From Chitinophagaceae bacterium (GTDB taxonomy: Bacteria > Bacteroidota > Bacteroidia > Chitinophagales > Chitinophagaceae): a stretch of DNA of 64,000 nucleotides. The notes under the pieces were generated by a model. The model did not search any database. It was not told the DNA's origin and worked only from the letters and a program-made list of their open reading frames with translations. The DNA lies in NCBI GenBank assembly GCA_019745155.1, contig JAIETM010000009.1, positions 1 through 64,000 of the forward strand, in the 5' to 3' direction. This document shows positions 1-64,000 of the stretch, piece after piece. Within the stretch, counting starts at the first letter, position 1, and every line of letters starts with the position of its first letter. A program made the position numbers and the translations under genes.

Positions 1-154
1 CACCTTTGCGCCTGTCAATGAAATATCGGTGTTGTTATCAAAGATCGTTGTTCCTAAAATTGAAAGCAAATCACAACAACTAACCTGTTTAAAAGCATCA
101 TCCTTTCGTTGTTATCAAAGATCGTTGTTCCTAAAATTGAAAGCAAATCATCCC
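1..154 (-). CRISPR. Edge of a CRISPR array, type II-C-like repeats
   Basis: Two 47-bp repeats lie at 31-77 and 108-154, separated by a 30-bp spacer (78-107). Positions 1-30 are a second spacer of at least 30 bp cut by the window edge. Read on the minus strand the repeat begins GTTGTGATTTGCTTTCAA and ends GATAACAAC, giving the complementary GTTGT/ACAAC ends and the GATTTGCTTTCAA block known from Bacteroides and Flavobacteria type II-C (Cas9) arrays. The repeat at 108-154 has a changed end (last four bases TCCC instead of CAAC), so this is an array terminus. Strand is inferred from the resemblance to known II-C repeats. No cas gene is in the window; it should lie to the left. Confidence 0.85.
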
Positions 155-190
155 GCACCTTCGGGATTATCAAAGATCATTTTTTCAATA
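151..190. repeat. Degenerate CRISPR repeat fragment fused to a 17-bp palindrome
   Basis: Directly after the last repeat, 151-167 reads TCCCGCACCTTCGGGAT, a 5-bp-stem palindrome. It is followed by TATCAAAGATC (168-178), an exact copy of an internal part of the CRISPR repeat that then decays. The piece looks like a further array unit in which the repeat end, the spacer and the next repeat start were replaced by the palindrome. The same palindrome format, TCCCG-N4-TTCGGGAT, occurs at 32594-32610 and 32666-32682. Confidence 0.55.
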
Positions 191-209
191 TAAAATTGAC
201 CTGTCAACA

Positions 210-1349
210 CTACTGATTAAATAGGGTAAAATATTCATCAAAAATGAATAGTCTATTTCTTTTAGCCCCAGTCATCTCTCTCAAGATTTTCAGTCTAACA
301 AAATCATCTATTAATTTATATGAAGACACCAAAGAAACTTTTGTCTGCGCTGATACCATTTCCGCATCAACAATCGGCTGTTGAAATAAATAGTCTAGTA
401 AAAGTTTAGCTGTTTTTACTTTTTTACCAAGGTGATATATACGTTTTTCCTCGCATACTTTCTTTAGCTCAATAATCGACTTTAATGTATGAATCGAGTT
501 TTGACATGTTTCAATAACTCCTACAAGAAAGAATTTAACCCATGTCAATAAGTCGTTTTGAGTTCTTACCCTTGTTAAGTTATCATAGTATAGCTCCCTA
601 TTTTTTTCAAAGAAATCGGACAAGTACAATACGGGCTTTTCAATGATGCCTTTTTCTACGAGATATAATGTGATCATTAATCTTCCAATACGTCCATTAC
701 CATCAAGAAATGGGTGAATTGTTTCAAATTGATAATGTGCGATAGCAATTTTAATCAGATTAGTAAGTCCGGTGTCTTCATTATGCAGAAAGTTTTCAAT
801 ATCGCCCATTAAGGGATTTACTTCCTCCCAAACAGGCGGTATAAATACTGCACTTAATAAAGAAGATCCACCTATCCAGTTTTGGCTTCTTCGAAATTCT
901 CCAGGTAGTTTATGTTCACCCCTAGCTCCTGTCAATAAGATTTTATGCGCTTCTTTCAATAAACGTGAGCTAAGAGGCAGCTCTTTTAACCGTTCAATAG
1001 AACTATTCAATGCCTCGATATAATTATTTACCTCAAACCAATCATTTCTGCGTTCAGGCTGTATATCTGTTTCTCGAAGAAGTGCTTCTTCCATATTGGT
1101 TTGTGTTCCCTCTATTCTACTAGATACAGTTGCCTCCTTTACAACATACATCCGTATAAAATGATCAATATTGGGAATTTGATGAGCATAGGCATCTAGC
1201 TGACCCATTGCTATTGCAGATTTTTCTACCAGACGAGTTAGCTCTCTGTCACTCCAAGACCATGCCGAATTAATTTTTTCTGGCATAAATGCCTTATAAT
1301 CAAACTGTTTTACATAAAAGCCACTCTTGAAATCATCTATACTAAGCAT
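210..1349 (-). CDS. Fic family AMP-transferase with C-terminal winged helix
   Basis: Fic enzymes transfer AMP (or a related nucleotide group) to hydroxyl side chains of target proteins. This 379-residue protein has the full active-site loop HPFLDGNGRIGR at about 212-223. The preceding flap region GEFRR..NWIGG lies at about 150-161. An N-terminal inhibitory helix motif of the S/T-x3-E-G type is present (S76 to G81, SSRIEG), which places it in the self-inhibited class with the inhibitor in the same chain. The last 90 residues look like a winged helix-turn-helix, common in this subfamily. ATG at 1349 is clear. It stands alone between the CRISPR edge and a gene-poor region. Repeated GTTAAATAA boxes in front suggest autoregulation. 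Target unknown. Confidence 0.9.
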   Translation of the reverse strand: MLSIDDFKSGFYVKQFDYKAFMPEKINSAWSWSDRELTRLVEKSAIAMGQLDAYAHQIPNIDHFIRMYVVKEATVSSRIEGTQTNMEEALLRETDIQPERRNDWFEVNNYIEALNSSIERLKELPLSSRLLKEAHKILLTGARGEHKLPGEFRRSQNWIGGSSLLSAVFIPPVWEEVNPLMGDIENFLHNEDTGLTNLIKIAIAHYQFETIHPFLDGNGRIGRLMITLYLVEKGIIEKPVLYLSDFFEKNRELYYDNLTRVRTQNDLLTWVKFFLVGVIETCQNSIHTLKSIIELKKVCEEKRIYHLGKKVKTAKLLLDYLFQQPIVDAEMVSAQTKVSLVSSYKLIDDFVRLKILREMTGAKRNRLFIFDEYFTLFNQ

Positions 1350-1357
1350 TGAGTAAA

Positions 1358-1406
1358 GTTAAATAAAAAAAATCTTATTTAACCATAATTGATTTAAGTT
1401 AAATAA
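1358..1406. promoter_or_regulatory. Three GTTAAATAA boxes upstream of the fic gene
   Basis: GTTAAATAA occurs at 1358-1366, as its exact reverse complement at 1375-1383 (9-bp arms, 8-bp gap), and again in direct orientation at 1398-1406. The cluster begins 9 bp upstream of the fic start codon. An inverted pair plus a third half-site is a typical operator arrangement. The Fic protein's own C-terminal winged helix is the obvious candidate binder, but that is inference. Confidence 0.45.
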
Positions 1407-1554
1407 CGCTTCCTGTATTTAAGTTTATCGTCTAAAGCGTAAAGACCTCATTTTATTACCCGGATAGAAGCTTAGTAAAGCAGTTTTGCATTTATCCTTC
1501 ATTTAAGGATAGTTTGGACTCTGGTATGAAACCCGAGTACAAGCATATGCATAA

Positions 1555-1735
1555 AAAAGGGCACCGCTTCCGGTACCCAATTATGAGAAAACCCCCAATA
1601 GACTTGTTTAGCCCGCCGAAGCGGAGGTCACCTGCTAAACGCAGGCGACCTTATTAACTATCCCCCAATAGTTCCTAGATTCAAAGCCCGTTCATAACAT
1701 TGCCGTAGTCTTCACGGATAGGTTTAAAACGGGAC
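1555..1735 (-). ncRNA. Candidate structured RNA with its own terminator
   Basis: The minus strand of this gene-free stretch folds into a series of hairpins. They are CCCGTT..AACGGG closing CCGT..ACGG, AACTAT-TGGGGG-ATAGTT, an 11-bp stem AGGTCGCCTGC/GCAGGTGACCT (1625-1651), and CCGC-TTCG-GCGG. A final stem GGGTACCG-GAAG-CGGTGCCC (1559-1578) is followed by TTTTTT, like an intrinsic terminator. ATTGGGGG appears twice. There is no open frame and no protein gene for the terminator to serve, so an independent RNA is the simplest reading. I do not recognise the family. It does not look like tmRNA, SRP RNA or the single long hairpin of classical 6S RNA. Confidence 0.4.
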
Positions 1736-1737
1736 TG

Positions 1738-1773
1738 CCTGTAATCATATCGCAAATGCCCTATTTTTACAGG
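1738..1773. promoter_or_regulatory. Inverted repeat upstream of the luxR-type gene
   Basis: CCTGTAA (1738-1744) and TTACAGG (1767-1773) form a 7-bp inverted repeat with a 22-bp gap, 50-85 bp in front of the regulator start at 1823 and next to the presumed 5' end of the minus-strand RNA candidate. It may be an operator or part of a promoter region. No partner is identifiable from sequence. Confidence 0.25.
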
Positions 1774-1822
1774 CTGTAAATCAAGACAGATTAACTATCA
1801 TTGATATAAGGACAAAACTAGG

Positions 1823-2614
1823 TTGACAAAATCGACAAGTCAACTGCGTTTTTCCGCAGGTTGCTACAAAATCGTCACTATGCCCCAAGCTGGATTTGAC
1901 TATTTCGCGATTACACAGGTTTCAGGCGCTCCGGTTGATAAAAACCACCCACTGTACGAGCATTATCGTAATAATATCCCCCTCTTTCCCAACGAAGCAG
2001 TGTATGTGTATTCATTTCAGCAGAATAAATTGCTCTATACTGCCGGTTGGGAGAATACCATGGGCTATCGCGATGACGAAATCACCATGCATATCATCAT
2101 GCAGGCAACGGATCCCGCCCATGCACCTTTTGCTTTTGAATTGAATAACAAAGCAGTTCAATTTTTATTGAAGCCAAGAGAAGACCTGGATCAATACAGC
2201 TATTCATTCGAAGGCAGAAAAATTCACAAGGATGGCTCCATGGTACCCATGTCTATCCATATTCGTGTTTTCAGTACCAAACACAACCATGTAGACGAAG
2301 TGATTGGTCGCTTTCAGGTAAATCAAAGCCTGCGCTTTGGTAAAGTTTTGCGCTATGGTGCTTATGGGCCTTTCAAAAACGAGTTTGAAGAAATTCTGAA
2401 TAAAGAATTGTTCCAGTACTCAGCCATTTCTGCTAAAGAAAAAGAAGCCCTTTCACTTGTAGCAAAAGGACTTTCCTTCAAGGAAATCGCCGATCATTTA
2501 GGCATTACTTTAAGTGCAGTTGAAAAAAGGATTCTGCCTTTGTATAAACGCTTTGATGTAAAGGGACTGCCCCACCTCATCAGTTTTGCGTACGAAAATT
2601 TTATCCTTCCTTAA
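1823..2614 (+). CDS. PAS-like / LuxR-type transcriptional regulator
   Basis: A 263-residue cytoplasmic regulator. Residues about 45-165 look like a PAS-type sensor fold (AVYVYSF..NKLLYTAGWENTMGYRDDEI, then KIHKDGSMVPMSIHIR). Residues about 198-255 form a LuxR/GerE helix-turn-helix with the typical run LSAKEKEALSLVAKGLSFKEIADHLGITLSAVEKR broken over two helices. The start used is TTG at 1823 with AAGGA 12 bp upstream; an ATG at 1880 is the alternative and would shorten the N-terminus by 19 residues. It lacks a receiver domain, so it is probably ligand-responsive and not phosphorylated. Its 3' end overlaps the convergent ATPase gene by 4 bp. Confidence 0.75.
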   Translation: MTKSTSQLRFSAGCYKIVTMPQAGFDYFAITQVSGAPVDKNHPLYEHYRNNIPLFPNEAVYVYSFQQNKLLYTAGWENTMGYRDDEITMHIIMQATDPAHAPFAFELNNKAVQFLLKPREDLDQYSYSFEGRKIHKDGSMVPMSIHIRVFSTKHNHVDEVIGRFQVNQSLRFGKVLRYGAYGPFKNEFEEILNKELFQYSAISAKEKEALSLVAKGLSFKEIADHLGITLSAVEKRILPLYKRFDVKGLPHLISFAYENFILP

Positions 2615-3636
2615 AGGGATAAATCCAAGACGCGTATATGTTGCGACTGCACACCTATCTGCTGCAACCATTGCTGCCAGATATGCAATTGTGTATGCGT
2701 ACCGGGCGCATCGCTTCCCAAAACCCAGATAGTATTCCTACTAACCAAAGCAGCCGTATTCTCTTGTCTTGCTTGTAGATGTTGTTGCACAATAGCAGGT
2801 GTAATAAAGTCGCCCTGCACAGGTTCACCCGGATGCAGATCATCTATCACCAACCAATCTGCATTGCGCCAAGTAGTTAATGCATAAGGATTGCTTTGTA
2901 GAATACTTGCATCTGCATCATGCATTTGCGTTAATAGTTTGCTTGCAGTAGCATACACACATTTTTGTCCATTGATGGAACGCTCATTCGCCATCGCTAC
3001 AGCCAAACTGGTTTTACCACAACCTCTGGGACCAATCACCAATACATGCATGCCCTGAGGTTTGGCTGATTGAATAGCCAATACCGCTTGTTGATTGGAT
3101 GCATGTATTCTAAACTGCCACTGACTTAACCGAAACTGAAAAGGATATTCTGCTGTTTGCTGACAAATCTTGGTGATATACCAACCTCGCGCAAAATAGA
3201 GTAGTATTAATAACAACACTACCGGAAAAATCCATGCATAGGCGTATGCGCTCGCTACTGCTGCCAGCATAAAAGCACCACAGGCAAAAAAGCAAATATC
3301 AATAAACGTATCAATGCCAACATTCCACCAATCTGGTTGAAACACATACTTGCCCTTGTTACCTAATAATGGCTTCAGGAAATTAAAACACTCAAACAAA
3401 AACCAACCCAATGCAATAATAGTAGCAGCACTAATCGCAGTATCAAACCACAATATCCAGCACCATGGCCAAAAATAATAGAGTAGAAAAGCCGGAATAA
3501 ATCCCAAAGAAAAATGACCGAATTGATTGGCCAGAAATGCATAACTGAGTGTTACACCACGGTAAGAGTCTTTACCAATCAAATCATATTTCAGCTGCAT
3601 ACGAATGCGCTGAGAAGAAATTGCAGCAGTGTTCAT
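2611..3636 (-). CDS. Membrane-anchored DnaC/AAA-like P-loop ATPase
   Basis: 341 residues. The N-terminal half holds four likely membrane segments (about 33-50, 56-75, 111-130, 133-150). The C-terminal half is a P-loop ATPase with Walker A GPRGCGKTS at about 202-210, Walker B WLVIDDLHP at about 259-267, and a later sensor-like stretch TIWVLGSDAPG. The ATPase part resembles the DnaC/IstB helicase-loader type of fold. A membrane domain in front of such a module is unusual and I do not know a named family for it. The gene stands 32 bp downstream of the PurF-like gene on the same strand and may be co-transcribed with it. Function unknown. Confidence 0.55.
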   Translation of the reverse strand: MNTAAISSQRIRMQLKYDLIGKDSYRGVTLSYAFLANQFGHFSLGFIPAFLLYYFWPWCWILWFDTAISAATIIALGWFLFECFNFLKPLLGNKGKYVFQPDWWNVGIDTFIDICFFACGAFMLAAVASAYAYAWIFPVVLLLILLYFARGWYITKICQQTAEYPFQFRLSQWQFRIHASNQQAVLAIQSAKPQGMHVLVIGPRGCGKTSLAVAMANERSINGQKCVYATASKLLTQMHDADASILQSNPYALTTWRNADWLVIDDLHPGEPVQGDFITPAIVQQHLQARQENTAALVSRNTIWVLGSDAPGTHTQLHIWQQWLQQIGVQSQHIRVLDLSL

Positions 3637-3668
3637 GCTACAATTTAATCAATGCCATGCATGATTGA

Positions 3669-5516
3669 TTAGTAGCCACGTACATTTCTGCCTTCCATAT
3701 AGTTTAGGAAAGCTTTATTACACACGCGGTTACCACCGGGGGTGGGATAATTGCCCGTGAAATACCAATCGCCTGTATTGGTAGGACAACTATCGTGTAA
3801 GTCTTCAATGGTTTGATAAATCACTTGTACAGGCACATTCACTTCCGCAGGAGTAATGAGCTGTGCAATTTTATTGGAAATATCTTCCGGCGTAAAAGGA
3901 TGATAAATATCTCTCACCACATTGCGTACATGCAACTGGTTATTTCTTTGCAGTTCTTTGATTTCCTCAAGCGCTTTGGTGAGTACATCTTCCATATTGC
4001 GCTCTTTCAGCAATTCTACTGCAGCGCGGAAGGCGATGAAATCACCCAGCTTACTCATGTCAATACCATAGCAATCTGGGTAACGAATCTGCGGTGCAGA
4101 AGAAACCACGATGATTTTCTTGGGTTGCAAACGCGCCAGCATGCGCACAATACTTTGCTTTAAAGTAGTACCACGCACAATGCTATCATCAATCACCACC
4201 AAAGTATCTTCTCCTCTACGCACTGTACCGTAAGTAATATCGTACACGTGCTGCACCATTTCATTTCTGCTGGCATCTTCCGTAATAAAGGTGCGCAGTT
4301 TCACATCCTTAATAGCAATTTTCTCCTGGCGAATTTTTCTGTTCACCATTTCCTCCAGCTTATCCGGCGTAAAATCTTTACCCCAGCTAAGGATGCGTTC
4401 TACCTTAATCTTATTGAGGTATTCTTCCATGCCTTTTACCAAACCAAAGAAGGCAACTTCAGCAGTATTGGGTATGTAAGAGAAAATAGTATTCTTTAAA
4501 TCGTGATTGATATTATCTAATACTGTTCTGCTGAGGTGATGACCGAGTGCAATACGCTCACGGTAAATTTTTTCATCACTACCGCGACTGAAATAAATGC
4601 GTTCAAAAGAACAAGCCCTTCTTTCTTTTGGCTCAAGTATTTGCTCAATACGATGCACACCTGCATCATCTACAATCAATGCTTGGCCGGGCATTAGTTC
4701 CAATACTTCATTCTCGCCCACATTGAATGTGGTTCTGATCGCTGCTCTTTCACTGGCTGCTACAATCACTTCTTCGTTGATATAGTAATAAGCCGGACGA
4801 ATACCATGTGCATCGCGCAGTACAAAACTATGTCCGTTACCAATTAAGCCACCAATATGAAAGCCACCATCAAATAATGGCGCAGCTTTACGCAATACTT
4901 TGCTGAGATCGGGCGCATTCGGGCTCACTTCATCTTCCTTCACCAAGAAGTGATGAATCACTTCCATCATCGCCGCCAGATCGCTCTGCTTTTGAAACTC
5001 ACCGGGGTTTACATTCACCAAATCAAACAATTCCTCTGTATTCACCAGATTGAAATTGCCTGCTAATGCAAGGTTTCTTCCAGGAATGAGGTTGCGCTTG
5101 ATGAATGGGTGACAAAACTCTACATTGTTTTTACCCTGTGTACCATAACGTAAGTGACCCAACAACAATTCGCCTAGAAAAGGCAAATGACCTTTCATGA
5201 GTCCTGGATGCTGTTTGATGTCTGACTGATATTTCTCTAGCTCTGCTACTTCCTGACCAATCTTGAAGAAAATATCTGCAATAGGCTGAGGCGCATTGCT
5301 GCGTGTTCTAGCCAAAAAAGGATAACCGGGTTCTACATGCAGTTTTACTGAAGCCACACCAGCACCATCCTGGCCGCGGTTGTGCTGCTTCTCCATGAGC
5401 AGATAGAGTTTATTCAACCCATACATAACAGAACCGTATTGCTGCTGATACCAAGAAAAAGGCTTACGCAAGCGGATAAAAGCCAGGCCGCATTCGTGTT
5501 TGATCTCGTCGCTCAT
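3669..5516 (-). CDS. Long PurF-like amidophosphoribosyltransferase
   Basis: The N-terminal glutamine amidotransferase half begins MSDEIKHECG, so after processing C9 would be the N-terminal nucleophile. HNRGQDGAG and LLGHLRYGTQG are class II amidotransferase signatures. The C-terminal half has the PRPP-binding loop VVIDDSIVRGTT, diagnostic of phosphoribosyltransferases. In PurF these halves convert PRPP and glutamine to phosphoribosylamine, the first step of purine synthesis. At 615 residues it is over 100 longer than usual PurF. The extra length includes an insertion near the N-terminus (about residues 17-35) and a C-terminal tail ending in a Gly/Asn-rich block. It may be the organism's PurF or a paralogue; other purine genes are not nearby. 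Confidence 0.8.
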   Translation of the reverse strand: MSDEIKHECGLAFIRLRKPFSWYQQQYGSVMYGLNKLYLLMEKQHNRGQDGAGVASVKLHVEPGYPFLARTRSNAPQPIADIFFKIGQEVAELEKYQSDIKQHPGLMKGHLPFLGELLLGHLRYGTQGKNNVEFCHPFIKRNLIPGRNLALAGNFNLVNTEELFDLVNVNPGEFQKQSDLAAMMEVIHHFLVKEDEVSPNAPDLSKVLRKAAPLFDGGFHIGGLIGNGHSFVLRDAHGIRPAYYYINEEVIVAASERAAIRTTFNVGENEVLELMPGQALIVDDAGVHRIEQILEPKERRACSFERIYFSRGSDEKIYRERIALGHHLSRTVLDNINHDLKNTIFSYIPNTAEVAFFGLVKGMEEYLNKIKVERILSWGKDFTPDKLEEMVNRKIRQEKIAIKDVKLRTFITEDASRNEMVQHVYDITYGTVRRGEDTLVVIDDSIVRGTTLKQSIVRMLARLQPKKIIVVSSAPQIRYPDCYGIDMSKLGDFIAFRAAVELLKERNMEDVLTKALEEIKELQRNNQLHVRNVVRDIYHPFTPEDISNKIAQLITPAEVNVPVQVIYQTIEDLHDSCPTNTGDWYFTGNYPTPGGNRVCNKAFLNYMEGRNVRGY

Positions 5517-5568
5517 GAGGGTATAAAATGAAAGTGGCGAAGTTACAACTCCGCCACTGTTTTACATA

Positions 5569-6126
5569 TTAATTCAGCACTGGTTCCGGCTTCAAGGTCT
5601 CGGCCAGCCAGAGAAATTCTCGTACAAAATTGTCGATATTCTTCTGGAAGCTTGGATCTATGAGGTTACCAGCTTCATCGAACTTCTTGTCCATCAAGGG
5701 TGTAATCAGCATATGCGGTGATGCAATGCCAAACAAAGCTGGCACCAGCAACAACAATTGCTGAGAACTACGCATACCACCTAAAGCACCCGTTGAACCA
5801 GTTACCAAGCCAAAAGCCTTACGACTCTGCTTAGGAAAATGATCCAATAAGTTCTGTAATGCAGGAGAGTAGCCACCATTGTACTCCGGCGTTACCAGAA
5901 TAAAGGCATCCGCGCCAAATACGCGCTTCGCCAATGGCTTGAATGGTTCAGGCGTATTGTCTACAGAACTAAATACCTGGTCCAATAGACCTAGGTTCCA
6001 TTCGCGTACATCTATCAAACCTACTTCATGCTCGGTATTGGCACTTAAGTGCTTTTGTAAATGCAGGGCAATTCTTTTTGTAATGCTGTTGGCCCTTGGA
6101 GAGCCGGATATTATTTCAATTTTCAT
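5569..6126 (-). CDS. NADPH-dependent FMN reductase / quinone reductase family
   Basis: 185 residues with a flavodoxin-like fold: phosphate-binding SGSPRANS near residue 9, and the family motif PEYNGGYSPALQNLLDH around residue 95, which contacts FMN. Members reduce FMN, quinones, azo compounds or chromate using NAD(P)H. ATG at 6126 gives the natural start MKIEIISGSP; an upstream TTG in frame is unlikely. It is the last gene of the minus-strand cassette that begins with marR at 9964, 24 bp after the pirin gene. That fits a role in detoxifying electrophiles or quinones. Confidence 0.85.
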   Translation of the reverse strand: MKIEIISGSPRANSITKRIALHLQKHLSANTEHEVGLIDVREWNLGLLDQVFSSVDNTPEPFKPLAKRVFGADAFILVTPEYNGGYSPALQNLLDHFPKQSRKAFGLVTGSTGALGGMRSSQQLLLLVPALFGIASPHMLITPLMDKKFDEAGNLIDPSFQKNIDNFVREFLWLAETLKPEPVLN

Positions 6127-6149
6127 GACTTGCTTATTTATTCCGGCGA

Positions 6150-6860
6150 TCAATGATTCACCGGCACTTCTATAACAATAAAAGATGCATCCTGTTCAAC
6201 ATGAACATTAAACGAACCGGTATCCCAGATACCGATAGCATCTTTTTCCTGCAGGGCTTCGCCAGCAATGGAAACTACTCCGCTGATGACAAACAAATAC
6301 ACACATTTATTCAAGGGTGTAAATGCATAACTCAATTGCTGACCTTTATCAAACAGCCCCAGAGACAGTTTTGCATTCTGGTTAATCCAGCAATGTGCCT
6401 GACCCTCTTCATTACTCACAATGGTAACCAATTGATTCCTGCGCTTGGCCTTGGGAAAATACCTGCGCTGATAACGCGGTTGTATGTTCTGTAACTTGGG
6501 TTCGATCCAGATTTGCAGAAACTTTACCTCATCCTCACCAATATTGTGCTCTTCGTGACGCAGTCCGGTTCCTGCACTCATGATCTGTACCCAATCTTCG
6601 GTTACTTCCTCACTATAGCCCATCGTATCCTTGTGGTTCATCTTACCCTGCAACATCACCGAAATGATTTCCATATTCATGTGTGGATGCAGGCCAAAAC
6701 CTCCACCAGCTTGTACCACATCATCATTAAACACTTTCAACAAACCAAAGCCCTGTTTACCGGGATGATAATAATTGGAGAAGCTGAATGAAAACTGACT
6801 TTTCAACCAGCCAATATCTTTTATGCCTCTGTCTGCTGCGCGATGGATAATGTGTTGCAT
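6150..6860 (-). CDS. Pirin family protein (YhhW-like), copy 1
   Basis: 236-residue bicupin. The N-terminal cupin carries the pirin metal motif: HPHMNME near residue 59, HKDT, then GTGLRHEEHN, which supply the His/Glu ligands for Fe or another divalent metal. Bacterial pirins of this length include the quercetin 2,3-dioxygenase YhhW, but substrates are mostly unknown. ATG at 6860 gives the conserved start MQHIIHRAADRG. The ATG lies 1 bp from the OsmC stop codon, so the genes are translationally close. About 40 % of positions look shared with the pirin at 8737-9453, suggesting duplication within the cassette. Confidence 0.85.
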   Translation of the reverse strand: MQHIIHRAADRGIKDIGWLKSQFSFSFSNYYHPGKQGFGLLKVFNDDVVQAGGGFGLHPHMNMEIISVMLQGKMNHKDTMGYSEEVTEDWVQIMSAGTGLRHEEHNIGEDEVKFLQIWIEPKLQNIQPRYQRRYFPKAKRRNQLVTIVSNEEGQAHCWINQNAKLSLGLFDKGQQLSYAFTPLNKCVYLFVISGVVSIAGEALQEKDAIGIWDTGSFNVHVEQDASFIVIEVPVNH

Positions 6861-6861
6861 A

Positions 6862-7242
6862 TTATTGGATGCTGCTGTTGAGTTCAATAGTACCAGATAA
6901 GGTTTTACTTACGGGACAAGCTTTCGCAATCTGTAGCAGTCTTTCTTTTTCTGCTTCACCGATTTGCCCCTCAAAAGAAATATTTCGTGTGATGATGGTT
7001 TTGCCATCCACTCGCTCCACTTTTACTGCCACATCAATTTGCCGAATAGGCCATTGTTTTCTATCGGCATACATACGCAATGTAATCGCCGTGCAAGAAG
7101 CCAATGCTGCTTCCAGTAATTCGTCGGGGCTGGGTGCACTGTCTGTACCGCCCACATCCAGCGGCTCATCTGCAAAGAATTCATGCCTGCCATTGTCTAA
7201 GCTTAAGCGGTAATGCGTTTGCTGAATGTGTGCGGTAGTCAT
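6862..7242 (-). CDS. OsmC/Ohr family peroxidase
   Basis: 126-residue protein of the OsmC/Ohr fold, which reduces organic hydroperoxides through a reactive cysteine pair. The two cysteines are visible: ALASCTAITLR near residue 50 and KACPVSKTL near residue 110, with the expected surrounding helix. ATG at 7242. It lies between YceI and the first pirin, with gaps of 14 and 1 bp, inside the marR-linked cassette, consistent with a peroxide or electrophile stress response. Whether the substrate is lipid hydroperoxide or something else cannot be read from sequence. Confidence 0.88.
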   Translation of the reverse strand: MTTAHIQQTHYRLSLDNGRHEFFADEPLDVGGTDSAPSPDELLEAALASCTAITLRMYADRKQWPIRQIDVAVKVERVDGKTIITRNISFEGQIGEAEKERLLQIAKACPVSKTLSGTIELNSSIQ

Positions 7243-7256
7243 AACAGTGTATGTAT

Positions 7257-7784
7257 TTATGCTTGCTTGATCATCTCTACAGCCAGTTGCAGCTTCACTT
7301 CATCGCTTACTACAATACCACCAGCTTCTGTTGTTGCAGTCCATTTCAGATCGAAATCCTTACGGTTGATTTTACCGCTGATTTCAAAACCTGCTTTCTG
7401 CTGACCCCAAGGATCTGTCATTGTACCACCAAACTCAACATCCAGTGTAACAGTCTTGGTAATGTCACGGATAGTCAGGTCGCCAGTAAGTGCATACTCA
7501 CTGTCTGATTTTTTCTGCAGACCACTAGAAACGAAAGTCAGTTTAGGAAACTGCTCAGCGTTGAAGAAATCATCACTCTTCAGGTGACCATCACGCTGTT
7601 CGTTGTTGGTGTTGATGCTGTTCACATCAGCTTCAAAGCTGATTTTTGCATCACTGAAATCATCAGCAGATGCTTCCATAGTTGCATCAAACTGTGTGAA
7701 GTTACCAGTTACGTTAGTAATCATCAGGTGCTTTACCTTGAAATTGATTTCGCTGTGCGCTGCGTCGATTTTGTACGTTGCCAT
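7257..7784 (-). CDS. YceI family lipocalin-like protein, cytoplasmic
   Basis: 175 residues with the complete YceI barrel pattern: YKIDAAHSEINFKVKHL at the start, then repeated strands such as SFEADVNSINTNNEQRDGHLKSDDFF and LTGDLTIRDITKTVTLDVEFGG. YceI proteins bind long isoprenoid or other amphipathic ligands. Most are periplasmic, but this one begins directly with the mature domain (MATYKID) and has no signal peptide, so it should stay in the cytoplasm. It sits between a pirin and OsmC. About 75 bp separate it from the pirin upstream, so an internal promoter is possible. Confidence 0.88.
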   Translation of the reverse strand: MATYKIDAAHSEINFKVKHLMITNVTGNFTQFDATMEASADDFSDAKISFEADVNSINTNNEQRDGHLKSDDFFNAEQFPKLTFVSSGLQKKSDSEYALTGDLTIRDITKTVTLDVEFGGTMTDPWGQQKAGFEISGKINRKDFDLKWTATTEAGGIVVSDEVKLQLAVEMIKQA

Positions 7785-7859
7785 GTTGTTATTTTTAATT
7801 GTTGATTGATTATTTATTATTGTCGATTCTTGTTTGATTGTTATAGTTGCCTATTACTT

Positions 7860-8726
7860 TTAGTCTTCGATCAGTACGCCCATCTTACCCATTTGATAAT
7901 CGCGGAATGCTTCCATGATTTCTGTTTCGGTATTCATCACAAAGGGACCGTGTGCTGCAATGGGCTCATTCAAAGGCTCGCCGCTTCCTACAAACAACAT
8001 GGTGTCTGTAATGGCTTCAACTGTAAACGCATCACCATCCTGGTTGAACTGTACCATTTCTTTTGCCAGAACGGTTTGCTCACCATTCACACGAACCGAA
8101 CCACTCAATACATACAATAAAGTGTTGTGGTGTTGAGGAATCGGGAAGGTAAAAGCGCCGCCAGTTTTCATTTCACTCATCAGCGTATTCACTTTGGTGA
8201 ATGTGGGGATGATGCCTTTCTTACCCATAAACTCACCTGCAGGAACACGCACGATGGTTAAGCCATCTTCACTAACAATGGTAGGCGTATCTTCTGCTGT
8301 TGCAGGATAATAATGAGGTTGATCCATTTTATTGACAGCTGGACTATTCACCCAAACCTGTAAGAGTTCAGCCTCACCACCCAGATCATGAATATCTTCA
8401 GGTGGCCTCTCGCTGTGAATGATGCCTCTGCCTGCATGAATCCATTGCGTACCACCAGCATAGACCACATGGTCATTACCTCTGCTATCACGATGATGGA
8501 TACCGCCACGATAAATAAAACTGATGGCAGAAAAACCTCTGTGCGGGTGCGGACCCACACCTTGATGCTTTACCGGAATATTCTTTTCGTACGGAGCAAT
8601 ACCATGGTGAAAGACCAGAAAAGGATCCATGTAGCCGTCTTGTGTAGGCAATAATTCCTGCACGCGAATGCTACCAACATTGATTGGTCTTCCTTTGAGT
8701 ATGCTTTGTATTGTTTTTGTTGACAT
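7860..8726 (-). CDS. Pirin family protein, long form, copy 2
   Basis: 288 residues from ATG 8726 (MSTKTIQSILKG). The N-terminal cupin has HPHRGFSAISF and HRDSRGNDHVV plus IHSERPPED, the classical pirin metal ligands. The C-terminal pirin domain follows (LYVLSGSVRVNGE, HGPFVMNTETEIMEAFRDYQMGKMG). The C-terminal signature makes it the longer pirin type seen in plants and bacteria, different from the two YhhW-like copies around it. It is 10 bp downstream of the pirin at 8737-9453 and 75 bp upstream of YceI in the same cassette. Confidence 0.88.
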   Translation of the reverse strand: MSTKTIQSILKGRPINVGSIRVQELLPTQDGYMDPFLVFHHGIAPYEKNIPVKHQGVGPHPHRGFSAISFIYRGGIHHRDSRGNDHVVYAGGTQWIHAGRGIIHSERPPEDIHDLGGEAELLQVWVNSPAVNKMDQPHYYPATAEDTPTIVSEDGLTIVRVPAGEFMGKKGIIPTFTKVNTLMSEMKTGGAFTFPIPQHHNTLLYVLSGSVRVNGEQTVLAKEMVQFNQDGDAFTVEAITDTMLFVGSGEPLNEPIAAHGPFVMNTETEIMEAFRDYQMGKMGVLIED

Positions 8727-8736
8727 TTCGATGATT

Positions 8737-9453
8737 TTATGCTTTGAACTGCATGGGCACTTCAATCAATAAAATTTCTGCATCAGCATCGGCACTTACT
8801 TCAAGGGTGTTGGTTTCATATACACCAATAGCGTCGCGCGTATCCAATGCCTGACCGTTAATGGTTGCTTTACCGCTGATGATAAATGCATAGACGCCGC
8901 TATTGCTATTGTGCATTGTGTAAGTGGTATTCTTACCCTGATCAAATCTACCCATGGTAAACCAGGCATCCTGATTGATCCACAATGCATCGGAATTGTC
9001 TGGTGCAACAACTGTTTGCCATTGGTTTTGTCTGGTTTCAGGCAAAAAGGTTTTCTGCTCATAGCGTGGCTCAATGTTTTTCTCTTTAGGAAAAACCCAG
9101 ATCTGCAGAAACTTTACTTCCTTATCATGATTGGCATTTTGCTCGCTGTGCTCAATGCCGCTACCGGCACTCATGATCTGTACATCACCCTGACGGATGA
9201 TCTTATCTCTGCCTGTGCTGTCTTTATGGTGTAAATCGCCTGACAAGGGAATGGATACAATCTCCATATTATCGTGCGGGTGTCTACCAAAGCCATAACC
9301 GGGCGCAACGGTATCATCATTCAATACACGCAATGCACCGAAGTGAATTTTTGCGGGATTATAGTAACCTGCAAAACTGAAACTGTGGTAACTATCCAAC
9401 CAACCATGGTTGGCATGACCTCTTTCTGTTGCTTTATGAATAATCGTTTTCAT
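8737..9453 (-). CDS. Pirin family protein (YhhW-like), copy 3
   Basis: 238-residue bicupin beginning MKTIIHKATERG, with the metal motif HPHDNMEIVS, HKDS and GSGIEHSEQN. It closely resembles the pirin at 6150-6860 in length and motif spacing. It is the first structural gene after marR. A perfect 18-bp palindrome (9467-9484) sits 13 bp in front of the ATG, between the marR stop and this start. This is the likely control point of the whole pirin-YceI-OsmC-reductase cassette. Confidence 0.87.
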   Translation of the reverse strand: MKTIIHKATERGHANHGWLDSYHSFSFAGYYNPAKIHFGALRVLNDDTVAPGYGFGRHPHDNMEIVSIPLSGDLHHKDSTGRDKIIRQGDVQIMSAGSGIEHSEQNANHDKEVKFLQIWVFPKEKNIEPRYEQKTFLPETRQNQWQTVVAPDNSDALWINQDAWFTMGRFDQGKNTTYTMHNSNSGVYAFIISGKATINGQALDTRDAIGVYETNTLEVSADADAEILLIEVPMQFKA

Positions 9454-9466
9454 ATGCGTTGCTTAT

Positions 9467-9484
9467 TACGTGTATATACACGTA
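9467..9484. promoter_or_regulatory. Palindromic operator before the pirin cassette
   Basis: TACGTGTATATACACGTA is a perfect 18-bp palindrome 13 bp upstream of the pirin start. It shares the form TAC(A/G)TGTA-N2-TACA(C/T)GTA with the palindrome in front of marR at 9969-9988. Two matching palindromes of about 18-20 bp flanking a marR gene are what is expected of MarR dimer sites. Confidence 0.7.
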
Positions 9485-9499
9485 TTTGTTCAAAAAAAT

Positions 9500-9964
9500 T
9501 TACTCTTTGGCCCTTACTTTCTCTAACAATTGGTTTAATACCTGTGCTTCTTGCTGACCAATACTTACTTGTGCATCCATAGCTTGGTTGATACTGCTTG
9601 TGGAATTATCCAGCAAACTCAATCCGCTCGGCGTTAAAGAAATCACGGTTTCTCGTCTATCCACTTCAGAAGTAGCACTTTTCACCAGCTTCTTGGTCAC
9701 CAATCGATCAATGATTCTGGGCACATTCGAATTCTTCTCAATCATTCTACTGGCAATATCACGTACACACATTTGCTCGGGGTGCTTACCCTTCAGAATG
9801 CGCATGACATTGTATTGCTCGTGCGTTAACCCGTATTCCTTCAACTCGCGACTAAGCACTGTCTTCAGCCACCAAGCGGTGTACAGTATGTTCAGACTGG
9901 CTTTGTGCACGTCGTTTCTGAATTTATTACTCTGTATTGCTTCTTCCAATTTCATTGACGACAC
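9500..9964 (-). CDS. MarR family transcriptional regulator
   Basis: 154-residue winged-helix regulator. The DNA-binding part runs from LTHEQYNVMRILKGKHPEQMCVRDIASRM through RIIDRLVTKKLVKSATSEVDRRETVISLTPSGL, with the DxR motif of the wing (VDRRE). N- and C-terminal helices form the dimer interface. MarR proteins usually repress themselves and a neighbouring detoxification gene and release DNA on binding phenolics or after cysteine oxidation. Here one palindrome lies just before its own start (9969-9988) and a matching one lies between its stop and the first pirin. Only one cysteine, near residue 63 in the helix-turn-helix, is visible, so oxidation sensing is uncertain. Confidence 0.9.
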   Translation of the reverse strand: MSSMKLEEAIQSNKFRNDVHKASLNILYTAWWLKTVLSRELKEYGLTHEQYNVMRILKGKHPEQMCVRDIASRMIEKNSNVPRIIDRLVTKKLVKSATSEVDRRETVISLTPSGLSLLDNSTSSINQAMDAQVSIGQQEAQVLNQLLEKVRAKE

Positions 9965-9968
9965 AAAT

Positions 9969-9988
9969 TTACATGTATGTACATGTAA
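9969..9988. promoter_or_regulatory. Palindromic operator in front of marR
   Basis: TTACATGTATGTACATGTAA has perfect 9-bp arms around a 2-bp centre and ends five bases upstream of the marR start codon. Its core TACATGTA-N2-TACATGTA matches the site at 9467-9484 (TACGTGTA-N2-TACACGTA) at all but two symmetrical positions, supporting autoregulation by the encoded MarR protein. Confidence 0.7.
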
Positions 9989-10035
9989 TTTCCAAATTTT
10001 TCTTTGCCCTTAAAGCTAAAATGTTGATTATCAGA

Positions 10036-11412
10036 TTATTGATTACCAGTAAAGCCCTGTGCAGTCTTACTCCAAAGAGTCACCTCCTTACAAGTAGTGT
10101 ACTCCTTATCAATGCTCACATAAAAAGTTGGGATCTTCTCACGGAACCATTTTTCGATAGCTGCTTGCTTCTTTTCTTCCAGTGCGCGCTGCGCGATACG
10201 GTTATAGTCTTCTTTCAAGTTCTCGCGGTGTGGTTCAGTTCTTGTCTTAAGGTAAATGATGCGCACTGCCTTACGCTGACGCTCATCCGTATATACACGA
10301 GGCTTGGAGATTTCACCCGGCTTCATGGTTTTGATTGCCGCAACCATATCTGCATCCAGCTGATCAATATTCACCATCGTAGAACCATCTCTTCCGGTTA
10401 ACGCACCAGCATTGAACTTGCTGTTATCATCATCACTAAACTTATTTACTGCTTCGCCGAAAGAAATTTTATTATCGATGATTTGTTTGCGCAAAGAATC
10501 CAACTTAGCTATCGATTCCTTGATCTCATCTTCTGTTACTGGTGGAATCTTCAGAATATGACGCACAACTGCATCATCACCCTGACGCGCAACCATCTGA
10601 ATGATGTGCAAACCAAACTTCGACTTGATCACAGGAGAAATCTGTCCGTCTTTCAAACGAAACGAACCAGATAAAAAAGCAGGATCCCAGTTACGCTCAT
10701 TTCTATTCAAGCTATACTGACCACCATTGTCTTTACTACCCGGATCTTCTGAATAGAGTTTTGCTAACTGCTCAAACTTCTTACCACCAAACTCTACCTG
10801 TCTGCGCAAATCATACAACTGCTTAGACACATAGTCTTCTACATCCTTGTTTGGCTTTGGAATCAGCACCAGCTGACTAATCTCTAATTCACTCTCATAA
10901 AATGCCAGACTATCTTTTGGAATGCGATCGTAATAGGCTTTTACTTCATTGGGCGTGATCTTGATATTCTCTACAATCTTACGCTCCATCTGCTCAGACA
11001 ATTCTTTTTCCTTCAGTGGCTCACGGAAATCGTCTTTGATTTGATACACTGTTTTACCAGCAATCTCTTCCAGTGTTTCCTTAGAACCATAAGCACCAAT
11101 AAAGCTTCTGATACGATTGTCCAGCTGCGCTTCAATCTCTTCCTCACTCACTTTCAGTGAATCCTTTTGCGCCTGCAAATAAAGCGCCTTACGAATCAAT
11201 TGACCTTCCAGCACCTGACATTCGGTTGGGATGATCACACCTTCTTGTCCCTGTGTCTGTCTTTTGAAATCGGCAATCGCATTGATGATATCAGATTTCA
11301 GGATAAACTTATCGCCTACCTGAGCCACAATTTTATCGGCTACAACTTTTTTCACCTGAGCAACAGCACTCAGACTGAACAATACAGCAAGAAATACAAA
11401 CAGTCTTTTCAT
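10036..11412 (-). CDS. SurA-like periplasmic peptidyl-prolyl isomerase
   Basis: 458 residues from ATG 11412, which opens with a signal peptide (MKRLFVFLAVLFSLSAVAQ). After an N-terminal chaperone-like helical region with the SurA_N pattern (VADKIVAQVGDKFILKSDI), two parvulin rotamase domains follow. One is at about 170-280 (ELEISQLVLIPKP...FGLHIIQM); a weaker one is at about 285-390 (VVRHILKIPP...GALTG). This is the architecture of SurA, which escorts outer-membrane proteins across the periplasm. The gene lies alone between marR and the infB operon terminator. An in-frame TTG six codons upstream would spoil the signal peptide and is not used. Confidence 0.85.
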   Translation of the reverse strand: MKRLFVFLAVLFSLSAVAQVKKVVADKIVAQVGDKFILKSDIINAIADFKRQTQGQEGVIIPTECQVLEGQLIRKALYLQAQKDSLKVSEEEIEAQLDNRIRSFIGAYGSKETLEEIAGKTVYQIKDDFREPLKEKELSEQMERKIVENIKITPNEVKAYYDRIPKDSLAFYESELEISQLVLIPKPNKDVEDYVSKQLYDLRRQVEFGGKKFEQLAKLYSEDPGSKDNGGQYSLNRNERNWDPAFLSGSFRLKDGQISPVIKSKFGLHIIQMVARQGDDAVVRHILKIPPVTEDEIKESIAKLDSLRKQIIDNKISFGEAVNKFSDDDNSKFNAGALTGRDGSTMVNIDQLDADMVAAIKTMKPGEISKPRVYTDERQRKAVRIIYLKTRTEPHRENLKEDYNRIAQRALEEKKQAAIEKWFREKIPTFYVSIDKEYTTCKEVTLWSKTAQGFTGNQ

Positions 11413-11476
11413 AAATGTCTCCTGTTCCAAAAATAACCAATCAGTAAGCTATGCTTAACCTGATCCATGTTTTTAA

Positions 11477-11523
11477 CAAAAAAATGAGCTCCGGGCCACA
11501 CCGAGTGCCAACCTGAAGCTCAT
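11477..11523 (-). terminator. Intrinsic terminator of the rimP-nusA-infB operon
   Basis: On the minus strand, ATGAGCT (from 11523) pairs with AGCTCAT (ending 11484) around a GC-rich inner segment, and a run of seven T residues follows. It lies 27 bp after the infB stop codon. Confidence 0.7.
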
Positions 11524-11549
11524 CCAGTTTTATCATACTACGCAACTAA

Positions 11550-14459
11550 TCAGAGTGTACGCTTTACTTCCAGCTCTTCGTAAGCCACTACAGTATCACC
11601 TACTGAAATGTCTGAGAAGTTCTTGATGGTTAAGCCGCACTCGTAATTGGTAGCCACTTCTTTCACATCGTCTTTGAAACGCTTCAAGCTGCCCAACTCT
11701 GCATAAGCGCCTTCTGTTCTTGGATACAAGAGTACCCCGTCGCGGAAGATGCGGATCTTATGATCACGCTTGATTTTTCCTTCCGTAACATAAGAACCGG
11801 CAATGGTAACCTTATCAAACTTGAACACTTCGCGGATTTCCACAGTAGCCACTTCTTTCTCTTCCACCTTGGGTTCCAACATACCTTCCATCGCACTCTT
11901 GATTTCTTCAATCGCAGTGTAGATGATAGAGTACATCTTGATCTGAACACCTTCAGTTTCTGCCAGCTTATTGGCTTGTGCAGAAGGACGTACGTTAAAG
12001 CCCACCACTACCGCATCGGAAGCAGTTGCCAACAATACATCACTTTCAGAGATCTGACCAACAGCTTTGTGTACTACGCGAACAGCAATTTCAGCAGTAG
12101 ACAATTTCTGCAATGAATCGCTCAATGCTTCTACTGAACCATCCACGTCACCCTTGATGATCACATTCAATTCCTTGAAGTTACCCAGTGCCAAACGGCG
12201 ACCGATTTCATCCAGTGTGATATGTTTTCTCGCACGCAAGCCCTGCTCACGCAGAATCTGTGCACGCTTGGTAGCCACTTCTTTTGCCTCTGCTTCGTCT
12301 TCGTATACTTTGAACTTCTCACCAGCCTGAGGTGCACCATTCAGACCCAATATCACTACTGGTGTAGATGGTGGTGCTTCCTGCACGCGTTGATTACGTT
12401 CATTGAACATGGCTTTTACGCGACCGTAGTGCTGACCAGAAACGATCAAATCACCCTGACGCAGTGTACCATTCTGTACCAGAATCGTTGCCACATAACC
12501 ACGACCCTTATCTAATGAAGCTTCAATGATGGTACCAGTTGCTTCTCTATCTGGATTCGCTTTCAAATCCAACATCTCTGCTTCCAACAAAATCTTCTCT
12601 AGCAAGAGATCTACATTCAAACCTTTCTTCGCAGAAAGTTCCTGGCTCTGGTATTTACCACCCCATGATTCTACCAGCAAATTCATTTGAGACAATTGCT
12701 CGTAAATCTTAGTTGGGTTAGCACCATCCTTATCAATTTTGTTTACGGCGAAGATCATTGGTACACCCGCAGCTTGTGCGTGGCTGATGGCTTCTTTGGT
12801 TTGTGGCATCACCGCATCATCGGCAGCTACCACAATTACTGCAATATCTGTCACCTTCGCACCACGTGCACGCATCGCGGTAAACGCTTCGTGACCCGGT
12901 GTATCTAAGAAGGCAATTTTCTTTCCACTTGGCAGACTCACTTCATACGCACCAATGTGCTGTGTGATACCACCCGCTTCACCCGCAACTACGCTGGCAT
13001 TACGGATATAGTCAAGCAATGAAGTCTTACCATGGTCAACGTGACCCATGATCGTAACGATGGGGGCTCTTGGTTGCAGTTCTTCCTCACCGTCTTCAAA
13101 ATCTTCTTCCTCTTCCTCTACATCATCTACACCCATGAACTCTACTTCAAAACCAAATTCGCTGGATACCAGTTCAATTACTTCAGCATCTAAACGCTGG
13201 TTGATAGATACCATGATGCCTAAGCCCATACACTTACTAATCACTTCAGCGAAGCTTACGTCCATCAGGTTGGCCAACTCACTTACCGTAACAAATTCTG
13301 TTACCTGCAACTTGTTGTCCATTGATTCATCGCCCATGGCATCTGCCATTTCCTGACGCTTCTCGCGACGGAGTTTGGCTTTCAGGCTCTTACCGCGACC
13401 AGTTTGGCCTGCAAGCTTAGCCTGTGTTTCACGAATTTTATCTTGAATTTCTTTTGCGTCGATTTCTTTGTCTTCGCGCTTATCGCGATGTCTGTCTCTG
13501 TTACCACCACCGCGATTTTGTCCGCCACCCTGAGGACCGCCGGGACGCGTAAAGCTTGGCTTACCATCGGGACCACGTCTGATGCTAAAATTACTGCCAC
13601 CACCAGTGCTTTGTTGCTGCTGTGGTTGATCGCTACCTGTACCCGGACCTTTCTTCTCGATAGGAATGCGTTTGCGCTTACGCTTCTCATCCTTACCGGC
13701 AGGCTTGGGTCTTGTATCGCTATCAACAGGCAATTCAATCTTACCTAAAATCTTCGGACCAGTTAGCTTCTCTACCTCAATATTCATGATGGCAGGTGCT
13801 TCTTCTGGTGTTGCAGGTGCAACGGGCGCAACAGGTGTTGGCTCAGGTGCTTTCTCTACAACAGGTGCGGGTGCTTCTACTTTAGGCGTAGGTGCTTCTG
13901 CAGGTGCAGCAGCTTTCTTTGCAGTCTTCTTCGGACGGGTAGATGTATCTAAAGCATCCAGATCAATCTTGTTAATGATCTTGGGACCTTCCAGTTCAGG
14001 CGCATCAATTTTTACCACTTCAGGCTCAACCGGAGCAGCAGGTGCAGGCGCAGGTGTTTCTACAACAGGCGCTACTACTTCTGGCTCTGGTGTTGGTGCA
14101 GGCGCTGGTGCTTCTGCAACAGGTGCGGGAGCTGGTGTTTCTACTGGTGCAGCGGCTGGTGCGGGCGCAGCAGGTTTTTTCTCTTCCTTGCGGAATGAAA
14201 TTTCCTCTTCATCTTTTTTCTTCTTCGCATCGCCCTGCATGCCTCTTGGTATTTCTACCTGATCGGCTTTGTTTTTAGCCACTTTATCGCTCTGGAACTC
14301 GCTTTGCAAAGAGCGATACATATCCTCGGTCAGTTTGGCCGTAGGCTTCAGCTCTTCACGGTCGAATCCTTTCTTCACCAGAAATTCAATGAGCGTATCC
14401 TGCCCAATATTGAACTCCTTGGCGGCTGCTAACAGTCTTGGTAATTTCAGTTCTGACAT
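11550..14459 (-). CDS. infB: Translation initiation factor IF-2
   Basis: 969-residue GTPase that places initiator tRNA on the 30S subunit. The N-terminus has an IF2_N-type helix bundle ([20 protein letters not shown]). A low-complexity Ala/Pro/Glu linker covers about residues 90-230, then a basic Gln/Gly-rich part. The G domain starts around residue 470 with [17 protein letters not shown] and NKID, followed by domains II-IV. The long A/P linker is typical of Bacteroidota IF-2. It is the last gene of rimP-nusA-infB, 84 bp after nusA, with a terminator behind it. The long open frames opposite the linker are composition effects. Confidence 0.98.
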
Positions 14460-14543
14460 ATTACTCTTAATGGCTACTGCTGTCTAAGACCGCAGTATGT
14501 CCGGTTTAGTTGCTTTGTTGCAGCAATTGCTGCGGTTCATCAA

Positions 14544-15791
14544 TTACTCTTTATCCATTTCTTCCTGCAGGATGCGAATCACATCTGCAATGGTTTCTTT
14601 TTCCAGATCTGTTCTTCTTTCCAGTTCTTCTGGTGTTAGCTTCAATACAGAACGAGCTGTATCGCAACCTACACGCTTGAATTCATCAATAATCCATGTT
14701 TCAATTTCATCGCTGAATTCATCCAGATCAATATCAAAGTCGTCTGTTACTTCTTCATCTTCTCTATATACATCAATCTCATAGCCAGTAAGCTCGCAAG
14801 CCAACTTGATGTTCACACCACGACGACCAATGGCTAGTGATACCTGATCTGCTTTCAGGAATACATCAGCTTGCTTTTTCTCTTGATCGATATTCATGTA
14901 GCTGATCTTAGCCGGCGTTAATGAACGCTGGATCAACAGCTGAATATTGGTAGTGAAATTGATGACATCAATGTTTTCGTTCTTCAATTCACGTACAATA
15001 CCGTGAATACGGCTACCCTTCATACCCACGCAGGCACCTACTGGATCAATACGATCATCGTAAGATTCTACAGCCACTTTCGCTCTTTCACCCGGGTCGC
15101 GAACGATTTTCTTAATAGCGATCAAACCGTCGAAGATTTCAGGCACTTCAATTTCCAACAATTTGGCGAGGAAGAGCGGACTTGTTCTTGACAGGATAAT
15201 CACAGGTGAATTATTCTTCATGTCAACACGCGCTACAACAGCACGGATATTTTCACCCTTCTTGAAATAATCTTGTGGAATCTGCTCCGCTTTTGGCAGA
15301 ATCAGTTCATTGCCTTCTTCATCCAGCAACAACACTTCTTTCTTCCACACCTGATATACTTCTGCACTGATGATATCACCAATACGATCTGAGTATTTTT
15401 TTACGAGTACGTTCTTCTTCAAATCGCTGATACGGCTGGCCAAGGTTTGCTTGGCAGCAAGAATAGCGCGACGACCGAAATCATAGATATTCACTTCCTC
15501 ATAGAGTTCTTCACCCACTTCGAAGTCGGGCTCAATCTTCACGGCATCACTATATGCGATTTCTGCGAGGGGATCCATCACTTCACCATCTTCTACAATC
15601 ATTCTACGACGAATGATCTCGAGGTCACCTTTCTCCGCGTTCACGATTACGTCGAAATTGTCATCAGCACCATATTTCTTGCGCAGCAAGGTTTTGAAGA
15701 CGTCTTCTACGACTTTCATCATGGTTGGACGGTCGATGTTCTCGGCATCTTTGAACTCCTGGAACGCGTCGATTAAGTTGATACTTGCCAT
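14544..15791 (-). CDS. nusA: Transcription termination/antitermination protein NusA
   Basis: 415 residues with the full NusA order: N-terminal RNA polymerase-binding domain (about 1-125), S1 domain (about 130-200, GDIISAEVYQVWKKEVLLL), and two KH domains (GACVGMKGSRIHGIVRELKNENIDVI and SLAIGRRGVNIKLACELTGYEIDV). A short acidic C-terminal extension follows with a helix-hairpin-like segment (IIDEFKRVGCDTARSVLKLTPEEL). It lacks the second acidic repeat of E. coli NusA, as usual in this phylum. It lies 38 bp after rimP and 84 bp before infB. Confidence 0.97.
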   Translation of the reverse strand: MASINLIDAFQEFKDAENIDRPTMMKVVEDVFKTLLRKKYGADDNFDVIVNAEKGDLEIIRRRMIVEDGEVMDPLAEIAYSDAVKIEPDFEVGEELYEEVNIYDFGRRAILAAKQTLASRISDLKKNVLVKKYSDRIGDIISAEVYQVWKKEVLLLDEEGNELILPKAEQIPQDYFKKGENIRAVVARVDMKNNSPVIILSRTSPLFLAKLLEIEVPEIFDGLIAIKKIVRDPGERAKVAVESYDDRIDPVGACVGMKGSRIHGIVRELKNENIDVINFTTNIQLLIQRSLTPAKISYMNIDQEKKQADVFLKADQVSLAIGRRGVNIKLACELTGYEIDVYREDEEVTDDFDIDLDEFSDEIETWIIDEFKRVGCDTARSVLKLTPEELERRTDLEKETIADVIRILQEEMDKE

Positions 15792-15829
15792 ATTACCTGG
15801 TTTTTTCGGCCCGCATGGCGGGACTTACG

Positions 15830-16300
15830 TTAGAATTTGATTTGAACGGTTGTTGATTTTATCTGTTGAAAAGGAATAACCAGCTGCTCCGTAACTGCTT
15901 TTTTACCTTTACCGCTGGTGTGTTCCAGCAGGATATCGGCTTCGGCTACCTGAATCAGTTTACCTTCTTTCTTCGTACCATCTACAAACACTATTTCTAC
16001 ATCGCGACCAATGTTTTTGGTGTATTGGCGGTGGAGCTTCAATGGCTCGTCTACGCCTGGAGAAGATACTTCCAGTGAATATTCACCTGGAGGGAACATA
16101 GCAGCATCTTCGATCAATTTGTACAGTTTTCGATTGAACTGTACGCACTTTTCGATCGTAAGTCCTTGATCTCCATCCATATACACACGAATGTTATTCG
16201 TGGGTTTGATGCGCACACTTACCAGAAAGTAAGCCGTTTCTTCGGCCAGCAACTGGTTGGCCAGTGCTTCTATTTGCTGAATTTGGGTCTCAATAGTCAT
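15830..16300 (-). CDS. rimP: Ribosome maturation factor RimP
   Basis: 156 residues from ATG 16300. The N-terminal alpha/beta domain contains YFLVSVRIKPTNNIRVYMDGDQGLTIEKCVQFNRKL and GEYSLEVSSPGVDEPLK, the most conserved block of RimP; the C-terminal SH3-like barrel is YTKNIGRDVEIVFVDGTKKEGKL onward. RimP assists 30S assembly. It opens the rimP-nusA-infB operon. A strong hairpin in its leader (16323-16347) may regulate the operon. Confidence 0.95.
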   Translation of the reverse strand: MTIETQIQQIEALANQLLAEETAYFLVSVRIKPTNNIRVYMDGDQGLTIEKCVQFNRKLYKLIEDAAMFPPGEYSLEVSSPGVDEPLKLHRQYTKNIGRDVEIVFVDGTKKEGKLIQVAEADILLEHTSGKGKKAVTEQLVIPFQQIKSTTVQIKF

Positions 16301-16322
16301 AAGCTGACATAGGTACAAAAGA

Positions 16323-16347
16323 GAAGGGAACGGTGTCCGTTCCCTTC
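16323..16347. promoter_or_regulatory. Perfect hairpin in the rimP leader
   Basis: GAAGGGAACGG and CCGTTCCCTTC form an 11-bp perfect stem with a TGT loop. It begins 23 bp upstream of the rimP ATG. On the minus strand it is followed by CTCTTTTGT, a short T-rich tail, so it could act as an attenuator of the nusA operon. On the plus strand it is followed by TTTTG, but no plus-strand gene ends there. Leader attenuation of nusA operons is known in E. coli; here it is inference. Confidence 0.5.
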
Positions 16348-16465
16348 TTTTGTCTCATTTCCAAGGCAAATGTAGTGTTTAATAGCCATACAAGCCAAAT
16401 TTGAATTGAAACCGCTGTTCCCATTTTAACGATTATGCGTTTTAGCAGCACCCTACCTTTACGCC

Positions 16466-16711
16466 ATGTTACGCATTGTATTGTATACCCTGTTGTTCTA
16501 TTTTTTGTATCGATTCATTTTTGAATTCTTGATTCCGGTTGGCAAAACAGCAGGACAGGTTAGAAAGAAAGTAAAAGAAATGCAGGAGCAACAAGAAGCT
16601 TTTCTGCGCCAGCAAGAGCAGTATCAACAAAAAACTGCCCGGCCACAAACACAACCTCAAACTAAGAGAGCTGGTGGCGACTATATTGAATTTGAAGAAG
16701 TGAAGGATTGA
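16466..16711 (+). CDS. Small DUF4834-like membrane protein
   Basis: 81 residues: one N-terminal membrane helix (MLRIVLYTLLFYFLYRFIFEFLIPV), a highly charged helix rich in Gln/Glu/Lys (about 29-60), and a conserved C-terminal tail GGDYIEFEEVKD. This layout matches the DUF4834 family found throughout Bacteroidota, of unknown function. A promoter-like TACCTTTA (16454-16461) sits 4 bp before the ATG, so the transcript may be nearly leaderless. It is divergent from the rimP operon. Confidence 0.7.
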   Translation: MLRIVLYTLLFYFLYRFIFEFLIPVGKTAGQVRKKVKEMQEQQEAFLRQQEQYQQKTARPQTQPQTKRAGGDYIEFEEVKD

Positions 16712-16802
16712 GAGCTTAAGGCGGAGGGATAAAGCCCGCACTTAAGTAATGCATTTGACAAAACTGCTTATAAATAGCAACAATCTTGAGATGCTGGATA
16801 TT

Positions 16803-17048
16803 TTATCCGTTCATTTTACCTATACACCTACAATGCCTTTTTTCGGGAATATCTTCATATCGCTCAGCTTCTCTTAAAGTTGTGAATGGACCTATCCAGT
16901 GGCCATTTATACCTTGCCGTACATTTTTATGCTTACCCCTCCCACTCCTACAATGCCCACAACTTGAAACATGAATTATCCCAATATCTCTTCTGGCAGT
17001 CCAATTATAGTATATCCAAAAATAATTTTTAGCGAGCTTGCTTGGCAT
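16803..17048 (-). CDS. Small Cys-rich protein with CGHC and WIGPF motifs, unknown function
   Basis: 81 residues from an ATG at 17048. Visible features are an aromatic start (NYFWIYYNW), IHVSSCGHCRSGRGKH, a GHWIGPFTTLREAERY segment, and a final RHCRC pair. Four cysteines in two pairs suggest a metal site, probably zinc. The pattern CxxC-G-G, then W-x-GPF-x-T-x-x-E-A, then CxC resembles small hypothetical proteins I have seen in diverse bacteria, but I cannot name a family. It is 8 bp downstream of the LamG-like lipoprotein gene on the same strand, in AT-rich DNA. Confidence 0.5.
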   Translation of the reverse strand: MPSKLAKNYFWIYYNWTARRDIGIIHVSSCGHCRSGRGKHKNVRQGINGHWIGPFTTLREAERYEDIPEKRHCRCIGKMNG

Positions 17049-17055
17049 AATCGAA

Positions 17056-18096
17056 TTATTTTGTTGAGAGATAATTGATTTCGTTTTGCGCTATTACTCG
17101 ATTGTAAAGTCGTATTTCATCAATTCTTCTTTCTGGTCTATTGGGCAATGACGGGTTATCCCATTTAACAATATTTAAATTTCCGTTGGGAGAGTTTATT
17201 TGTCCTGTAAAGTTGGATGTTGCAACTATTTGAGAGTTGAAATATAATTTCAATTGACTTCCATCATAAGTAGCAGCAACATGACACCATGTTTGGAATT
17301 GACTTTTAAGAATATCAGCGTATGCAATAGGCCCATTAGAGATGTTAAATATAAGTCTATACTTATCAGGCCCACTTGAGCCGTCATTCTGATCAAGCCC
17401 AACAAAAAAGCCATTACTAAAGTTTGTTCCATTGCCTACTATAATCAGAGTACTATATGAATAATTTTCTGGCTTAGAAAACCAAAAAGAAACAGAAAGT
17501 TTGTTTGTCAACCCTAATTGAGATGTTTGGGGAACAAGGATATAGTCATTAACAGTTGAAAAAGAGTAAGCTTTTGAAGAAATACCTAGACGATCGGGTA
17601 TTAAACTTGCTTGGCCAACTACTTGACCATTCCGATTATTCCCACTTTCATCATTCACACTACCATTAAATGGGTAATAAGCAATTAAACCATTGGCTAA
17701 ACTTGTTGGCGTTGCCGATAATTGCGCGATAATATCATTTAGCTGCGCTAATAAGGACGCTAACTGCTGATTAAGCGATGCTATTTGTGAGTTTATGTTC
17801 GTTATATTGGCATTAGCTTGCGCTAGCTGTGTATTTAACGTATTGATTTGTAGGAGTATACTTGTAATTTGTGTTTTGATTGAATCGACTCTGGCATTAA
17901 CAGAATTAATAGAATTATTCAATGCTGACATAGCTGCCATCAGTGAATCTGTTCTTCTTTGAAGCGTAAGCACGTCAGACCTTAGCTGCCTTATATCTCC
18001 CGAATAATCAACCTGCTTTTGACATGAGGTTATTGTACCAACTAAGGAAACCAAAATTGCAAAGCAGATGACTGATTTTGTTTTTTTTAAATGCAT
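17056..18096 (-). CDS. LamG/concanavalin-like lipoprotein with long coiled coil
   Basis: 346 residues. A lipoprotein signal ends at SLVGTITSC (Cys near residue 25). Residues about 30-130 are a continuous coiled coil with regular leucine, isoleucine and valine spacing and many Gln, Asn and Ser (repeats like INTLNTQLAQANANI). Residues about 137-346 form a LamG/pentraxin-like jelly roll (LIAYYPFNGSVNDESGNNRNG, SVSFWFSKP, WCHVAATYDGSQLKLYFNSQ, IDEIRLYNRVI). It should stand off the membrane on a stalk and bind a carbohydrate or surface ligand. It is divergent from the membrane protein at 18299 and may be functionally linked to it. Confidence 0.75.
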   Translation of the reverse strand: MHLKKTKSVICFAILVSLVGTITSCQKQVDYSGDIRQLRSDVLTLQRRTDSLMAAMSALNNSINSVNARVDSIKTQITSILLQINTLNTQLAQANANITNINSQIASLNQQLASLLAQLNDIIAQLSATPTSLANGLIAYYPFNGSVNDESGNNRNGQVVGQASLIPDRLGISSKAYSFSTVNDYILVPQTSQLGLTNKLSVSFWFSKPENYSYSTLIIVGNGTNFSNGFFVGLDQNDGSSGPDKYRLIFNISNGPIAYADILKSQFQTWCHVAATYDGSQLKLYFNSQIVATSNFTGQINSPNGNLNIVKWDNPSLPNRPERRIDEIRLYNRVIAQNEINYLSTK

Positions 18097-18298
18097 GACA
18101 TTTTTTACTCAAAAATGCGCCACTACAACTTTAATTTTTAGATTTAGGTTACTAAATGAGTTATCAATTAGGTACTCCTTTGAAATTGCAATAAATAGAT
18201 TTAAACTGTTATTTTTAAAGTATTAACAAATTAGGTTATTTTTTAATAACCATCCATGCCTGAACCCAAACCATGTAAGAGTTTAAAGTAATTCAAGA

Positions 18299-19714
18299 AT
18301 GAGACCATTTCTCCTGCTTCTGTTTTTTGTCGCATGTACAATGAAAAACAAGACCTTTTCTCAAGTATATAAGGTAAAGAGAACTGAACTATTAGAATAT
18401 TTATATAGATACGAGAAACCAATCTCCTTTATCACAAAAACAAGTAAAGTTGGTAACATTCAAAAACCAGATCAGATAATCCCTGTGTATCAAGGAAACG
18501 GCTGGTATCCTCAACAAAAAATTGTAAAGAATAATAAAGGATTATATGTATTGCTAGATGGAACTGGGCAAGTATATAGGGCTTCAGGTATCTCTGATTC
18601 TTTAATTGAGTTTAGCAGGGTTGATTCAACATTCTTCTTTGGTTACAATTTTGATGCTCTAACCCTATCATACAAAGACACTTTACTTTCAATCGGCGGA
18701 TATGGATATTGGCATACTAATGGTCAAATACGGGCTTTTGGTAATGGCGGAGAGTGGCTATTAAAACCTGTAGATAAAGAAGTTCCTGTAACAGTAAATG
18801 AGCAAATATTTTTTGTAGATACAAATTCGATTTATAGAATCAATTTCCCTTATAAAAATGAAGCGCTTAAGAACGGGATTTATAATAACAAATTAACTAT
18901 TGGAAAAATTGATTTGTCAAATCAAACATACAAGGAGCTAGGCTTTTTAAATAGCTCTAATAATAAAATACAGGACACGAAGAATAGTATAGTAATCAAT
19001 GCTGCTAACTTCGGAGGTGCCATATTCCTTTCAGGAAATAAGGATTGCTACCTGCTTGATTTTAAGAATAACATGATTTATAAAAACAAAAACACAAAAG
19101 TTTTTGATAATCTAATAGGCAGAAAAACAAACTACAATCCTAGATATATTTTTCAAATCGATGATACCATTTTTTTCTCATCACATGAAACTGAGAAGTT
19201 AAATAAGTTTATACTCAAAAGGGATGACTTTGAAGAAGAAGGTTCTCCTATTTATAAAACGAGTAACGAAATAAACTACACTTTGATAACTCAAATAATA
19301 ATAACAATTATAACGATCGTTTCATTAGTACTGCTTTTGGACAATAGAGGGAAAACATCATCAAATTCACTGGAAAATCAAGAAATAATAAGGATAACAG
19401 ATATATCAAGTACACTTTTTGATCAGTTTGAAACTGAAATAATCAGCTTTATAGTAAAGGAAAAGGAAATTTCCGTTGACCAGTTAAATAGTTTTTTAGG
19501 TCTTTCAAAAAAAACCTTCGAGATTCAGAAAAAAGTAAGAAATGAAACTATTAATAAGATCAATGCAAAATTCAAAAAAAATACTAACACTGATTCTGAT
19601 TTGATTGAAAGAACTAGATCAGAAATTGACAAAAGATTTTTTAATTATTTTATAAATCAACACAATCTAGATAAATATAACGCTCTTGGCAATGCCCACA
19701 GCTTGAATACTTGA
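18299..19714 (+). CDS. Single-pass membrane protein, paralogue A of an unnamed family
   Basis: 471 residues. A signal peptide is followed by an extracytoplasmic domain of about 300 residues that looks propeller-like (LLSIGGYGYWHTNGQIRAFGNGGEWLL, VYRASG, CYLLDFKNNMIY). One membrane helix lies at about 326-348. A cytoplasmic tail of about 120 residues follows (ISVDQLNSFLGLSKKTFEIQKKVRNETINKIN, then LIERTRSEIDKRFFNYFI). The tail has a helix-turn-helix look, but no family match comes to mind. The protein at 35458-36867 has the same order and the same conserved positions. The gene faces the LamG-like lipoprotein gene. Stop codons with the next, convergent gene abut exactly. A one-component surface sensor is inference. 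Confidence 0.55.
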   Translation: MRPFLLLLFFVACTMKNKTFSQVYKVKRTELLEYLYRYEKPISFITKTSKVGNIQKPDQIIPVYQGNGWYPQQKIVKNNKGLYVLLDGTGQVYRASGISDSLIEFSRVDSTFFFGYNFDALTLSYKDTLLSIGGYGYWHTNGQIRAFGNGGEWLLKPVDKEVPVTVNEQIFFVDTNSIYRINFPYKNEALKNGIYNNKLTIGKIDLSNQTYKELGFLNSSNNKIQDTKNSIVINAANFGGAIFLSGNKDCYLLDFKNNMIYKNKNTKVFDNLIGRKTNYNPRYIFQIDDTIFFSSHETEKLNKFILKRDDFEEEGSPIYKTSNEINYTLITQIIITIITIVSLVLLLDNRGKTSSNSLENQEIIRITDISSTLFDQFETEIISFIVKEKEISVDQLNSFLGLSKKTFEIQKKVRNETINKINAKFKKNTNTDSDLIERTRSEIDKRFFNYFINQHNLDKYNALGNAHSLNT

Positions 19715-20335
19715 CTAAGTGTAGATAAGTATATCTGTTAACTCTACTCCTTTTTCCAGATAAATAGTCTGCAATCCTACCGCTTGTGCACCGGTGATAT
19801 TCTTAGGCGTATCATCTATAAACAGGGTTTCAGCAGGATTCAGTTGCTGCTCATTCAGAATAAACTGAAAAGCTTCCGAATAAGGCTTGCGCAAGCCCAT
19901 GTACTGTGAGTAGTACGCTTTGATGAAATAGCTGTTGAAATCAATACCCGGATGATCCTGTGCAAAGCGCGCCATGAAAGCATCGTAATGAATCTGATTG
20001 GTGTTGGAGAACAAAAAAATGCGGTAACGCTTGCTCACTTCTTCTAACCACTGTAGTCTTGCTGCAGGAAAGTCTAGCAACATGGCATTCCATGCATCAC
20101 GAATAACTTCATCATTGATGCTCGTGCCTGTTTGCTCGCGAAAGCCTTGATAAAAATCTTGCTCGCTAATCTTACCTGTTTCCAATTGTTCAAACAATGG
20201 ATTAGAAAAATGCTGCGTGAAGTACGAATGAAAGTCGGTAACACCTGCAGCAACAAATGCGTCTTCTGTTAATTGATAATTGAGGTTGAGAAAAACCCCG
20301 CCTAGATCAAAAATAATATTACGAATACCTTGCAT
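19715..20335 (-). CDS. HAD superfamily (subfamily IA) hydrolase
   Basis: 206 residues with motif I NIIFDLGGVFLNL (DxGGV variant of the nucleophile motif), motif II LFSNTNQIH, and motif IV FIDDTPKNITGAQAVGLQTIYL. The helical cap between residues 15 and 90 makes it subfamily IA, like the YihX sugar-phosphate phosphatases. Substrate cannot be stated. It is a single gene between the convergent paralogue A and the DUF389 gene. Confidence 0.85.
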   Translation of the reverse strand: MQGIRNIIFDLGGVFLNLNYQLTEDAFVAAGVTDFHSYFTQHFSNPLFEQLETGKISEQDFYQGFREQTGTSINDEVIRDAWNAMLLDFPAARLQWLEEVSKRYRIFLFSNTNQIHYDAFMARFAQDHPGIDFNSYFIKAYYSQYMGLRKPYSEAFQFILNEQQLNPAETLFIDDTPKNITGAQAVGLQTIYLEKGVELTDILIYT

Positions 20336-20426
20336 GCTGCAAGATTACTGAAGAGAAAGGAAAACTGGTCTTTTGTCTTTGGCCGCTGGTCTTTGGTTTC
20401 TTAACTTTTTGCTTTTCACTTTTGAC

Positions 20427-21713
20427 TTATTGATTAACAACCACTTGCTTCCCCTTCATTCTTACTTTGAGATAGTCAACAATAGCGGTATTGTTCCTTG
20501 GCACTGTCCCATTGTATTGTAAGCCTACTTGGAACACACTATCCTGCAGTGCATTGATCATCCAACCTGCCTGCAGTTGTACGATGCTACTATCTATTTG
20601 CTGTAACTCTTGCAGCAATTGTCCGGCATCAGTTGTATTGCTTTTTTCTAATTGATTCAACGCAGACTCAACAGTTTCCAGCCTTACTTCATTGGCATAT
20701 TGCTGTTCAACAAAATTCAGGAAATCAGATTTAGTGAGTTTATGCTGATCCTGGCGAATGAGCAAACGCGTATTCGGCATTCCGTAATTTGTTTTGACCA
20801 ACTGTTGCAGCGTATCTAACTCTGCCTGACTGAATTTTTTGTCTAACACGATTAATTCAATGCTTGCAGGAACACCTGCATTGATTTTTTTACTCAATAC
20901 AATATGCTCTTTTGCAATAAACTGTTCTTCTACAAAACGATTGGCTTTTTTCCGAAACTTGTTTTCCTGTACAACCTGCCAGGCAAAAAAGATAGCTGGC
21001 AATACCATGATGGCAACAGCCGTACTCATGATACTACGAATGCGGATGGCCTGCTGCTTATCAACATACTGCACTGGTTGAAAGCGCAGGTATTTCACCA
21101 TTAAAAAAGTGGCAATACAGATAAAGGTGCAATTGATGAGGTAGAGATAAAAAGCACCCAACATATATTGTAATTGTGCGGTAGCAATACCATAACCAGC
21201 AGTACACAAGGGTGGCATCAAGGCAGTAGCAATAGCAACACCGGGAATCACATTGGACTTTTCTTTTCTGGATACACCCACAATGCCTGCCAATCCACCA
21301 AACAAAGCAATCAAGACATCAAATATGTTTGGAGAGGTTCTTGCCAGCAATTCTGATTGTGCATCACGCAGTGGTGTGATGAAAAAATAAATAGTGGAGA
21401 CTGTCATTGCGATCAATGTAGCCACCAATAAATTACTCAATGCTTTCTTTAACAAAGCAAAATCGTTGATAGCAAGTGCCATTCCAGCACCAACAATGGG
21501 ACCCATCAATGGAGATATCAACATGGCACCAATAATTACCGCTGTTGAATTGATGTTCAATCCTATGCTTGCAACAAAAATGGCAAAAACCAGTAACCAG
21601 AGATTGGTACCACGAAACACAGAGCTGCTCTTGATAGAAAGCACCACATCTTCTTCAGAAGCTTTATCGGAATGTAACTCGAATAAGTTGCTGAGTTGCT
21701 GCAGAAAAGACAT
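20427..21713 (-). CDS. DUF389 family membrane protein
   Basis: 428 residues from ATG 21713 (a GTG two codons earlier is less likely). The membrane domain of about 6-7 segments contains the family block SIGLNINSTAVIIGAMLISPLMGPIVGAG, then GGLAGIVGVSR, IPGVAIATALMPPLCTAGYGIA. The C-terminal part (about 240-428) is soluble and includes a BON-like region. Function of DUF389 proteins is unknown. It is not clearly in an operon. Confidence 0.82.
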   Translation of the reverse strand: MSFLQQLSNLFELHSDKASEEDVVLSIKSSSVFRGTNLWLLVFAIFVASIGLNINSTAVIIGAMLISPLMGPIVGAGMALAINDFALLKKALSNLLVATLIAMTVSTIYFFITPLRDAQSELLARTSPNIFDVLIALFGGLAGIVGVSRKEKSNVIPGVAIATALMPPLCTAGYGIATAQLQYMLGAFYLYLINCTFICIATFLMVKYLRFQPVQYVDKQQAIRIRSIMSTAVAIMVLPAIFFAWQVVQENKFRKKANRFVEEQFIAKEHIVLSKKINAGVPASIELIVLDKKFSQAELDTLQQLVKTNYGMPNTRLLIRQDQHKLTKSDFLNFVEQQYANEVRLETVESALNQLEKSNTTDAGQLLQELQQIDSSIVQLQAGWMINALQDSVFQVGLQYNGTVPRNNTAIVDYLKVRMKGKQVVVNQ

Positions 21714-21790
21714 GCACACGATTGTTGGTGAATCCCTAATATAGGCAATAAATCAGCCCTTTTCATCGTTCATCAGGGCAAGTTTATCTG

Positions 21791-22663
21791 ATGAAAAAAT
21801 ACCTACAACTGCTACGCGTTTCCAACTACCTGAAAAATGGTTACATATTTATGCCTGCGTTCTTTTCAGGCAGATTACTAGAGAAAGCAGTTTTCATCAA
21901 TAGCTGTATCGCGTTTGCGGCCTTCTCATGTATGGCCAGCGCCATCTATATCCTGAATGACTTGATGGATATTGAAGAAGACAAACTACACCCAGAAAAA
22001 AAATTCAGACCCATTCCTTCAGGCAAAATCAGTAAAGCATCTGCCTATATACTGATGGGAATACTCGTGCTGGCTTCTCTAGGTATTGCCTATTATCTTG
22101 AAGCTACACTTGCTTATATCATCGGCGCATATCTGTTAATCAATATTTTCTACTCCGTTAAATTGAAGCATTTCGCCATTATTGATATTGCCATCATAAG
22201 CATTGGTTTTATCCTGCGTATTGAAGCAGGTAGCGCAGCCACGGGTATCATGATTAGTAAATGGCTCATGATGATGGTATTCTTGTTGTCTATGTTTCAG
22301 GCCTTGGCAAAACGAATGGATGATGTGGTAATGAATACTGACAGCCAGATCATGGTAAGAAAATCCATTAATGGATATAGTTTGGAATTTCTACGCATAG
22401 GTATTTCTATTTTAAGTGCGGTGCTATTCGTGTGCTACCTGATGTATATCACTTCGCCGGAAATTGAAGCAAGACTGGGTATGAATGCCTACTATACAGC
22501 ACTGCCTGTTTTATTAGGCTTATTCCGCTACCTGCAGCTTTGCTATGTGCACAGCCAAAGCGCTTCTCCTGTAAAGATTTTGATCAAAGACCATTTTATT
22601 AAGTTCACCATTTTGGTATGGGTACTGTCGTTTGCCTATCTGCTTAAATACAGTTTACCATGA
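21791..22663 (+). CDS. UbiA-type prenyltransferase, DPPR synthase-like
   Basis: 290 residues, about eight membrane segments. The first conserved Asp motif reads NDLMDIEEDKLHPEKKFRPIPSG at about 55-77. The HP-x-K-x-x-RPI-x-SG ending is characteristic of decaprenyl-phosphate phosphoribosyltransferases, which attach phosphoribose from PRPP to a polyprenyl phosphate. The usual second motif region lies near 110-130 (NIFYSVKLKHFAIIDI). It starts a plus-strand operon whose next genes overlap it by 4 bp and then 1 bp. In mycobacteria the product is dephosphorylated and epimerised to an arabinose donor. Assignment as DPPR-like is family knowledge; the sugar product here is inference. Confidence 0.78.
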   Translation: MKKYLQLLRVSNYLKNGYIFMPAFFSGRLLEKAVFINSCIAFAAFSCMASAIYILNDLMDIEEDKLHPEKKFRPIPSGKISKASAYILMGILVLASLGIAYYLEATLAYIIGAYLLINIFYSVKLKHFAIIDIAIISIGFILRIEAGSAATGIMISKWLMMMVFLLSMFQALAKRMDDVVMNTDSQIMVRKSINGYSLEFLRIGISILSAVLFVCYLMYITSPEIEARLGMNAYYTALPVLLGLFRYLQLCYVHSQSASPVKILIKDHFIKFTILVWVLSFAYLLKYSLP

Positions 22664-23817
22664 GTGCTGCGCAACAGAAGCTTGCAGAAAAAGCATATCC
22701 CTATTTCTTTTTTTCAACCATTCTGTATGTACTGTACAGAAACTGGATGATGTTGATGGAACCCGTGCTTTCCAAAACCCTTTCTTATGCTTTTCGAGAT
22801 GACGACTTCTTTAGCTTCACAAGTGGACATATTCGCAGAGGATTGATTGGCGAATTGCTATACAAACTTCAACGTAATGACATCAATAGTATTATCGCTT
22901 TTACTGTTTTATTACTAGTGAGCTTCTTGCTGATATATGGCAAACTGTTTTTTCGCATCATACAATCACTGCCACTTGCGGAACGCTACTTGCTATTATT
23001 AACGCCCTTTGTATTAAACATGGGCATTGATAGAGAACTCTTTACTTTATTGCCCCTGGTTTGGTATTTCTATCGCAAACAAACCGATCTCTTCTTTTAT
23101 CTCATTATTGCTATTATCCTCTTTGTACATGAGATTGCTTTACTATTTTATCTGCCATTTATTCTGGCACTTTTCCTCAAATCAAGTCCAATAAAAGGTC
23201 TGAATAAAACCATTGCTATTGGTAGTTTAATCAGCGCACTAGCTATTTTATTTGGCATCAAAGAACAGATCACCAATATACTTGAGATAAGCTTTTGGCC
23301 GGCACAAGGTGTTCCGGGATTAACAGAAACCTATCTATACACTTTTGGCGGCATGCCGGTGAGCAAGCTATTGCGCAATCATGGTAGCATTCTCTTACTC
23401 AACATAGAAACACTCTATGCACTTCCGGGCATCCTGCTCTTTATGGCATATAGCTTTAGTTGCTTGAATCGTAACAAATGGTTGCCTTATACGACTGCAT
23501 TTTATCTTGGTGTGAATGCTTTGTTCTTTATTATGACCATCGACTATGGTCGTTATTTCTACCATTTGTTTTTCCTATACCTGTTTTTGCAAAGCAGCGG
23601 ACTAGCAGAAAAAGCAGAAGTCACACTACAGCATCTCGCGCAATCTATAGTAGGCAAATGGATGCACCTGCTACCCCAAATCAATTTTCAGCGATACCAT
23701 ATTTGGATATTGATATTCTTTATCAATGCGCCTATTGGCTACTGGGTAAAAGATACCGAACTTTCACCTCGCTGGTTACAGGAAATTCAATTACTGATCA
23801 ACCAGTTTGCTAACTGA
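22660..23817 (+). CDS. Polytopic membrane protein, putative glycan-related
   Basis: 385 residues with about ten hydrophobic segments and few soluble parts. Between helices are DDDFFSFTSGHIRRGLIGELLYKL near residue 45 and GGMPVSKLLRNHGS near residue 230. I do not recognise the family. The arrangement recalls EpsG-type or GT-C-like polysaccharide proteins. ATG overlaps the stop of the DPPR synthase-like gene by 4 bp, and its own stop overlaps the HAD phosphatase start. This strongly suggests a shared pathway, probably lipid-linked sugar assembly or flipping. Confidence 0.5.
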   Translation: MSAAQQKLAEKAYPYFFFSTILYVLYRNWMMLMEPVLSKTLSYAFRDDDFFSFTSGHIRRGLIGELLYKLQRNDINSIIAFTVLLLVSFLLIYGKLFFRIIQSLPLAERYLLLLTPFVLNMGIDRELFTLLPLVWYFYRKQTDLFFYLIIAIILFVHEIALLFYLPFILALFLKSSPIKGLNKTIAIGSLISALAILFGIKEQITNILEISFWPAQGVPGLTETYLYTFGGMPVSKLLRNHGSILLLNIETLYALPGILLFMAYSFSCLNRNKWLPYTTAFYLGVNALFFIMTIDYGRYFYHLFFLYLFLQSSGLAEKAEVTLQHLAQSIVGKWMHLLPQINFQRYHIWILIFFINAPIGYWVKDTELSPRWLQEIQLLINQFAN

Positions 23818-24428
23818 TGCAGGAGCCAATAAACATATCGAATAGCATTGCATTCTTTGATTTCGACGGTACCATTACCGACAGAGATATTTTCTTTGAT
23901 TTTATTTTTTATCGTTTGAGAAAAGGGCTTTCTCCATGGAAAATTGCGCGCGCTACACCTGTACTAGTTGCCTATGTGTTGAAGCTGATGGATAACGAGA
24001 CGGCGAAAGAAAAAATCTTTGGTATTCTTTTCAAAGGAGAAAGCCTAGCTAGATTTCAGCAAACAGTTAATGCGTATTATCAAGCTTGCTTTTCTAAACG
24101 AATCAGACCTGCTGCTTTGGAAAAAATACAATGGCACAAGTCGATGCAGCATCGTGTAGTAATCGTGAGCGCCAACTTCAATTGGCTAATACAGCCTTTT
24201 GCAGTTGCTCAAGATATTACATGCATTTCAACAGAAGCAGCACTTGAACAAGGAGTCATTACCGGAAAATTTGCTACACCCAATTGTTACGGAGCAGAGA
24301 AAGTACGCAGAATTCGTGCAGCCATTAGCAATCTTGATGCGTACGATGAAATCTATGCATATGGCGACAGCAAAGGAGATACCGCCATGCTAGAAATGGC
24401 CACAAAGCCTTTTTACAAAGCTTTCTGA
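23817..24428 (+). CDS. HAD-IB phosphatase, SerB/phosphoribose phosphatase-like
   Basis: 203 residues. Motif I IAFFDFDGTITDRD at 11-24, motif II VVIVSAN near 120, motif IV YAYGDSKGDTAMLEMA near 180. This is the subfamily IB pattern (SerB-like), with a helical cap at 25-100. Next to a DPPR synthase-like gene, the natural role is removal of the 5-phosphate from polyprenyl-phosphate phosphoribose. That role is inference from context. It overlaps the preceding gene by one base and the convergent glycosyltransferase gene by 16 bp. Confidence 0.78.
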   Translation: MQEPINISNSIAFFDFDGTITDRDIFFDFIFYRLRKGLSPWKIARATPVLVAYVLKLMDNETAKEKIFGILFKGESLARFQQTVNAYYQACFSKRIRPAALEKIQWHKSMQHRVVIVSANFNWLIQPFAVAQDITCISTEAALEQGVITGKFATPNCYGAEKVRRIRAAISNLDAYDEIYAYGDSKGDTAMLEMATKPFYKAF

Positions 24429-25729
24429 TGATTATGCTGCAGATACAGTATTCGATACATCACATAGAGCAGCAATAAAATACCGAAATACAAATAAGAC
24501 TGTGCTGCATTGATGATGGGATATTCAGCCACCACATTCGTAATTGTGAAACAATTACTCACGAGTAAATAAGACATAGCCAACAACCATAAAGTTTTGG
24601 GTAGCTTGGTCCAGATGAACGGCAATGCTGCAGCAAATAAGCCAATCACCACACCATAATGATGTTCCCACGCCACAGGGGATGCTGCTGTAGCAGACAA
24701 TATCATGATGCCAATATCCCAGTATGTACTTTTCGCACCAGCGCGAATGGGTAGTATAAACGCAGCCAATAAAAGCAACACCGTCACCAATAAACTTCCA
24801 TAATACACAACAGGATGGAAAGGCGCAAAACCTTTGGCATCCCAATACAAATTGTTGCCATTAAATAACCAACGATTCAATAAGCCATTCATCGATTGAT
24901 TGGCATAAAAGCCTTCGCCAATTTTAGAGATATGGCTCAATACTTTCAGATAGGCGATGTTCTGTTCAAAACCAAACAGTAATAAAGCAGTTATACCGCC
25001 AATCGCAAGTACCACACTCATGCCTACCGCAAAGCGCCATTCTTTTCTGATGGCTGCCCATAGTAAGAGTAACCCATATTGGGGCTTGCACAAAACAGCC
25101 AAAGCGATCAACACACCAGCAGTTGCTTTTTTTTGTTGCATCCATTGCCACAAAGCCGCTGTTACCAATAAATTGATCACCGCTTGTAGCTGTCCTAATG
25201 AAAAAGCTTTGATCACAGGATAAAAATGCAAGATCATGATAGCTGCTAAAGCTATCCAAGCATATTGTTCTGTTGGTTTAAGCTGAATCGCATGCGCTTT
25301 CATTGCGCTGAGTAAAATGCGAACAGCGAAGTAAATCGTACCCAAAACCGCCAATAAGGAGCACAACTGCAATACAAACAGTAACTGCTGGGGCTCTTGT
25401 ATCAAATACCTTAAGAGATGTACTGGTATCAATGAAGTGAGTGGGTATTGAAATTTTACTTTTTCGATAAAAAAGAGTTGCTCATATACCGGCTTTTGGC
25501 TGTTGAGTAAAATATCCAGCGCTCTGTTCATGGGCATCCAAGAATCATCGCCCGACTGAAACTGTAGCAGATTTAGCAAGTCTGTCCAGACAGTATTTTG
25601 GTGTGTACCGGAAAAATAGGCCGCCAGCAAAATCACCGCATGCACACCCAGGATAACAATCATTGCATATTGAAATAGGCTTCTGAAGAGATTAGCCCTA
25701 GCGGCGCTCATGTGTAAAATAGTTTTCAT
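24413..25729 (-). CDS. GT87-like polyprenol-dependent glycosyltransferase
   Basis: 438 residues from ATG 25729. Eleven or so membrane helices with a first large loop (residues about 35-80, TVWTDLLNLLQFQSGDDSWMPMNRALDILLN, then QFQYPLTSLI) match the DUF2029/GT87 family of GT-C enzymes. That family contains the mycobacterial mannosyltransferase PimE and the arabinosyltransferase AftC. Such enzymes use polyprenyl-phosphate sugars on the periplasmic face. It is convergent with the DPPR synthase-like operon, overlapping its last gene by 16 bp, so it could use that operon's product. Substrate is not shown by the sequence. Confidence 0.68.
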   Translation of the reverse strand: MKTILHMSAARANLFRSLFQYAMIVILGVHAVILLAAYFSGTHQNTVWTDLLNLLQFQSGDDSWMPMNRALDILLNSQKPVYEQLFFIEKVKFQYPLTSLIPVHLLRYLIQEPQQLLFVLQLCSLLAVLGTIYFAVRILLSAMKAHAIQLKPTEQYAWIALAAIMILHFYPVIKAFSLGQLQAVINLLVTAALWQWMQQKKATAGVLIALAVLCKPQYGLLLLWAAIRKEWRFAVGMSVVLAIGGITALLLFGFEQNIAYLKVLSHISKIGEGFYANQSMNGLLNRWLFNGNNLYWDAKGFAPFHPVVYYGSLLVTVLLLLAAFILPIRAGAKSTYWDIGIMILSATAASPVAWEHHYGVVIGLFAAALPFIWTKLPKTLWLLAMSYLLVSNCFTITNVVAEYPIINAAQSYLYFGILLLLYVMYRILYLQHNHQKAL

Positions 25730-25884
25730 ATTAACGAGCGGGCATTGGAATAATTGCCTTTGAATCGTGGGATAAACAAAAAAGCAGCTATGCGTTTTTA
25801 CTGCACAACTGCTTGATTTTGAGGGTGGGCCCAACAGTAATCTTCAGATAGCAACGGAAACCCATTGCGCTAGTCTCCTAGCTT

Positions 25885-28653
25885 TTATGTTGAAGCTTTC
25901 TTCTTACGAGATTTTTTTTCTGTAGCAAACAAGCCGGCTGTATAACGTTCATATAGCTCAAACAGAAACTCAATCCGTTTGGCTTCTGAGGTAAAGGGTT
26001 GTGGCCTGTAACAAAGGTCCACAGCTTTATCTAACTGTTGGTGGGCTTTTACCAATACTGGTGGCATAGTATTAGGGTCGTAGAGGTCAGCAAGACTACT
26101 ATCAGGAAACTGCGCTCGTGCATCCAGTACAGCTTGTGCTGCATCTTCAACTGTTTGCTTCTGTTTATCTGTGGGATTTTCTGGCCAGGGTAAAGTATTA
26201 TAAGATGTTTTAGCAGAGTATTGGTATCTACTTTCAAATCTTCCTGATGTTACTTTCATCCAAGACATGTGCATCAATGACGTAAGTATTCCAAAATGGT
26301 AAAGATTTGCTCCTTGTACTAGTTGCAGTTTATCACCAGCTATCATGTCTTTTAAGAACGCAATGGGTATGTAAGTTCTCCTTTCTGATGAAACTCTAGG
26401 TATTGCTAAATAACTGGTATTCATAGCCTGTCGTACAGCTTGAAAAACAGTCGGTCTAGAAGCAGCTTTATTTGTCTGAATGTCCGTACTATTAAGTCTC
26501 ATTTTTCTGACAGCTTCGACTCTTTCAACCACCTTGGGCATTGAACGAAGTAATTGTGGGGGACATTCTACTAACCAAAGACAGTAACGGTCAATATTGT
26601 TTATAAATTCATCCCCCATTGCAAAAGGTCTGATGAAATAGGTTATTTGTGGGTATAATTCAATTAGTTCAGACCTTTCCTCTTTTGAAAGAAGAAGATT
26701 CCCGCCATCTGTTGGTTTGTTACCGTTAACCATTATAGGAGCTTCTTTACATAATGGTTTACTTCTTGCAGATATGATCACATTTGGACCAGGAAAAAGG
26801 TAGGGAGTAATGTTTGAAACTACTTTTGGTACTGGGTCTCCGTCTACATTCTCATAAGTAAACAGTACTTTTTTGTCAACTTGTTTAGTTGTAAAGCCAA
26901 TTATAACTACATGAACAGCTGCATTACCTTTTGCTTCATTACTCCATGGGAAAGTTCTGTGTGCAAACAGAATATGACATTTATATTTTTGGATGAGTTC
27001 TTTCCATAGTATGGAGACCTGCTCTCCCTGAGTAATAGAATTTGTAGATACAAAGGCGGCTCTAGTAGTTCTATTAGCTAAATACATTGCTGCCTTTAAA
27101 AACCAAGCTGCAACGTAGTCTAGAAGCATTCCAGAATCCATCCCTTTAGTTAACATTTCCATGTCATTTCTCTGATCAGGGTTCTGATAGTTCTTTCCTA
27201 CAAAGGGTGGGTTACCAAAAATATAGTGATACTTCGGTTCCTCTAACTCTCCATCTAACGGCTTTACAATACTCTGCCAATCTATACGGAGAGCGTTCTC
27301 ATTTACTATTACTGCACTCTTTTGCAGCGGTATCAGTGGTATGTACTCACCAAAGCGTTCTGACACGATCATGTTACACTGATGATCTATCAGGAACATA
27401 GCGACCTGTGCAATCTGTGCAGGGAACTCACTAAACTCAATACCGTAAAACTGCTGTAGGCTTACTAAGAAGTACTGTGTAATATTCGTCACCATCTGTC
27501 CCTTCAGCAGCTTCTCAACAATAGCCAACTCAAGAAGTCTTATCTCTTTATACGAGGTGATAAGAAAGTTGCCACATCCACAAGCTGGATCGAGAAAACG
27601 CAGCTTACTTATTTTATTATGCAGCTGCCTAAGCCTATTATGGTTTTCTCCTGCTGCGTGAAACTCTTCCCACAGTTCATCTAAGAAAAGTGGTTTAATC
27701 AGTTTCATGATGTTCTTTTCACTGGTATAGTGTGCCCCCAGGTTTCTTCGAGCAGTACTATCCATTACTGATTGAAACAGGGACCCAAATATGGCAGGGG
27801 ATATTTTACTCCAATCTAGTTTACAGCAATCCAGTAATACCTGACGCATCTGACTATTAAAGGCTGCTGTAGGTAAGCGTTCAGCAAATAGGCTACCGTT
27901 TACATATGGGAAAACATTGAGCTGTTCATCTAGTGTTTTTAAGCGTTTGTCTTCCGGTGTATCCAACACCTGAAATAACATGTCTAGGTGCATAGCCAAG
28001 TCAGAGCCATCTTCTTTTGTTCTCTGTTCTATATAGTCAAAGAAGATACCCTTTTGGAATATGGTACTATCATCTGCAAACAAGATAAACAGCAACCTAA
28101 CGAGATAAGCTTCTAATGCAGAACCAGTGTACCCTATATCTTTCAACTGGTCGTGAAGCTTTCCCATTAGTTCGGCAGCTTCTATGTTTACAGGGTCTTC
28201 CTCGTAATAAGTACGTTTTTGATAACCTGCTAACTCATCAAACAGGTGCAGGTTTTCTATTAGTTCCGGTAGTTCAAACTTAACAAGCTGACCGTTCTCT
28301 TGATACAGGTGGAAACGCTGGAAGTCGCAGATCAAGATGAGTTTAGGTAGCTCATACTCTTTAAGACCATGACAATATTCTACAGCTTGCTTGTAGGCTT
28401 TCTCTAAATCCTGACCCCGTGACTTCATCTCTACGAGGAGGGTCCCAGGCCAAAGAAGATCAATGTATCCAGATGCTTTATCCAGCTTTTTGACTCTGTG
28501 TTCAAATGTTGCAACACGTTTTTGTGAGATACCAAATATGTTCAGAAAGTCAACTAAGAAAGGTTTAGCATCGGCCTCTTCTCGTGTTGTATCCTTCCAT
28601 GTTGTACTAAAAGCAGCAGCTCTTGACTTAATCTCGTTCCAGGATAATGGCAT
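25885..28653 (-). CDS. MmeI-like single-chain restriction-modification enzyme (type IIL)
   Basis: 922 residues. The N-terminal nuclease site is D65-x9-E75-x-K77 (GYIDLLWPGTLLVEMKS), the same spacing as in MmeI. A helical linker (about 150-330) leads to a gamma-class N6-adenine methyltransferase with motif I LDPACGCGNFL near 355 and motif IV GNPPF near 482. A target-recognition region lies at about 620-830 (YCLWLVECPP, SERRTYIPIAFL, SRFESRYQYSAKTSYNTLPWPENP), and a C-terminal helical segment follows. Such enzymes cut and methylate with one polypeptide. All parts look intact. A tRNA-Met gene lies 260 bp upstream on the same strand, a common insertion site. Recognition sequence cannot be read. 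Confidence 0.9.
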   Translation of the reverse strand: MPLSWNEIKSRAAAFSTTWKDTTREEADAKPFLVDFLNIFGISQKRVATFEHRVKKLDKASGYIDLLWPGTLLVEMKSRGQDLEKAYKQAVEYCHGLKEYELPKLILICDFQRFHLYQENGQLVKFELPELIENLHLFDELAGYQKRTYYEEDPVNIEAAELMGKLHDQLKDIGYTGSALEAYLVRLLFILFADDSTIFQKGIFFDYIEQRTKEDGSDLAMHLDMLFQVLDTPEDKRLKTLDEQLNVFPYVNGSLFAERLPTAAFNSQMRQVLLDCCKLDWSKISPAIFGSLFQSVMDSTARRNLGAHYTSEKNIMKLIKPLFLDELWEEFHAAGENHNRLRQLHNKISKLRFLDPACGCGNFLITSYKEIRLLELAIVEKLLKGQMVTNITQYFLVSLQQFYGIEFSEFPAQIAQVAMFLIDHQCNMIVSERFGEYIPLIPLQKSAVIVNENALRIDWQSIVKPLDGELEEPKYHYIFGNPPFVGKNYQNPDQRNDMEMLTKGMDSGMLLDYVAAWFLKAAMYLANRTTRAAFVSTNSITQGEQVSILWKELIQKYKCHILFAHRTFPWSNEAKGNAAVHVVIIGFTTKQVDKKVLFTYENVDGDPVPKVVSNITPYLFPGPNVIISARSKPLCKEAPIMVNGNKPTDGGNLLLSKEERSELIELYPQITYFIRPFAMGDEFINNIDRYCLWLVECPPQLLRSMPKVVERVEAVRKMRLNSTDIQTNKAASRPTVFQAVRQAMNTSYLAIPRVSSERRTYIPIAFLKDMIAGDKLQLVQGANLYHFGILTSLMHMSWMKVTSGRFESRYQYSAKTSYNTLPWPENPTDKQKQTVEDAAQAVLDARAQFPDSSLADLYDPNTMPPVLVKAHQQLDKAVDLCYRPQPFTSEAKRIEFLFELYERYTAGLFATEKKSRKKKAST

Positions 28654-28864
28654 CTATAAAACTTTTTACCAAGATATGTTATAATAGCATAATCTGTCAG
28701 AAGCCATAGCACACAGGGCTTATCATTTAGAGAAAGACTTGTTTCATGTAATAGACTAATAAGGCTTGATAGTAAAATCAATCGTTTTTAATTGACAATA
28801 CAGCGAGATTAGCGCTACTCTTTTGGGAAACTAATAGGATACCTAAACTGGTAGGACAAGACAT
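28654..28864. other. Gene-free stretch between the restriction-modification gene and tRNA-Met
   Basis: About 210 bp of AT-rich DNA without a convincing coding frame. It must contain the promoter of the minus-strand MmeI-like gene. I found no clear TAnnTTTG core and no att-like repeat of the tRNA 3' end. Confidence 0.5.
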
Positions 28865-28897
28865 AAAAAAACCTCATAAACTGGTGGTTTACAAGGT
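28865..28897 (-). terminator. Intrinsic terminator of the tRNA-Met gene
   Basis: On the minus strand ACCTTGTAAAC pairs with GTTTATGAGGT (two G-T pairs) around a 5-base loop and is followed by seven T residues. It begins 17 bp after the tRNA 3' end. Confidence 0.7.
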
Positions 28898-28913
28898 CTT
28901 TTTTTACCGAGGG

Positions 28914-28987
28914 TGGGCCCAACTGGGCTTGAACCAGTGACCCTCTGATTATGAGTCAGATGCTCTAACCAACTGAGCTATAGGCCC
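28914..28987 (-). tRNA. tRNA-Met (CAT), elongator type
   Basis: 74-base cloverleaf: acceptor GGGCCTA/TGGGCCC (one G-T pair), D arm with AGCTCAGTTGGTTAGAGC, anticodon stem TCTGA/TCAGA with loop CTCATAA giving anticodon CAT, and T arm ACTGG-TTCAAGC-CCAGT. The G1-C72 pair argues for an elongator and not an initiator. An Ile2 tRNA (lysidine-modified CAT) is the alternative. The CCA end is not encoded (CCC follows). Confidence 0.92.
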
Positions 28988-29055
28988 TGAGAACCTGTAT
29001 AGGTTACTCGCAAGGCGGCAAAAATAGAGAAATCAGGTTAATTAAGCGTAGTGCA

Positions 29056-29877
29056 TCAAAGTCGGAGTAACTCTGCTTTCAAAAATTGCTCTACCGCTGC
29101 ATATTTCTTGCGCAACACAACCAAGTCATCGGGAATGGCTTCCAAATTAGTTCTGTTCTTCGCAGCCAGTTCTATTTGATGCGCTAAATGATAGAGTTCA
29201 GGTACTTGCACTACAGAAACGGATGATTTGGCGTAGTGTGCTGATTTCTGCACTTGATCCCAGTCTTGCACTGCAATGGCCTGCTCAATCTTAGCGATGG
29301 TCTCGGGCATGCTCTGCAAAAACATATTGATGATGGTGATCTTATATTCTTTATTGTCACCTGCCAATTCATACAACATGGATAAATCCACCTGAACCTC
29401 TCCACTGGAGTTTGGTGCAGGCTTGGGTGCTTCCACCAGTATCTCTGGTACAGGCGCTACGGGTACTTCTGCAACAGGTGCTGGCACTTCTTCACGCTTA
29501 TTAAATACTTCATTCAACGTAGCATAAAAAGCATCCAACCCGAAGGGCTTGGCCAAACAACCATCCATACCCGCTTCAGCAAACTTATCGCCCTCTTCAC
29601 GGCTGCTCCAGCCGGTCATGGCAATAATGGGTGTTTTTAATTGTAATTCCGCGCGAATGATGCGTGTAGCACTAAATCCATCCATCACGGGCATATTGAT
29701 GTCCATCAGGATGATATCGTAAGCCTTTTCTTTCAAGAATTGAATGGATTCAGCTCCATTTCCAGCGATATCTAATAAGGCACCAGTATCGGCCAATGAA
29801 TGCTTAATCAGCATCTGGTTCACAAAATCATCTTCCACCACCAGAATTTTCTTGCCCTGCAGCATTGGGTTGTTCAT
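29056..29877 (-). CDS. Receiver-HPt two-domain signalling protein
   Basis: 273 residues. The receiver domain (about 8-128) has acidic pocket E15/D16/D17, phospho-acceptor D59 in DIILMDINMPVMDG, T in AMTGWS and K in LAKPFG. A Pro/Ala/Val linker (about 133-160) leads to a histidine phosphotransfer domain (about 170-265) with the acceptor in SAHYAKSSVSV. There is no kinase or output domain, so it probably relays phosphate between a hybrid kinase elsewhere and another regulator. No kinase gene is adjacent. Confidence 0.85.
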   Translation of the reverse strand: MNNPMLQGKKILVVEDDFVNQMLIKHSLADTGALLDIAGNGAESIQFLKEKAYDIILMDINMPVMDGFSATRIIRAELQLKTPIIAMTGWSSREEGDKFAEAGMDGCLAKPFGLDAFYATLNEVFNKREEVPAPVAEVPVAPVPEILVEAPKPAPNSSGEVQVDLSMLYELAGDNKEYKITIINMFLQSMPETIAKIEQAIAVQDWDQVQKSAHYAKSSVSVVQVPELYHLAHQIELAAKNRTNLEAIPDDLVVLRKKYAAVEQFLKAELLRL

Positions 29878-30105
29878 GTACTAACTTTTAAAACTGATTC
29901 GGCTAGGCCTTAGCAGTAAGTATCAGGTTCTTTTCAATGCGTAAATTAAAACTAAATGAGTCATTTGAAACGCCTTTTTTTGCGTCTTAAGCAAAAGCTA
30001 AGGCATTGATTTGGCGTATTTTTAACCCTTAACGTGCCTGCATTTCTATTATTTTTGCCCCCGCCACAACTATTAGCTGGTGCCAAGCACCCGAAAAACA
30101 AGAAG

Positions 30106-30852
30106 ATGAAAAAAATCGTATTACTGCTTAGTCTTGTTTCCTGTACTATTGGCTTTGCCCAAAAGAAAACAGAGAATAAGCAAGAAAAAACTAAAAAAGA
30201 TTGGTCAAAGCTCGACTTCTCTAATCGCTCTGCAGATCATTTTATGCTCCAATATGGTTCAGATACCTGGACTGGCGGACCTGATACTATTCGTACAAAA
30301 GGTTTTAGCAGGCATTTCAATATGTATTTCATGATTGATAAGCCATTTAAAACCAACCCACGTTTCAGTGTTGGATTGGGTGCAGGTATCAGCAGCAGCA
30401 ATATCTTCCTCGATAGAATGTCGCTAGACCTGAAAGCGGCTGCAACGCGTTTGCCAATTCGCAACCTGGCCGATACCAGTCATTTCAGCAAATACAAACT
30501 CACCACTATCTATGGTGAAATACCTGTTGAACTGCGTTATTTCAGCAATCCGGAGAATCCTAATAAGTCGTGGAAAGCCGCATTGGGTGTTCGCGTAGGT
30601 ACTATTTTACGTGCCCACACCAAAGGAAAGAACTTTGTCAATAAAGCAGGTGCTTCGATTTATGACAACCGTTATATCCAGAAAGAAGTTGGTCGCCGTT
30701 TTATGAACGGAACGCGCATTGCGCTCTCTGGCAGAGTGGGTTATGGTATTTTCTCACTTCATGCTACCTATCAAGTAACAACCGTATTTAAAGAAGGCCT
30801 TGGCCCTGAAGTAAGACCCTTTTCACTGGGTGTAACCATCAGCGGATTGTAA
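30106..30852 (+). CDS. Outer-membrane beta-barrel protein (PorT-like)
   Basis: 248 residues from ATG 30106, starting with a signal peptide ending FAQ. Alternating hydrophobic strands with Gly turns follow (FSVGLGAGISSSNIFLDRMSL, TIYGEIPVELRYFSNP, AALGVRVGTILRAHTKGK, IALSGRVGYGIFSLHATYQVT), ending in a short C-terminal strand. It is probably an 8-strand barrel of the PorT/outer-membrane beta-barrel type. No operon partner. A strong terminator follows. Confidence 0.7.
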   Translation: MKKIVLLLSLVSCTIGFAQKKTENKQEKTKKDWSKLDFSNRSADHFMLQYGSDTWTGGPDTIRTKGFSRHFNMYFMIDKPFKTNPRFSVGLGAGISSSNIFLDRMSLDLKAAATRLPIRNLADTSHFSKYKLTTIYGEIPVELRYFSNPENPNKSWKAALGVRVGTILRAHTKGKNFVNKAGASIYDNRYIQKEVGRRFMNGTRIALSGRVGYGIFSLHATYQVTTVFKEGLGPEVRPFSLGVTISGL

Positions 30853-30873
30853 ACTTTCATTCAACGATATACG

Positions 30874-30899
30874 AACCATTCCTTCGGGAATGGTTTTTT
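30874..30899 (+). terminator. Intrinsic terminator after the barrel protein gene
   Basis: AACCATTCC-TTCG-GGAATGGTT is a perfect 9-bp stem with a stable TTCG tetraloop, running into a T tract (TTTTTTA). It lies 22 bp after the stop codon. Confidence 0.9.
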
Positions 30900-30936
30900 A
30901 TTTCGGCATGGCCCGAAATCAATTCAATTACCTTTG
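30900..30936 (+). promoter_or_regulatory. hflX promoter core with an inverted repeat
   Basis: TACCTTTG (30929-30936) matches the Bacteroidota -7 consensus TAnnTTTG, 17 bp before the hflX start. Just upstream ATTTCGG (30900-30906) and CCGAAAT (30913-30919) form a 7-bp inverted repeat that would overlap the -33 region and could be an operator. Confidence 0.5.
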
Positions 30937-30953
30937 CCGCAAAACACATTAGC

Positions 30954-32141
30954 TTGATCGAGAAACAACATAAGATCAAAGGAGAAGAGAGAGCCGTACT
31001 GGTAGGATTGGTACAGAAGGATCAGACCTATGCACAGGTAGAAGAATATCTGGATGAATTGGCTTTTCTGGCCGATACAGCCGGAGCTACATCTGTTAAA
31101 CGGTTTATGCAAAAAATGCAGCACCCCGATAGCCGCACATTTGTGGGCAAAGGAAAGCTGGAAGAGATTCGCGATTATGTATTGGGCCGCAATATTGATC
31201 TCATCATTTTTGATGATGAACTCACCGGCTCACAGATCACCAATATTGAAAAAGAGCTCAAGGTTAAAACGATTGATAGAAGTGATTTGATCTTGGACAT
31301 TTTCGCACGCAGGGCCAGAACCGCACAAGCCAAAGTACAGGTTGAGTTGGCGCAATACCAATACCTCTTGCCAAGGTTAAAAGGTATGTGGCAACACTTG
31401 GAAAGACAAGGTGGTGGTATTGGTACACGCGGCCCCGGTGAAACAGAAATTGAAACAGACCGTCGTATTGTAAAAGATAAAATTGCCTTGCTGCGCAAGC
31501 GATTAGCAGAGATTGATAAACAATCTTTCACCCAACGCAAAGACCGTGGTGAATTCATTCGTGTATCGCTCGTTGGTTATACCAACGTAGGTAAGAGTAC
31601 GTTGATGAACCTACTCAGCAAGAGCGAAGTGTTTGCGGAAAACAAACTTTTCGCAACGCTGGATACCACTACACGTAAGGTGGTGTTTGAGAATACGCCT
31701 TTCTTATTGAGCGATACTGTAGGCTTTATCCGTAAACTGCCACACCACTTGGTAGAAAGTTTTAAAAGCACTTTGGATGAAGTACGCGAAGCGGATATTC
31801 TCTTGCATGTGGTAGATATTTCGCATCCGCAGCATGAAGACCAGATTGGTGTGGTGAATAAAACTTTGCAGGAATTAAAAGCTTTTGAAAAGCCCATACT
31901 TACGGTTTTTAATAAGATGGATTTGTACGAAAGCAAGAATTTCGACGAATGGCTGCCCGATGATGTACGCATAGAAATTCTACGTGAACTGCGCGAAAAA
32001 TGGGCGCATATCACCGATAATAATTGCGTGTTTGTTTCTGCACTAGAGCGAAGCAATATTGATGTGTTACGCACCTCCATCATGGAAAAAGTACGCGCCA
32101 TGTATCAAGTACGCTATCCTTACAAAACTGTCTACTTCTAA
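30954..32141 (+). CDS. hflX: Ribosome-associated GTPase HflX
   Basis: 395 residues. The N-terminal HflX domain shows SVKRFMQKMQHPDSRTFVGKGKLEEI and FDDELTGSQITNIEKEL. The Gly-rich linker GIGTRGPGETEIETDRR is diagnostic. The G domain has GYTNVGKST (about 210), DTVGFI and NKMD. HflX splits stalled or stress-damaged ribosomes. The start is TTG at 30954 (LIEKQHK...); no ATG is available before conserved sequence, and the spacing to the promoter core agrees. Its stop overlaps the start of the Rieske gene (TAATG). Confidence 0.95.
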   Translation: MIEKQHKIKGEERAVLVGLVQKDQTYAQVEEYLDELAFLADTAGATSVKRFMQKMQHPDSRTFVGKGKLEEIRDYVLGRNIDLIIFDDELTGSQITNIEKELKVKTIDRSDLILDIFARRARTAQAKVQVELAQYQYLLPRLKGMWQHLERQGGGIGTRGPGETEIETDRRIVKDKIALLRKRLAEIDKQSFTQRKDRGEFIRVSLVGYTNVGKSTLMNLLSKSEVFAENKLFATLDTTTRKVVFENTPFLLSDTVGFIRKLPHHLVESFKSTLDEVREADILLHVVDISHPQHEDQIGVVNKTLQELKAFEKPILTVFNKMDLYESKNFDEWLPDDVRIEILRELREKWAHITDNNCVFVSALERSNIDVLRTSIMEKVRAMYQVRYPYKTVYF

Positions 32142-32491
32142 TGAGTAAGCTGGTCTGGACCAAAGTGGCTGAAAGTCTGGCAGAAATACGCTGGAACGAC
32201 CGCAACCTAGCCATTGTAGCAGCAGAAGGCCAAACATTTACCCTTGCCCGCTTTCAGGACCAAATTTTTGCGTGTGCGCACAAGTGCCCACATGCCAGCG
32301 GTATCATGGCCGATGGGTTTATTGATGCCAGAGGGCAGGTGGTTTGTCCGCTCCACCGCTACCGGTTCGATCTGCGTAATGGTCGCAATACCACCGGTGA
32401 AGGCTATTACCTGCGCACGTATACTGTGGAAATCAGGGAGGACGGGGTATTTCTGGGCCGGGAACAGCGAGGCTTATTTGGCTGGAGCTAA
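32141..32491 (+). CDS. Small Rieske [2Fe-2S] protein
   Basis: 116 residues with the two cluster half-sites C-x-H (FACAHKCPHASG, near residue 46) and CPLH (near residue 69), enough for one Rieske cluster. This soluble type resembles the ferredoxin subunits of Rieske oxygenases and nitrite reductase NirD. No partner oxygenase or reductase is adjacent. The ATG overlaps the hflX stop, so translation is coupled. The reason for pairing with HflX is not clear. Confidence 0.85.
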   Translation: MSKLVWTKVAESLAEIRWNDRNLAIVAAEGQTFTLARFQDQIFACAHKCPHASGIMADGFIDARGQVVCPLHRYRFDLRNGRNTTGEGYYLRTYTVEIREDGVFLGREQRGLFGWS

Positions 32492-32568
32492 AAAAATGGC
32501 TTCAGATTTTGCTGACAATCATTTTTCCCTATTTTTGCTGCCCCGAATCCAAATGGATAAGGTAGGAT

Positions 32569-32624
32569 TCCTCAGTAGCTCAGTTGGTTAGAGTCCCGAA
32601 ACTTCGGGATTAATCAGAGGGTCA
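32569..32624 (+). pseudogene. Truncated tRNA-Asn copy 1 with palindrome in the anticodon arm
   Basis: Identical to the intact tRNA-Asn at 32715 from the acceptor strand TCCTCAG through the D arm to TTAGAG. The next 11 bases (5' anticodon stem and part of the loop) are replaced by the 17-bp TCCCGAAACTTCGGGAT (32594-32610). Identity resumes at TAATCAGAGGGTCA, then the T arm and 3' acceptor are missing and AAGGGACGGAAAATAT follows. It cannot form a tRNA. Confidence 0.85.
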
Positions 32625-32640
32625 AAGGGACGGAAAATAT

Positions 32641-32697
32641 TCCTCAGTAGCTCAGTTGGTTAGAGTCCCGAAGCTTCGGGATTAATCAGAGGGGTCA
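32641..32697 (+). pseudogene. Truncated tRNA-Asn copy 2 with palindrome in the anticodon arm
   Basis: The same structure as copy 1, 72 bp further on. The 17-bp element is TCCCGAAGCTTCGGGAT (32666-32682), whose first 16 bases are a perfect palindrome. One extra G occurs before TCA. It is followed by AAGGGACAGAAAAATAT, nearly identical to the tail of copy 1. The two copies and the intact gene form a tandem array with 72- and 74-bp steps. Confidence 0.85.
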
Positions 32698-32714
32698 AAG
32701 GGACAGAAAAATAT

Positions 32715-32791
32715 TCCTCAGTAGCTCAGTTGGTTAGAGCATCTGACTGTTAATCAGAGGGTCACTGGTTCAAGTCCAGTCTGAGGAGCCA
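32715..32791 (+). tRNA. tRNA-Asn (GTT)
   Basis: Complete cloverleaf: acceptor TCCTCAG/CTGAGGA, D arm AGCTCAGTTGGTTAGAGC, anticodon stem TCTGA/TCAGA with loop CTGTTAA (anticodon GTT), T arm ACTGG-TTCAAGT-CCAGT, discriminator G and an encoded CCA (32789-32791). It is the third, intact member of a tandem array. A terminator follows directly. Confidence 0.95.
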
Positions 32792-32798
32792 CAATGGA

Positions 32799-32830
32799 AA
32801 AGAGGTCATTTTTGACCTCTTTTATTTTTT
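32799..32830 (+). terminator. Intrinsic terminator after tRNA-Asn
   Basis: AAAGAGGTCA and TGACCTCTTT pair over 10 bp with a TTTT loop, followed by TATTTTTTAT. Confidence 0.85.
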
Positions 32831-32878
32831 ATACTCGGAAAGACAGTAGTAAAAATGTTTGGAAGATAATCTACAGAT

Positions 32879-34375
32879 TTATTTTTTTATAAACTTGGCA
32901 CCATTCCATTCCCACCTTAAGTTATCTTTTCGCTCGGAAGAGAAAATATCTACACTTCCGTTCTTATCAATATCCTGTACCCGAATATGATAGAACCTCG
33001 TCGTAGTTATATTATTCTCAACGTACTGAGATGTCTTATCGGAAAATGATTTACCACTATCACTTGATTTAAATATTGAAATAAAATAGTTGTTGATGTT
33101 ATTCTGAATAAAATTACCACTTGGCACTATTTCGAATATTTTGTCTTTATCAATATCTACAAAATCTATATTCATTAAATACCATTCTCCCGAAATATCA
33201 ATCTTGGTTGAATTAGTTAAAGAGAATGTTTTCCCATTGCCCCATAATACTCTGAAATCATTAGTGCGTGGGTTTCCGTTAGAAACATATGCAATTACTA
33301 AATCCAAAAATCCATCCGAATTAATATCGAATAGTTCTGATTGGTATACTGTAGGAATATCCCCAATACCACTAAAATCAATTGTAAAATTTGCATTACC
33401 ATCATTCCACATAATCCTACTTTTAACCCTATTTGCTGAATTGTGGAAGTTAAAAGTTATGATATCTAAATCACCGTCATTATCTATATCACCAGAACAT
33501 CCCGTATACCAAAACCCTTGATCCAGAAACTCAATTACTTTTGAAAATCCATTAGGTGAGTTAAGTATTAAATGGTTATTGTCGTTCAAGAAGGGGAATG
33601 CCCCAAAAGGAGGATCAACAGCTACATTAGAGAAAACATCTGGAAGTGAATCATTATTAAAGTCACCTACCAAAAGTTTTGTGCCATGTGGATTTATTAT
33701 AGAAGAGCCTGTATATGGATTTTGTATCAAACTCTCTCCATTCCCTAAAAATATGCTCGGTGGAGGATTTGGCGTAGGTGAGATATTTAAATCATAGCTC
33801 TCAAAATAAAAAACATCTTCAATTCCATCGCTATTAATATCTAACTGGACAGATTGTTCATCTATAAAAGGGTTGCTTAAGTACTTGCTACCGTCAGCTT
33901 TATATAACTGTGATGATGAATACCAATTATCGTAATTAGAAAGAGTATATGATGTTAATTTGTAGTTCTTATAAACGGCGCCACGCGTAATGCTGAATGT
34001 CTTTGTTAATACATTCGATGGGGTTGACTTTGAAGTAACAAGTAAATTGACTTTATATAAACTCTTGATTGATAAATTCCGTAAAACTAAATCCATTTGA
34101 CTCTGGTTTGAACTGGTATCAATTGTATGTACAAGAGAATTATTATCTGACTTTATAACTTCTAACTTATACTTCAATCCCTGAGGAGGCACCTTAGACA
34201 AAATATTAAGCACGACCTTCAATGTGTCAGCCTTAATTGGACTAACTGTATCTATACTTGCAGATAGCCTAATGCTTTCCTCGATTGTATTTTGGTTTTG
34301 ACTACTCTGTTCAATATTTTTTTTGCATGCTAAGAGCATGATTAAAAAAAAGATTATTGTGTACTTCATTCTCAT
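32879..34375 (-). CDS. FG-GAP/VCBS-repeat lipoprotein
   Basis: 498 residues. The start MRMKYTIIFFLIMLLAC is a short lipoprotein signal. After an Ig-like region (about 30-125), repeats of the FG-GAP/VCBS calcium-binding type follow: DINSDGIEDVFYFE, GDFNNDSLPDVFS, GDIDNDGDLDIITF, DINSDGFLDLVIAY, DIDKDKIFEIVPSG, DIDKNGSVDIFSSE. These make a seven-blade propeller with D-x-D/N-x-D-G loops. The protein is probably surface-exposed. It is very AT-rich and lies in an accessory island next to the DUF1566 lipoprotein. Ligand unknown. Confidence 0.8.
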   Translation of the reverse strand: MRMKYTIIFFLIMLLACKKNIEQSSQNQNTIEESIRLSASIDTVSPIKADTLKVVLNILSKVPPQGLKYKLEVIKSDNNSLVHTIDTSSNQSQMDLVLRNLSIKSLYKVNLLVTSKSTPSNVLTKTFSITRGAVYKNYKLTSYTLSNYDNWYSSSQLYKADGSKYLSNPFIDEQSVQLDINSDGIEDVFYFESYDLNISPTPNPPPSIFLGNGESLIQNPYTGSSIINPHGTKLLVGDFNNDSLPDVFSNVAVDPPFGAFPFLNDNNHLILNSPNGFSKVIEFLDQGFWYTGCSGDIDNDGDLDIITFNFHNSANRVKSRIMWNDGNANFTIDFSGIGDIPTVYQSELFDINSDGFLDLVIAYVSNGNPRTNDFRVLWGNGKTFSLTNSTKIDISGEWYLMNIDFVDIDKDKIFEIVPSGNFIQNNINNYFISIFKSSDSGKSFSDKTSQYVENNITTTRFYHIRVQDIDKNGSVDIFSSERKDNLRWEWNGAKFIKK

Positions 34376-34405
34376 TTATTTAAATCCGTGTTACTTTATT
34401 TATGA

Positions 34406-34615
34406 TTGGGATTTTTGTCAACCACATATTTTAAGAATCTAGCTTACTTTTTTAAAAAGTATTTTCTATCATTAATAGGACTTTCACCTTCGTTGATCCA
34501 AAGGATAAGACTGCTGAAAAATTTATTACTATCAGGAGTAAATACTTTTTCAATTTTGGGTTTAGGGTTTTACTTATTAATATTTTTATTGGGTGATACT
34601 GTTAGAATGATCTAA
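34406..34615 (+). pseudogene. Possible remnant of an AraC-type regulator
   Basis: A 69-codon frame beginning with TTG whose translation resembles a decayed AraC DNA-binding segment: STTYFKN..FFKKYF, then GLSPS, IQRIRLLKNLLLSG and TFSILGLGF. Real AraC proteins have the same order around their first helix-turn-helix with extra residues between the blocks. There is no upstream ligand domain, the start is doubtful, and the 3' end overlaps the neighbouring convergent gene by 14 bp. It may instead be a chance frame; the resemblance was judged by eye. Confidence 0.25.
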
Positions 34616-35201
34616 CCGGCCTTACACGCATTACCGTTCTTTTTTCTCCTCCATTTTTTGCACCGTTTCCAAATTCTACATATGAAGCACCCATATTTCC
34701 TCCTGCTATATCCGTTGAACTCCAGTATGGTCGCGAAACTGTTCCAGTACCAAAACCACCAATCTTGTCTTTATTCAAAAACAACCTATGTAACTCTCCT
34801 AAACTTGGCAGAAACCAGTCCTTATACCCGCCACCGCTATAATTTCTACAAGCAAGCGCAGCGTAAGATCCATCACCAACCGACTTTATGATTGTATTTG
34901 TATTTGCTGCACCGGAACCAATAGCTGTGTCTGTAGCACCTGTAAATATGTACGTATTGTTAAGCCAAGGATATCCTATAGGCAAATCTGCCTCTGAAGT
35001 GATTAAGCCATGCTGCACATTTGGATCATAGCCTGGGTCATTTGACTGGAGTATGTATGCAACCACCCCACCTCCATATGCTTGACCAACTTTAACTGTT
35101 ACAGAGGACGGTGCTTTTTTCTTACATCCTATAAATAGAGGCAATAGAATCGATAATAATCCTATTGTGAATTTGGTTCTATTCTTTATCATGTATGTCA
35201 T
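34602..35201 (-). CDS. DUF1566-type lipoprotein
   Basis: 199 residues with a lipoprotein signal ending LFIGC (Cys about 26). The body has the DUF1566/Lcl C-terminal pattern: GGGVVAYILQS, HGLITSEADLP, GDGSYAALACRNYSGGGYKDWFLPSLGELHRLF, RPYWSSTDI and a final arginine-rich strand VMRVRPVRSF. This C-type-lectin-like fold is found in surface adhesion or carbohydrate-recognition proteins. It is divergent from paralogue B at 35458 across 256 bp, mirroring the lipoprotein and paralogue A pair at 17-19 kb. Confidence 0.75.
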   Translation of the reverse strand: MTYMIKNRTKFTIGLLSILLPLFIGCKKKAPSSVTVKVGQAYGGGVVAYILQSNDPGYDPNVQHGLITSEADLPIGYPWLNNTYIFTGATDTAIGSGAANTNTIIKSVGDGSYAALACRNYSGGGYKDWFLPSLGELHRLFLNKDKIGGFGTGTVSRPYWSSTDIAGGNMGASYVEFGNGAKNGGEKRTVMRVRPVRSF

Positions 35202-35445
35202 AATATTTTAGTGCTGAAAAGATGAGCGCAGATTCAAGAACTACCCCCGTTGAGCTCTATTATCCGCACTCATCGACATGTAATAAACTGCCTTCAAATG
35301 AAAAAAAACATAATACAAATCATCTATTAGGTAAGGAATTACCTATAGCGTCTAATTCAGTTTAATTAGTACATTATGAGCATATTACGATTTCGGTTTT
35401 TACTTAATTTGTTGAGGCCGTTTCGTGATACGGATGATATAATCA

Positions 35446-35453
35446 TACTTTTG
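35446..35453 (+). promoter_or_regulatory. Promoter core of paralogue B, nearly leaderless
   Basis: TACTTTTG is an exact match to the Bacteroidota -7 element TAnnTTTG. It ends 4 bp before the ATG at 35458, so transcription would begin at or next to the start codon and the mRNA would be leaderless or nearly so. Confidence 0.5.
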
Positions 35454-35457
35454 TGAT

Positions 35458-36867
35458 ATGATTTTTCGGTATACAATACTGTCCCTATTATTTACACTAA
35501 CTGCAGTCATCGGCTTTGGACAAAAGAACCTTCTAAGGTTTTTGCAGGCAGATACTGCATATACTGTTATAAAGGGCATCGACGTTCAGAATAAACTTAT
35601 CACCCTTCCGCAAGAGCTAAACTGTGAGACTAGTAGGCACCATTATATAGTTAGAAAGGGGCAGCTTTTTATTCAGGTGGATGGATCAGGTAAGTTATTT
35701 CAGGTAGATAGCTCAACCTTAGCTCCCATTCGCCTCGACAAAACCTGTTATGAGGGGTACAATTTCCTCGCTTATAACTTCAATTGGAAAGACCGTTTCT
35801 ACAGTGTTGGTGGCTGGGGCTTCTGGAAGTATGATGGAGGAATTCGATATTTCGAAGAGGCCAGTAGAGAATGGTCTATTATTCCCACAAACAGACGAGT
35901 TCCTGTTGCTCAGGTTATCAACTCACTTGGATGGCTGGATAAGGTCGATGAGAAATATTATATGATCTATAGTAAAGACGATGACTTCTATCTAAAAAAC
36001 CACGAAAAAGACCACGATTCCATATTTGTTCAATGTCTCGACCTTAAACGCATGACATGGTGGGATGAGCCTAAGTATCTTATAGCAGATAACCCTTTGA
36101 TAACAGGAAATACATTCAGAAAAATTATTCCAACATCAATGGGTCTTTTAGTAGAAGCTTGGAATAAATTTCAATTATTTGATTTTAAAGATAATAAGGT
36201 ATACACACTACCAGATAATAAAGGTGCCGCTATAGCTGCATTAACAACGAGAACACATCACGGATTTTTTATTCAACGCAACCAAGACCTTTATATCTAC
36301 GATCCATTGAAAGATTCAGTGAGTCCGCTGATTATTTCAAAGAAGGACTTTCTTAAGAAAACACAACCCATGTATACAACTCAAAGGGCGACTTTGGTAA
36401 GAGATCGCTGGATGATAAGTTTATTAATCATTATAGGCGGGTTGGTTATTCTGATTTCAACACTTTTATATAAGTATAGAAAACTGCTAAAAAGCTCTAA
36501 AGGTGTTATTATCCAAGAAAATCAAGGTGAGCCTATTCAGTTTAATCGCTCCCTCTCATTTGAAGAAAATCTAACATCCCAAGAGTTAGCGGTATTTGAA
36601 TTGCTGATTGATAATTCATCAAATAACAAGCTAACTTCAATTGATGAGATCAACAGGGTATTAGGTACTAAAAACAAGGATATTGCAGTTCAGAAAAATA
36701 TACGATCCGAAGTTCTGCAGAGTTTGAATGAGCGATTTCAGATTTATAGTACAACCAGCGACCTATTGGTTGAACGTGAACGTGCGGAATTTGATAAAAG
36801 AATATATCTGTATAAGATAAATGCTGCCTACCTCTTCAAGTTCAAGTCGAAGCGGTCAGGTGCTTAG
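35458..36867 (+). CDS. Single-pass membrane protein, paralogue B of an unnamed family
   Basis: 469 residues, same plan as 18299-19714. A signal peptide ends near GFGQ. The extracytoplasmic region has matching blocks (QVDGSGKLFQVD, YEGYNFLAYNF, YSVGGWGFWKYDGGIRYF, RRVPV). One membrane helix lies at about 318-339. The cytoplasmic tail has LTSQELAVFELLI, DEINRVLGTKNKDIAVQKNIRSEVLQSLNERF and LVERERAEFDKRIYLYKI. The blocks GGxGxW and R-E-x-DKR-x-x-Y are shared with paralogue A. The tail may be a helix-turn-helix output domain. It faces a DUF1566 lipoprotein gene. A sensor of envelope state that controls the neighbouring lipoprotein is inference; no published family comes to mind. Confidence 0.55.
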   Translation: MIFRYTILSLLFTLTAVIGFGQKNLLRFLQADTAYTVIKGIDVQNKLITLPQELNCETSRHHYIVRKGQLFIQVDGSGKLFQVDSSTLAPIRLDKTCYEGYNFLAYNFNWKDRFYSVGGWGFWKYDGGIRYFEEASREWSIIPTNRRVPVAQVINSLGWLDKVDEKYYMIYSKDDDFYLKNHEKDHDSIFVQCLDLKRMTWWDEPKYLIADNPLITGNTFRKIIPTSMGLLVEAWNKFQLFDFKDNKVYTLPDNKGAAIAALTTRTHHGFFIQRNQDLYIYDPLKDSVSPLIISKKDFLKKTQPMYTTQRATLVRDRWMISLLIIIGGLVILISTLLYKYRKLLKSSKGVIIQENQGEPIQFNRSLSFEENLTSQELAVFELLIDNSSNNKLTSIDEINRVLGTKNKDIAVQKNIRSEVLQSLNERFQIYSTTSDLLVERERAEFDKRIYLYKINAAYLFKFKSKRSGA

Positions 36868-37005
36868 TCTTAATTTAAAGAATGTTCTTAAAAACAACGA
36901 TTTATTGCGACACTCTAATTACTACACACCTAATTATTTGATTTTCATAGAATTATTATTTCACAAAGTGAATTATAGCTGCATCTTTCGTCAATAAGGG
37001 GAGCA

Positions 37006-37037
37006 AACCCCCGACAAGTAATTGTTGGGGGGGGGTT
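37006..37037 (+). terminator. Hairpin with a run of nine G after paralogue B
   Basis: CCCCCGACAA-GTAA-TTGTTGGGGG can form a strong stem in the 3' region of paralogue B, without a T tail on the plus strand. The G9 homopolymer (37027-37035) could vary in length. The stem resembles that of the terminator at 40221-40246. Confidence 0.45.
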
Positions 37038-37068
37038 AGGAGAACCTTATCAGAATTGATACTATATC

Positions 37069-37229
37069 GCCCTTACAGGGCTTAATTGATCACACTAATC
37101 ATTCTATTAAGATAGCGCCCCTCCGGGGCTAATCACGAATTTGCACTTCACTAAAAGATCATGCTCCGTAGGAGCAATATATACTTAGAAAGGTATTACA
37201 GCTTTATCTGATTTAAGCTCCATAGGAGC
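37069..37229. repeat. Row of four REP-like mini-hairpins
   Basis: Four short GC-rich hairpins in AT-rich DNA: GCCCT-TAC-AGGGC (37069-37081), GCCCC-TCC-GGGGC (37117-37129), TGCTCC-GTA-GGAGCA (37162-37176) and GCTCC-ATA-GGAGC (37217-37229). All have 5-6 bp stems and 3-base loops, are spaced 45-55 bp apart, and have similar flanks. The last ends five bases before the stop codon of the IS200-like transposase. This is the layout of REP sequences with their REP-associated tyrosine transposase. Confidence 0.65.
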
Positions 37230-37233
37230 GATA

Positions 37234-37695
37234 TTAATCAATCCAGTCAAAAAGGTATTTTCCATTATAAGACACAGCAAAGTCTTTCAAAAACTGCAGA
37301 TACTCCTGTTTGAAACTTTGCTTTGCATGATGTAATTCCTGATTATTGATATAGTCTATAACTACATCCAACTGCGAGCTTGCATACGAAAACACACCAA
37401 ATCCCTCTTGCCATTGAAATCGTCCAGAGACAAACCCTCTTTCATTAATCCATTTTGAAGAACTAGCCTTTATATCTCTCACTAGATCAGCAATAGTAAT
37501 ACTGGGTTTAACACTGATTAATATATGAATATGATCTGCAACCCCTCCTACTGCGTATACTTTTTGACCTTTTGCATTAACAATACCGCAGATGTATCTG
37601 TACAATTCATCTCGCCACGACTTTGCGATTAGGCTCTGACGTCCTTTTACAGCAAAAATAACCTGCACATAAATTTGAGCATATGTATTCGCCAT
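37234..37695 (-). CDS. REP-associated tyrosine transposase (IS200-like, Y1)
   Basis: 153 residues from ATG 37695 (MANTYAQ; an upstream ATG at 37719 is possible). The HUH motif is DHIHIL (H55, H57) and the single catalytic tyrosine is Y115 in VVIDYINNQELHH. This matches Y1 relaxase-like transposases that cut and rejoin single strands at hairpins. Full length and intact motifs suggest activity. Four hairpins of matching design lie immediately beyond its 3' end. It is not flanked by clear IS200 ends, which fits a domesticated RAYT. Confidence 0.88.
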   Translation of the reverse strand: MANTYAQIYVQVIFAVKGRQSLIAKSWRDELYRYICGIVNAKGQKVYAVGGVADHIHILISVKPSITIADLVRDIKASSSKWINERGFVSGRFQWQEGFGVFSYASSQLDVVIDYINNQELHHAKQSFKQEYLQFLKDFAVSYNGKYLFDWID

Positions 37696-37843
37696 TCCTT
37701 GCTCATTATAGATACACATATCAATTGTAAAGCATAGCTGAGCTGCACAATTGTCCTCCCCCTAAATTAAATCTAGAATAATTTTAAGCCAAGACACACA
37801 AATCACCTCCGGCTATAATACTTCAACTTTCACACTACCACCC

Positions 37844-38137
37844 CTACACCAAATGCTCTAACTGTTGGAAAACAGGGATCAGTGATTTACCCTTTTCAGT
37901 AAGGTTGTACTCTATATGCAAAGGCTTTAGCTTAATCACTTTTTTCTCCAGCAAACCAAACTCTTCCAACTCTTTTAAGGCAACAGCAATAGATTGTTTA
38001 TTTGATCCTTCTATTTGTCGCAATAAAGTATTGAACCGAATAGAACCATTTAAGGCAATACGAAAAATCTGCGGCTTCCATTTTCCTGAAAGCATTTTCA
38101 ACAACCCCTCTACCGGACAAGTATTTTCACTTTCCAT
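37844..38137 (-). CDS. HxlR family transcriptional regulator
   Basis: 97 residues from ATG 38137. The family pattern is complete: CPVEGLLKMLSGKWKPQIFRIAL, RFNTLLRQIEGSNKQSIAVALKELEEFGLLEKK, and the wing HIEYNLTEKGKSLIPVF. HxlR proteins are small MarR-like repressors or activators, often responding to aldehydes or thiol stress through the N-terminal cysteine (C7 here). It is divergent from the DsbA-like gene across 105 bp that contain a palindrome. Confidence 0.9.
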   Translation of the reverse strand: MESENTCPVEGLLKMLSGKWKPQIFRIALNGSIRFNTLLRQIEGSNKQSIAVALKELEEFGLLEKKVIKLKPLHIEYNLTEKGKSLIPVFQQLEHLV

Positions 38138-38146
38138 ATCACTTCT

Positions 38147-38170
38147 ATTAGTCAAGTTTTTCTGACTAAT
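38147..38170. promoter_or_regulatory. Inverted repeat between hxlR and the DsbA-like gene
   Basis: ATTAGTCA (38147-38154) and TGACTAAT (38163-38170) are perfect 8-bp arms with an 8-bp gap, 10 bp upstream of the hxlR start in the divergent promoter region. It is a good candidate for the HxlR operator controlling both genes. Confidence 0.55.
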
Positions 38171-38242
38171 TGTTTATGCAAGTAGCCAGCGAGAACTTTG
38201 TGCAATAAAATTAATCAATAATCAAAGAGCGGGGAGTTAAAA

Positions 38243-39160
38243 ATGAATCAACAAGTAAACAATCCATTACTGTGTGATATTGAAACAGGCATTTGTGCCA
38301 TTCCAGACAACAACAATACAACTGAAGCTATAAAGATTATAGCGAAGCCAAAACCGATTCAACTAGTATACTTCACAGATCCAATATGCTCTTCTTGCTG
38401 GGGTATTGAGCCACAACTACGCAAACTCAAACTTCAGTACGGTCATGTAATAGACATACAATACAAAATGGGCGGTTTACTACCCGACTGGAGTTATAAT
38501 AGTGGTGGTATCAGTAAGCCAGCTGATGTAGCGCATCATTGGGATGAAGTAAGCGTCTATTACGATATGCCTATTGACGGTGATCTTTGGCTAGAAGATC
38601 CGTTAGCATCTTCTTTTCCTCCTTCTATCGCTTTCAAAGCAGCCGAAATGCAAGACCATATAAAAGCCATTGCATTTTTACGCAAGCTGAAAGAACTGGT
38701 GTTTATACAAAAGAAAAATATTGCAAAGTGGGAACAGATCGAGGTGGCGGCACTAGCCGTAGGACTAAACATAGATCAACTGAAGCAAGACTATGCAGGA
38801 CAAGCCAATCAATTATTCTCAGCAGACCTTACACTAGCAAAACAATGGGGCGTTAGAGGCTTTCCTACTATGTTTTTTATGCATGAATCTGGAAAGCAAG
38901 AAATCGTTTACGGTGCAAGACCTTATAGCACTTTTGAAAAAGCGATACAAACATTGGATAGCTGCATCAAGCCTAATACTTACGAAGCTAATTGGGAAAA
39001 CCTTTTCTCCATCTATCCTACCCTTACTGCTCGTGAGTTTGCAGAATTATCCGGTATGCCCAGAAATCAAGTAGATAAATATTTACAGACATTAGTGAAC
39101 AATGGAAATTTGGGGCACATTGATACCAAACATGGGAAATTATGGTTTAAGAAAGACTAG
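38243..39160 (+). CDS. DsbA/FrnE-like thiol oxidoreductase with C-terminal winged helix
   Basis: 305 residues, no signal peptide. The thioredoxin-like core has the active site CSSC in YFTDPICSSCWGIEPQ (near residue 53), a helical insert, and the cis-Pro strand WGVRGFPTMFF near 210. This resembles the cytosolic FrnE/SpxH branch of the DsbA superfamily. Residues about 255-305 look like a winged helix (LTAREFAELSGMPRNQVDKYLQTLVNNGNLGHIDTKHGKLWF). It is divergent from HxlR, which probably controls it. Whether it acts as a disulfide isomerase or as a proteolysis adaptor like SpxH is open. Confidence 0.8.
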   Translation: MNQQVNNPLLCDIETGICAIPDNNNTTEAIKIIAKPKPIQLVYFTDPICSSCWGIEPQLRKLKLQYGHVIDIQYKMGGLLPDWSYNSGGISKPADVAHHWDEVSVYYDMPIDGDLWLEDPLASSFPPSIAFKAAEMQDHIKAIAFLRKLKELVFIQKKNIAKWEQIEVAALAVGLNIDQLKQDYAGQANQLFSADLTLAKQWGVRGFPTMFFMHESGKQEIVYGARPYSTFEKAIQTLDSCIKPNTYEANWENLFSIYPTLTAREFAELSGMPRNQVDKYLQTLVNNGNLGHIDTKHGKLWFKKD

Positions 39161-39294
39161 TATTGCTTCACCGCTGATAGATATGCAGCATACATTATAG
39201 GATTGTATATACATACCAAAAGAACAAATGCTACTAAATAGTACATACAGAATTTGTTTTATCTTGTTTGTGTTCAGCAAACACCTACACAAAC

Positions 39295-40161
39295 ATGACT
39301 GAAACCCAAAAGAGAATCATCAAAAAGCTGCGTTGGATTATCTATCCACTAGCTGGCTTAATGATCCTGGATTTTATTCTTCGATTTTTTAGCAATTCGC
39401 CATTAGATACCAATAAACAAAGTTTTCAGCTGCTGGAATGGCTAGACCAAGCTATTTGGATAATCGTTTTTGTTGTAGTGGGCGTTGGTGTTTTGGCATT
39501 GATACTTCAATTCTTCTCAGCACTGTTTCGCAAAGATGCAGATGCTTACGAAGCAGCAAAAGCCAAACGCTTAATTGTTATCAACCAACCGAACCAATTG
39601 GCAGGAAGCATTATTCTGTGGGTAATTGCATTAGGCTTTACAATTTTTGGTAACCTCCTATTATTTGCGCCCGATATGATTCTAGATGAAGAGGTGCGTA
39701 GTGAAATTGAGTTTTCAGAAAAGATCATTTTTGGCTTCTTCTACATCATTGCACATTTCCTGGCAATTGTATTCGGACTAAGACTATTCAAAGGCATGCC
39801 ACCTGTTTTCATTGCCACTGAAAAAGGCTTTTGCTATGAACCTGCGGGCATTAGTAGTGGATGGATTTTATGGAAAGATGTTGTTGAAGTAAGAGAAAGT
39901 ACGGTGCTCTATGGCTCATCAGTAACAAATGGACCAAGAACAATGCCTGTACTTGGTATTAAATTAATTGACCCAGAAACGTATAATGCTAAAGCATTTG
40001 TTCCTTTACTTCGAAAGCTGGTAAACGTGGGACAAAAATTTAATAATTATCAAACTGAAGGTGTAGGCGATATCCTGATCAGACCGGAGGATTTAGGCAC
40101 CAACTATGATCAGGTTAAAGCAATATTTGAGCAATACACAAGGAAGACAATACGCCTCTAG
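39295..40161 (+). CDS. Membrane protein with PH-like C-terminal part, unknown function
   Basis: 288 residues from ATG 39295. Two N-terminal membrane helices (about 14-33 and 55-80) and two more near 115-135 and 155-180 lead to a soluble C-terminal domain (about 185-288). That domain has strands PPVFIATEKGFCYEPAGISSGWILWKDVVEVRE, the usual look of a bacterial PH-like domain. I cannot assign a function. A strong terminator follows at 40221. Confidence 0.6.
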   Translation: MTETQKRIIKKLRWIIYPLAGLMILDFILRFFSNSPLDTNKQSFQLLEWLDQAIWIIVFVVVGVGVLALILQFFSALFRKDADAYEAAKAKRLIVINQPNQLAGSIILWVIALGFTIFGNLLLFAPDMILDEEVRSEIEFSEKIIFGFFYIIAHFLAIVFGLRLFKGMPPVFIATEKGFCYEPAGISSGWILWKDVVEVRESTVLYGSSVTNGPRTMPVLGIKLIDPETYNAKAFVPLLRKLVNVGQKFNNYQTEGVGDILIRPEDLGTNYDQVKAIFEQYTRKTIRL

Positions 40162-40220
40162 TTTAAGTAGCAGCACACATTTAACACTGATAGATCTATT
40201 TTTCTTCAATATAAGAAGCG

Positions 40221-40253
40221 AACCCCAACAATTGCTTGTTGGGGTTATTATTT
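40221..40253 (+). terminator. Intrinsic terminator after the PH-like membrane protein gene
   Basis: AACCCCAACAA-TTGC-TTGTTGGGGTT is an 11-bp perfect stem followed by ATTATTT. It lies between two convergent genes. Confidence 0.8.
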
Positions 40254-40263
40254 AAGGTAAGGC

Positions 40264-41907
40264 TTATCGTTGGCTGATCGAAACTGTACTTAACAAACCA
40301 TGCGAAGGATCGAACTCAATACGCTCAACTTGATGGCGAATCGGTATGGATACTTTTTGCTGCTTAGCTTTTAACTGTGTTTGTATTTTATGTGGCTGGG
40401 TATCTCCTTTCAAATAATAATGAATTTCAATAGGCGCCTCAAATACAATAGAACTGCTCTGTGTTTGTTCAATATCTACCACCAACTGTTGCTTGCTAGC
40501 ATCAACCTGCCATTGTACTTGTAGAGAAGGAATCACCGGCTGAAACAACCATTGTGCAAAAAATTTTTTCAAATCCTTACCCGAAGCCTTTTCCATCTCT
40601 ACTCGAAACTGTTCTGTGCTTGCGCTAGCATTGAAATAGCGCGCATAATAGGCACGAATACCTTTCTGAAAAGCTTTTTCTCCAATCAGGTTTCTGAGCA
40701 TGTGCAATACCCAAGCACCCTTCTGATAAGTAAGCCCATTGGTTACCTCTTCTAGTTCTGCTGTGCGCGGACTCACAATACTATGATTGGGGAGTTTCTT
40801 TGTTAGATCCAATACTGTTTTTTTGGCTTTTAGCAAACCATCCATATATGCCGCTTTGCCATAAGCATGCTCAATAAACAATAATGTAAAAAATGTGGCA
40901 AACCCTTCACTTAACCATACATCATCCCAGCTGGACTCTGTTACTGCATTACCAAACCACTGATGGGCGATTTCATGAACTACAACATTTCTAGTTCGTT
41001 CGTCTCTTTTGCCATTAACAAGATTCTCTGCATAAAAAATAGCAGAGGAAGTCTCCATACCACCACCCACACTGGGGCTCTGTATATTAGCCAGTTTCTC
41101 ATATGCAAAAGGACCCACATAGTCTGTATAAAAAGACAACACCTGTTTGGTAGGTTCTCTAAAATCATAAAAGCCTTTCTCACGATCTTTTGCGTAAACC
41201 CATGTTTCAATTGACTTATGCTCAAACCGATCCACATAATCAACTGCAAACTCAGCCACACCCAACACAAATAACCAACAGGAAACAGGCACAGCTTGCT
41301 TCCAATGTGTCAACTTCATTCCATTGCCCAACAAAGACTCCTCCAGCAACAAACCATTGGATACTACTTTATATTTTGCAGGCGCTTGTACAATGAACTC
41401 CACTGTTGCTTTATCAGATGGATGATCATAAGTAGGCAACCAATGCCTTGCTCTATTCGGCCAGTTTTCACAAAAAAAACTTCGATCACCGTATTTGGTT
41501 GGCCCAATGCGCAAAGCATCATAAGGAATGCCTCGATACCGAATCACAAGGGTGATTCTTTCACCCGCTTTTGTTGCTGCAGGTAATTGAATCAGGAGTG
41601 CATCGTTTTGGTGTGTATAGTTTAACTGCGATTGGTTGTAATACACAGATTCTACCAGCATTCCCTTTTGCTTTCTGGCTACAGTCTGATTGATGAAGTC
41701 CAACCGGAGTTCTTTAATTCCTCCTTGTTTTAGTAGCACTGTAACACTTGCTTTTCCAATGATCATATCAGTGCTATCTGATAATTGAAGCTCAAAAACA
41801 TAATGCTGAATATCTATCTGCTTATTGATAGGATACAAATCAGCTTTCGCTATAACAGGCAGCAAGCTGGCCAATACAAGGCGCCATACATAAATCAGTC
41901 TCAGCAT
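40264..41907 (-). CDS. M1 family metallopeptidase, secreted, copy 1
   Basis: 547 residues with a signal peptide. The zinc site is HEIAHQW-x17-E (VVHEIAHQWFGNAVTESSWDDVWLSEG), the correct M1 spacing. The exopeptidase motif is GGGMETSS in place of GAMEN. The N-terminal beta domain begins near residue 28 (IDIQHYVFELQLSDSTDMIIGKASV). M1 aminopeptidases remove N-terminal residues from peptides, here probably in the periplasm. Its ATG overlaps the stop of copy 2 (TGATG), so the two are translated together. Confidence 0.9.
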   Translation of the reverse strand: MLRLIYVWRLVLASLLPVIAKADLYPINKQIDIQHYVFELQLSDSTDMIIGKASVTVLLKQGGIKELRLDFINQTVARKQKGMLVESVYYNQSQLNYTHQNDALLIQLPAATKAGERITLVIRYRGIPYDALRIGPTKYGDRSFFCENWPNRARHWLPTYDHPSDKATVEFIVQAPAKYKVVSNGLLLEESLLGNGMKLTHWKQAVPVSCWLFVLGVAEFAVDYVDRFEHKSIETWVYAKDREKGFYDFREPTKQVLSFYTDYVGPFAYEKLANIQSPSVGGGMETSSAIFYAENLVNGKRDERTRNVVVHEIAHQWFGNAVTESSWDDVWLSEGFATFFTLLFIEHAYGKAAYMDGLLKAKKTVLDLTKKLPNHSIVSPRTAELEEVTNGLTYQKGAWVLHMLRNLIGEKAFQKGIRAYYARYFNASASTEQFRVEMEKASGKDLKKFFAQWLFQPVIPSLQVQWQVDASKQQLVVDIEQTQSSSIVFEAPIEIHYYLKGDTQPHKIQTQLKAKQQKVSIPIRHQVERIEFDPSHGLLSTVSISQR

Positions 41908-43559
41908 CACAATTGGGTTATTTTTCTCAAATAATGTCCTTTCGCATCTACTAGCGGCAGCCCATCACTTGTAACAATAATTCCATTTTCAGGGATTTCT
42001 TTTCTGACAACCTGGCCATTCACGGTGATATCAAATGGTAAAGACATGAAGAAATTATTGACCTTGATTTGGTATTGCTTGTATCCAACTTCCTTGATGG
42101 TAATCTCCATCACTTTTGTTGTTCTGAGATAGAAGTCGAAAAAGGGTTGGAGGTTTTTGCCGGCAGCTTTACTAAAAAGTTTTTCTACATCACTTGTTGT
42201 AACCACATTATCGTAGGTATAGGCAGGATCCGTTGCAAGCTTTTTCAAGGTTGGGAAAAATACTTCATCCCCAATCAAGTAACGTAGACCATGCATGAAA
42301 AAAGAACCTTTTAAGTAAATATCTCCACCTGAATACACTTCTGCTTCGGTAACTTCATCTCCTAGCACCATGGCTTTTCTGTTTTTAACCCCGCGACGAT
42401 GTGCACTGATCATTTCATCATAAGCAGCCTGACCACCTAATTCGTACATGGCGAGTGCTTCTGCATAAGTTGCAATCCCTTCTTGAATCCACATATGTGC
42501 CCAGTCTTGATTGGTCACTTTATTTGCCCACCACTCATGCGCATACTCATGGAATAAATTATCAGAATAGGCCTGTCCGCCTACTGTACGATATGAGAAT
42601 TTATTATCGAAAGTAATCATGGTCTGGTGCTCCATACCAGAGTTGGGCACTTCTGCAATACCAATCTTTTCTTTTACCCATGGATATTCTCCAAAATATT
42701 TTTCCAGTATCCTGCTATCACGCTTTTTGGTTTCAATAACTTTTTTCGCATGCATCGTATCCACTTCTAACACATAATATTCAATGGGCACCTGATTACC
42801 CAGTATGGTGGTATATATGTCCTTAACTACCTTATATTTTCCGATATTAAACAGAATACAATAATTGCTGATAGTGTAATTGGTCTTCCAGTGATAAGTT
42901 GCTTTATTTTTCTTTTGAGTTACGCCCAAGAGCATACCCGGCCCTGCTACCTGCAAATGCGCAGGAACTGTGATCAGTAAAGCAGCTCCCTCGTTGGGCT
43001 CATCGCTTGGATGGTCTTTGCAGGGGAAATACATTTTTCCGCCCTCTGCTTGAATATTAATGGCTACCCAGTCATTTCCGCTCTTATCTTTTTCCCAAGT
43101 AAAACCACCATTCCACGGCGGCCTTACTGCTACCGGAGGTATTCCACTATAATATATACGCACGTATTTCTCACCCTTTTCAAAACCATTTTGAGCTGTG
43201 ATGAATACTTTATCATCTTGTTGTGCAAAGGCAACAGCTTTATTATTCACTGTTACCTTATTCACTAAATAGAGATGAATTAGGTCGAATAATATCGTAT
43301 CTGATTTTTCTAGCTGTTGTATTTTAATTTCAGTGTACCCACTGATTGACCGATTAGGAATATCAATATCCAATGCAAGGGTATAGTGCCTAATATCCAT
43401 CTTCTTTTGTAAAGGATGTAGTTTACCTCCGGAGGTTACATAGGAGATATCGCGATCGTCTATGCGCTTTGTGTGTTGTGCTAAGACCAATTGCGAAAAC
43501 AAAACAAATAGCATTAAACCCACTATCCGAATTGCGGGAAACAGTTTTTTGTACATCAT
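41907..43559 (-). CDS. M1 family metallopeptidase, secreted, copy 2
   Basis: 550 residues from ATG 43559, with a signal peptide ending LVLAQ. The zinc site is HEYAHEWW followed after 18 residues by the third ligand in WIQEGIATYAE. The GAMEN-like motif is NSGMEHQT. It shares the plan of copy 1 but is well diverged, so the pair may have different peptide preferences. It lacks the large C-terminal HEAT-like domain of full-size M1 enzymes, as usual in Bacteroidota. Confidence 0.9.
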   Translation of the reverse strand: MMYKKLFPAIRIVGLMLFVLFSQLVLAQHTKRIDDRDISYVTSGGKLHPLQKKMDIRHYTLALDIDIPNRSISGYTEIKIQQLEKSDTILFDLIHLYLVNKVTVNNKAVAFAQQDDKVFITAQNGFEKGEKYVRIYYSGIPPVAVRPPWNGGFTWEKDKSGNDWVAINIQAEGGKMYFPCKDHPSDEPNEGAALLITVPAHLQVAGPGMLLGVTQKKNKATYHWKTNYTISNYCILFNIGKYKVVKDIYTTILGNQVPIEYYVLEVDTMHAKKVIETKKRDSRILEKYFGEYPWVKEKIGIAEVPNSGMEHQTMITFDNKFSYRTVGGQAYSDNLFHEYAHEWWANKVTNQDWAHMWIQEGIATYAEALAMYELGGQAAYDEMISAHRRGVKNRKAMVLGDEVTEAEVYSGGDIYLKGSFFMHGLRYLIGDEVFFPTLKKLATDPAYTYDNVVTTSDVEKLFSKAAGKNLQPFFDFYLRTTKVMEITIKEVGYKQYQIKVNNFFMSLPFDITVNGQVVRKEIPENGIIVTSDGLPLVDAKGHYLRKITQL

Positions 43560-43752
43560 ATAGGCTAGAATTGAAGTAGTGAAAAGGATTTGAGACGAGG
43601 ACAACAATTATCCAATATACTCAATTTGCTCGATGGACCCCAGCTATGCGTTATTTCTGCACATGTTTACATTTGGCTGCACACATATAATCATCAAAGT
43701 CCTTTGAAATGTCGCCTATACAACCAAACTATTTCCTGATGATAAAGCAAAT

Positions 43753-44583
43753 TTATCGCTGATATATCCTTATATAATCAATTAAATACTCAGAAGGCAG
43801 TTTTGTCTTTTCCAGTGAACCACCCCTGTTGCCACCTAATGCAAGGTTGAGTAAGAGATAATGTGGCTGTCGAAAAGGGTTTCGTCCATCTGATTTATTG
43901 ATTGTTGTATTCAAATCAATCGTATTCAGCAAACGATTGTCGACAAAAATCTGCATCTGCTGCTCATCCCATTCTAATGTCCAAACATGAAATTGATCAG
44001 CCCAGGCTTTACCGCCTAAAGCATCCACTTTTACTGTAGCAGTATCCCAGATGGCCGTGAAAGGCTTCACAGCAGCAACCGCATAATTGGCCAAGATTTT
44101 ATCATCATAATATTCCATGATGTCTACCTCACCATTAGAAGGCCACTCTCCAGAAACACCCAATGTCCAAATAGCTGGCCACAAGCCTGTTTGTGCATCT
44201 ATCTTGGCACGCACTTCTACTTTACCATATTGAAATGCATGGGCTTTTTTCATCACCACGCTGGCAGAAGTGTATTGAATGATTGGCTGATTCGTTTTCC
44301 AATTATTGCTTCCTACTATATAATTGGGGTTAGGCTTTTGTTCTTTTCTTCCAGTAATAACTAGGTAACCATTTCTGCATACTGCATTTTCTGCTTGATA
44401 CCATTGCGCTTCATTGTTGCGTACAAAGCCCTGCTCAAACCGCCACTTGCTGGTATCCGGACTTCCATTCTGATTAAACTCATCCGACCAAATAAGTCGG
44501 TAAGGTTTGGGCGCAACACTTTGTGCATACAAACGGGCATATCCAAAAACAATGAAAGGTAAAAGGAGGCGTATCAATCGCAT
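43753..44583 (-). CDS. Secreted glycoside hydrolase family 16 (beta-glucanase)
   Basis: 276 residues from ATG 44583, with a signal peptide ending YAQ. The fold is a single GH16 jelly roll: LIWSDEFNQNGSPDTSKW, YGKVEVRAKIDAQTGLWPAIWTLG, the catalytic ExDxxE in NGEVDIMEYYDD, and WHVWTLEWDEQQMQIFVDN later. The methionine between the acids marks the beta-bulge type of active site (laminarinase-like). It probably cleaves beta-1,3- or mixed-linkage glucans. No SusC/SusD pair is nearby. Confidence 0.88.
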   Translation of the reverse strand: MRLIRLLLPFIVFGYARLYAQSVAPKPYRLIWSDEFNQNGSPDTSKWRFEQGFVRNNEAQWYQAENAVCRNGYLVITGRKEQKPNPNYIVGSNNWKTNQPIIQYTSASVVMKKAHAFQYGKVEVRAKIDAQTGLWPAIWTLGVSGEWPSNGEVDIMEYYDDKILANYAVAAVKPFTAIWDTATVKVDALGGKAWADQFHVWTLEWDEQQMQIFVDNRLLNTIDLNTTINKSDGRNPFRQPHYLLLNLALGGNRGGSLEKTKLPSEYLIDYIRIYQR

Positions 44584-44713
44584 AGTCAATGAGTTGCTAG
44601 TAAAGATACATAGCGTCAAGAGCGGTTTGAGTGACGAATCATTCAGCTTAAGGGTATACCTGCTTCAGTTAAATGAGCGATCATTCGAAAAAAAGATTTG
44701 TTTAGAAAACTAT

Positions 44714-44733
44714 TCATCGTAATATTGCGATGA
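44714..44733. promoter_or_regulatory. ArsR operator before arsR
   Basis: TCATCGTAATATTGCGATGA is a near-perfect 20-bp palindrome ending one base before the arsR start codon. Its core TAATATTG could double as the -7 element (TAnnTTTG with one mismatch). The same sequence recurs inverted at 45083-45104. Confidence 0.7.
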
Positions 44734-44734
44734 A

Positions 44735-45067
44735 ATGGGCACTACTAAGACAATAGACTACAGCAAACAGGAACTGGAAATAGCTCGCTATGCCAAAGCA
44801 TTAGCGCATCCGGCGCGTGTGGCTATTCTTCAATTACTCCTGAAAAAGCAGGCATGCGTGTGTGGCGATATTGTAGACGAGCTACCCATTGCACAATCTA
44901 CCGTATCACAACACTTGAAAGAACTGAAAGATGCCGGCCTCATCAAAGGCAATATTGAAGGTGTTGCCACCTGCTATTGCATTGATGAGAAAGCATGGAA
45001 CAAAGCAGTAAGCTTGCTGAGTGGTCTGCTGGGTAAACAACCTCTTGTACAACAAAACTGCTGCTGA
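44735..45067 (+). CDS. arsR: Arsenic-responsive repressor ArsR
   Basis: 110-residue winged-helix repressor. ALAHPARVAILQLLLKKQACVCGDIVDELPIAQSTVSQHLKELKDAGLIKG is the ArsR/SmtB pattern. The CVCGD segment at the start of the DNA-recognition region is the As(III)/Sb(III) cysteine site, and a CC pair ends the protein. It opens the ars operon. Two copies of its presumed operator flank it (44714-44733 and 45083-45104). Confidence 0.92.
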   Translation: MGTTKTIDYSKQELEIARYAKALAHPARVAILQLLLKKQACVCGDIVDELPIAQSTVSQHLKELKDAGLIKGNIEGVATCYCIDEKAWNKAVSLLSGLLGKQPLVQQNCC

Positions 45068-45082
45068 TTTTTTTTACACTAA

Positions 45083-45104
45083 TTCATCGCATTATTACGA
45101 TTAA
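45083..45104. promoter_or_regulatory. Second ArsR operator, before arsM
   Basis: TTCATCGCATTATTACGATTAA. Its reverse complement carries ATCGTAATAATGCGATGAA, matching the arsR operator at 18 of 19 positions, in opposite orientation. It lies 17 bp before the arsM start, so arsM-acr3-arsC may have a second regulated promoter. Confidence 0.65.
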
Positions 45105-45120
45105 CCATAAAACAATCAAT

Positions 45121-45972
45121 ATGAAAACAGATGCTGAACTGAAAGCCCTTGTACGTGAAAAGTATAGTGAGATAGCACTGCAAGACAAAGCCACCAATAT
45201 GTCTTCCTGCTGCGGGGCAGGCGGTTGCTCTACAGAAGTCTACAATATCATGTCTGATGATTACAGCAATTTAAATGGTTATACCGAAGCAGCTGATTTG
45301 GGTCTGGGTTGCGGACTGCCTACTCAGTTTGCACAAATCAAACCCGGCGATACTGTAATTGATTTAGGCAGTGGCGCAGGTAATGACTGCTTTGTGGCAC
45401 GTCATGAAACTGGTGTGAGTGGCAAAGTAATTGGTATCGATTTTACACCTGCAATGGTGGAGAAAGCCCGCGCCAATGCAGAAAAACTTGGCTACAATAA
45501 CGTGGAGTTCAGACAAGGCGATATTGAACAAATGCCCGTAAGTGCAAATATGGCTGATGTGATTGTGAGCAATTGTGTATTAAACCTTGTACCCAATAAA
45601 GATGGTGTATTCAAAGAAATCTATCGCGTTCTGAAACCTGGCGGCCACTTCAGCATCAGTGATGTGGTACTGGTGGGCAATCTGCCTGCAGCATTACAAC
45701 AAGCCGCTGAAATGTACGCGGGCTGTGTATCAGGCGCCATTCAGAAAGATGTGTATCTGGAAATGATTCGTATCAACGGATTTGAGCAAGTCACCATTCA
45801 GAAAGAAAAACCCATCATCATCCCTGATGATATCTTACAGCAATACCTGAACGCTGAACAATTGGCTCAATTCAAATCAAGTGAGCTTGGTATTTTCAGC
45901 ATCACCGTTTTTGCACAAAAACCATCAACCGAAAAAACCAACTGCTGCACACCAGGATCTGGTTGCTGCTAA
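45121..45972 (+). CDS. arsM: Arsenite S-adenosylmethionine methyltransferase ArsM
   Basis: 283 residues. The N-terminal cysteine group SCCGAGGCS lies at about 29-37. The SAM-binding motif [11 protein letters not shown] lies near 82, and [38 protein letters not shown] is typical of the family. Further conserved cysteines sit in [10 protein letters not shown] and [10 protein letters not shown], giving the three thiols that bind As(III). A CC-x5-CC end ([10 protein letters not shown]) is an extra metal-binding tail. It methylates arsenite to methylated species. It sits 53 bp after arsR and 10 bp before acr3. Confidence 0.93.
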
Positions 45973-45982
45973 ACAAAACACT

Positions 45983-47050
45983 ATGTCGGCCAATAACTGC
46001 GCACCTGCACACGAAAGAAAACAACTCGGGTTTCTGGACAGATACCTGACACTATGGATTTTTCTGGCCATGCTGGCCGGAGTAGGCATCGGTTATTACC
46101 TGCCCGAATCATCCGATTATGTAAAAACACTTTCCTCAGGCACTACCAATATTCCATTAGCCATTGGTTTGATCCTGATGATGTATCCGCCTTTTGTGAA
46201 AGTGCGTTACCATTTATTAGGTGAAGTGTTCCGCAATACCAAAGTGCTGGGCGCTTCACTTTTTCTAAACTGGATCATTGGCCCCATTCTGATGTTTGTG
46301 CTGGCTATTTTCTTTTTGCAGGATTATCCTGAATACATGACGGGATTAATCCTGATTGGTCTGGCACGTTGTATCGCCATGGTGATTGTATGGAACGAAT
46401 TAGCAGAGGGCAGTCGCGAATATGCAGCCGGCTTGGTAGCACTCAACAGTATCTTTCAGGTTTTGCTATATAGTGTCTATGCTTATGTATTCATCACCTT
46501 ACTACCTCCGCTTTTTGGATTTACTGGTGCAGTTGTAGAAATCACAATCGGTGAAATTGCGCAGACGGTTGCTATTTACCTAGGTATTCCTTTTGCTGCA
46601 GGCTATCTCACACGTTGGTTGCTGATAAAAGTAAAAGGTGAAAACTGGCTTAATGAAGTATTCATTCCGAAGATCAGTCCGATTACATTGATTGCCCTGC
46701 TTTTCACCATAGTCGTCATGTTCAGCCTGAAAGGGAAAGCCATTGTACAGATTCCGATGGATGTTTTACGCATCGCACTTCCACTGATCATTTATTTCGC
46801 TGTCATGTTCTTCGTGAGTTTCCTGATTGGCAAAAAATTAGGCGCAGATTACGCTACCAATACTTCTATTGCATTTACTGCAGCAGGCAACAATTTTGAG
46901 TTGGCTATCGCAGTTGCTATTGGTGTATTTGGTATTCAGAGCGGACAAGCATTTGCTGGCGTTATCGGTCCGCTGGTAGAAGTGCCCGCGCTGATTATTT
47001 TGGTAAAAGTTGCTTTCTGGTTAAGAGATCAATTCTATCGTTCAAAATAA
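45983..47050 (+). CDS. acr3: Arsenite efflux transporter, ACR3 family
   Basis: 355 residues from ATG 45983, ten membrane helices. [19 protein letters not shown] at the start, [23 protein letters not shown] with the essential cysteine, and [21 protein letters not shown] near residue 300 are ACR3 signatures. It exports As(III) by proton or sodium exchange. An in-frame start inside arsM at 45881 is not used. arsC follows after 4 bp. Confidence 0.93.
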
Positions 47051-47054
47051 ATGT

Positions 47055-47468
47055 ATGAAAACAATTCTTGTACTCTGTACAGGCAATAGCTGCAGAAGCC
47101 AGATTGCCCATGGTTATTTAGCAAAGTTTGCAGGCGACAAAGCCCAGATTCTCAGTGCTGGTGTGGAAACACATGGTGTTAATCCAAGAGCCATTGCCAC
47201 CATGCAAGAAGATGGGGTTGATATCTCCCACCACACTTCCAATAATGTGTTGGAATATCAGGGACTGCCAGTTGACTTTGTCATTACAGTTTGTGATAAC
47301 GCTAAAGAACGTTGTCCGGTCTTTCCAAGTGCAGCACAAAAATTCCATTACAATTTCCCTGACCCAGCAAAAGCAACGGGTACAGAAGAAGAAATTATGG
47401 TACAGTTCCGTAGTGTGCGCGATATGATCAAAACCTATTGCGCAGATTTTGTAGCAGCCAATCTGTAG
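47055..47468 (+). CDS. arsC: Arsenate reductase, low-molecular-weight phosphatase type
   Basis: 137 residues. The P-loop CTGNSCRS starts at C8, giving the nucleophile of the thioredoxin-coupled ArsC class. The later cysteines in VCDNAKERCPVFPSA provide the disulfide relay (C-x6-C), and FPDPAKA contains the acid. It reduces arsenate to arsenite for Acr3 export. It is the last gene of the operon and converges with the DoxX-like gene after 6 bp. Confidence 0.93.
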   Translation: MKTILVLCTGNSCRSQIAHGYLAKFAGDKAQILSAGVETHGVNPRAIATMQEDGVDISHHTSNNVLEYQGLPVDFVITVCDNAKERCPVFPSAAQKFHYNFPDPAKATGTEEEIMVQFRSVRDMIKTYCADFVAANL

Positions 47469-47474
47469 AACGCA

Positions 47475-47894
47475 TTAATCGTTGTCCTCGAAATGCAGGT
47501 GCTGATGATGTGCGCCTGCTGCGAGGTGCAAGGCAAAACTGGCGATGGCTGTATCCTTCAATACATTGATGAGAGCAAACACCTTCATCTCTTCCATACC
47601 CGCATTCAGGTAATTGGGAATATGTACTGTTAGAATGAAGAAAAATAAAAAGCCTGCTAATAAATAGCTAGCCAGCTTTACATAATAATTGAAGATAAAA
47701 GAGAAGCCTACCAGTAAAAAACAGACACCTACTAAGTAAGCCCACTTAATACCACCCGGTAAAAAGAAGGGTACATATACCAACAAATCATTGGGTTTCA
47801 TCAAATGATAAGCACCAAGGCAAATCAATACAAGCGCCAATAAATAAATGGCAATACGAGATACCACATGGTATTTGCTAAGATCTAAACGCAT
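47475..47894 (-). CDS. DoxX-like small membrane protein
   Basis: 139 residues with four membrane helices (about 11-28, 42-63, 69-90, 106-125), of the DoxX/SURF4-like group: GAYHLMKPNDLLVYVPFFLPGGIKW and LVGFSFIFNYYVKLASYLLAGFLF. The C-terminus is rich in His (AAGAHHQHLHFEDND), a possible metal-binding tail. Function is not known; relatives have been linked to quinol oxidation and stress. It converges with arsC. Confidence 0.7.
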   Translation of the reverse strand: MRLDLSKYHVVSRIAIYLLALVLICLGAYHLMKPNDLLVYVPFFLPGGIKWAYLVGVCFLLVGFSFIFNYYVKLASYLLAGFLFFFILTVHIPNYLNAGMEEMKVFALINVLKDTAIASFALHLAAGAHHQHLHFEDND

Positions 47895-47992
47895 GATATA
47901 GGGGTTTGGTTAGTATAAGGTACAATTAGCCCCAAACTTGTTGCGCTTTTGTGTGAGCTTCGGTAACAAGTATCTCAACAAAATGCTATCCC

Positions 47993-50056
47993 TTAATTGG
48001 CAATCAAACTCATGGCAAAACCGCCACCAGACGCCAAACGCAAGTTGAGTTTATCGCCTCTCTGCACATTCCTGTGCTCTATGATATAGGCTTCAGGATT
48101 CTTTGCATAATCGGCATTGTCGCTATCTCGATAAATACTTGCCCGATACGTTTTGCCTACTTCCAGAAAATTCAAGACTATTTCCTGCTGACGTGATTGC
48201 TCATTGGTGATACCGCCAATAAACCAATCTGATTTTGCTTTTGCCCTGCGGGCGATGGTGATATACTCACCCGGCTCAGCAAACAGCACTTTCGTCTCAG
48301 ACCAATTCACAGGCACATCCTTGATAAATTGAAACGCATCTAAGTGTTGTTCATAATTCTCCGGAAGATCAGCGGCCATTTGTAGCGGACTATACATGGT
48401 TACATACAATGCCAGCTGCTTGGCCAAAGTGGATCGTACACGTTGCTTTCGAGCCGGCTCAAACTGATTCAATTGCATACGAAACAAACCCGGCGTATAG
48501 TCCATGGGACCGCCCATTAACCGCGTAAAAGGCAGAATGGTATTGTGCGCGGGCGTAATACCTAAAGTTGGTGCATTATTGAACTCCGCTCCGCGGGATG
48601 CTTCTGCAGCCATGAAATTGGGATAGGTTCTGTGCAAGCCTGTTGGCCTTACCGGTTCATGTGCATCAATCATGATACCATATTTCGCTGCTTTCGCAAT
48701 AACACGGTTATAATGATTCACCATCCATTGTCCATCATGGTGTTCTCCGCGTGGAATGATTTGCCCAACATAGCCCGTTTTCACCGCACGCATATTGTGG
48801 TTAATCATAAACCGATAAGCGGTATCCATCCATCGCTCATAATTGGTAGCTGAACCCGATGTTTCATGATGCATGATCAACTGCACATTCTTTTCTTTCG
48901 CATAAGCCACCAAATGATTGATATCATAGTCGGGATAAGGGGTTACAAAATCGAATACATCTTCTTTCCAATGCCCAATCCAATCTTCCCAGCCTTTGTT
49001 CCATCCTTCTACCAACACACCATCAAAACCATGCTGTGCTGCAAAGTCGATGTATCGTTTCACATTAGCTGTATTGGCGCCATGTTTACCCCCCGCCAAT
49101 TGCCAGGTAGCTTTACCAATATGCATCTCCCACCACATACCCAGAAATTTTTGGGGAAGAATAAAATCGGTTTGCGGTAAAGCATTTGGCTCATTTAAGT
49201 TCAAAATAGTTCTAGAAAGTAATAAGTCTGCTGCGCGATCACTCACCAATATGGTACGCCATGGAGTAGCAAAGGGCGCATGCACATAGGCTTTATTGCC
49301 AACGGCATCAGGCACCAAATGCGAAACAAAAGTTTTACTGATTGGCTGATACACTAGCTGCATCGCAGGATAATTCACCAAAGCAGCTTCATGCAAATTG
49401 ATGTACAAGCCATCTGCAGATTTCATTTGCAAGGGCGTTTGTACACCTGTTTTACTGAAACGTGCTGTTACCAGAATATCTTTTTCTTTCGCACCAGCTT
49501 TGAATGCATCAATTGCAGAAAGCTTGGTTTGCTCATAAGTATATTCATTTGTTTCATAATCGCCGGGAATCCAAAAAGCGGTATGATCACCCGTCATTCG
49601 AAATTGGGTTTGTTCGTCCCTTACTACAAAATAATCTACACCGTGCTGCTGTGGAAACACATATCGAAAGCCAACACCATCTGCAAACACACGAAACTGT
49701 AGATCCAGCTTTAGATAAGGCGCTTTTAGTTGTTGCAGATGCAAAACCAATTGTACATGACTATTCAGGATAGCATCTTCCTCTCCCCAAACAGGTTGCC
49801 AACTTTCGTCTAATCTACTGCTATCCACACCTATTAGCTTAAAACGATCCAATACTGCAGCCGGCTTATTGATGGTGAAAGAAAAGGTAGAAGGCAAAAC
49901 AACAGGCTTACCCTTAAACTGAACTGCATATAAGACCATGCCATCAGGCTTTACTTCGGTGCTTAACTGTATAAACTGTTTACTAATGGTAATTTTTTGT
50001 GCGCTTACATTAGCAGCTAAAACGCTGATCAACAGCAGAGAAAAGAATTTTTGCAT
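47993..50056 (-). CDS. Glycoside hydrolase family 97 (alpha-glycosidase)
   Basis: 687 residues with a signal peptide. The N-terminal beta-sandwich (about 25-280) has FRVFADGVGFRYVFPQQ and the Glu-rich loop. The TIM barrel (about 290-560) carries the signature GFDGVLVEGWNKGWEDW and the block MIDAHEPVRPTGLHRTYPNFMAAEASRGAEFN, then LPFTRLMGGPMDYTPG. The C-terminal beta domain ends the protein. GH97 enzymes are calcium-dependent alpha-glucosidases or alpha-galactosidases of the periplasm. Which activity it has is not decidable here. It is not inside a Sus-type locus. Confidence 0.93.
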   Translation of the reverse strand: MQKFFSLLLISVLAANVSAQKITISKQFIQLSTEVKPDGMVLYAVQFKGKPVVLPSTFSFTINKPAAVLDRFKLIGVDSSRLDESWQPVWGEEDAILNSHVQLVLHLQQLKAPYLKLDLQFRVFADGVGFRYVFPQQHGVDYFVVRDEQTQFRMTGDHTAFWIPGDYETNEYTYEQTKLSAIDAFKAGAKEKDILVTARFSKTGVQTPLQMKSADGLYINLHEAALVNYPAMQLVYQPISKTFVSHLVPDAVGNKAYVHAPFATPWRTILVSDRAADLLLSRTILNLNEPNALPQTDFILPQKFLGMWWEMHIGKATWQLAGGKHGANTANVKRYIDFAAQHGFDGVLVEGWNKGWEDWIGHWKEDVFDFVTPYPDYDINHLVAYAKEKNVQLIMHHETSGSATNYERWMDTAYRFMINHNMRAVKTGYVGQIIPRGEHHDGQWMVNHYNRVIAKAAKYGIMIDAHEPVRPTGLHRTYPNFMAAEASRGAEFNNAPTLGITPAHNTILPFTRLMGGPMDYTPGLFRMQLNQFEPARKQRVRSTLAKQLALYVTMYSPLQMAADLPENYEQHLDAFQFIKDVPVNWSETKVLFAEPGEYITIARRAKAKSDWFIGGITNEQSRQQEIVLNFLEVGKTYRASIYRDSDNADYAKNPEAYIIEHRNVQRGDKLNLRLASGGGFAMSLIAN

Positions 50057-50131
50057 ATACGGGAATTCACTTAATTGAATATACTGATTTCAATTGAGTA
50101 AACCTGATGCCCCGTAAGCAGTCCAAACTAC

Positions 50132-50719
50132 ATGCCCCCACTCAGTAGATCCGCTACAATATTGTTGTTTGCCTCCAGCCTCTGGTATTTTGGCGAAGGT
50201 CTTTTCGGACCCTTATTTGCCGTATTTGCTGAGAAAGTGGGCGGTGATATCATGGATATTACCTGGGCATGGTCTTTATACCTGATCGTAACTGGTATTT
50301 CCTATGTGGCCATCGGGAAGATTTTCAACAGAACAAAATGGAAATCGAAATTGATAGTTATTGGCTACGCATTAAACACCCTATTCACTTTTGCGTATCT
50401 GCTGGTAGATGATACGATGGGACTTTTATTGGTACAAGTTGGACTTGGCTTAGCAGAAGCCATATCAACACCTGCATGGGATGCTTCTTTTGCATCTGAA
50501 TTAGAAGACACCAATGATACTTTTCTGTGGGGTATCGCCAACGGACAATCCTTTTTCGTGTCAGGCATTGCGATTGCTATCGGCGGGTTGATTGCGAATT
50601 ATATCTCATTTGATGCACTCTTCATACTCATGGGTAGTATTCAACTCATGGCTACACTTATTCAAGCCAAAGCTAGTTTTGGCAAGAATGCTATGACAAG
50701 CGCCAATCCTGTTTCCTAA
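50132..50719 (+). CDS. Half-size MFS-type transporter (six helices)
   Basis: 195 residues with six membrane helices, equivalent to one half of a major facilitator. The A-loop-like segment is IGKIFNRTKWKSKLIVIGY after helix 2, and LGLAEAISTPAWDASFASE contains the family's conserved acidic residues in helix 4. Stand-alone six-helix MFS-like proteins of this size occur in many bacteria and may dimerise. The frame is intact with its own stop, so truncation is not indicated. It converges with the GNAT gene with 29 bp overlap. Confidence 0.65.
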   Translation: MPPLSRSATILLFASSLWYFGEGLFGPLFAVFAEKVGGDIMDITWAWSLYLIVTGISYVAIGKIFNRTKWKSKLIVIGYALNTLFTFAYLLVDDTMGLLLVQVGLGLAEAISTPAWDASFASELEDTNDTFLWGIANGQSFFVSGIAIAIGGLIANYISFDALFILMGSIQLMATLIQAKASFGKNAMTSANPVS

Positions 50720-51224
50720 TGGCGTAGACGACATTAAGGCGACTAGCTTCGCCATAATACGCTACTTCTTCTTCACCCATAAAACGAGCACCTAATTTTT
50801 CCATGGCTTTTCTGGAGCGAAGATTATTAGCACCAACGTGAAAAATGATGGTATTGACATATTGCAAAGCATGTGCAATCATCAAATGTTTGACTGCACG
50901 ATTAATGCCCTTACCCCAACAAGCACGGCTAAAAAAAGTATAGCCAATCTTCACTTCATGTTGCTCAGGCAGATAATCATAGAATCTACTGCAGCCAAGA
51001 ATTTCATGTATGGTGGCATCTCTAATGAGTAAAGCACCACCCGATTCCATCGCACCTGTGAAATAATTGGTAAACACTTCTCGCTTGTATCTGTCAGGAT
51101 TGGGATGCTGCTCCCAAATCAATGGATCTGATGCTACAGTATACAAGGCTTCAAAATCATCTGCCTGCAATGGACTTAAATACACGAGTGCATTAGAAAG
51201 CTGTGGTTGCCAATTGGGTTGCAT
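50691..51224 (-). CDS. GNAT acetyltransferase (RimJ/RimL type)
   Basis: 177 residues with the RimJ-like GNAT pattern: LVYLSPLQADDFEALYTVASDPLIWEQHP at the start, CSRFYD, EVKIGYTFFSRACWGKGINRAVKHLMIAHAL (acetyl-CoA loop) and FHVGANNLRSRKAMEKLGARFMGEE. Such enzymes acetylate N-termini, lysines or small amines. Substrate unknown. It ends 29 bp inside the convergent MFS gene and starts 4 bp after the endonuclease-like gene's stop. Confidence 0.85.
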   Translation of the reverse strand: MQPNWQPQLSNALVYLSPLQADDFEALYTVASDPLIWEQHPNPDRYKREVFTNYFTGAMESGGALLIRDATIHEILGCSRFYDYLPEQHEVKIGYTFFSRACWGKGINRAVKHLMIAHALQYVNTIIFHVGANNLRSRKAMEKLGARFMGEEEVAYYGEASRLNVVYAIRKQDWRLS

Positions 51225-51228
51225 AAAT

Positions 51229-51996
51229 TTATTTTAATTGGATAGTTGCCATCACCGGTAAATGATCTGAAAATATTTGAGGTAGCACTGCCGCACTATG
51301 TATTTTCTTGACTGTATGTTTTTGCACAAATACGTAATCAATTTTTTTAGTCGGTTTTTCTACAGGATAGGTAAGCGCGTGATCTTGGGTACAATCTTGA
51401 AACACGGAACGCAATACATCAATCGCTGCTGATTTCGGTTCAGCATTCATATCACCGGTTAGCATAACCGGCATTGTATAACTACTCAACTGCTGCACGA
51501 TTTCTTTTGTCTGTTGTTGTCTGGAAGCGGCATCGCGATAATCCAAATGCACTGTTGCAAAAGCAAGTGGTTGTTTGTTGACGGTAACAAAAACAACTAG
51601 CAAAGCCCTAGTCTCCTGTTTACCCATACTCTGCAGCGAAATTCTATCATGATGTACTGAGTCGATGGGATATCTAGATAAAACTGCTAAGCCATAAGCG
51701 CCACCATCAAATGCAAAATGCCTGCTGAATACACCATGCATGCCTGTAATCTGTTTCAGTTGCGCCAGCTGATCCACTTTGCCCGATCTATTGCAAACAC
51801 TATCAACTTCTTGCAAACCAATCAGACCCGCACCTGCTGTTTTGATCCATTCAGCCATCGGTTTCAATTGATCTTTGTTCTGCGCATCCTGAGCGATATG
51901 GATATTATATGACAGTACAGAAACTCGCTGTGCTTGTACAGCATGGTGTAGGCAGAAAACAAGTAGAATTACTATGATCCTTTGCTGAATTTGCAT
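51229..51996 (-). CDS. Secreted endonuclease/exonuclease/phosphatase family protein
   Basis: 255 residues from ATG 51996, with a signal peptide ending VQAQ. Catalytic blocks of the EEP fold are visible: SYNIHIAQ, IGLQEVDS (metal-binding Glu), TVHLDYRD, VMLTGDMNAEP and FSDHLPVMATIQL. Members cleave phosphodiesters in DNA, sphingomyelin or inositol phosphates. Export suggests nutrient or lipid phosphate release. A minus-strand terminator directly upstream (52026-52057) separates it from the small-protein genes. Confidence 0.85.
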   Translation of the reverse strand: MQIQQRIIVILLVFCLHHAVQAQRVSVLSYNIHIAQDAQNKDQLKPMAEWIKTAGAGLIGLQEVDSVCNRSGKVDQLAQLKQITGMHGVFSRHFAFDGGAYGLAVLSRYPIDSVHHDRISLQSMGKQETRALLVVFVTVNKQPLAFATVHLDYRDAASRQQQTKEIVQQLSSYTMPVMLTGDMNAEPKSAAIDVLRSVFQDCTQDHALTYPVEKPTKKIDYVFVQKHTVKKIHSAAVLPQIFSDHLPVMATIQLK

Positions 51997-52025
51997 GTAT
52001 GCTCTAAGATAATCAACTGCTGCAT

Positions 52026-52057
52026 AAAAAACCCCGCTCCGCAAAAGCAGAGCAGGG
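52026..52057 (-). terminator. Intrinsic terminator of the small-protein genes
   Basis: On the minus strand CCCTGCTCTGC-TTTT-GCGGAGCGGGG forms an 11-bp stem with two G-T pairs, followed by TTTTTT. It ends the transcription unit that contains 52087-53000. Confidence 0.75.
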
Positions 52058-52086
52058 CGCCTAAACAAACCAAACCTTGGCTTGCA

Positions 52087-52206
52087 TCATGCATGCGTAT
52101 ACCCTTTGATCAGGTATAACGCTATGATAACCGCTATCAGACATACTGCAGCAATTAGCTGCGCCCACATGAGGCGTCTGTCACGGGTACTATTTTCCGT
52201 TTCCAT
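52087..52206 (-). CDS. 39-residue single-helix membrane peptide
   Basis: An ATG at 52206 opens a 39-codon frame. A polar, basic N-terminus (METENSTRDRR) is followed by one membrane helix of about 20 residues (MWAQLIAAVCLIAVIIALYL) and a short tail IKGYTHA. A terminator lies 30 bp beyond the stop, and the 129-residue protein gene ends 35 bp upstream, so it fits the end of a small operon. Too short for family recognition; the positive-inside layout supports a real peptide. Confidence 0.5.
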   Translation of the reverse strand: METENSTRDRRLMWAQLIAAVCLIAVIIALYLIKGYTHA

Positions 52207-52241
52207 GTAAAGAGTTTATCATGAAGAAAAATGTGCAGCAA

Positions 52242-52631
52242 TCACGATAACTGGGGAGGGGGCGTAGGAACTTTCTTATATACTTTTTCAGCGATAAACT
52301 GTTCTGCATCACTAAAAGCAGCTAGCGGTGCAGTTAGCTGACTGCATTGCACATAACAATGCAATTGCTCGTCACAAACACTGTCTTTAGAGAAATCAGG
52401 AATCAAATTGGCACTACTCTGGCCATGTTGTTTTTCCTTATCAGTAATAGAATCTGAAACCAAGCCTACCAATAAAGTGAGTAGGTTTTCTCGATAAATA
52501 CCTTCTTTGCTAACACCTAAATCCGGTGAACCGGGATCATTGAAGCTTACACTATTGAGCAGCAGAAAACAGGCAAGACCCGTCCAGAGTCTGCGTAATA
52601 ACCAATGTTGATATGCTGCTTTTTGATACAT
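52242..52631 (-). CDS. Small exported or membrane-anchored protein, unknown
   Basis: 129 residues. One hydrophobic N-terminal segment (LWTGLACFLLLNSVSF, about 14-29) is preceded by basic residues, then there is a polar region with two cysteines close together (VCDEQLHCYVQC gives three), ending in VPTPPPQLS. I do not recognise it. It lies 51 bp downstream of another small protein with one membrane segment and 35 bp before the 39-residue peptide. The three seem to form one envelope-related unit. Confidence 0.5.
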   Translation of the reverse strand: MYQKAAYQHWLLRRLWTGLACFLLLNSVSFNDPGSPDLGVSKEGIYRENLLTLLVGLVSDSITDKEKQHGQSSANLIPDFSKDSVCDEQLHCYVQCSQLTAPLAAFSDAEQFIAEKVYKKVPTPPPQLS

Positions 52632-52682
52632 CTAATGCCTGAGTTAAAAAACGAATCTATCCTTTGCACAAAAGCAATGGAC

Positions 52683-53000
52683 TTAAACAGGCGGCTGAAA
52701 AGGGAGGGAAAGTGGATCTTCCGGCAAAGCGGTATCCAATGGGTATTGCTGTTTGGGCAATTGCATAAGTCCTGAAAGAAAATCGGCAGTATAGAAGGTC
52801 GTTACCAGACTATCTGATTGATCATCACCTTCTTTTTCTGCTCCATCGGGTAATTCAAGGTCGCCCGGTAATTGCAGCGACCACTCTGTAGCTTGGCTGA
52901 TTTGCGGAAAAACACCGAGACCCAGCTGCATAGTATAGCTCATGAACACCAAGATGGCGCCCATCAGGCAAAGCAATGGATATTTTTTTCCGCTAAACAT
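52683..53000 (-). CDS. Small membrane-anchored protein, unknown
   Basis: 105 residues from ATG 53000. One N-terminal membrane segment (YPLLCLMGAILVFMSYTMQLGLGVF, about 7-31) is followed by an acidic region (ELPDGAEKEGDDQSDSL) and a Pro-rich end LPFQPPV. No family recognised. It is the first gene of the three-gene small-protein unit. The Pro-rich ends of this and the next protein are similar in style, but I see no convincing alignment. Confidence 0.45.
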   Translation of the reverse strand: MFSGKKYPLLCLMGAILVFMSYTMQLGLGVFPQISQATEWSLQLPGDLELPDGAEKEGDDQSDSLVTTFYTADFLSGLMQLPKQQYPLDTALPEDPLSLPFQPPV

Positions 53001-53083
53001 GACTGTTTAAAGAACAAACTTTATACCAACTTATTGTGTGCATGCACAAAATCTATTCTACAAAGTAGATTTTGCGATAAAAA

Positions 53084-53455
53084 CTATTGTCCTGCCTTTA
53101 CTTCCAATTCTTCAGGCTTGGTTACATCTATCTGATAACCACCTTTATACTCCTTCACTTTACCTTTTACACAGATCTCTTTATTCAACAAAAATTCTTC
53201 CGGCTTCCAAGTAAAATTTTTTCGACTATCGCCATCAATCACCACCGTCATTTTCTGGTTGGGGTATTTTCCGCCCAGATTAATCAGCGTAAGCTGACGG
53301 GCTGAATTATCTAAAAATCTGGCACTATACACTTTATCGCATACTTTCACTTCCTTACCTACATACTTAGCGATATCATCGATATTGATGGTTTCCTGCG
53401 CCTGTGTCATCAAACCAAACAAAAGCATTCCGGCAAACAGTATTAGTTTTTTCAT
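53084..53455 (-). CDS. Secreted OB-fold-like protein
   Basis: 123 residues from ATG 53455 with a signal peptide ending TQAQ. The mature part (INIDDIAKYVGKEVKVCDKVYSARFLDNSARQLTLINLGGKYPNQKMTVVI, split over strands) with EICVKGKVKEYKGGYQIDV looks like an OB-fold of the kind found in secreted nucleic-acid-binding or tRNA_anti-like domains. Both cysteines are in strands and could pair. Single gene, function unknown. Confidence 0.6.
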   Translation of the reverse strand: MKKLILFAGMLLFGLMTQAQETINIDDIAKYVGKEVKVCDKVYSARFLDNSARQLTLINLGGKYPNQKMTVVIDGDSRKNFTWKPEEFLLNKEICVKGKVKEYKGGYQIDVTKPEELEVKAGQ

Positions 53456-53485
53456 TGCAGCGATTTTAAAAAGCAATTTCGGGAA

Positions 53486-54265
53486 TCAGCGGGAATTTTG
53501 GCGACCTAATCTATAGCTATTGATCCATACAAAACCTACTGCAAGCAGAATCAGCACCACACCCAATGTTGTCAGCTTTTCTAAGAGGGCAAGTCGTGGA
53601 CCTTGGGAAGCACGAATACCCCATAAAGCCCACGCAATAACCAACGCAGGAGCAATGGTTCGCTTACTGAATACAAAAAACAAAGCCAGTATCATTGCTA
53701 TGATAATCATGATGGCACTCCATTGATAAGCTGCAATGCCCGCGCCATCCCAACGCATCTTAACCAACAGGGCAGTAACATTCGCAATAGTGGCTACAGA
53801 TATCCAACCCAGATAGACTGTAAAAGGTGTCCATAGCCAGAATTTTCGTCTGCCCTGCATATCCCGCGTAAGCGGATAAGCTTTGATGAATAAAAGAATG
53901 AGCGTAACCAGAAAAGCCAGCATGATCAACAAAGAGATAGTCATTTGTAGATAATGCCAGGCCAGAATCCATCCTGCATTCCAAATACAAGTGAGTTGGA
54001 AATATGGATTCACTTTATTGATATAGGTCTGTGTTGCCGCATCGGGCTGGTAACGTATTTCATACAAGGTTACCTGCGTGGTATAACCTATGATCAATAA
54101 ATAAATTATCGACCAAATACTAAAAGTAAAACCAGCGGGTACAAAATAGTTGGGATACAAACCGGATATCTGTCCTGTATTCATCCCATTAATGGGTAGC
54201 ACATTGGCTAAAGTATTGACAGTAAGAACAAGAATCAGTAATAACCAGTTAATGAGTATACGCAT
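53486..54265 (-). CDS. TspO/MBR-like tryptophan-rich membrane protein, long form
   Basis: 259 residues from ATG 54265, about seven membrane helices. The blocks FVPAGFTFSIWSIIYLLIIGY and FWLWTPFTVYLGWISVATIANVTALLVKMRWDG correspond to the conserved P-x-x-F-x-x-x-W and W-x-P-Y/F-x-x-Y/W-x-x-W segments of the TspO family. The protein is about 100 residues longer than five-helix TspO. TspO proteins bind porphyrins and other stress-linked ligands. It lies 12 bp after corA and is probably in one unit with it. Confidence 0.7.
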   Translation of the reverse strand: MRILINWLLLILVLTVNTLANVLPINGMNTGQISGLYPNYFVPAGFTFSIWSIIYLLIIGYTTQVTLYEIRYQPDAATQTYINKVNPYFQLTCIWNAGWILAWHYLQMTISLLIMLAFLVTLILLFIKAYPLTRDMQGRRKFWLWTPFTVYLGWISVATIANVTALLVKMRWDGAGIAAYQWSAIMIIIAMILALFFVFSKRTIAPALVIAWALWGIRASQGPRLALLEKLTTLGVVLILLAVGFVWINSYRLGRQNSR

Positions 54266-54277
54266 GACAAACAAAGT

Positions 54278-55384
54278 TTAAAACCAACCTCTACGCTTAA
54301 ATATCAACAACATCCAAGCGGGCACAATCAACATCAAGCCCACCGCTATGAAAAACCCATATTGATGATGCAAGTATGGAATACGGTCGAAGTTCATACC
54401 AAAAATACCACCAATCACCGTTGCAGGAGCCAGCAAACAAGTAACAATCGCCATTACTTTCATTACCTCATTCATACGCAGATTCACATTGCTGAGATAG
54501 AGATCCTGCAAGTTCATCATCATATCGCGATAGTTCTCTACCAATTCATTTGCCTGAACAATATGGTCGTAGATGTCTTTAAAATATTTAGTGGTTCTGT
54601 CTTCCAACAAATCGCTTTCACTTCTAATAAACCCATTTACCAAATCTCTTACCGGACCTACATTTCTCTTCAGTACTATCAATTCTTTACGCAGGTTATT
54701 GATTTCAGCCAGTGATCTTGTATTGCTATGCCTGATGATCTTTTCTTCCAGCACTTCTATACGTTCACTCAGTTTTTCCATGACGAGGAAATAATGATCC
54801 ACAATCATATCCAGCATCATATAACAGAGATAATCTGCTTTACTCTGCCTGAGTTTGCTATTGGGTATACGCAGTTTTTCACGCAATCCGTTAAATACAT
54901 CTCTGCTGGCATCTTCCTGAAAAGAGATTACGAAATCTTTCCCAAGAACAATACTAATCTGCTCTACTTCAACCGCGCCTTTTTGCTCGTTGAAATATAA
55001 CATATTCAACAAACAGAATAAGACATTATCAATCTCATCCATCTTAGGCCTTTGCCCAACACTGATGATATCTTCTACAATGAGGTAGTGAATACCGAAG
55101 TGTTGGCAAACGGTTTCTACATCTGTTTTACGAATGCCATCAATATTGATCCAAGTAATATTTTGGTTATCCCTAAAGGGGAAACAAGTGGCAACAGAAT
55201 CTGTTTGTTGTTCATGAAAATGATCGCCATTGTAATCATAGATCATCACCTGAATAGCATCTGCCTCCTGCCGCACCGGCGGAACAGTTGGGTTTACATG
55301 AAAGATATCTCTGGTTCGCTTTGTATTAAAAGCACTGAGCGGATTGAGGTATTTCAGGTACTTGCCTGCAGCGAGATTAGACAT
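54278..55384 (-). CDS. corA: CorA family Mg2+/Co2+ transporter
   Basis: 368 residues. A large soluble N-terminal funnel (about 1-300) includes VISFQEDASRDVFNGLREKLR and the long stalk helix (SERIEVLEEKIIRHSNTRSLAEINNLRKEL). Two C-terminal membrane helices flank the selectivity motif GMN in GGIFGMNFDRIPYLHHQYGF. It ends with the basic tail FKRRGWF. It forms pentameric divalent-metal channels in the inner membrane. It is divergent from the DinB-like gene. Confidence 0.93.
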   Translation of the reverse strand: MSNLAAGKYLKYLNPLSAFNTKRTRDIFHVNPTVPPVRQEADAIQVMIYDYNGDHFHEQQTDSVATCFPFRDNQNITWINIDGIRKTDVETVCQHFGIHYLIVEDIISVGQRPKMDEIDNVLFCLLNMLYFNEQKGAVEVEQISIVLGKDFVISFQEDASRDVFNGLREKLRIPNSKLRQSKADYLCYMMLDMIVDHYFLVMEKLSERIEVLEEKIIRHSNTRSLAEINNLRKELIVLKRNVGPVRDLVNGFIRSESDLLEDRTTKYFKDIYDHIVQANELVENYRDMMMNLQDLYLSNVNLRMNEVMKVMAIVTCLLAPATVIGGIFGMNFDRIPYLHHQYGFFIAVGLMLIVPAWMLLIFKRRGWF

Positions 55385-55477
55385 AGCATGAAGTTAAATC
55401 TTTGCTGCAGATTCAAAAGCATGACTTTGGTTATTGTTTGATCCACCGCCCTGCAGTACTTTAGAGAAAAGCCTTGT

Positions 55478-55981
55478 ATGAAACTTGCCCAATCTTTTGC
55501 AACAGAACTGGAATATGAAGCTGCCATTACCGTCAAGTTCTTGGAAAGAATACCGATGGATCGTTTTGATTGGACGCCCCATGAAAAAAGCATGTCTCTT
55601 GGCCGATTGGCCAACCATATTGGCGAGTTACCGGGGTGGATACCCGTTACGCTGAATAGCGATGAGCTGGATTTTGATCAGTTCAATTATACCCGCTGGG
55701 ATTATCGCGACAACGCATCCTTGATTGAAGCATTTAAAGCTTCCATACAAAATGCCACTCAGCTTTTACTGGAAACAAGTAATGAAGCGTTTATGGACTT
55801 GTGGACTTTACGCCGGGGCGAGCACATCACTTTCACCCTGCCCAAAGCGGCGGTGATCAGAAACAATTGCCTGAACCACCTCTACCACCACAGAGCCCAA
55901 CTGAGCGTATACTTGCGCCTGCTGGATATTCCTGTTCCGGGTGCATATGGACCTAGTGCAGATGAAAAACGTGCCGGTTAA
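55478..55981 (+). CDS. DinB family metalloprotein
   Basis: 167 residues with the DinB four-helix bundle. His ligands are visible in RLANHIGELPGW (near residue 47) and NHLYHHRAQLSVYLRLLDIPVPGAYGPSADE near the end. These proteins use a metal-bound cofactor thiol such as bacillithiol for transferase reactions. It is the first gene of a plus-strand group with parA and an esterase, 30 bp apart from parA. Confidence 0.85.
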   Translation: MKLAQSFATELEYEAAITVKFLERIPMDRFDWTPHEKSMSLGRLANHIGELPGWIPVTLNSDELDFDQFNYTRWDYRDNASLIEAFKASIQNATQLLLETSNEAFMDLWTLRRGEHITFTLPKAAVIRNNCLNHLYHHRAQLSVYLRLLDIPVPGAYGPSADEKRAG

Positions 55982-56011
55982 GCCGGTGGTTTTTGATATA
56001 TTTATTGTCCT

Positions 56012-56755
56012 ATGGTTACACTCGCATTCTACAACCTCAAAGGTGGTGTTGGCAAAACTGCTTCCACCATAAATCTGGCCTACCTATCGGCTAAAGCTGG
56101 ATACAATACCCTTGTGTGGGACCTTGATCCGCAGGGGTCTGCCTCATTTTATTTGGGTGCCGAAGCGCAGATGAAGAATGAATCAAAGAAACTGTTGAGC
56201 AATGAGCTTTCATTGACGGAAGCTGCCATACCTACTGCCTATCCAAATCTTTCTGTTATTCCTGCAGATTTATCCGCGAGAAATGCAGATGTGCTGCTAA
56301 GTGAACTGAAGCAATCCAAAAAACGTATTGGACAACTCTTACAAACGCTCAAGAAAGACTATGATGTAGTGATATTGGATTGTCCGCCTGGCATCTCACT
56401 CTTGCATGAAAACATTTTTCATGGCTGCGATTGGGTGCTGATGCCGAATATTCCAACCACTTTATCTATTCGCTCTTACGAAACTGTTGCTGATTATTTT
56501 AAAGAGAATGGTTTAGACCTGAGTAAACTAAAATGTTTTTTCAGCATGGTGGATCATCGTAAAAACCTGCACCATGAAACCATGCAAAGTTTTTATAAAG
56601 ACAAAGTGTTCTTTAAGAATTATGTGCCTTATTTGAGTGATGTAGAAAAGATGGGTACACACCAAGCACCACTGGAAACCTTTGCTGCCAGCAGTTATGC
56701 AGCAGCCTGCTACCGCGATCTTTGGAAAGAGATCAGTAAGCATTGTATTCAGTAA
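56012..56755 (+). CDS. Orphan ParA-family ATPase
   Basis: 247 residues. The deviant Walker A is KGGVGKTA at about 10-17, Walker A' VWDLDPQGSASFYLG near 37, and Walker B VVILDCPPG near 120. ParA-type ATPases position cargo on the nucleoid. There is no parB or centromere-like repeat nearby and the DNA is chromosomal in character. This makes plasmid partition unlikely and an orphan ParA (protein cluster or envelope-system positioning) more likely. Neighbours are a DinB protein and an esterase, which give no obvious cargo. Confidence 0.8.
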   Translation: MVTLAFYNLKGGVGKTASTINLAYLSAKAGYNTLVWDLDPQGSASFYLGAEAQMKNESKKLLSNELSLTEAAIPTAYPNLSVIPADLSARNADVLLSELKQSKKRIGQLLQTLKKDYDVVILDCPPGISLLHENIFHGCDWVLMPNIPTTLSIRSYETVADYFKENGLDLSKLKCFFSMVDHRKNLHHETMQSFYKDKVFFKNYVPYLSDVEKMGTHQAPLETFAASSYAAACYRDLWKEISKHCIQ

Positions 56756-56822
56756 AGAAGAAAGAATATAGAATTTAGAAGATAGCTGCAGCAAAACCTG
56801 CATACAAACAAAAACAAGCAAC

Positions 56823-57554
56823 ATGCACAAATCCATTACATCTTGGTATAGTCCGGCACTGGGTACAGAAATGCCGATTGTTACATATGGCCATTATGGC
56901 TTTGCCTTATTATTGATTCCTACTGCAGCAGCAGATTACCTGGAATACGAACGTTTTCAAATGATTGATGCATTAGCACCTTTCATCAACAGCGGAAAGA
57001 TGAAAGTGTATAGCATCAATAGCATGAATAAGGAAAGCTGGCTGAACAATGAAATGGAGCCGGCGCACAAAGCCATTCGCCATAACCAGTTCAATGAATA
57101 TGTATTCAACGAAGTAGTACCCTTTATCCGCAATAGCAGCAGTAATGATACCATGGTCTATACCTGCGGTGCTTCTTTTGGCGCGTTACACGCGATGAAT
57201 CTTTTCCTGAAAAGACCCGATATCCTTAATGGCTGCATCAGCATGAGCGGCGTGTATGCTTTAACGGAATACACCAAGGGCTTCTGGGATGAGCAAGTGT
57301 ATTACAACAGTCCGGAACACTATATTCCGCACCTCTCCGATCCTTGGTACTTGGATAAAATCAAGTCATCTCACCATATCCATATTTACAGTGGTAGTGG
57401 CGATTATGAAGATCCCAGCGCTTCGCGCAGAATCGCTGATATCCTTGGCGCCAAAGGTATTTGGTGTGATCTGGATGTGTGGGGATCAGACATTAAGCAC
57501 GACTGGCCCACCTGGCTGGCCATGCTGCCCTACATCATTGGCACGAAATTCTAG
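56823..57554 (+). CDS. Esterase, alpha/beta hydrolase (esterase D-like)
   Basis: 243 residues. The nucleophile elbow is CGASFGALHA (Ser near 119), the acid probably the Asp in YSGSGDYEDP, and the His in SDIKHDWPTW, in the order of the esterase D / DUF-type putative esterase family. No signal peptide, so cytoplasmic. It is 67 bp after parA. Substrate unknown; members hydrolyse S-formylglutathione, siderophore or acyl esters. Confidence 0.8.
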   Translation: MHKSITSWYSPALGTEMPIVTYGHYGFALLLIPTAAADYLEYERFQMIDALAPFINSGKMKVYSINSMNKESWLNNEMEPAHKAIRHNQFNEYVFNEVVPFIRNSSSNDTMVYTCGASFGALHAMNLFLKRPDILNGCISMSGVYALTEYTKGFWDEQVYYNSPEHYIPHLSDPWYLDKIKSSHHIHIYSGSGDYEDPSASRRIADILGAKGIWCDLDVWGSDIKHDWPTWLAMLPYIIGTKF

Positions 57555-57590
57555 TCAACATATTTGCAAAAAAGCCGTTAATACAACCAA

Positions 57591-57617
57591 TCAGCCCCTG
57601 CCATTTGCCGGGGCTGA
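57591..57617 (+). terminator. Weak terminator-like hairpin after the esterase gene
   Basis: TCAGCCCC pairs with GGGGCTGA over 8 bp. It lacks a strong T tract (CTTAATATT follows). It lies 36 bp after the esterase stop and 28 bp before the next gene. Confidence 0.4.
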
Positions 57618-57645
57618 CTTAATATTACAGCTTTAAATCCCCGTT

Positions 57646-58419
57646 TTGAGTAAACTGCTACGAACGTTTTTGATTGCTTGTATATTCCTAGGCACTGCGC
57701 AAACCCTGTTTGCTCAAAAACTCATTCGTATTTGTGGTACAGTGTATGATATTACAGCCAGAAACCCCATCGAAGCCGTAGCGGTTATCGCTAAATCGGG
57801 AAGAGGTGCCATTACAGATTCGCTAGGCCGTTATTGCATCAATGTACCAGAGACAGATTCTATCTGGTTTCAGCTGATTGGTAAATCCACAAAAAAATAC
57901 GCCGTAGACACCATCACCAATTACGACAATTTCAATGTATCGGTATATGTAAGGGCAACAGAATTGCCAGCAGTAAAAGTGCGCAACAATTACTATCGCT
58001 ATGATTCGCTGCAGAACAGACAGGATTATGCGAAGTATTTTGATTTTAGAAAACCGGGGTTACGCATTACGAATGCATCTCCGCTCAGTGGTGGCGCGGG
58101 TATGGGTTTTGACTTAACTGAACTAATCAATGTGTTTCGTTTCGACAGAACCAGAAGACTAGAAGCTTTACAGAAACGTTTGGTGGAGCAGGAGCACGAG
58201 AAATACGTGAACTATCGTTTCAGCAAACAGTTTGTACGCAAGATTACCAAGCTGCAATCACCGGAACTCGACACATTTATGCTTCGCTACAGACCGGATT
58301 ATGAAATGGTGCAAATCATGAATGATCTGGAGTTGGGCTATTATATTCAGAAATGCTACGAGACATTCAAGATGTCGCGCCGCCGCGCATACAACCCTAT
58401 GCGAAGAAGGGATGATTGA
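57646..58419 (+). CDS. Secreted protein with CarboxypepD_reg-like domain
   Basis: 257 residues from a TTG start at 57646, supported because a good signal peptide begins there (LLRTFLIACIFLGTAQTLFAQ). Residues about 28-105 form the carboxypeptidase regulatory-like beta domain common in Bacteroidota envelope proteins (GTVYDITARNPIEAVAVIAKSGRGAITDSLGRYCINVP). The rest is Arg/Tyr-rich and helical (RRLEALQKRLVEQEHEKYVNYRFSKQFV), ending MRRRDD. Function unknown; no barrel follows, so it is not a TonB receptor. Confidence 0.65.
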   Translation: MSKLLRTFLIACIFLGTAQTLFAQKLIRICGTVYDITARNPIEAVAVIAKSGRGAITDSLGRYCINVPETDSIWFQLIGKSTKKYAVDTITNYDNFNVSVYVRATELPAVKVRNNYYRYDSLQNRQDYAKYFDFRKPGLRITNASPLSGGAGMGFDLTELINVFRFDRTRRLEALQKRLVEQEHEKYVNYRFSKQFVRKITKLQSPELDTFMLRYRPDYEMVQIMNDLELGYYIQKCYETFKMSRRRAYNPMRRRDD

Positions 58420-58469
58420 TGACTCGCATCAAACACCCCTTCATACTAAGCTATTCTAGCAAGCAAAAC

Positions 58470-61400
58470 TTACTGAATCATCACTACAGGAATTTGCAAA
58501 GCAGCACAACGCTCATTCAATGTTTTGATACGCGCTTTTAAGTTATTGAGCGAATTGGCATGTTGCTGCCAGATGGCTTCCAATTCCTGATAACGTGTTT
58601 CTTGTCCCTTGGTTACATAAGGAATATTCGCATCCATTTCTCCTTTCAGGAAGATATAATCAGCTGTTAGCTTGTTCACATAGTTGATAATATCATCGTT
58701 TGACTTTGCTTTGGTTTGCACCAATTGTGCTTCCCATGCATAGATATCTTTTATCAAGGAAGCAATCTGCTGATGCAGGTCTCCATATTGATGCTGGTCT
58801 TTGGTTTGATCTTGCAATTGTGTTAACTGCTTACGCGCTTTACGCATTTGTGTGATACTAGCATGGATAGTATTGACTGATGCTTCTACCTTACTAGCCA
58901 ATTGATGTTGTGCCAGATAATCTGCTTCGCTGGCCTTGATTCTTGGATCAGCTTTTAGCTGGAAATTAACAGTAGCAGATTGATTGCCATAAGTAAGTAT
59001 GGCACTGTATTGTCCGGGTATGGCTCTATGCCCTTCATACATACCTTCAATGAATACGCCATCTACACCATTTACAGTTGGATAACGCAAATCCCACACA
59101 AAGCGATTGATACCAAGCTTAGCACTCAAGAGCGGATCTGATGATGGACCACCCGGATAATCGCCAACGAAGTTTTTATCTGGCGATGTGCTATATGTTC
59201 TCACCACTTCGCCTTTGGCATCTCTAATGGTTAAAGTAAGCGTCGCATCTGCTTTCACAGTATCCGGTAATTGATAGTGTAACACCACACCAGATGCGGG
59301 ATTTAAGCCTGTTCTGCCCTGCCACGGTGTTTCATATGCTTCTTCGGGCAGATTCCTATCGAGATAACTACCACCTGAAACACGATAGGCGTTTTCTGGT
59401 GTAAACAATACAAATTGATTTTGCTTAGCAGCATTGAATTGTCGCAGCAAATGCAGGTCATCCAATATCCAGAAGGAGCGACCCATGGTAGATGCCAGCA
59501 GATCACCCTGATGCACTTTCAGATCAGTGATGGGTGTAATCGGCAAACCCAACTGTGTTTGTTGCCACTGCGCACCACCATCAAATGAAATATATAATCC
59601 TGTTTCAGTTCCTGCGAACAACAAACCTTTTCTTTCTGCATCTTCCCGAATGCATCTGGTGTATGCACCATAAGGAATACCTGTGGTAATTTTTCTCCAG
59701 GTTTTGCCTTCATCATTGGTTACATACAAGAGCGGTTGAAAATCGTTGAACTTGTATTTGGTTGCAGCAATAAATACTGTTGCAGGATCATGTGGCGATA
59801 CTTCAATGCAATTGATTAATGCTTCGCCCAAATCTGCAGGCCCAACGCGTGCCCAGGTTTTACCACCATCTTTTGTCAAACTCAATACACCATCATCACT
59901 ACCTGTCCAAATAACACCGGGCACTGATGTTTCCGTTACATAAGCAATGGTGCAATAATTTTCTCCACCAGCACCTTCATTGGTATAAGGTGTACCACTG
60001 ATACCCATTTTTGCAGTATCATGTGTAGTGAGGTCTGGTGAAATGGCTTCCCAGCTCTTACCAAAGTCTTTTGTTTTGAACAATACATTTCCCGCGTGAT
60101 AGAAAGTATTGGGTTCATGCTTACTCCATACAATAGGTGCATTCCAGTTAAAACGATATTTCATGTCTTTGGGCTGCAGTGCCTGATATTGAATAGGCGC
60201 AGGCATAATGTATTTTCCTTCTCCGCTTGCTGCATCCTGAATTTCAATTGTTCCTTGATAACTACCGCCCACAACTAATTTTGGATCGTCAGGATTAAAA
60301 CCGATAAAGGCACTCTCACCTCCTGCAGAATAAGTCCAGTTGCGTTCAGTGATAGACCAACCACCCGGATTGCGTGATTGAATTTTGACAGAGCTATTGT
60401 CTTGTTGTCCTCCGTAGATATGATATGGAAACAAATTATCTGCGTTCACTCTATAAAACTGTGCTGTTGGCTGATTGTCTTGTGTGCTCCACACTTTACC
60501 ACCATTGAATGTTACTGCTGCCCCACCATCATTGGCGATGATCATGTTTTTGTTGTTGGTAGGATTGATCCACAGCTGGTGATAATCGCCATGTGTACCA
60601 CTGAGATAATTCCAAGTTTTACCACCATCCGTTGATTTAAGTCCAGGCGAATTCAACACGTACACTGTTTGTTCTTCCTGTGGGTCTGCAAACACTTCAA
60701 TATAATACCAAGCTCTTTGTGTAAGACGATGATCATCACTCACCCTGTCCCAACTCTTACCAGCATCATGACTCACAAACAAACCACCCGTTTCCTTCTC
60801 CGTATCGCTTTCAATTAAGGCATACACTGTTTCACTATTGGCACGCGATACGCTAATACTCATCTTACCCATTTCTGTAGGTAACCCTTTCTGCATTTTC
60901 ACCCAAGTATCACCACCATCAGTGCTTTTATATAAACCACTACCCTTTCCACCACTGCGCACTTCCCATGGAAGTCGGCGATGATCCCACATCGCTGCAT
61001 AGAGTATGCGTGGATTATTCGCATCCAAATCCAGATCGGCACAGCCTGTATTATTATCTACATACAATACCTTTTTCCAATTCTTGCCACCATCAACAGA
61101 TTTATAAATACCACGCTCTTCATTTGGACCATGCAATGCACCCTGTGCAGCTACATAAACAATATCCGGATTTTGCGGATGAATACGTATCCATGAAATA
61201 TGGCGTGTGAGTGCCAGACCCAAGTGTGTCCAGGTTTTACCAGCATCGGTTGATTTATAAACACCATCACCATAACTCGTCATCACGCCACGCGGCGCAT
61301 GTTCTCCCATACCTACATATACCACATTGGCATCGCTGGGTGCAACGGCTACCGCACCTACAGAACCGGTTTTAAAGTAACCATCTGAGATATTATTCCA

Positions 61401-61673
61401 TGTTTGTCCGGCATCAATGGTTTTCCAGACGCCACCACCAGTAGTACCCATGTAATAGACCAAGGGTTGATTGGGCACACCTGTTGCTGTAACAGAGCGT
61501 CCACCCCTGAACGGACCAATATTGCGGAAGCGGGCCGCTTTGAAAAGACTATCCCACACTGGCTGTGCCTCTTTGGCAATAATCGGTGCGGAAGCTTTGT
61601 TGGTTGATTTTTTCTGCGCTGTTAAGGGCTGCAATACAAGGACCAGCATGGCTGGCAGTAAGAGTTTTTTCAT
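58470..61673 (-). CDS. Large secreted BNR/sortilin-like propeller protein
   Basis: 1067 residues from ATG 61673, with a signal peptide ending LTAQ. Residues about 40-760 form one or two propellers with many BNR/Asp-box repeats (S-x-D-x-G-x-T-W forms: [60 protein letters not shown]). A beta domain (about 800-920) and a C-terminal helical region (about 940-1067, coiled-coil-like) follow. Proteins of this type are often labelled glycosyl hydrolase or VPS10-like, but enzymatic residues are not evident. It may bind or process polymers at the cell surface. Confidence 0.82.
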
Positions 61674-61704
61674 GTACAAGAGATGAAACAGGAAAGTACA
61701 GCAA

Positions 61705-61745
61705 AATGCCAAAAAACAAAACACCCATGTTGATGCACGGGTGCT
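61705..61745 (-). terminator. Minus-strand terminator-like hairpin upstream of the BNR gene
   Basis: On the minus strand CACCC-GTGCATCAACAT-GGGTG is followed by TTTTGTTTTTTGG. No annotated minus-strand gene ends here. It lies 32 bp in front of the BNR gene start, so it could end a small RNA made from 61750-61900 or act as a leader attenuator of the BNR gene. Confidence 0.4.
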
Positions 61746-62030
61746 GTTATTTGGAATCAGGTAAACCAACCCAGCCGGGGGTTGCTGGTATTGAGTTTGA
61801 GCAAAGAATATGATGGTTTGCTCCTATTGGATATCCGGTTGATTCATAGGTATTGGATTCCGAACAGGATAATGGATTTTAGGATATGCCAACTATTATA
61901 CATAATGATGCCAAAAATTTTAATATTGAAAATCAATTGATTATGAAAATTTAATTGCTCATCTATTCCCTATTTGGGAACTTTATTCTAATTCTTGGAT
62001 TTTTTCCCGTTCACTTCTTAATGGAACAAC
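61746..62030. other. Gene-free region between the BNR gene and the NO-signalling operon
   Basis: About 285 bp with no coding frame. It must hold the promoters of two divergent units. The part from 61880 to 62000 is very AT-rich. I found no clear TAnnTTTG or sigma-54 -24/-12 (GG/GC) element by eye. Confidence 0.4.
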
Positions 62031-63389
62031 TTGAAAAAGCTCTTACGCATCTATATTCTGGACGATGATCCTTGGTATGCTACCATGCTGCATCATTATT
62101 TGTCCCTCAACCCCGATTATGAAGTAACCGTATTCAACGATGAGCAAGCATTCTTCGCGCAGCTCCACCATAAACCGGATGTGGTTACACTCGATTATTC
62201 TTTGCCTAAGTACACGGGTGAAGAAGTACTGAAAAAAATCAAGCGGGATTATCCTGATACAGATGTATTGGTGGTGTCAGGCCAGGAAGATGTAGGTACT
62301 GCAGTAAGCCTATTACAAGCAGGCGCTGCTGACTATATCGTTAAGAATGAAGACACCAAGGATATTCTTTGGAATGTCATTATCAGATTACAGGAGATCA
62401 AGTCGCTTAAAACAGAAGTAAGCGAACTAAAAAGCCAGCTCAAAAACAAGTACGATATCAATAAAATGATTATTGGGCAGAGTGAGGCTATGCAAAAAGT
62501 ATTTCAGCTCATTGAAAAAGCAGCACAAACCAATATCACCGTTTCCATTACCGGCGAAACAGGTACAGGTAAAGAAATGGTGGCTAAAGCCATACACCAC
62601 AATTCATCGCGACAGCAATCGCCTTTTGTAGCATTGAATGTAGCTGCTATACCTAGGGATTTACTGGAAAGCGAATTATTCGGACACGAAAAGGGTGCAT
62701 TCACAGGCGCAACAGGCAAGCGCCTCGGCAAATTTGAAGAAGCGCATAAGGGTACTTTGTTTTTAGACGAGATCGGAGAAATGGATCTCACCCTTCAAGC
62801 GAAACTATTGCGCGTATTACAGGAAAGAGAAATTACCAGAATAGGCAGCAATACTGTTGTGCCTATTGATGTACGTATTATTGTAGCCACACACCGCAAT
62901 CTGGCAGAAGAAGTAAAAGCCAAACGCTTCCGCGAAGACTTGTATTATCGATTGTTGGGATTACCCATCAGCATTCCACCTTTAAGAGAAAGGGGCAACG
63001 ATATATTCATATTAGCGAAACATTTTCTGCAGCAATTCTGTAAAGACAATCAGTTACCTGAAAAGCCCTGCAGCGCTGGAGCCATGGAGAAACTGCGTAG
63101 CTATAGTTTTCCTGGCAATGTGCGCGAATTAAAATCAATTGTTGAGTTAGCTGCTGTGATGGCAGATGGTAATACTATTGAAGCAGATAATCTCACCCTA
63201 TTCAATAGCAACAAGGAAGCAGATTTATTACAGGAAGAAATGACACTGCGTGATTACGAAAGAAAAATAATTCAGCATTACTTGGAGAAATACGATTATG
63301 ATATACTGCTTGTGGCGAAAAAACTAGATATTGGCAAATCCACTTTGTACCGCATGGTACAAGCTGGGGAAATCATTTTAAAGAAATAA
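62031..63389 (+). CDS. NtrC-family sigma-54 response regulator
   Basis: 452 residues. The receiver has acid pocket D11-D13 and phospho-acceptor D55 (VVTLDYSLP). The AAA+ domain (about 145-385) has Walker A GETGTGKE near 176, the sigma-54 contact loop GAFTGA near 227, Walker B GTLFLDEIGEMD and the arginine-finger region FREDLYYRL. A Fis-type helix-turn-helix closes the protein (KIIQHYLEKYDYDILLVAKKLDIGKSTLYRMVQ). The start is TTG at 62031, because the nearby ATG at 62021 is in another frame. It is 11 bp before the H-NOX gene, so the input is probably nitric oxide through a kinase. Confidence 0.92.
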   Translation: MKKLLRIYILDDDPWYATMLHHYLSLNPDYEVTVFNDEQAFFAQLHHKPDVVTLDYSLPKYTGEEVLKKIKRDYPDTDVLVVSGQEDVGTAVSLLQAGAADYIVKNEDTKDILWNVIIRLQEIKSLKTEVSELKSQLKNKYDINKMIIGQSEAMQKVFQLIEKAAQTNITVSITGETGTGKEMVAKAIHHNSSRQQSPFVALNVAAIPRDLLESELFGHEKGAFTGATGKRLGKFEEAHKGTLFLDEIGEMDLTLQAKLLRVLQEREITRIGSNTVVPIDVRIIVATHRNLAEEVKAKRFREDLYYRLLGLPISIPPLRERGNDIFILAKHFLQQFCKDNQLPEKPCSAGAMEKLRSYSFPGNVRELKSIVELAAVMADGNTIEADNLTLFNSNKEADLLQEEMTLRDYERKIIQHYLEKYDYDILLVAKKLDIGKSTLYRMVQAGEIILKK

Positions 63390-63400
63390 TACATCCTGAT

Positions 63401-63943
63401 ATGTACGGCATTGTTAACAAAGCCATCGAAGAACTCGTAAAGGAAAACTTCGGTGAAGAAAAATGGGAACGCGTTAAACAGCGCAGCGGTGTTGATGTAG
63501 AATTCTTCATCAGCAATGAACCCTATGACGATGCCATCACCTATCAACTGGCAGGTGCTGTTGCAGAAGAAACTGGTTTAGCGTTAAGAGAAGTCTTAAT
63601 GGCATTTGGTGAATACTGGGTACTGAAGACAGGAAAGGAAAAATATGGCGGTTTGATGGAAGCAGGCGGCCACAACTTAAAAGAGTTTTTAGTGAATCTG
63701 CCCGTTTTCCATAATAGAGTTATGTTGATTTATCCGAAGCTTACTCCACCAGAGTTTAAAGTAAGCCATGTAGAAGAGCGCAGTATTCATGTACACTACT
63801 TTTCTAAAAGACTGGGCTTACAGGATTTTGTAGCAGGGCTATTGCATGGTCTTGGTAAAATGTATCAGACAGCAGTAACAGTTGAACTCATCAGCAGTAG
63901 AGACCAGGGTGCAGATCACGAAACATTTAAAGTGAGTTGGTGA
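63401..63943 (+). CDS. H-NOX heme-nitric oxide sensor
   Basis: 180 residues, the full length of a stand-alone H-NOX. The proximal heme ligand is H104 (LPVFHNRV). The heme-propionate motif Y-x-S-x-R is Y133-F-S135-K-R137, and a conserved proline precedes it (TPPEF, 116-117). No distal tyrosine is evident, which suggests NO and CO binding without O2. In such operons H-NOX controls a partner kinase or cyclase. Its stop codon overlaps the start of the next gene, whose first residues fit an H-NOX-associated domain. Confidence 0.93.
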   Translation: MYGIVNKAIEELVKENFGEEKWERVKQRSGVDVEFFISNEPYDDAITYQLAGAVAEETGLALREVLMAFGEYWVLKTGKEKYGGLMEAGGHNLKEFLVNLPVFHNRVMLIYPKLTPPEFKVSHVEERSIHVHYFSKRLGLQDFVAGLLHGLGKMYQTAVTVELISSRDQGADHETFKVSW

Positions 63944-64000
63944 TGTATATTGGCTTTAATAGTGAACAATTTAATCGGCTTTTCCCATTTCATATTTTGA
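63943..64000 (+). CDS. Start of an HNOBA-type H-NOX partner (cut by window end)
   Basis: An ATG overlaps the H-NOX stop (TGATG) and opens a frame running off the window. Its first residues are MYIGFNSEQFNRLFPFHIL. The F-x-x-x-FPFH block is the opening of the HNOBA (heme NO-binding associated) PAS-like domain known from guanylate cyclases and bacterial H-NOX partner kinases. With a sigma-54 response regulator two genes upstream, a histidine kinase is the likely full product. Only 19 codons are visible. Confidence 0.6.
   Translation, partial: MYIGFNSEQFNRLFPFHIL

Follow-up and report, generated by a model that had tools for sequence, protein, structure and literature searches.

A predicted membrane one-component regulator with a Kelch propeller and tandem 12-bp sites upstream of its gene family in Bacteroidota

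Gene P0001, at locus A of the window (the whole stretch of 64,000 nucleotides that was analyzed), is best explained, with a probability that we put at roughly 70%, as encoding a membrane one-component transcription regulator that controls its own gene and the divergent neighbor. This reading draws on observed homology, on tandem sites with their spacing and placing, and on recurrent pairing, together with domain folds obtained by prediction. The tandem boxes upstream of the family genes are new here, and our searches of open-licence texts listed no report of either a membrane transcription regulator with a Kelch domain or its pairing with lipoproteins.

Results

The product of P0001 begins with a signal peptide, followed by a Kelch propeller and a single membrane helix, from which a loose linker leads to a C-terminal winged helix (Table 1). 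Genes were taken from greedy open reading frame (ORF) calls, and the signal peptide and the lipoboxes of the lipoproteins were read off the sequence by eye. The first-pass annotation had described a propeller-like outer domain and one membrane helix, and both were recovered, the propeller being identified as Kelch. The Foldseek matches listed for it (best 50) were all Kelch domains or Kelch-like designs, and its best VIA match was LZTR1 (Z 12.9, rmsd 4.0, 237 aligned residues). No Pfam Kelch model scored over the cut-off in P0001 or P0002, while at least one did in 3 of 10 family members scanned with Pfam. Searches of Pfam, NCBIfam, and PHROGs returned no family fitting P0001, and a domain scan of P0001, P0002, and ten family members listed no histidine kinase or receiver domains. 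The propeller is thought to lie outside the membrane and the winged helix in the cytoplasm.

Table 1. Features of locus A and locus B, in window coordinates
Feature	Position	Strand	Basis
Partner lipoprotein P0003, 346 aa, locus A	17056..18096	-	ORF call, domain scan, homologous partners
LamG domain of P0003 (PF13385, E 1.2e-18)	17074..17550	-	
Putative operator, three tandem 12-bp boxes TTAGGTTACTAA / ATGAGTTATCAA / TTAGGTACTCCT	18144..18179	+	Three-box model
Second element, perfect inverted repeat GGTTAT-TTTTTA-ATAACC	18234..18251	.	Within clade-conserved motif
Candidate regulator gene P0001, 471 aa, locus A	18299..19714	+	ORF call, family search, structure model
Signal peptide, residues 1-22 (approximate)	18299..18364	+	Read from sequence; model N-terminal helix 2-14
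Predicted Kelch beta-propeller, residues 73-313	18515..19237	+	Foldseek and VIA; Kelch Pfam matches in distant members
GGYGYW motif, inside P0001 propeller	18695-18712	+	
Predicted membrane helix, residues 327-350	19277..19348	+	Structure model and sequence
Predicted winged-helix domain, residues 376-452	19424..19654	+	Models, fold matches, conservation
FG-GAP lipoprotein, downstream of the locus B lipoprotein, same strand	32879..34375	-	ORF call, domain scan
Divergent lipoprotein, 199 aa, Lcl_C/DUF1566, locus B	34602..35201	-	ORF call, domain scan
Inverted repeat TAGGTAA-GGAA-TTACCTA, locus B intergenic region	35328..35345	.	By eye
Second family member P0002, 469 aa, locus B	35458..36867	+	ORF call; homology to P0001

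Comparison of the tail, modeled as a monomer (pLDDT 88.7), with DNA-binding folds, suggested at first pass, points to a winged helix such as those that bind DNA. The best 50 Foldseek matches listed were all winged-helix regulators, nearly all of the MarR type and several of them DNA bound; the VIA matches listed were MarR-like and other winged-helix proteins, the best being 5h3r_B, a MarR protein with its operator (Z 9.5, rmsd 3.7, 85 aligned residues). In the predicted third helix (residues 407 to 429), R414 is invariant and Q410 and K411 are near-invariant, and in the wing, R440 is near-invariant while D444 and R446 are invariant. The third-helix arginine and the DxR of the wing are also invariant among ten phylum-wide members (profile-profile comparison, 99.8%, E 7e-29), and conservation of tail and propeller residues extends across the phylum. 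By sequence, the tail had no significant match among PDB sequences (best E, 0.52), nothing consistent was found with Pfam on 73 tails (MarR_2 touched 2 of the 73, best E 0.12), and hhalign against local MarR and OmpR-family alignments gave probabilities of 6.6% (not significant) and 1%, respectively. Membership in the MarR family by sequence was rejected because no MarR model exceeded its cut-off, although the tail is predicted to have the winged-helix fold of MarR proteins. The ToxR/CadC family was likewise set aside, there being no Trans_reg_C (PF00486) match and the domain of P0001 being C-terminal rather than N-terminal. DUF6377 (PF19904), to which one distant member showed a weak match below the cut-off (22.1 bits versus 36.7; E 1.3e-4), was rejected for the tail after hhalign against four DUF6377 proteins gave 0.1%.

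A search of the genome at E 1 or better gave only P0001 and P0002, whose alignment shows 26% identity across 403 positions (single comparison, E 1e-26), which bears out the common layout and sequence blocks noted previously. The alignments made for structure work covered 73 of 83 rows (10 near-copies omitted), and these 73 rows all retain, among others, G133, G134, G136, W138, N397, G401, R414, N422, D444, and R446. The two genes belong to an unnamed Bacteroidota family that is carried, in up to four copies, by 27 of 394 genomes from the same taxonomic family. Related loci were taken for 80 of 128 relatives, and the family tree comprised 36 rows, each with more than 400 residues and 140 bits. 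Both genes stand, as described at first pass, in AT-rich islands, with a GC content of 31 to 35% at 17 to 20 kb and 33 to 38% at 33 to 37 kb; the flanking kilobases are at 40 to 45%, except for 37 to 38 kb (38%).

At both loci, the family gene and a lipoprotein gene were confirmed to diverge, from intergenic regions of 202 bp (locus A) and 256 bp (locus B). P0003 carries a lipobox (...TITSC, Cys25), a coiled-coil-like stalk at about residues 30 to 130, and the LamG domain, whereas the Lcl_C/DUF1566 assignment of the locus B lipoprotein lies just above the cut-off (35.7 bits versus 34.9). The FG-GAP lipoprotein is a possible second partner at locus B. By eye, the divergent neighbor in locus L122, likewise bearing FG-GAP repeats, is a homologue of it. 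Across the 83 rows, the divergent neighbor is a lipoprotein in 14, DUF47 in 27, an M16-like peptidase in 4, and another exported protein in 4; the remaining rows have another gene (17), a codirectional gene (12), or a contig edge (5). Lipoprotein labels followed a simple rule, with L107 assigned by hand, and the neighbor names M16 peptidase, Pit transporter, and response-regulator were given by eye. Of the 19 non-self homologues of P0003, 7 adjoin a family gene, spread over four clades, and the heads of the lipoprotein partners vary (LamG, FG-GAP, DUF1566, or FN3). The pairing proposed in the first-pass annotation therefore holds insofar as LamG partners recur in four clades but is not general, since much of the family has no consistent lipoprotein neighbor. 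As many members stand next to other genes (DUF47, peptidase, or sulfatase), lipoproteins are one partner class and not the rule. A leader hairpin conserved in the DUF47 operon had no Rfam match in the four loci submitted.

Boxes of about TTAGGTTANNNA lie upstream of family genes, 12 bp apart and often three in number. In 70 of the 83 rows, kept after thinning, GGT direct repeats were observed 24 times at 12 bp (1.9 expected) and 18 times at 24 bp (2.0 expected), and none of 200 shuffles gave counts as high; among the best six spacings listed per box, the next count was 7, at 52 bp. The spacing excess was weak in 98 control upstream regions (6 versus 2.3 expected). A free motif model was diffuse and was replaced by the spacing test and a tied three-box model, which, trained on the same regions as it scored, reached a log-likelihood of 254 compared to 52 +/- 7 in 20 shuffles, each refitted. 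Scanning 818,859 bases above 15 bits returned 68 matches, counting overlapping registers, in the 450 bp before family genes and 7 elsewhere. Four of the 98 control regions reached 14 bits, and only 15 of the 83 family regions scored above the best controls. The two best controls are one region, adjoining the family member in L129; a sulfatase gene near that member has its own site upstream (23.7 bits).

The full triplet reaches 14 bits in 9 of 24 upstream regions of the locus A clade and in 15 of 31 regions of a second, overlapping set of loci. Within the locus A clade, the GGT test gave 4 pairs at 12 bp and 4 at 24 bp, where 0.3 would be expected at either spacing, and the same number at 40 bp; with a looser box, the 12-bp spacing was not significant (14 versus 8.7). 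Among the DUF47 rows, which are closely related, the corresponding GGT counts were 3 versus 0.5 and 2 versus 0.6, and the looser box gave 23 versus 7 at both spacings. No triplet was found upstream of locus B (4.2 bits), its four clade mates, or distant family members.

The locus A triplet (23.4 bits) lies 47 bp from the lipoprotein start codon and 155 bp from that of the candidate regulator. Distances to the lipoprotein were compared in 11 of the 14 pairs, leaving out L127 (16.9 bits), L161 (6.5 bits), and locus B, and with an internal Met taken as the lipoprotein start in L107, L115, and L116. Seven of the 11, locus A included, have a triplet of at least 14 bits at 44 to 53 bp from the lipoprotein start; five of the others place it 172 to 173 bp from the regulator gene, versus 155 bp at locus A. 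The remaining pairs are L111 (+59, 7 bits), L117 (+293), L114 (a pair of boxes only, at +47), and L122, for which no site was found in this test. The second element at locus A is part of a 26-bp clade motif that starts at -73 there and at about -91 in most other rows. A fixed-width search (w 26) of 23 of the 24 clade rows, L121 being too short, scored 190 versus 82 +/- 3 in 10 shuffles (60 starts for the real data, 25 for the nulls) and placed the motif start between -92 and -73 in 20 of the 23 rows and elsewhere in L128, L122, and L125. The inverted repeat between the locus B genes is box-like, not a triplet, and may be due to chance.

Discussion

According to the model that we favor, the Kelch propeller would read an envelope signal in the periplasm, the single helix would span the inner membrane, and the flexible linker would hold the winged helix in the cytoplasm. 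There, the winged helix would bind two or three boxes, at 12 bp per unit, in a head-to-tail array. Lying upstream of the regulator's own gene, the boxes would place under control both its own transcription and that of the divergent partner, which at locus A would be a surface lipoprotein with a lectin-like LamG head on a coiled-coil stalk. An envelope sensor controlling its partner had been suggested at first pass; the predicted winged helix and the 12-bp tandem site in the shared intergenic region (7 of 11 pairs) speak for it, but the arrangement is not general across the family.

In transmembrane transcription regulators of the ToxR, TcpP, and CadC type, a single protein links a sensor outside the cytoplasm, through a membrane helix, to a DNA-binding domain (PMC10269533). 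On that description, the predicted P0001 chain, which likewise joins a sensor, a membrane helix, and a domain of the DNA-binding type, would qualify as a transmembrane one-component regulator. It differs in carrying its winged helix at the C terminus, with the signal peptide and the Kelch propeller ahead of it. ToxR and CadC have a winged helix of the OmpR/PhoB type, which that of P0001 is not. As P0001 contains no Pfam DNA-binding domain, a survey based on domain libraries would probably miss it. With the MarR family (PF01047 and PF12802), the tail shares the fold and a wing with R..DxR, yet P0001 is membrane bound and has no significant sequence match to that family. Soluble MarR dimers usually recognize palindromic sites, whereas the putative sites of the P0001 family are direct 12-bp repeats. 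Hybrid two-component systems and Reg_prop sensors of Bacteroidota also combine an extracytoplasmic propeller, a membrane helix, and a cytoplasmic DNA-binding end; P0001 resembles them in these respects, but its propeller is of the Kelch type and the domain scan showed no kinase, receiver, or AraC domain in it. The outer domain has the fold and the GGYG blade signature of Kelch propellers such as LZTR1, KLHDC2, KEAP1, and YjhT, but sits in a bacterial membrane protein that also has a winged helix.

P0001 might instead bind the tandem sites for its own gene only, the lipoprotein being a neighbor by descent and not a target. The triplet is found 45 to 109 bp upstream of the regulator start in 25 of 27 DUF47 rows, 4 of 4 M16-like rows, and 8 of 12 rows with a codirectional neighbor; being retained in the latter, the site is a better indicator of the regulator gene than of the partner. 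Partners also change often, as the divergent-lipoprotein label (div_LP) requires 10 changes on the tree. We nonetheless consider pure autoregulation unlikely because seven lipoprotein pairs keep the distance to the lipoprotein start, and at locus A it is the spacing to the regulator that is shifted, not that to the lipoprotein. The recurrence of LamG lipoproteins as partners in four clades and the sulfatase with its own site in L129 also argue against it.

Winged helices can also bind proteins, and one could imagine that the tail is an interaction module and that the boxes are those of another regulator or form a shared promoter element, which would fit a tail without a sequence match to the DNA-binding families searched and the lack of a site found at locus B. 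This seems improbable, as the boxes track family genes and are scarce in the 98 control regions, which lie upstream of other genes in these loci, and as the conserved residues lie on elements that face DNA in winged helices. In addition, the clade of L043, L077, and L078 has GGTGA for GGTTA with the 12-bp step kept (by eye) and QKRQR in the third helix, although QKR alone occurs elsewhere too. We give very little credence to the view that selection acts on the lipoprotein of a variable, AT-rich surface island (as an adhesin, in surface variation, or as a phage receptor), with the membrane protein as a nonregulatory passenger. Low GC, the patchy distribution, and the diverse partner heads agree with such an island, but family members exist without any lipoprotein, DUF47 is a conserved neighbor in 27 rows, and tail and propeller residues are conserved across the phylum.

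Beyond the favored model of a regulator controlling its own gene and the divergent neighbor, we tentatively raise a more specific and rather doubtful possibility, namely that the propeller at the inner membrane monitors the presence, transport, or ligand state of the partner lipoprotein and exerts feedback on its gene via the 12-bp operator, with heads and even entire partners exchanged on a constant background of sensor, winged helix, and 12-bp step. If true, this would reveal a large unrecognized class of envelope regulators in Bacteroidota. The P0001 family would add a regulator class that is unnamed by Pfam, NCBIfam, and PHROGs, and its predicted DNA site would allow targets such as surface lipoproteins, DUF47 operons, and sulfatases to be read from Bacteroidota sequences.

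Loci A and B in the window

The first-pass annotation had described two membrane protein genes, each divergent from a lipoprotein gene, and ORF coordinates confirmed the positions of both pairs. At locus A, the genes of the membrane protein P0001, a putative regulator, and of its partner lipoprotein P0003 are indeed divergent, with a gap of 202 bp, in an AT-rich island (GC content of 31 to 35%), and locus B repeats this layout. As had been proposed, the membrane proteins of the two loci are homologous (26% identity over 403 aligned positions; E = 1e-26), and are the sole two family matches in their own genome. An IS200-like (Y1_Tnp) transposase gene adjoins locus B, as would fit a mobile island. 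For the FG-GAP lipoprotein near locus B, a close homologue was recognized by eye in another genome (L122:3193-4710); there, the homologue is paired directly, in divergent orientation, with a regulator of clade A.

Coordinates of genes and candidate sites in the window
Feature	Position	Strand	Basis
P0003, partner lipoprotein (locus A)	17056-18096	-	ORF coordinates
Triplet of 12-bp boxes, putative operator (locus A)	18144-18179		three-box model
Perfect inverted repeat in second motif (locus A)	18234-18251		
P0001, membrane protein (locus A)	18299-19714	+	ORF coordinates
FG-GAP lipoprotein near locus B	32879-34375		
Lipoprotein (locus B)	34602-35201	-	ORF coordinates
Lone inverted repeat near locus B	35328-35345		
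Membrane protein (locus B)	35458-36867	+	ORF coordinates
IS200-like (Y1_Tnp) transposase	37234-37719	-	

Predicted structure of P0001

An AlphaFold2 model of P0001, with 72 other rows in the alignment, had a mean pLDDT of 88.5. Residues 73 to 313 form a propeller whose best 50 Foldseek matches listed were all Kelch domains or Kelch-like designs, with LZTR1 as the best VIA match (Z of 12.9, rmsd of 4.0, 237 residues aligned); Pfam Kelch models also match some distant family members directly. Residues 327 to 350 are modelled as a single helix, and residues 353 to 369 have a pLDDT below 50. The putatively cytoplasmic C-terminal tail (residues 365 to 471), for which structure prediction had been put forward as a check, reached a pLDDT of 88.7 when modelled alone, and its order (H-b-H-H-b-b-H) is that of a winged helix, a DNA-binding type of fold. 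Foldseek E-values for the tail were modest (best, 6e-3; none below 0.001), and the best 50 matches listed were all winged-helix regulators, nearly all of the MarR type and several bound to DNA. The best VIA match was a MarR protein with operator DNA (Z of 9.5, rmsd of 3.7, 85 residues aligned), and 69 chains reached a Z of at least 8. Among the most conserved residues of the tail are Q410, K411, and R414, where the third helix begins, and R440, D444, and R446 in the wing, positions that usually face DNA in a winged helix.

By sequence, the tail belonged to none of the known families tested (PDB sequences, Pfam, and MarR, OmpR, and DUF6377 alignments). It shares its fold with MarR but not its sequence family. 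P0001 likewise resembles ToxR/CadC in working principle but lies outside that family because the order and type of its domains differ. Transmembrane transcription regulators are frequent in Bacteroidota, according to a survey in which 11 common DNA-binding domains make up ~91% of them (PMC10269533); a domain unknown to libraries would probably be left uncounted there.

Family distribution and neighboring genes

A search of 99 related genomes with P0001 gave matches in 5, own genome counted, and a profile search across the phylum matched 14 of 296 genomes, including one (G306) set aside for a match outside the layout. Within the same taxonomic family, 27 of 394 genomes matched at an E value of 1e-10, with at most 4 matches each. 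Named genome contigs were scanned and the best 80 of 128 relatives were kept, mostly from Chitinophagales or unnamed Bacteroidetes assemblies. The layout recurs in ten distant members, found in nine genomes that belong to other families of Bacteroidota. When a profile built from 73 close members was compared with these ten, the alignment ran from the propeller to the tail end (99.8% probability; E = 7e-29). One distant member (L041:208-2820) has LamG-like and Kelch parts (weak Pfam matches) followed by a membrane helix; the portion beyond this helix resembles, by eye, a winged helix of the SARP type joined to an activation domain. Another family gene (L130) comes from a contig assigned to a Comamonas assembly, yet its closest grouping is with rows from Chitinophagaceae; the contig is probably misbinned.

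In a tree of 83 rows, locus A fell inside a 24-row clade (support of 99/97), where the claimed pairing with lipoproteins held in 11 of the 20 rows with a visible upstream gene (10 assigned by rule alone and L107 by hand), against a background of 92/539 under the same rule. The binomial p was 7e-4 for 10/20 and 1e-4 for 11/20, values that are not true probabilities since the rows are related. The pairing did not extend to the whole tree, where only 14 of 83 rows have a divergent lipoprotein; other divergent neighbors were DUF47 proteins (27, a label for which PF01865 was checked in one), M16-like peptidases (4), other exported proteins (4), and others (17), while 12 rows were codirectional and 5 at an edge. 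Pfam assigned LamG to 8 of ten partner lipoproteins, FG-GAP to one more, and FN3, plus a Fib_succ_major match below threshold, to the last; three further LamG partners were identified besides these. Searching 24 genomes chosen as regulator-bearing with P0003 yielded 20 matches in 12 genomes; 8 of the 20 matches adjoin a family gene (7 without P0003 itself) in loci of ~4 kb. The seven regulators concerned fall in four separate clades of a tree of 36, two of them (G002 and G634) in the locus B clade. The own genome holds two other LamG matches, and the family gene is absent from both loci around them (L240, whose sequence stops short of the start of its long gene, and L242).

DUF47-clade loci (L132, L133, L147, and others) carry a conserved leader ~100 to 250 bp upstream of the family gene, on the strand of the divergent DUF47 operon, which by eye includes a Pit-type transporter. 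In the leader, one hairpin, AGCTTTTGGGGGAAAGCT, is followed by a second, strong one that has a T-run and resembles a terminator. The leader looks like an attenuator or riboswitch-like element; Rfam gave no match for it at the four loci searched.

Tandem 12-bp boxes upstream of family genes

On reading the upstream regions of the family, we saw that AGGTTA boxes recur; TAGGTT, on either strand, is present in 18 of the 24 locus A clade rows versus 4.9 expected. Distances between direct GGT repeats were then counted without a motif model in 70 thinned upstream regions. Spacings of 12 bp (24 versus 1.9 expected) and 24 bp (18 versus 2.0) stood out, the next among the values listed being 7 at 52 bp. 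The 28 rows outside the locus A and DUF47 clades gave 17 and 12, respectively, versus ~1. Counts in the locus A clade were 4 and 4 versus 0.3, with 40 bp also at 4, and a looser box gave only a weak excess; in the DUF47 clade, it was chiefly this looser box that brought out the signal (23 and 23 versus 7). As a control, 98 upstream regions of other genes in these loci gave 6 versus 2.3 at both spacings.

When three 12-bp units were tied in one model, the log-likelihood was 254 versus 52 ± 7 in shuffles. Scores of at least 14 bits were found in 59/83 family regions versus 4/98 controls, and 15/83 exceeded the best controls; the same threshold was reached by 9/24 regions of the locus A clade and by 15/31 in a second set of loci whose genes are partly the same. 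Across 818,859 bases of loci, scores above 15 bits occurred 68 times upstream of family genes and 7 times elsewhere, 3 of the 7 in L129. The two best-scoring controls are one L129 region read from both sides, between lipoprotein and sulfatase genes near a family member, which may be a true target. A strong three-box site (23.7 bits) occupies L129:2732-2767, flanked by a lipoprotein gene and by a sulfatase gene that a frameshift appears to have split, close to a family member; it may represent a target distinct from the regulator gene.

The locus A triplet starts 47 bp upstream of the start codon of the lipoprotein and 155 bp upstream of that of the regulator. Triplets of at least 14 bits lie 44 to 53 bp from the lipoprotein start in 7 of 11 lipoprotein pairs tested, and the regulators of the other six such pairs are 24 to 34% identical to P0001. 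The triplet lies 45 to 109 bp before the regulator start in 25/27 DUF47 rows, 4/4 M16-like rows, and 8/12 codirectional rows, and at 107 to 172 bp in 10/17 other divergent rows. By eye, the boxes of the G010/G501/G653 clade read GGTGA with the 12-bp step kept; at L078:5766-5837, six such boxes, three per strand and back to back, take up 72 bp of the 152-bp gap that separates the regulator from the LamG lipoprotein. Most rows of the locus A clade have another conserved motif, which begins at about -91 relative to the regulator start; at locus A, it begins at -73. A decayed family gene, now in three fragments (L105:6199-7635), still has a 22.9-bit site ahead of the first of them, at 7676.

No triplet was found upstream at locus B or in its four clade mates; a 23.4-bit match at L045 sits inside the neighboring coding gene. 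At L242, a 13.6-bit match falls within a coding gene. The lone inverted repeat near locus B may or may not be its site.

Proposed mechanism

The simplest reading is that P0001 is a membrane one-component regulator. The Kelch propeller would face out and the winged helix in, where several monomers would bind the tandem boxes head to tail, and the regulator would control its own gene and the divergent partner. We infer that an array of membrane-held monomers fits direct 12-bp repeats better than does a MarR-like dimer on a palindrome. The LamG head of the partner suggests a glycan or surface as the signal, and the propeller might read the partner lipoprotein itself.
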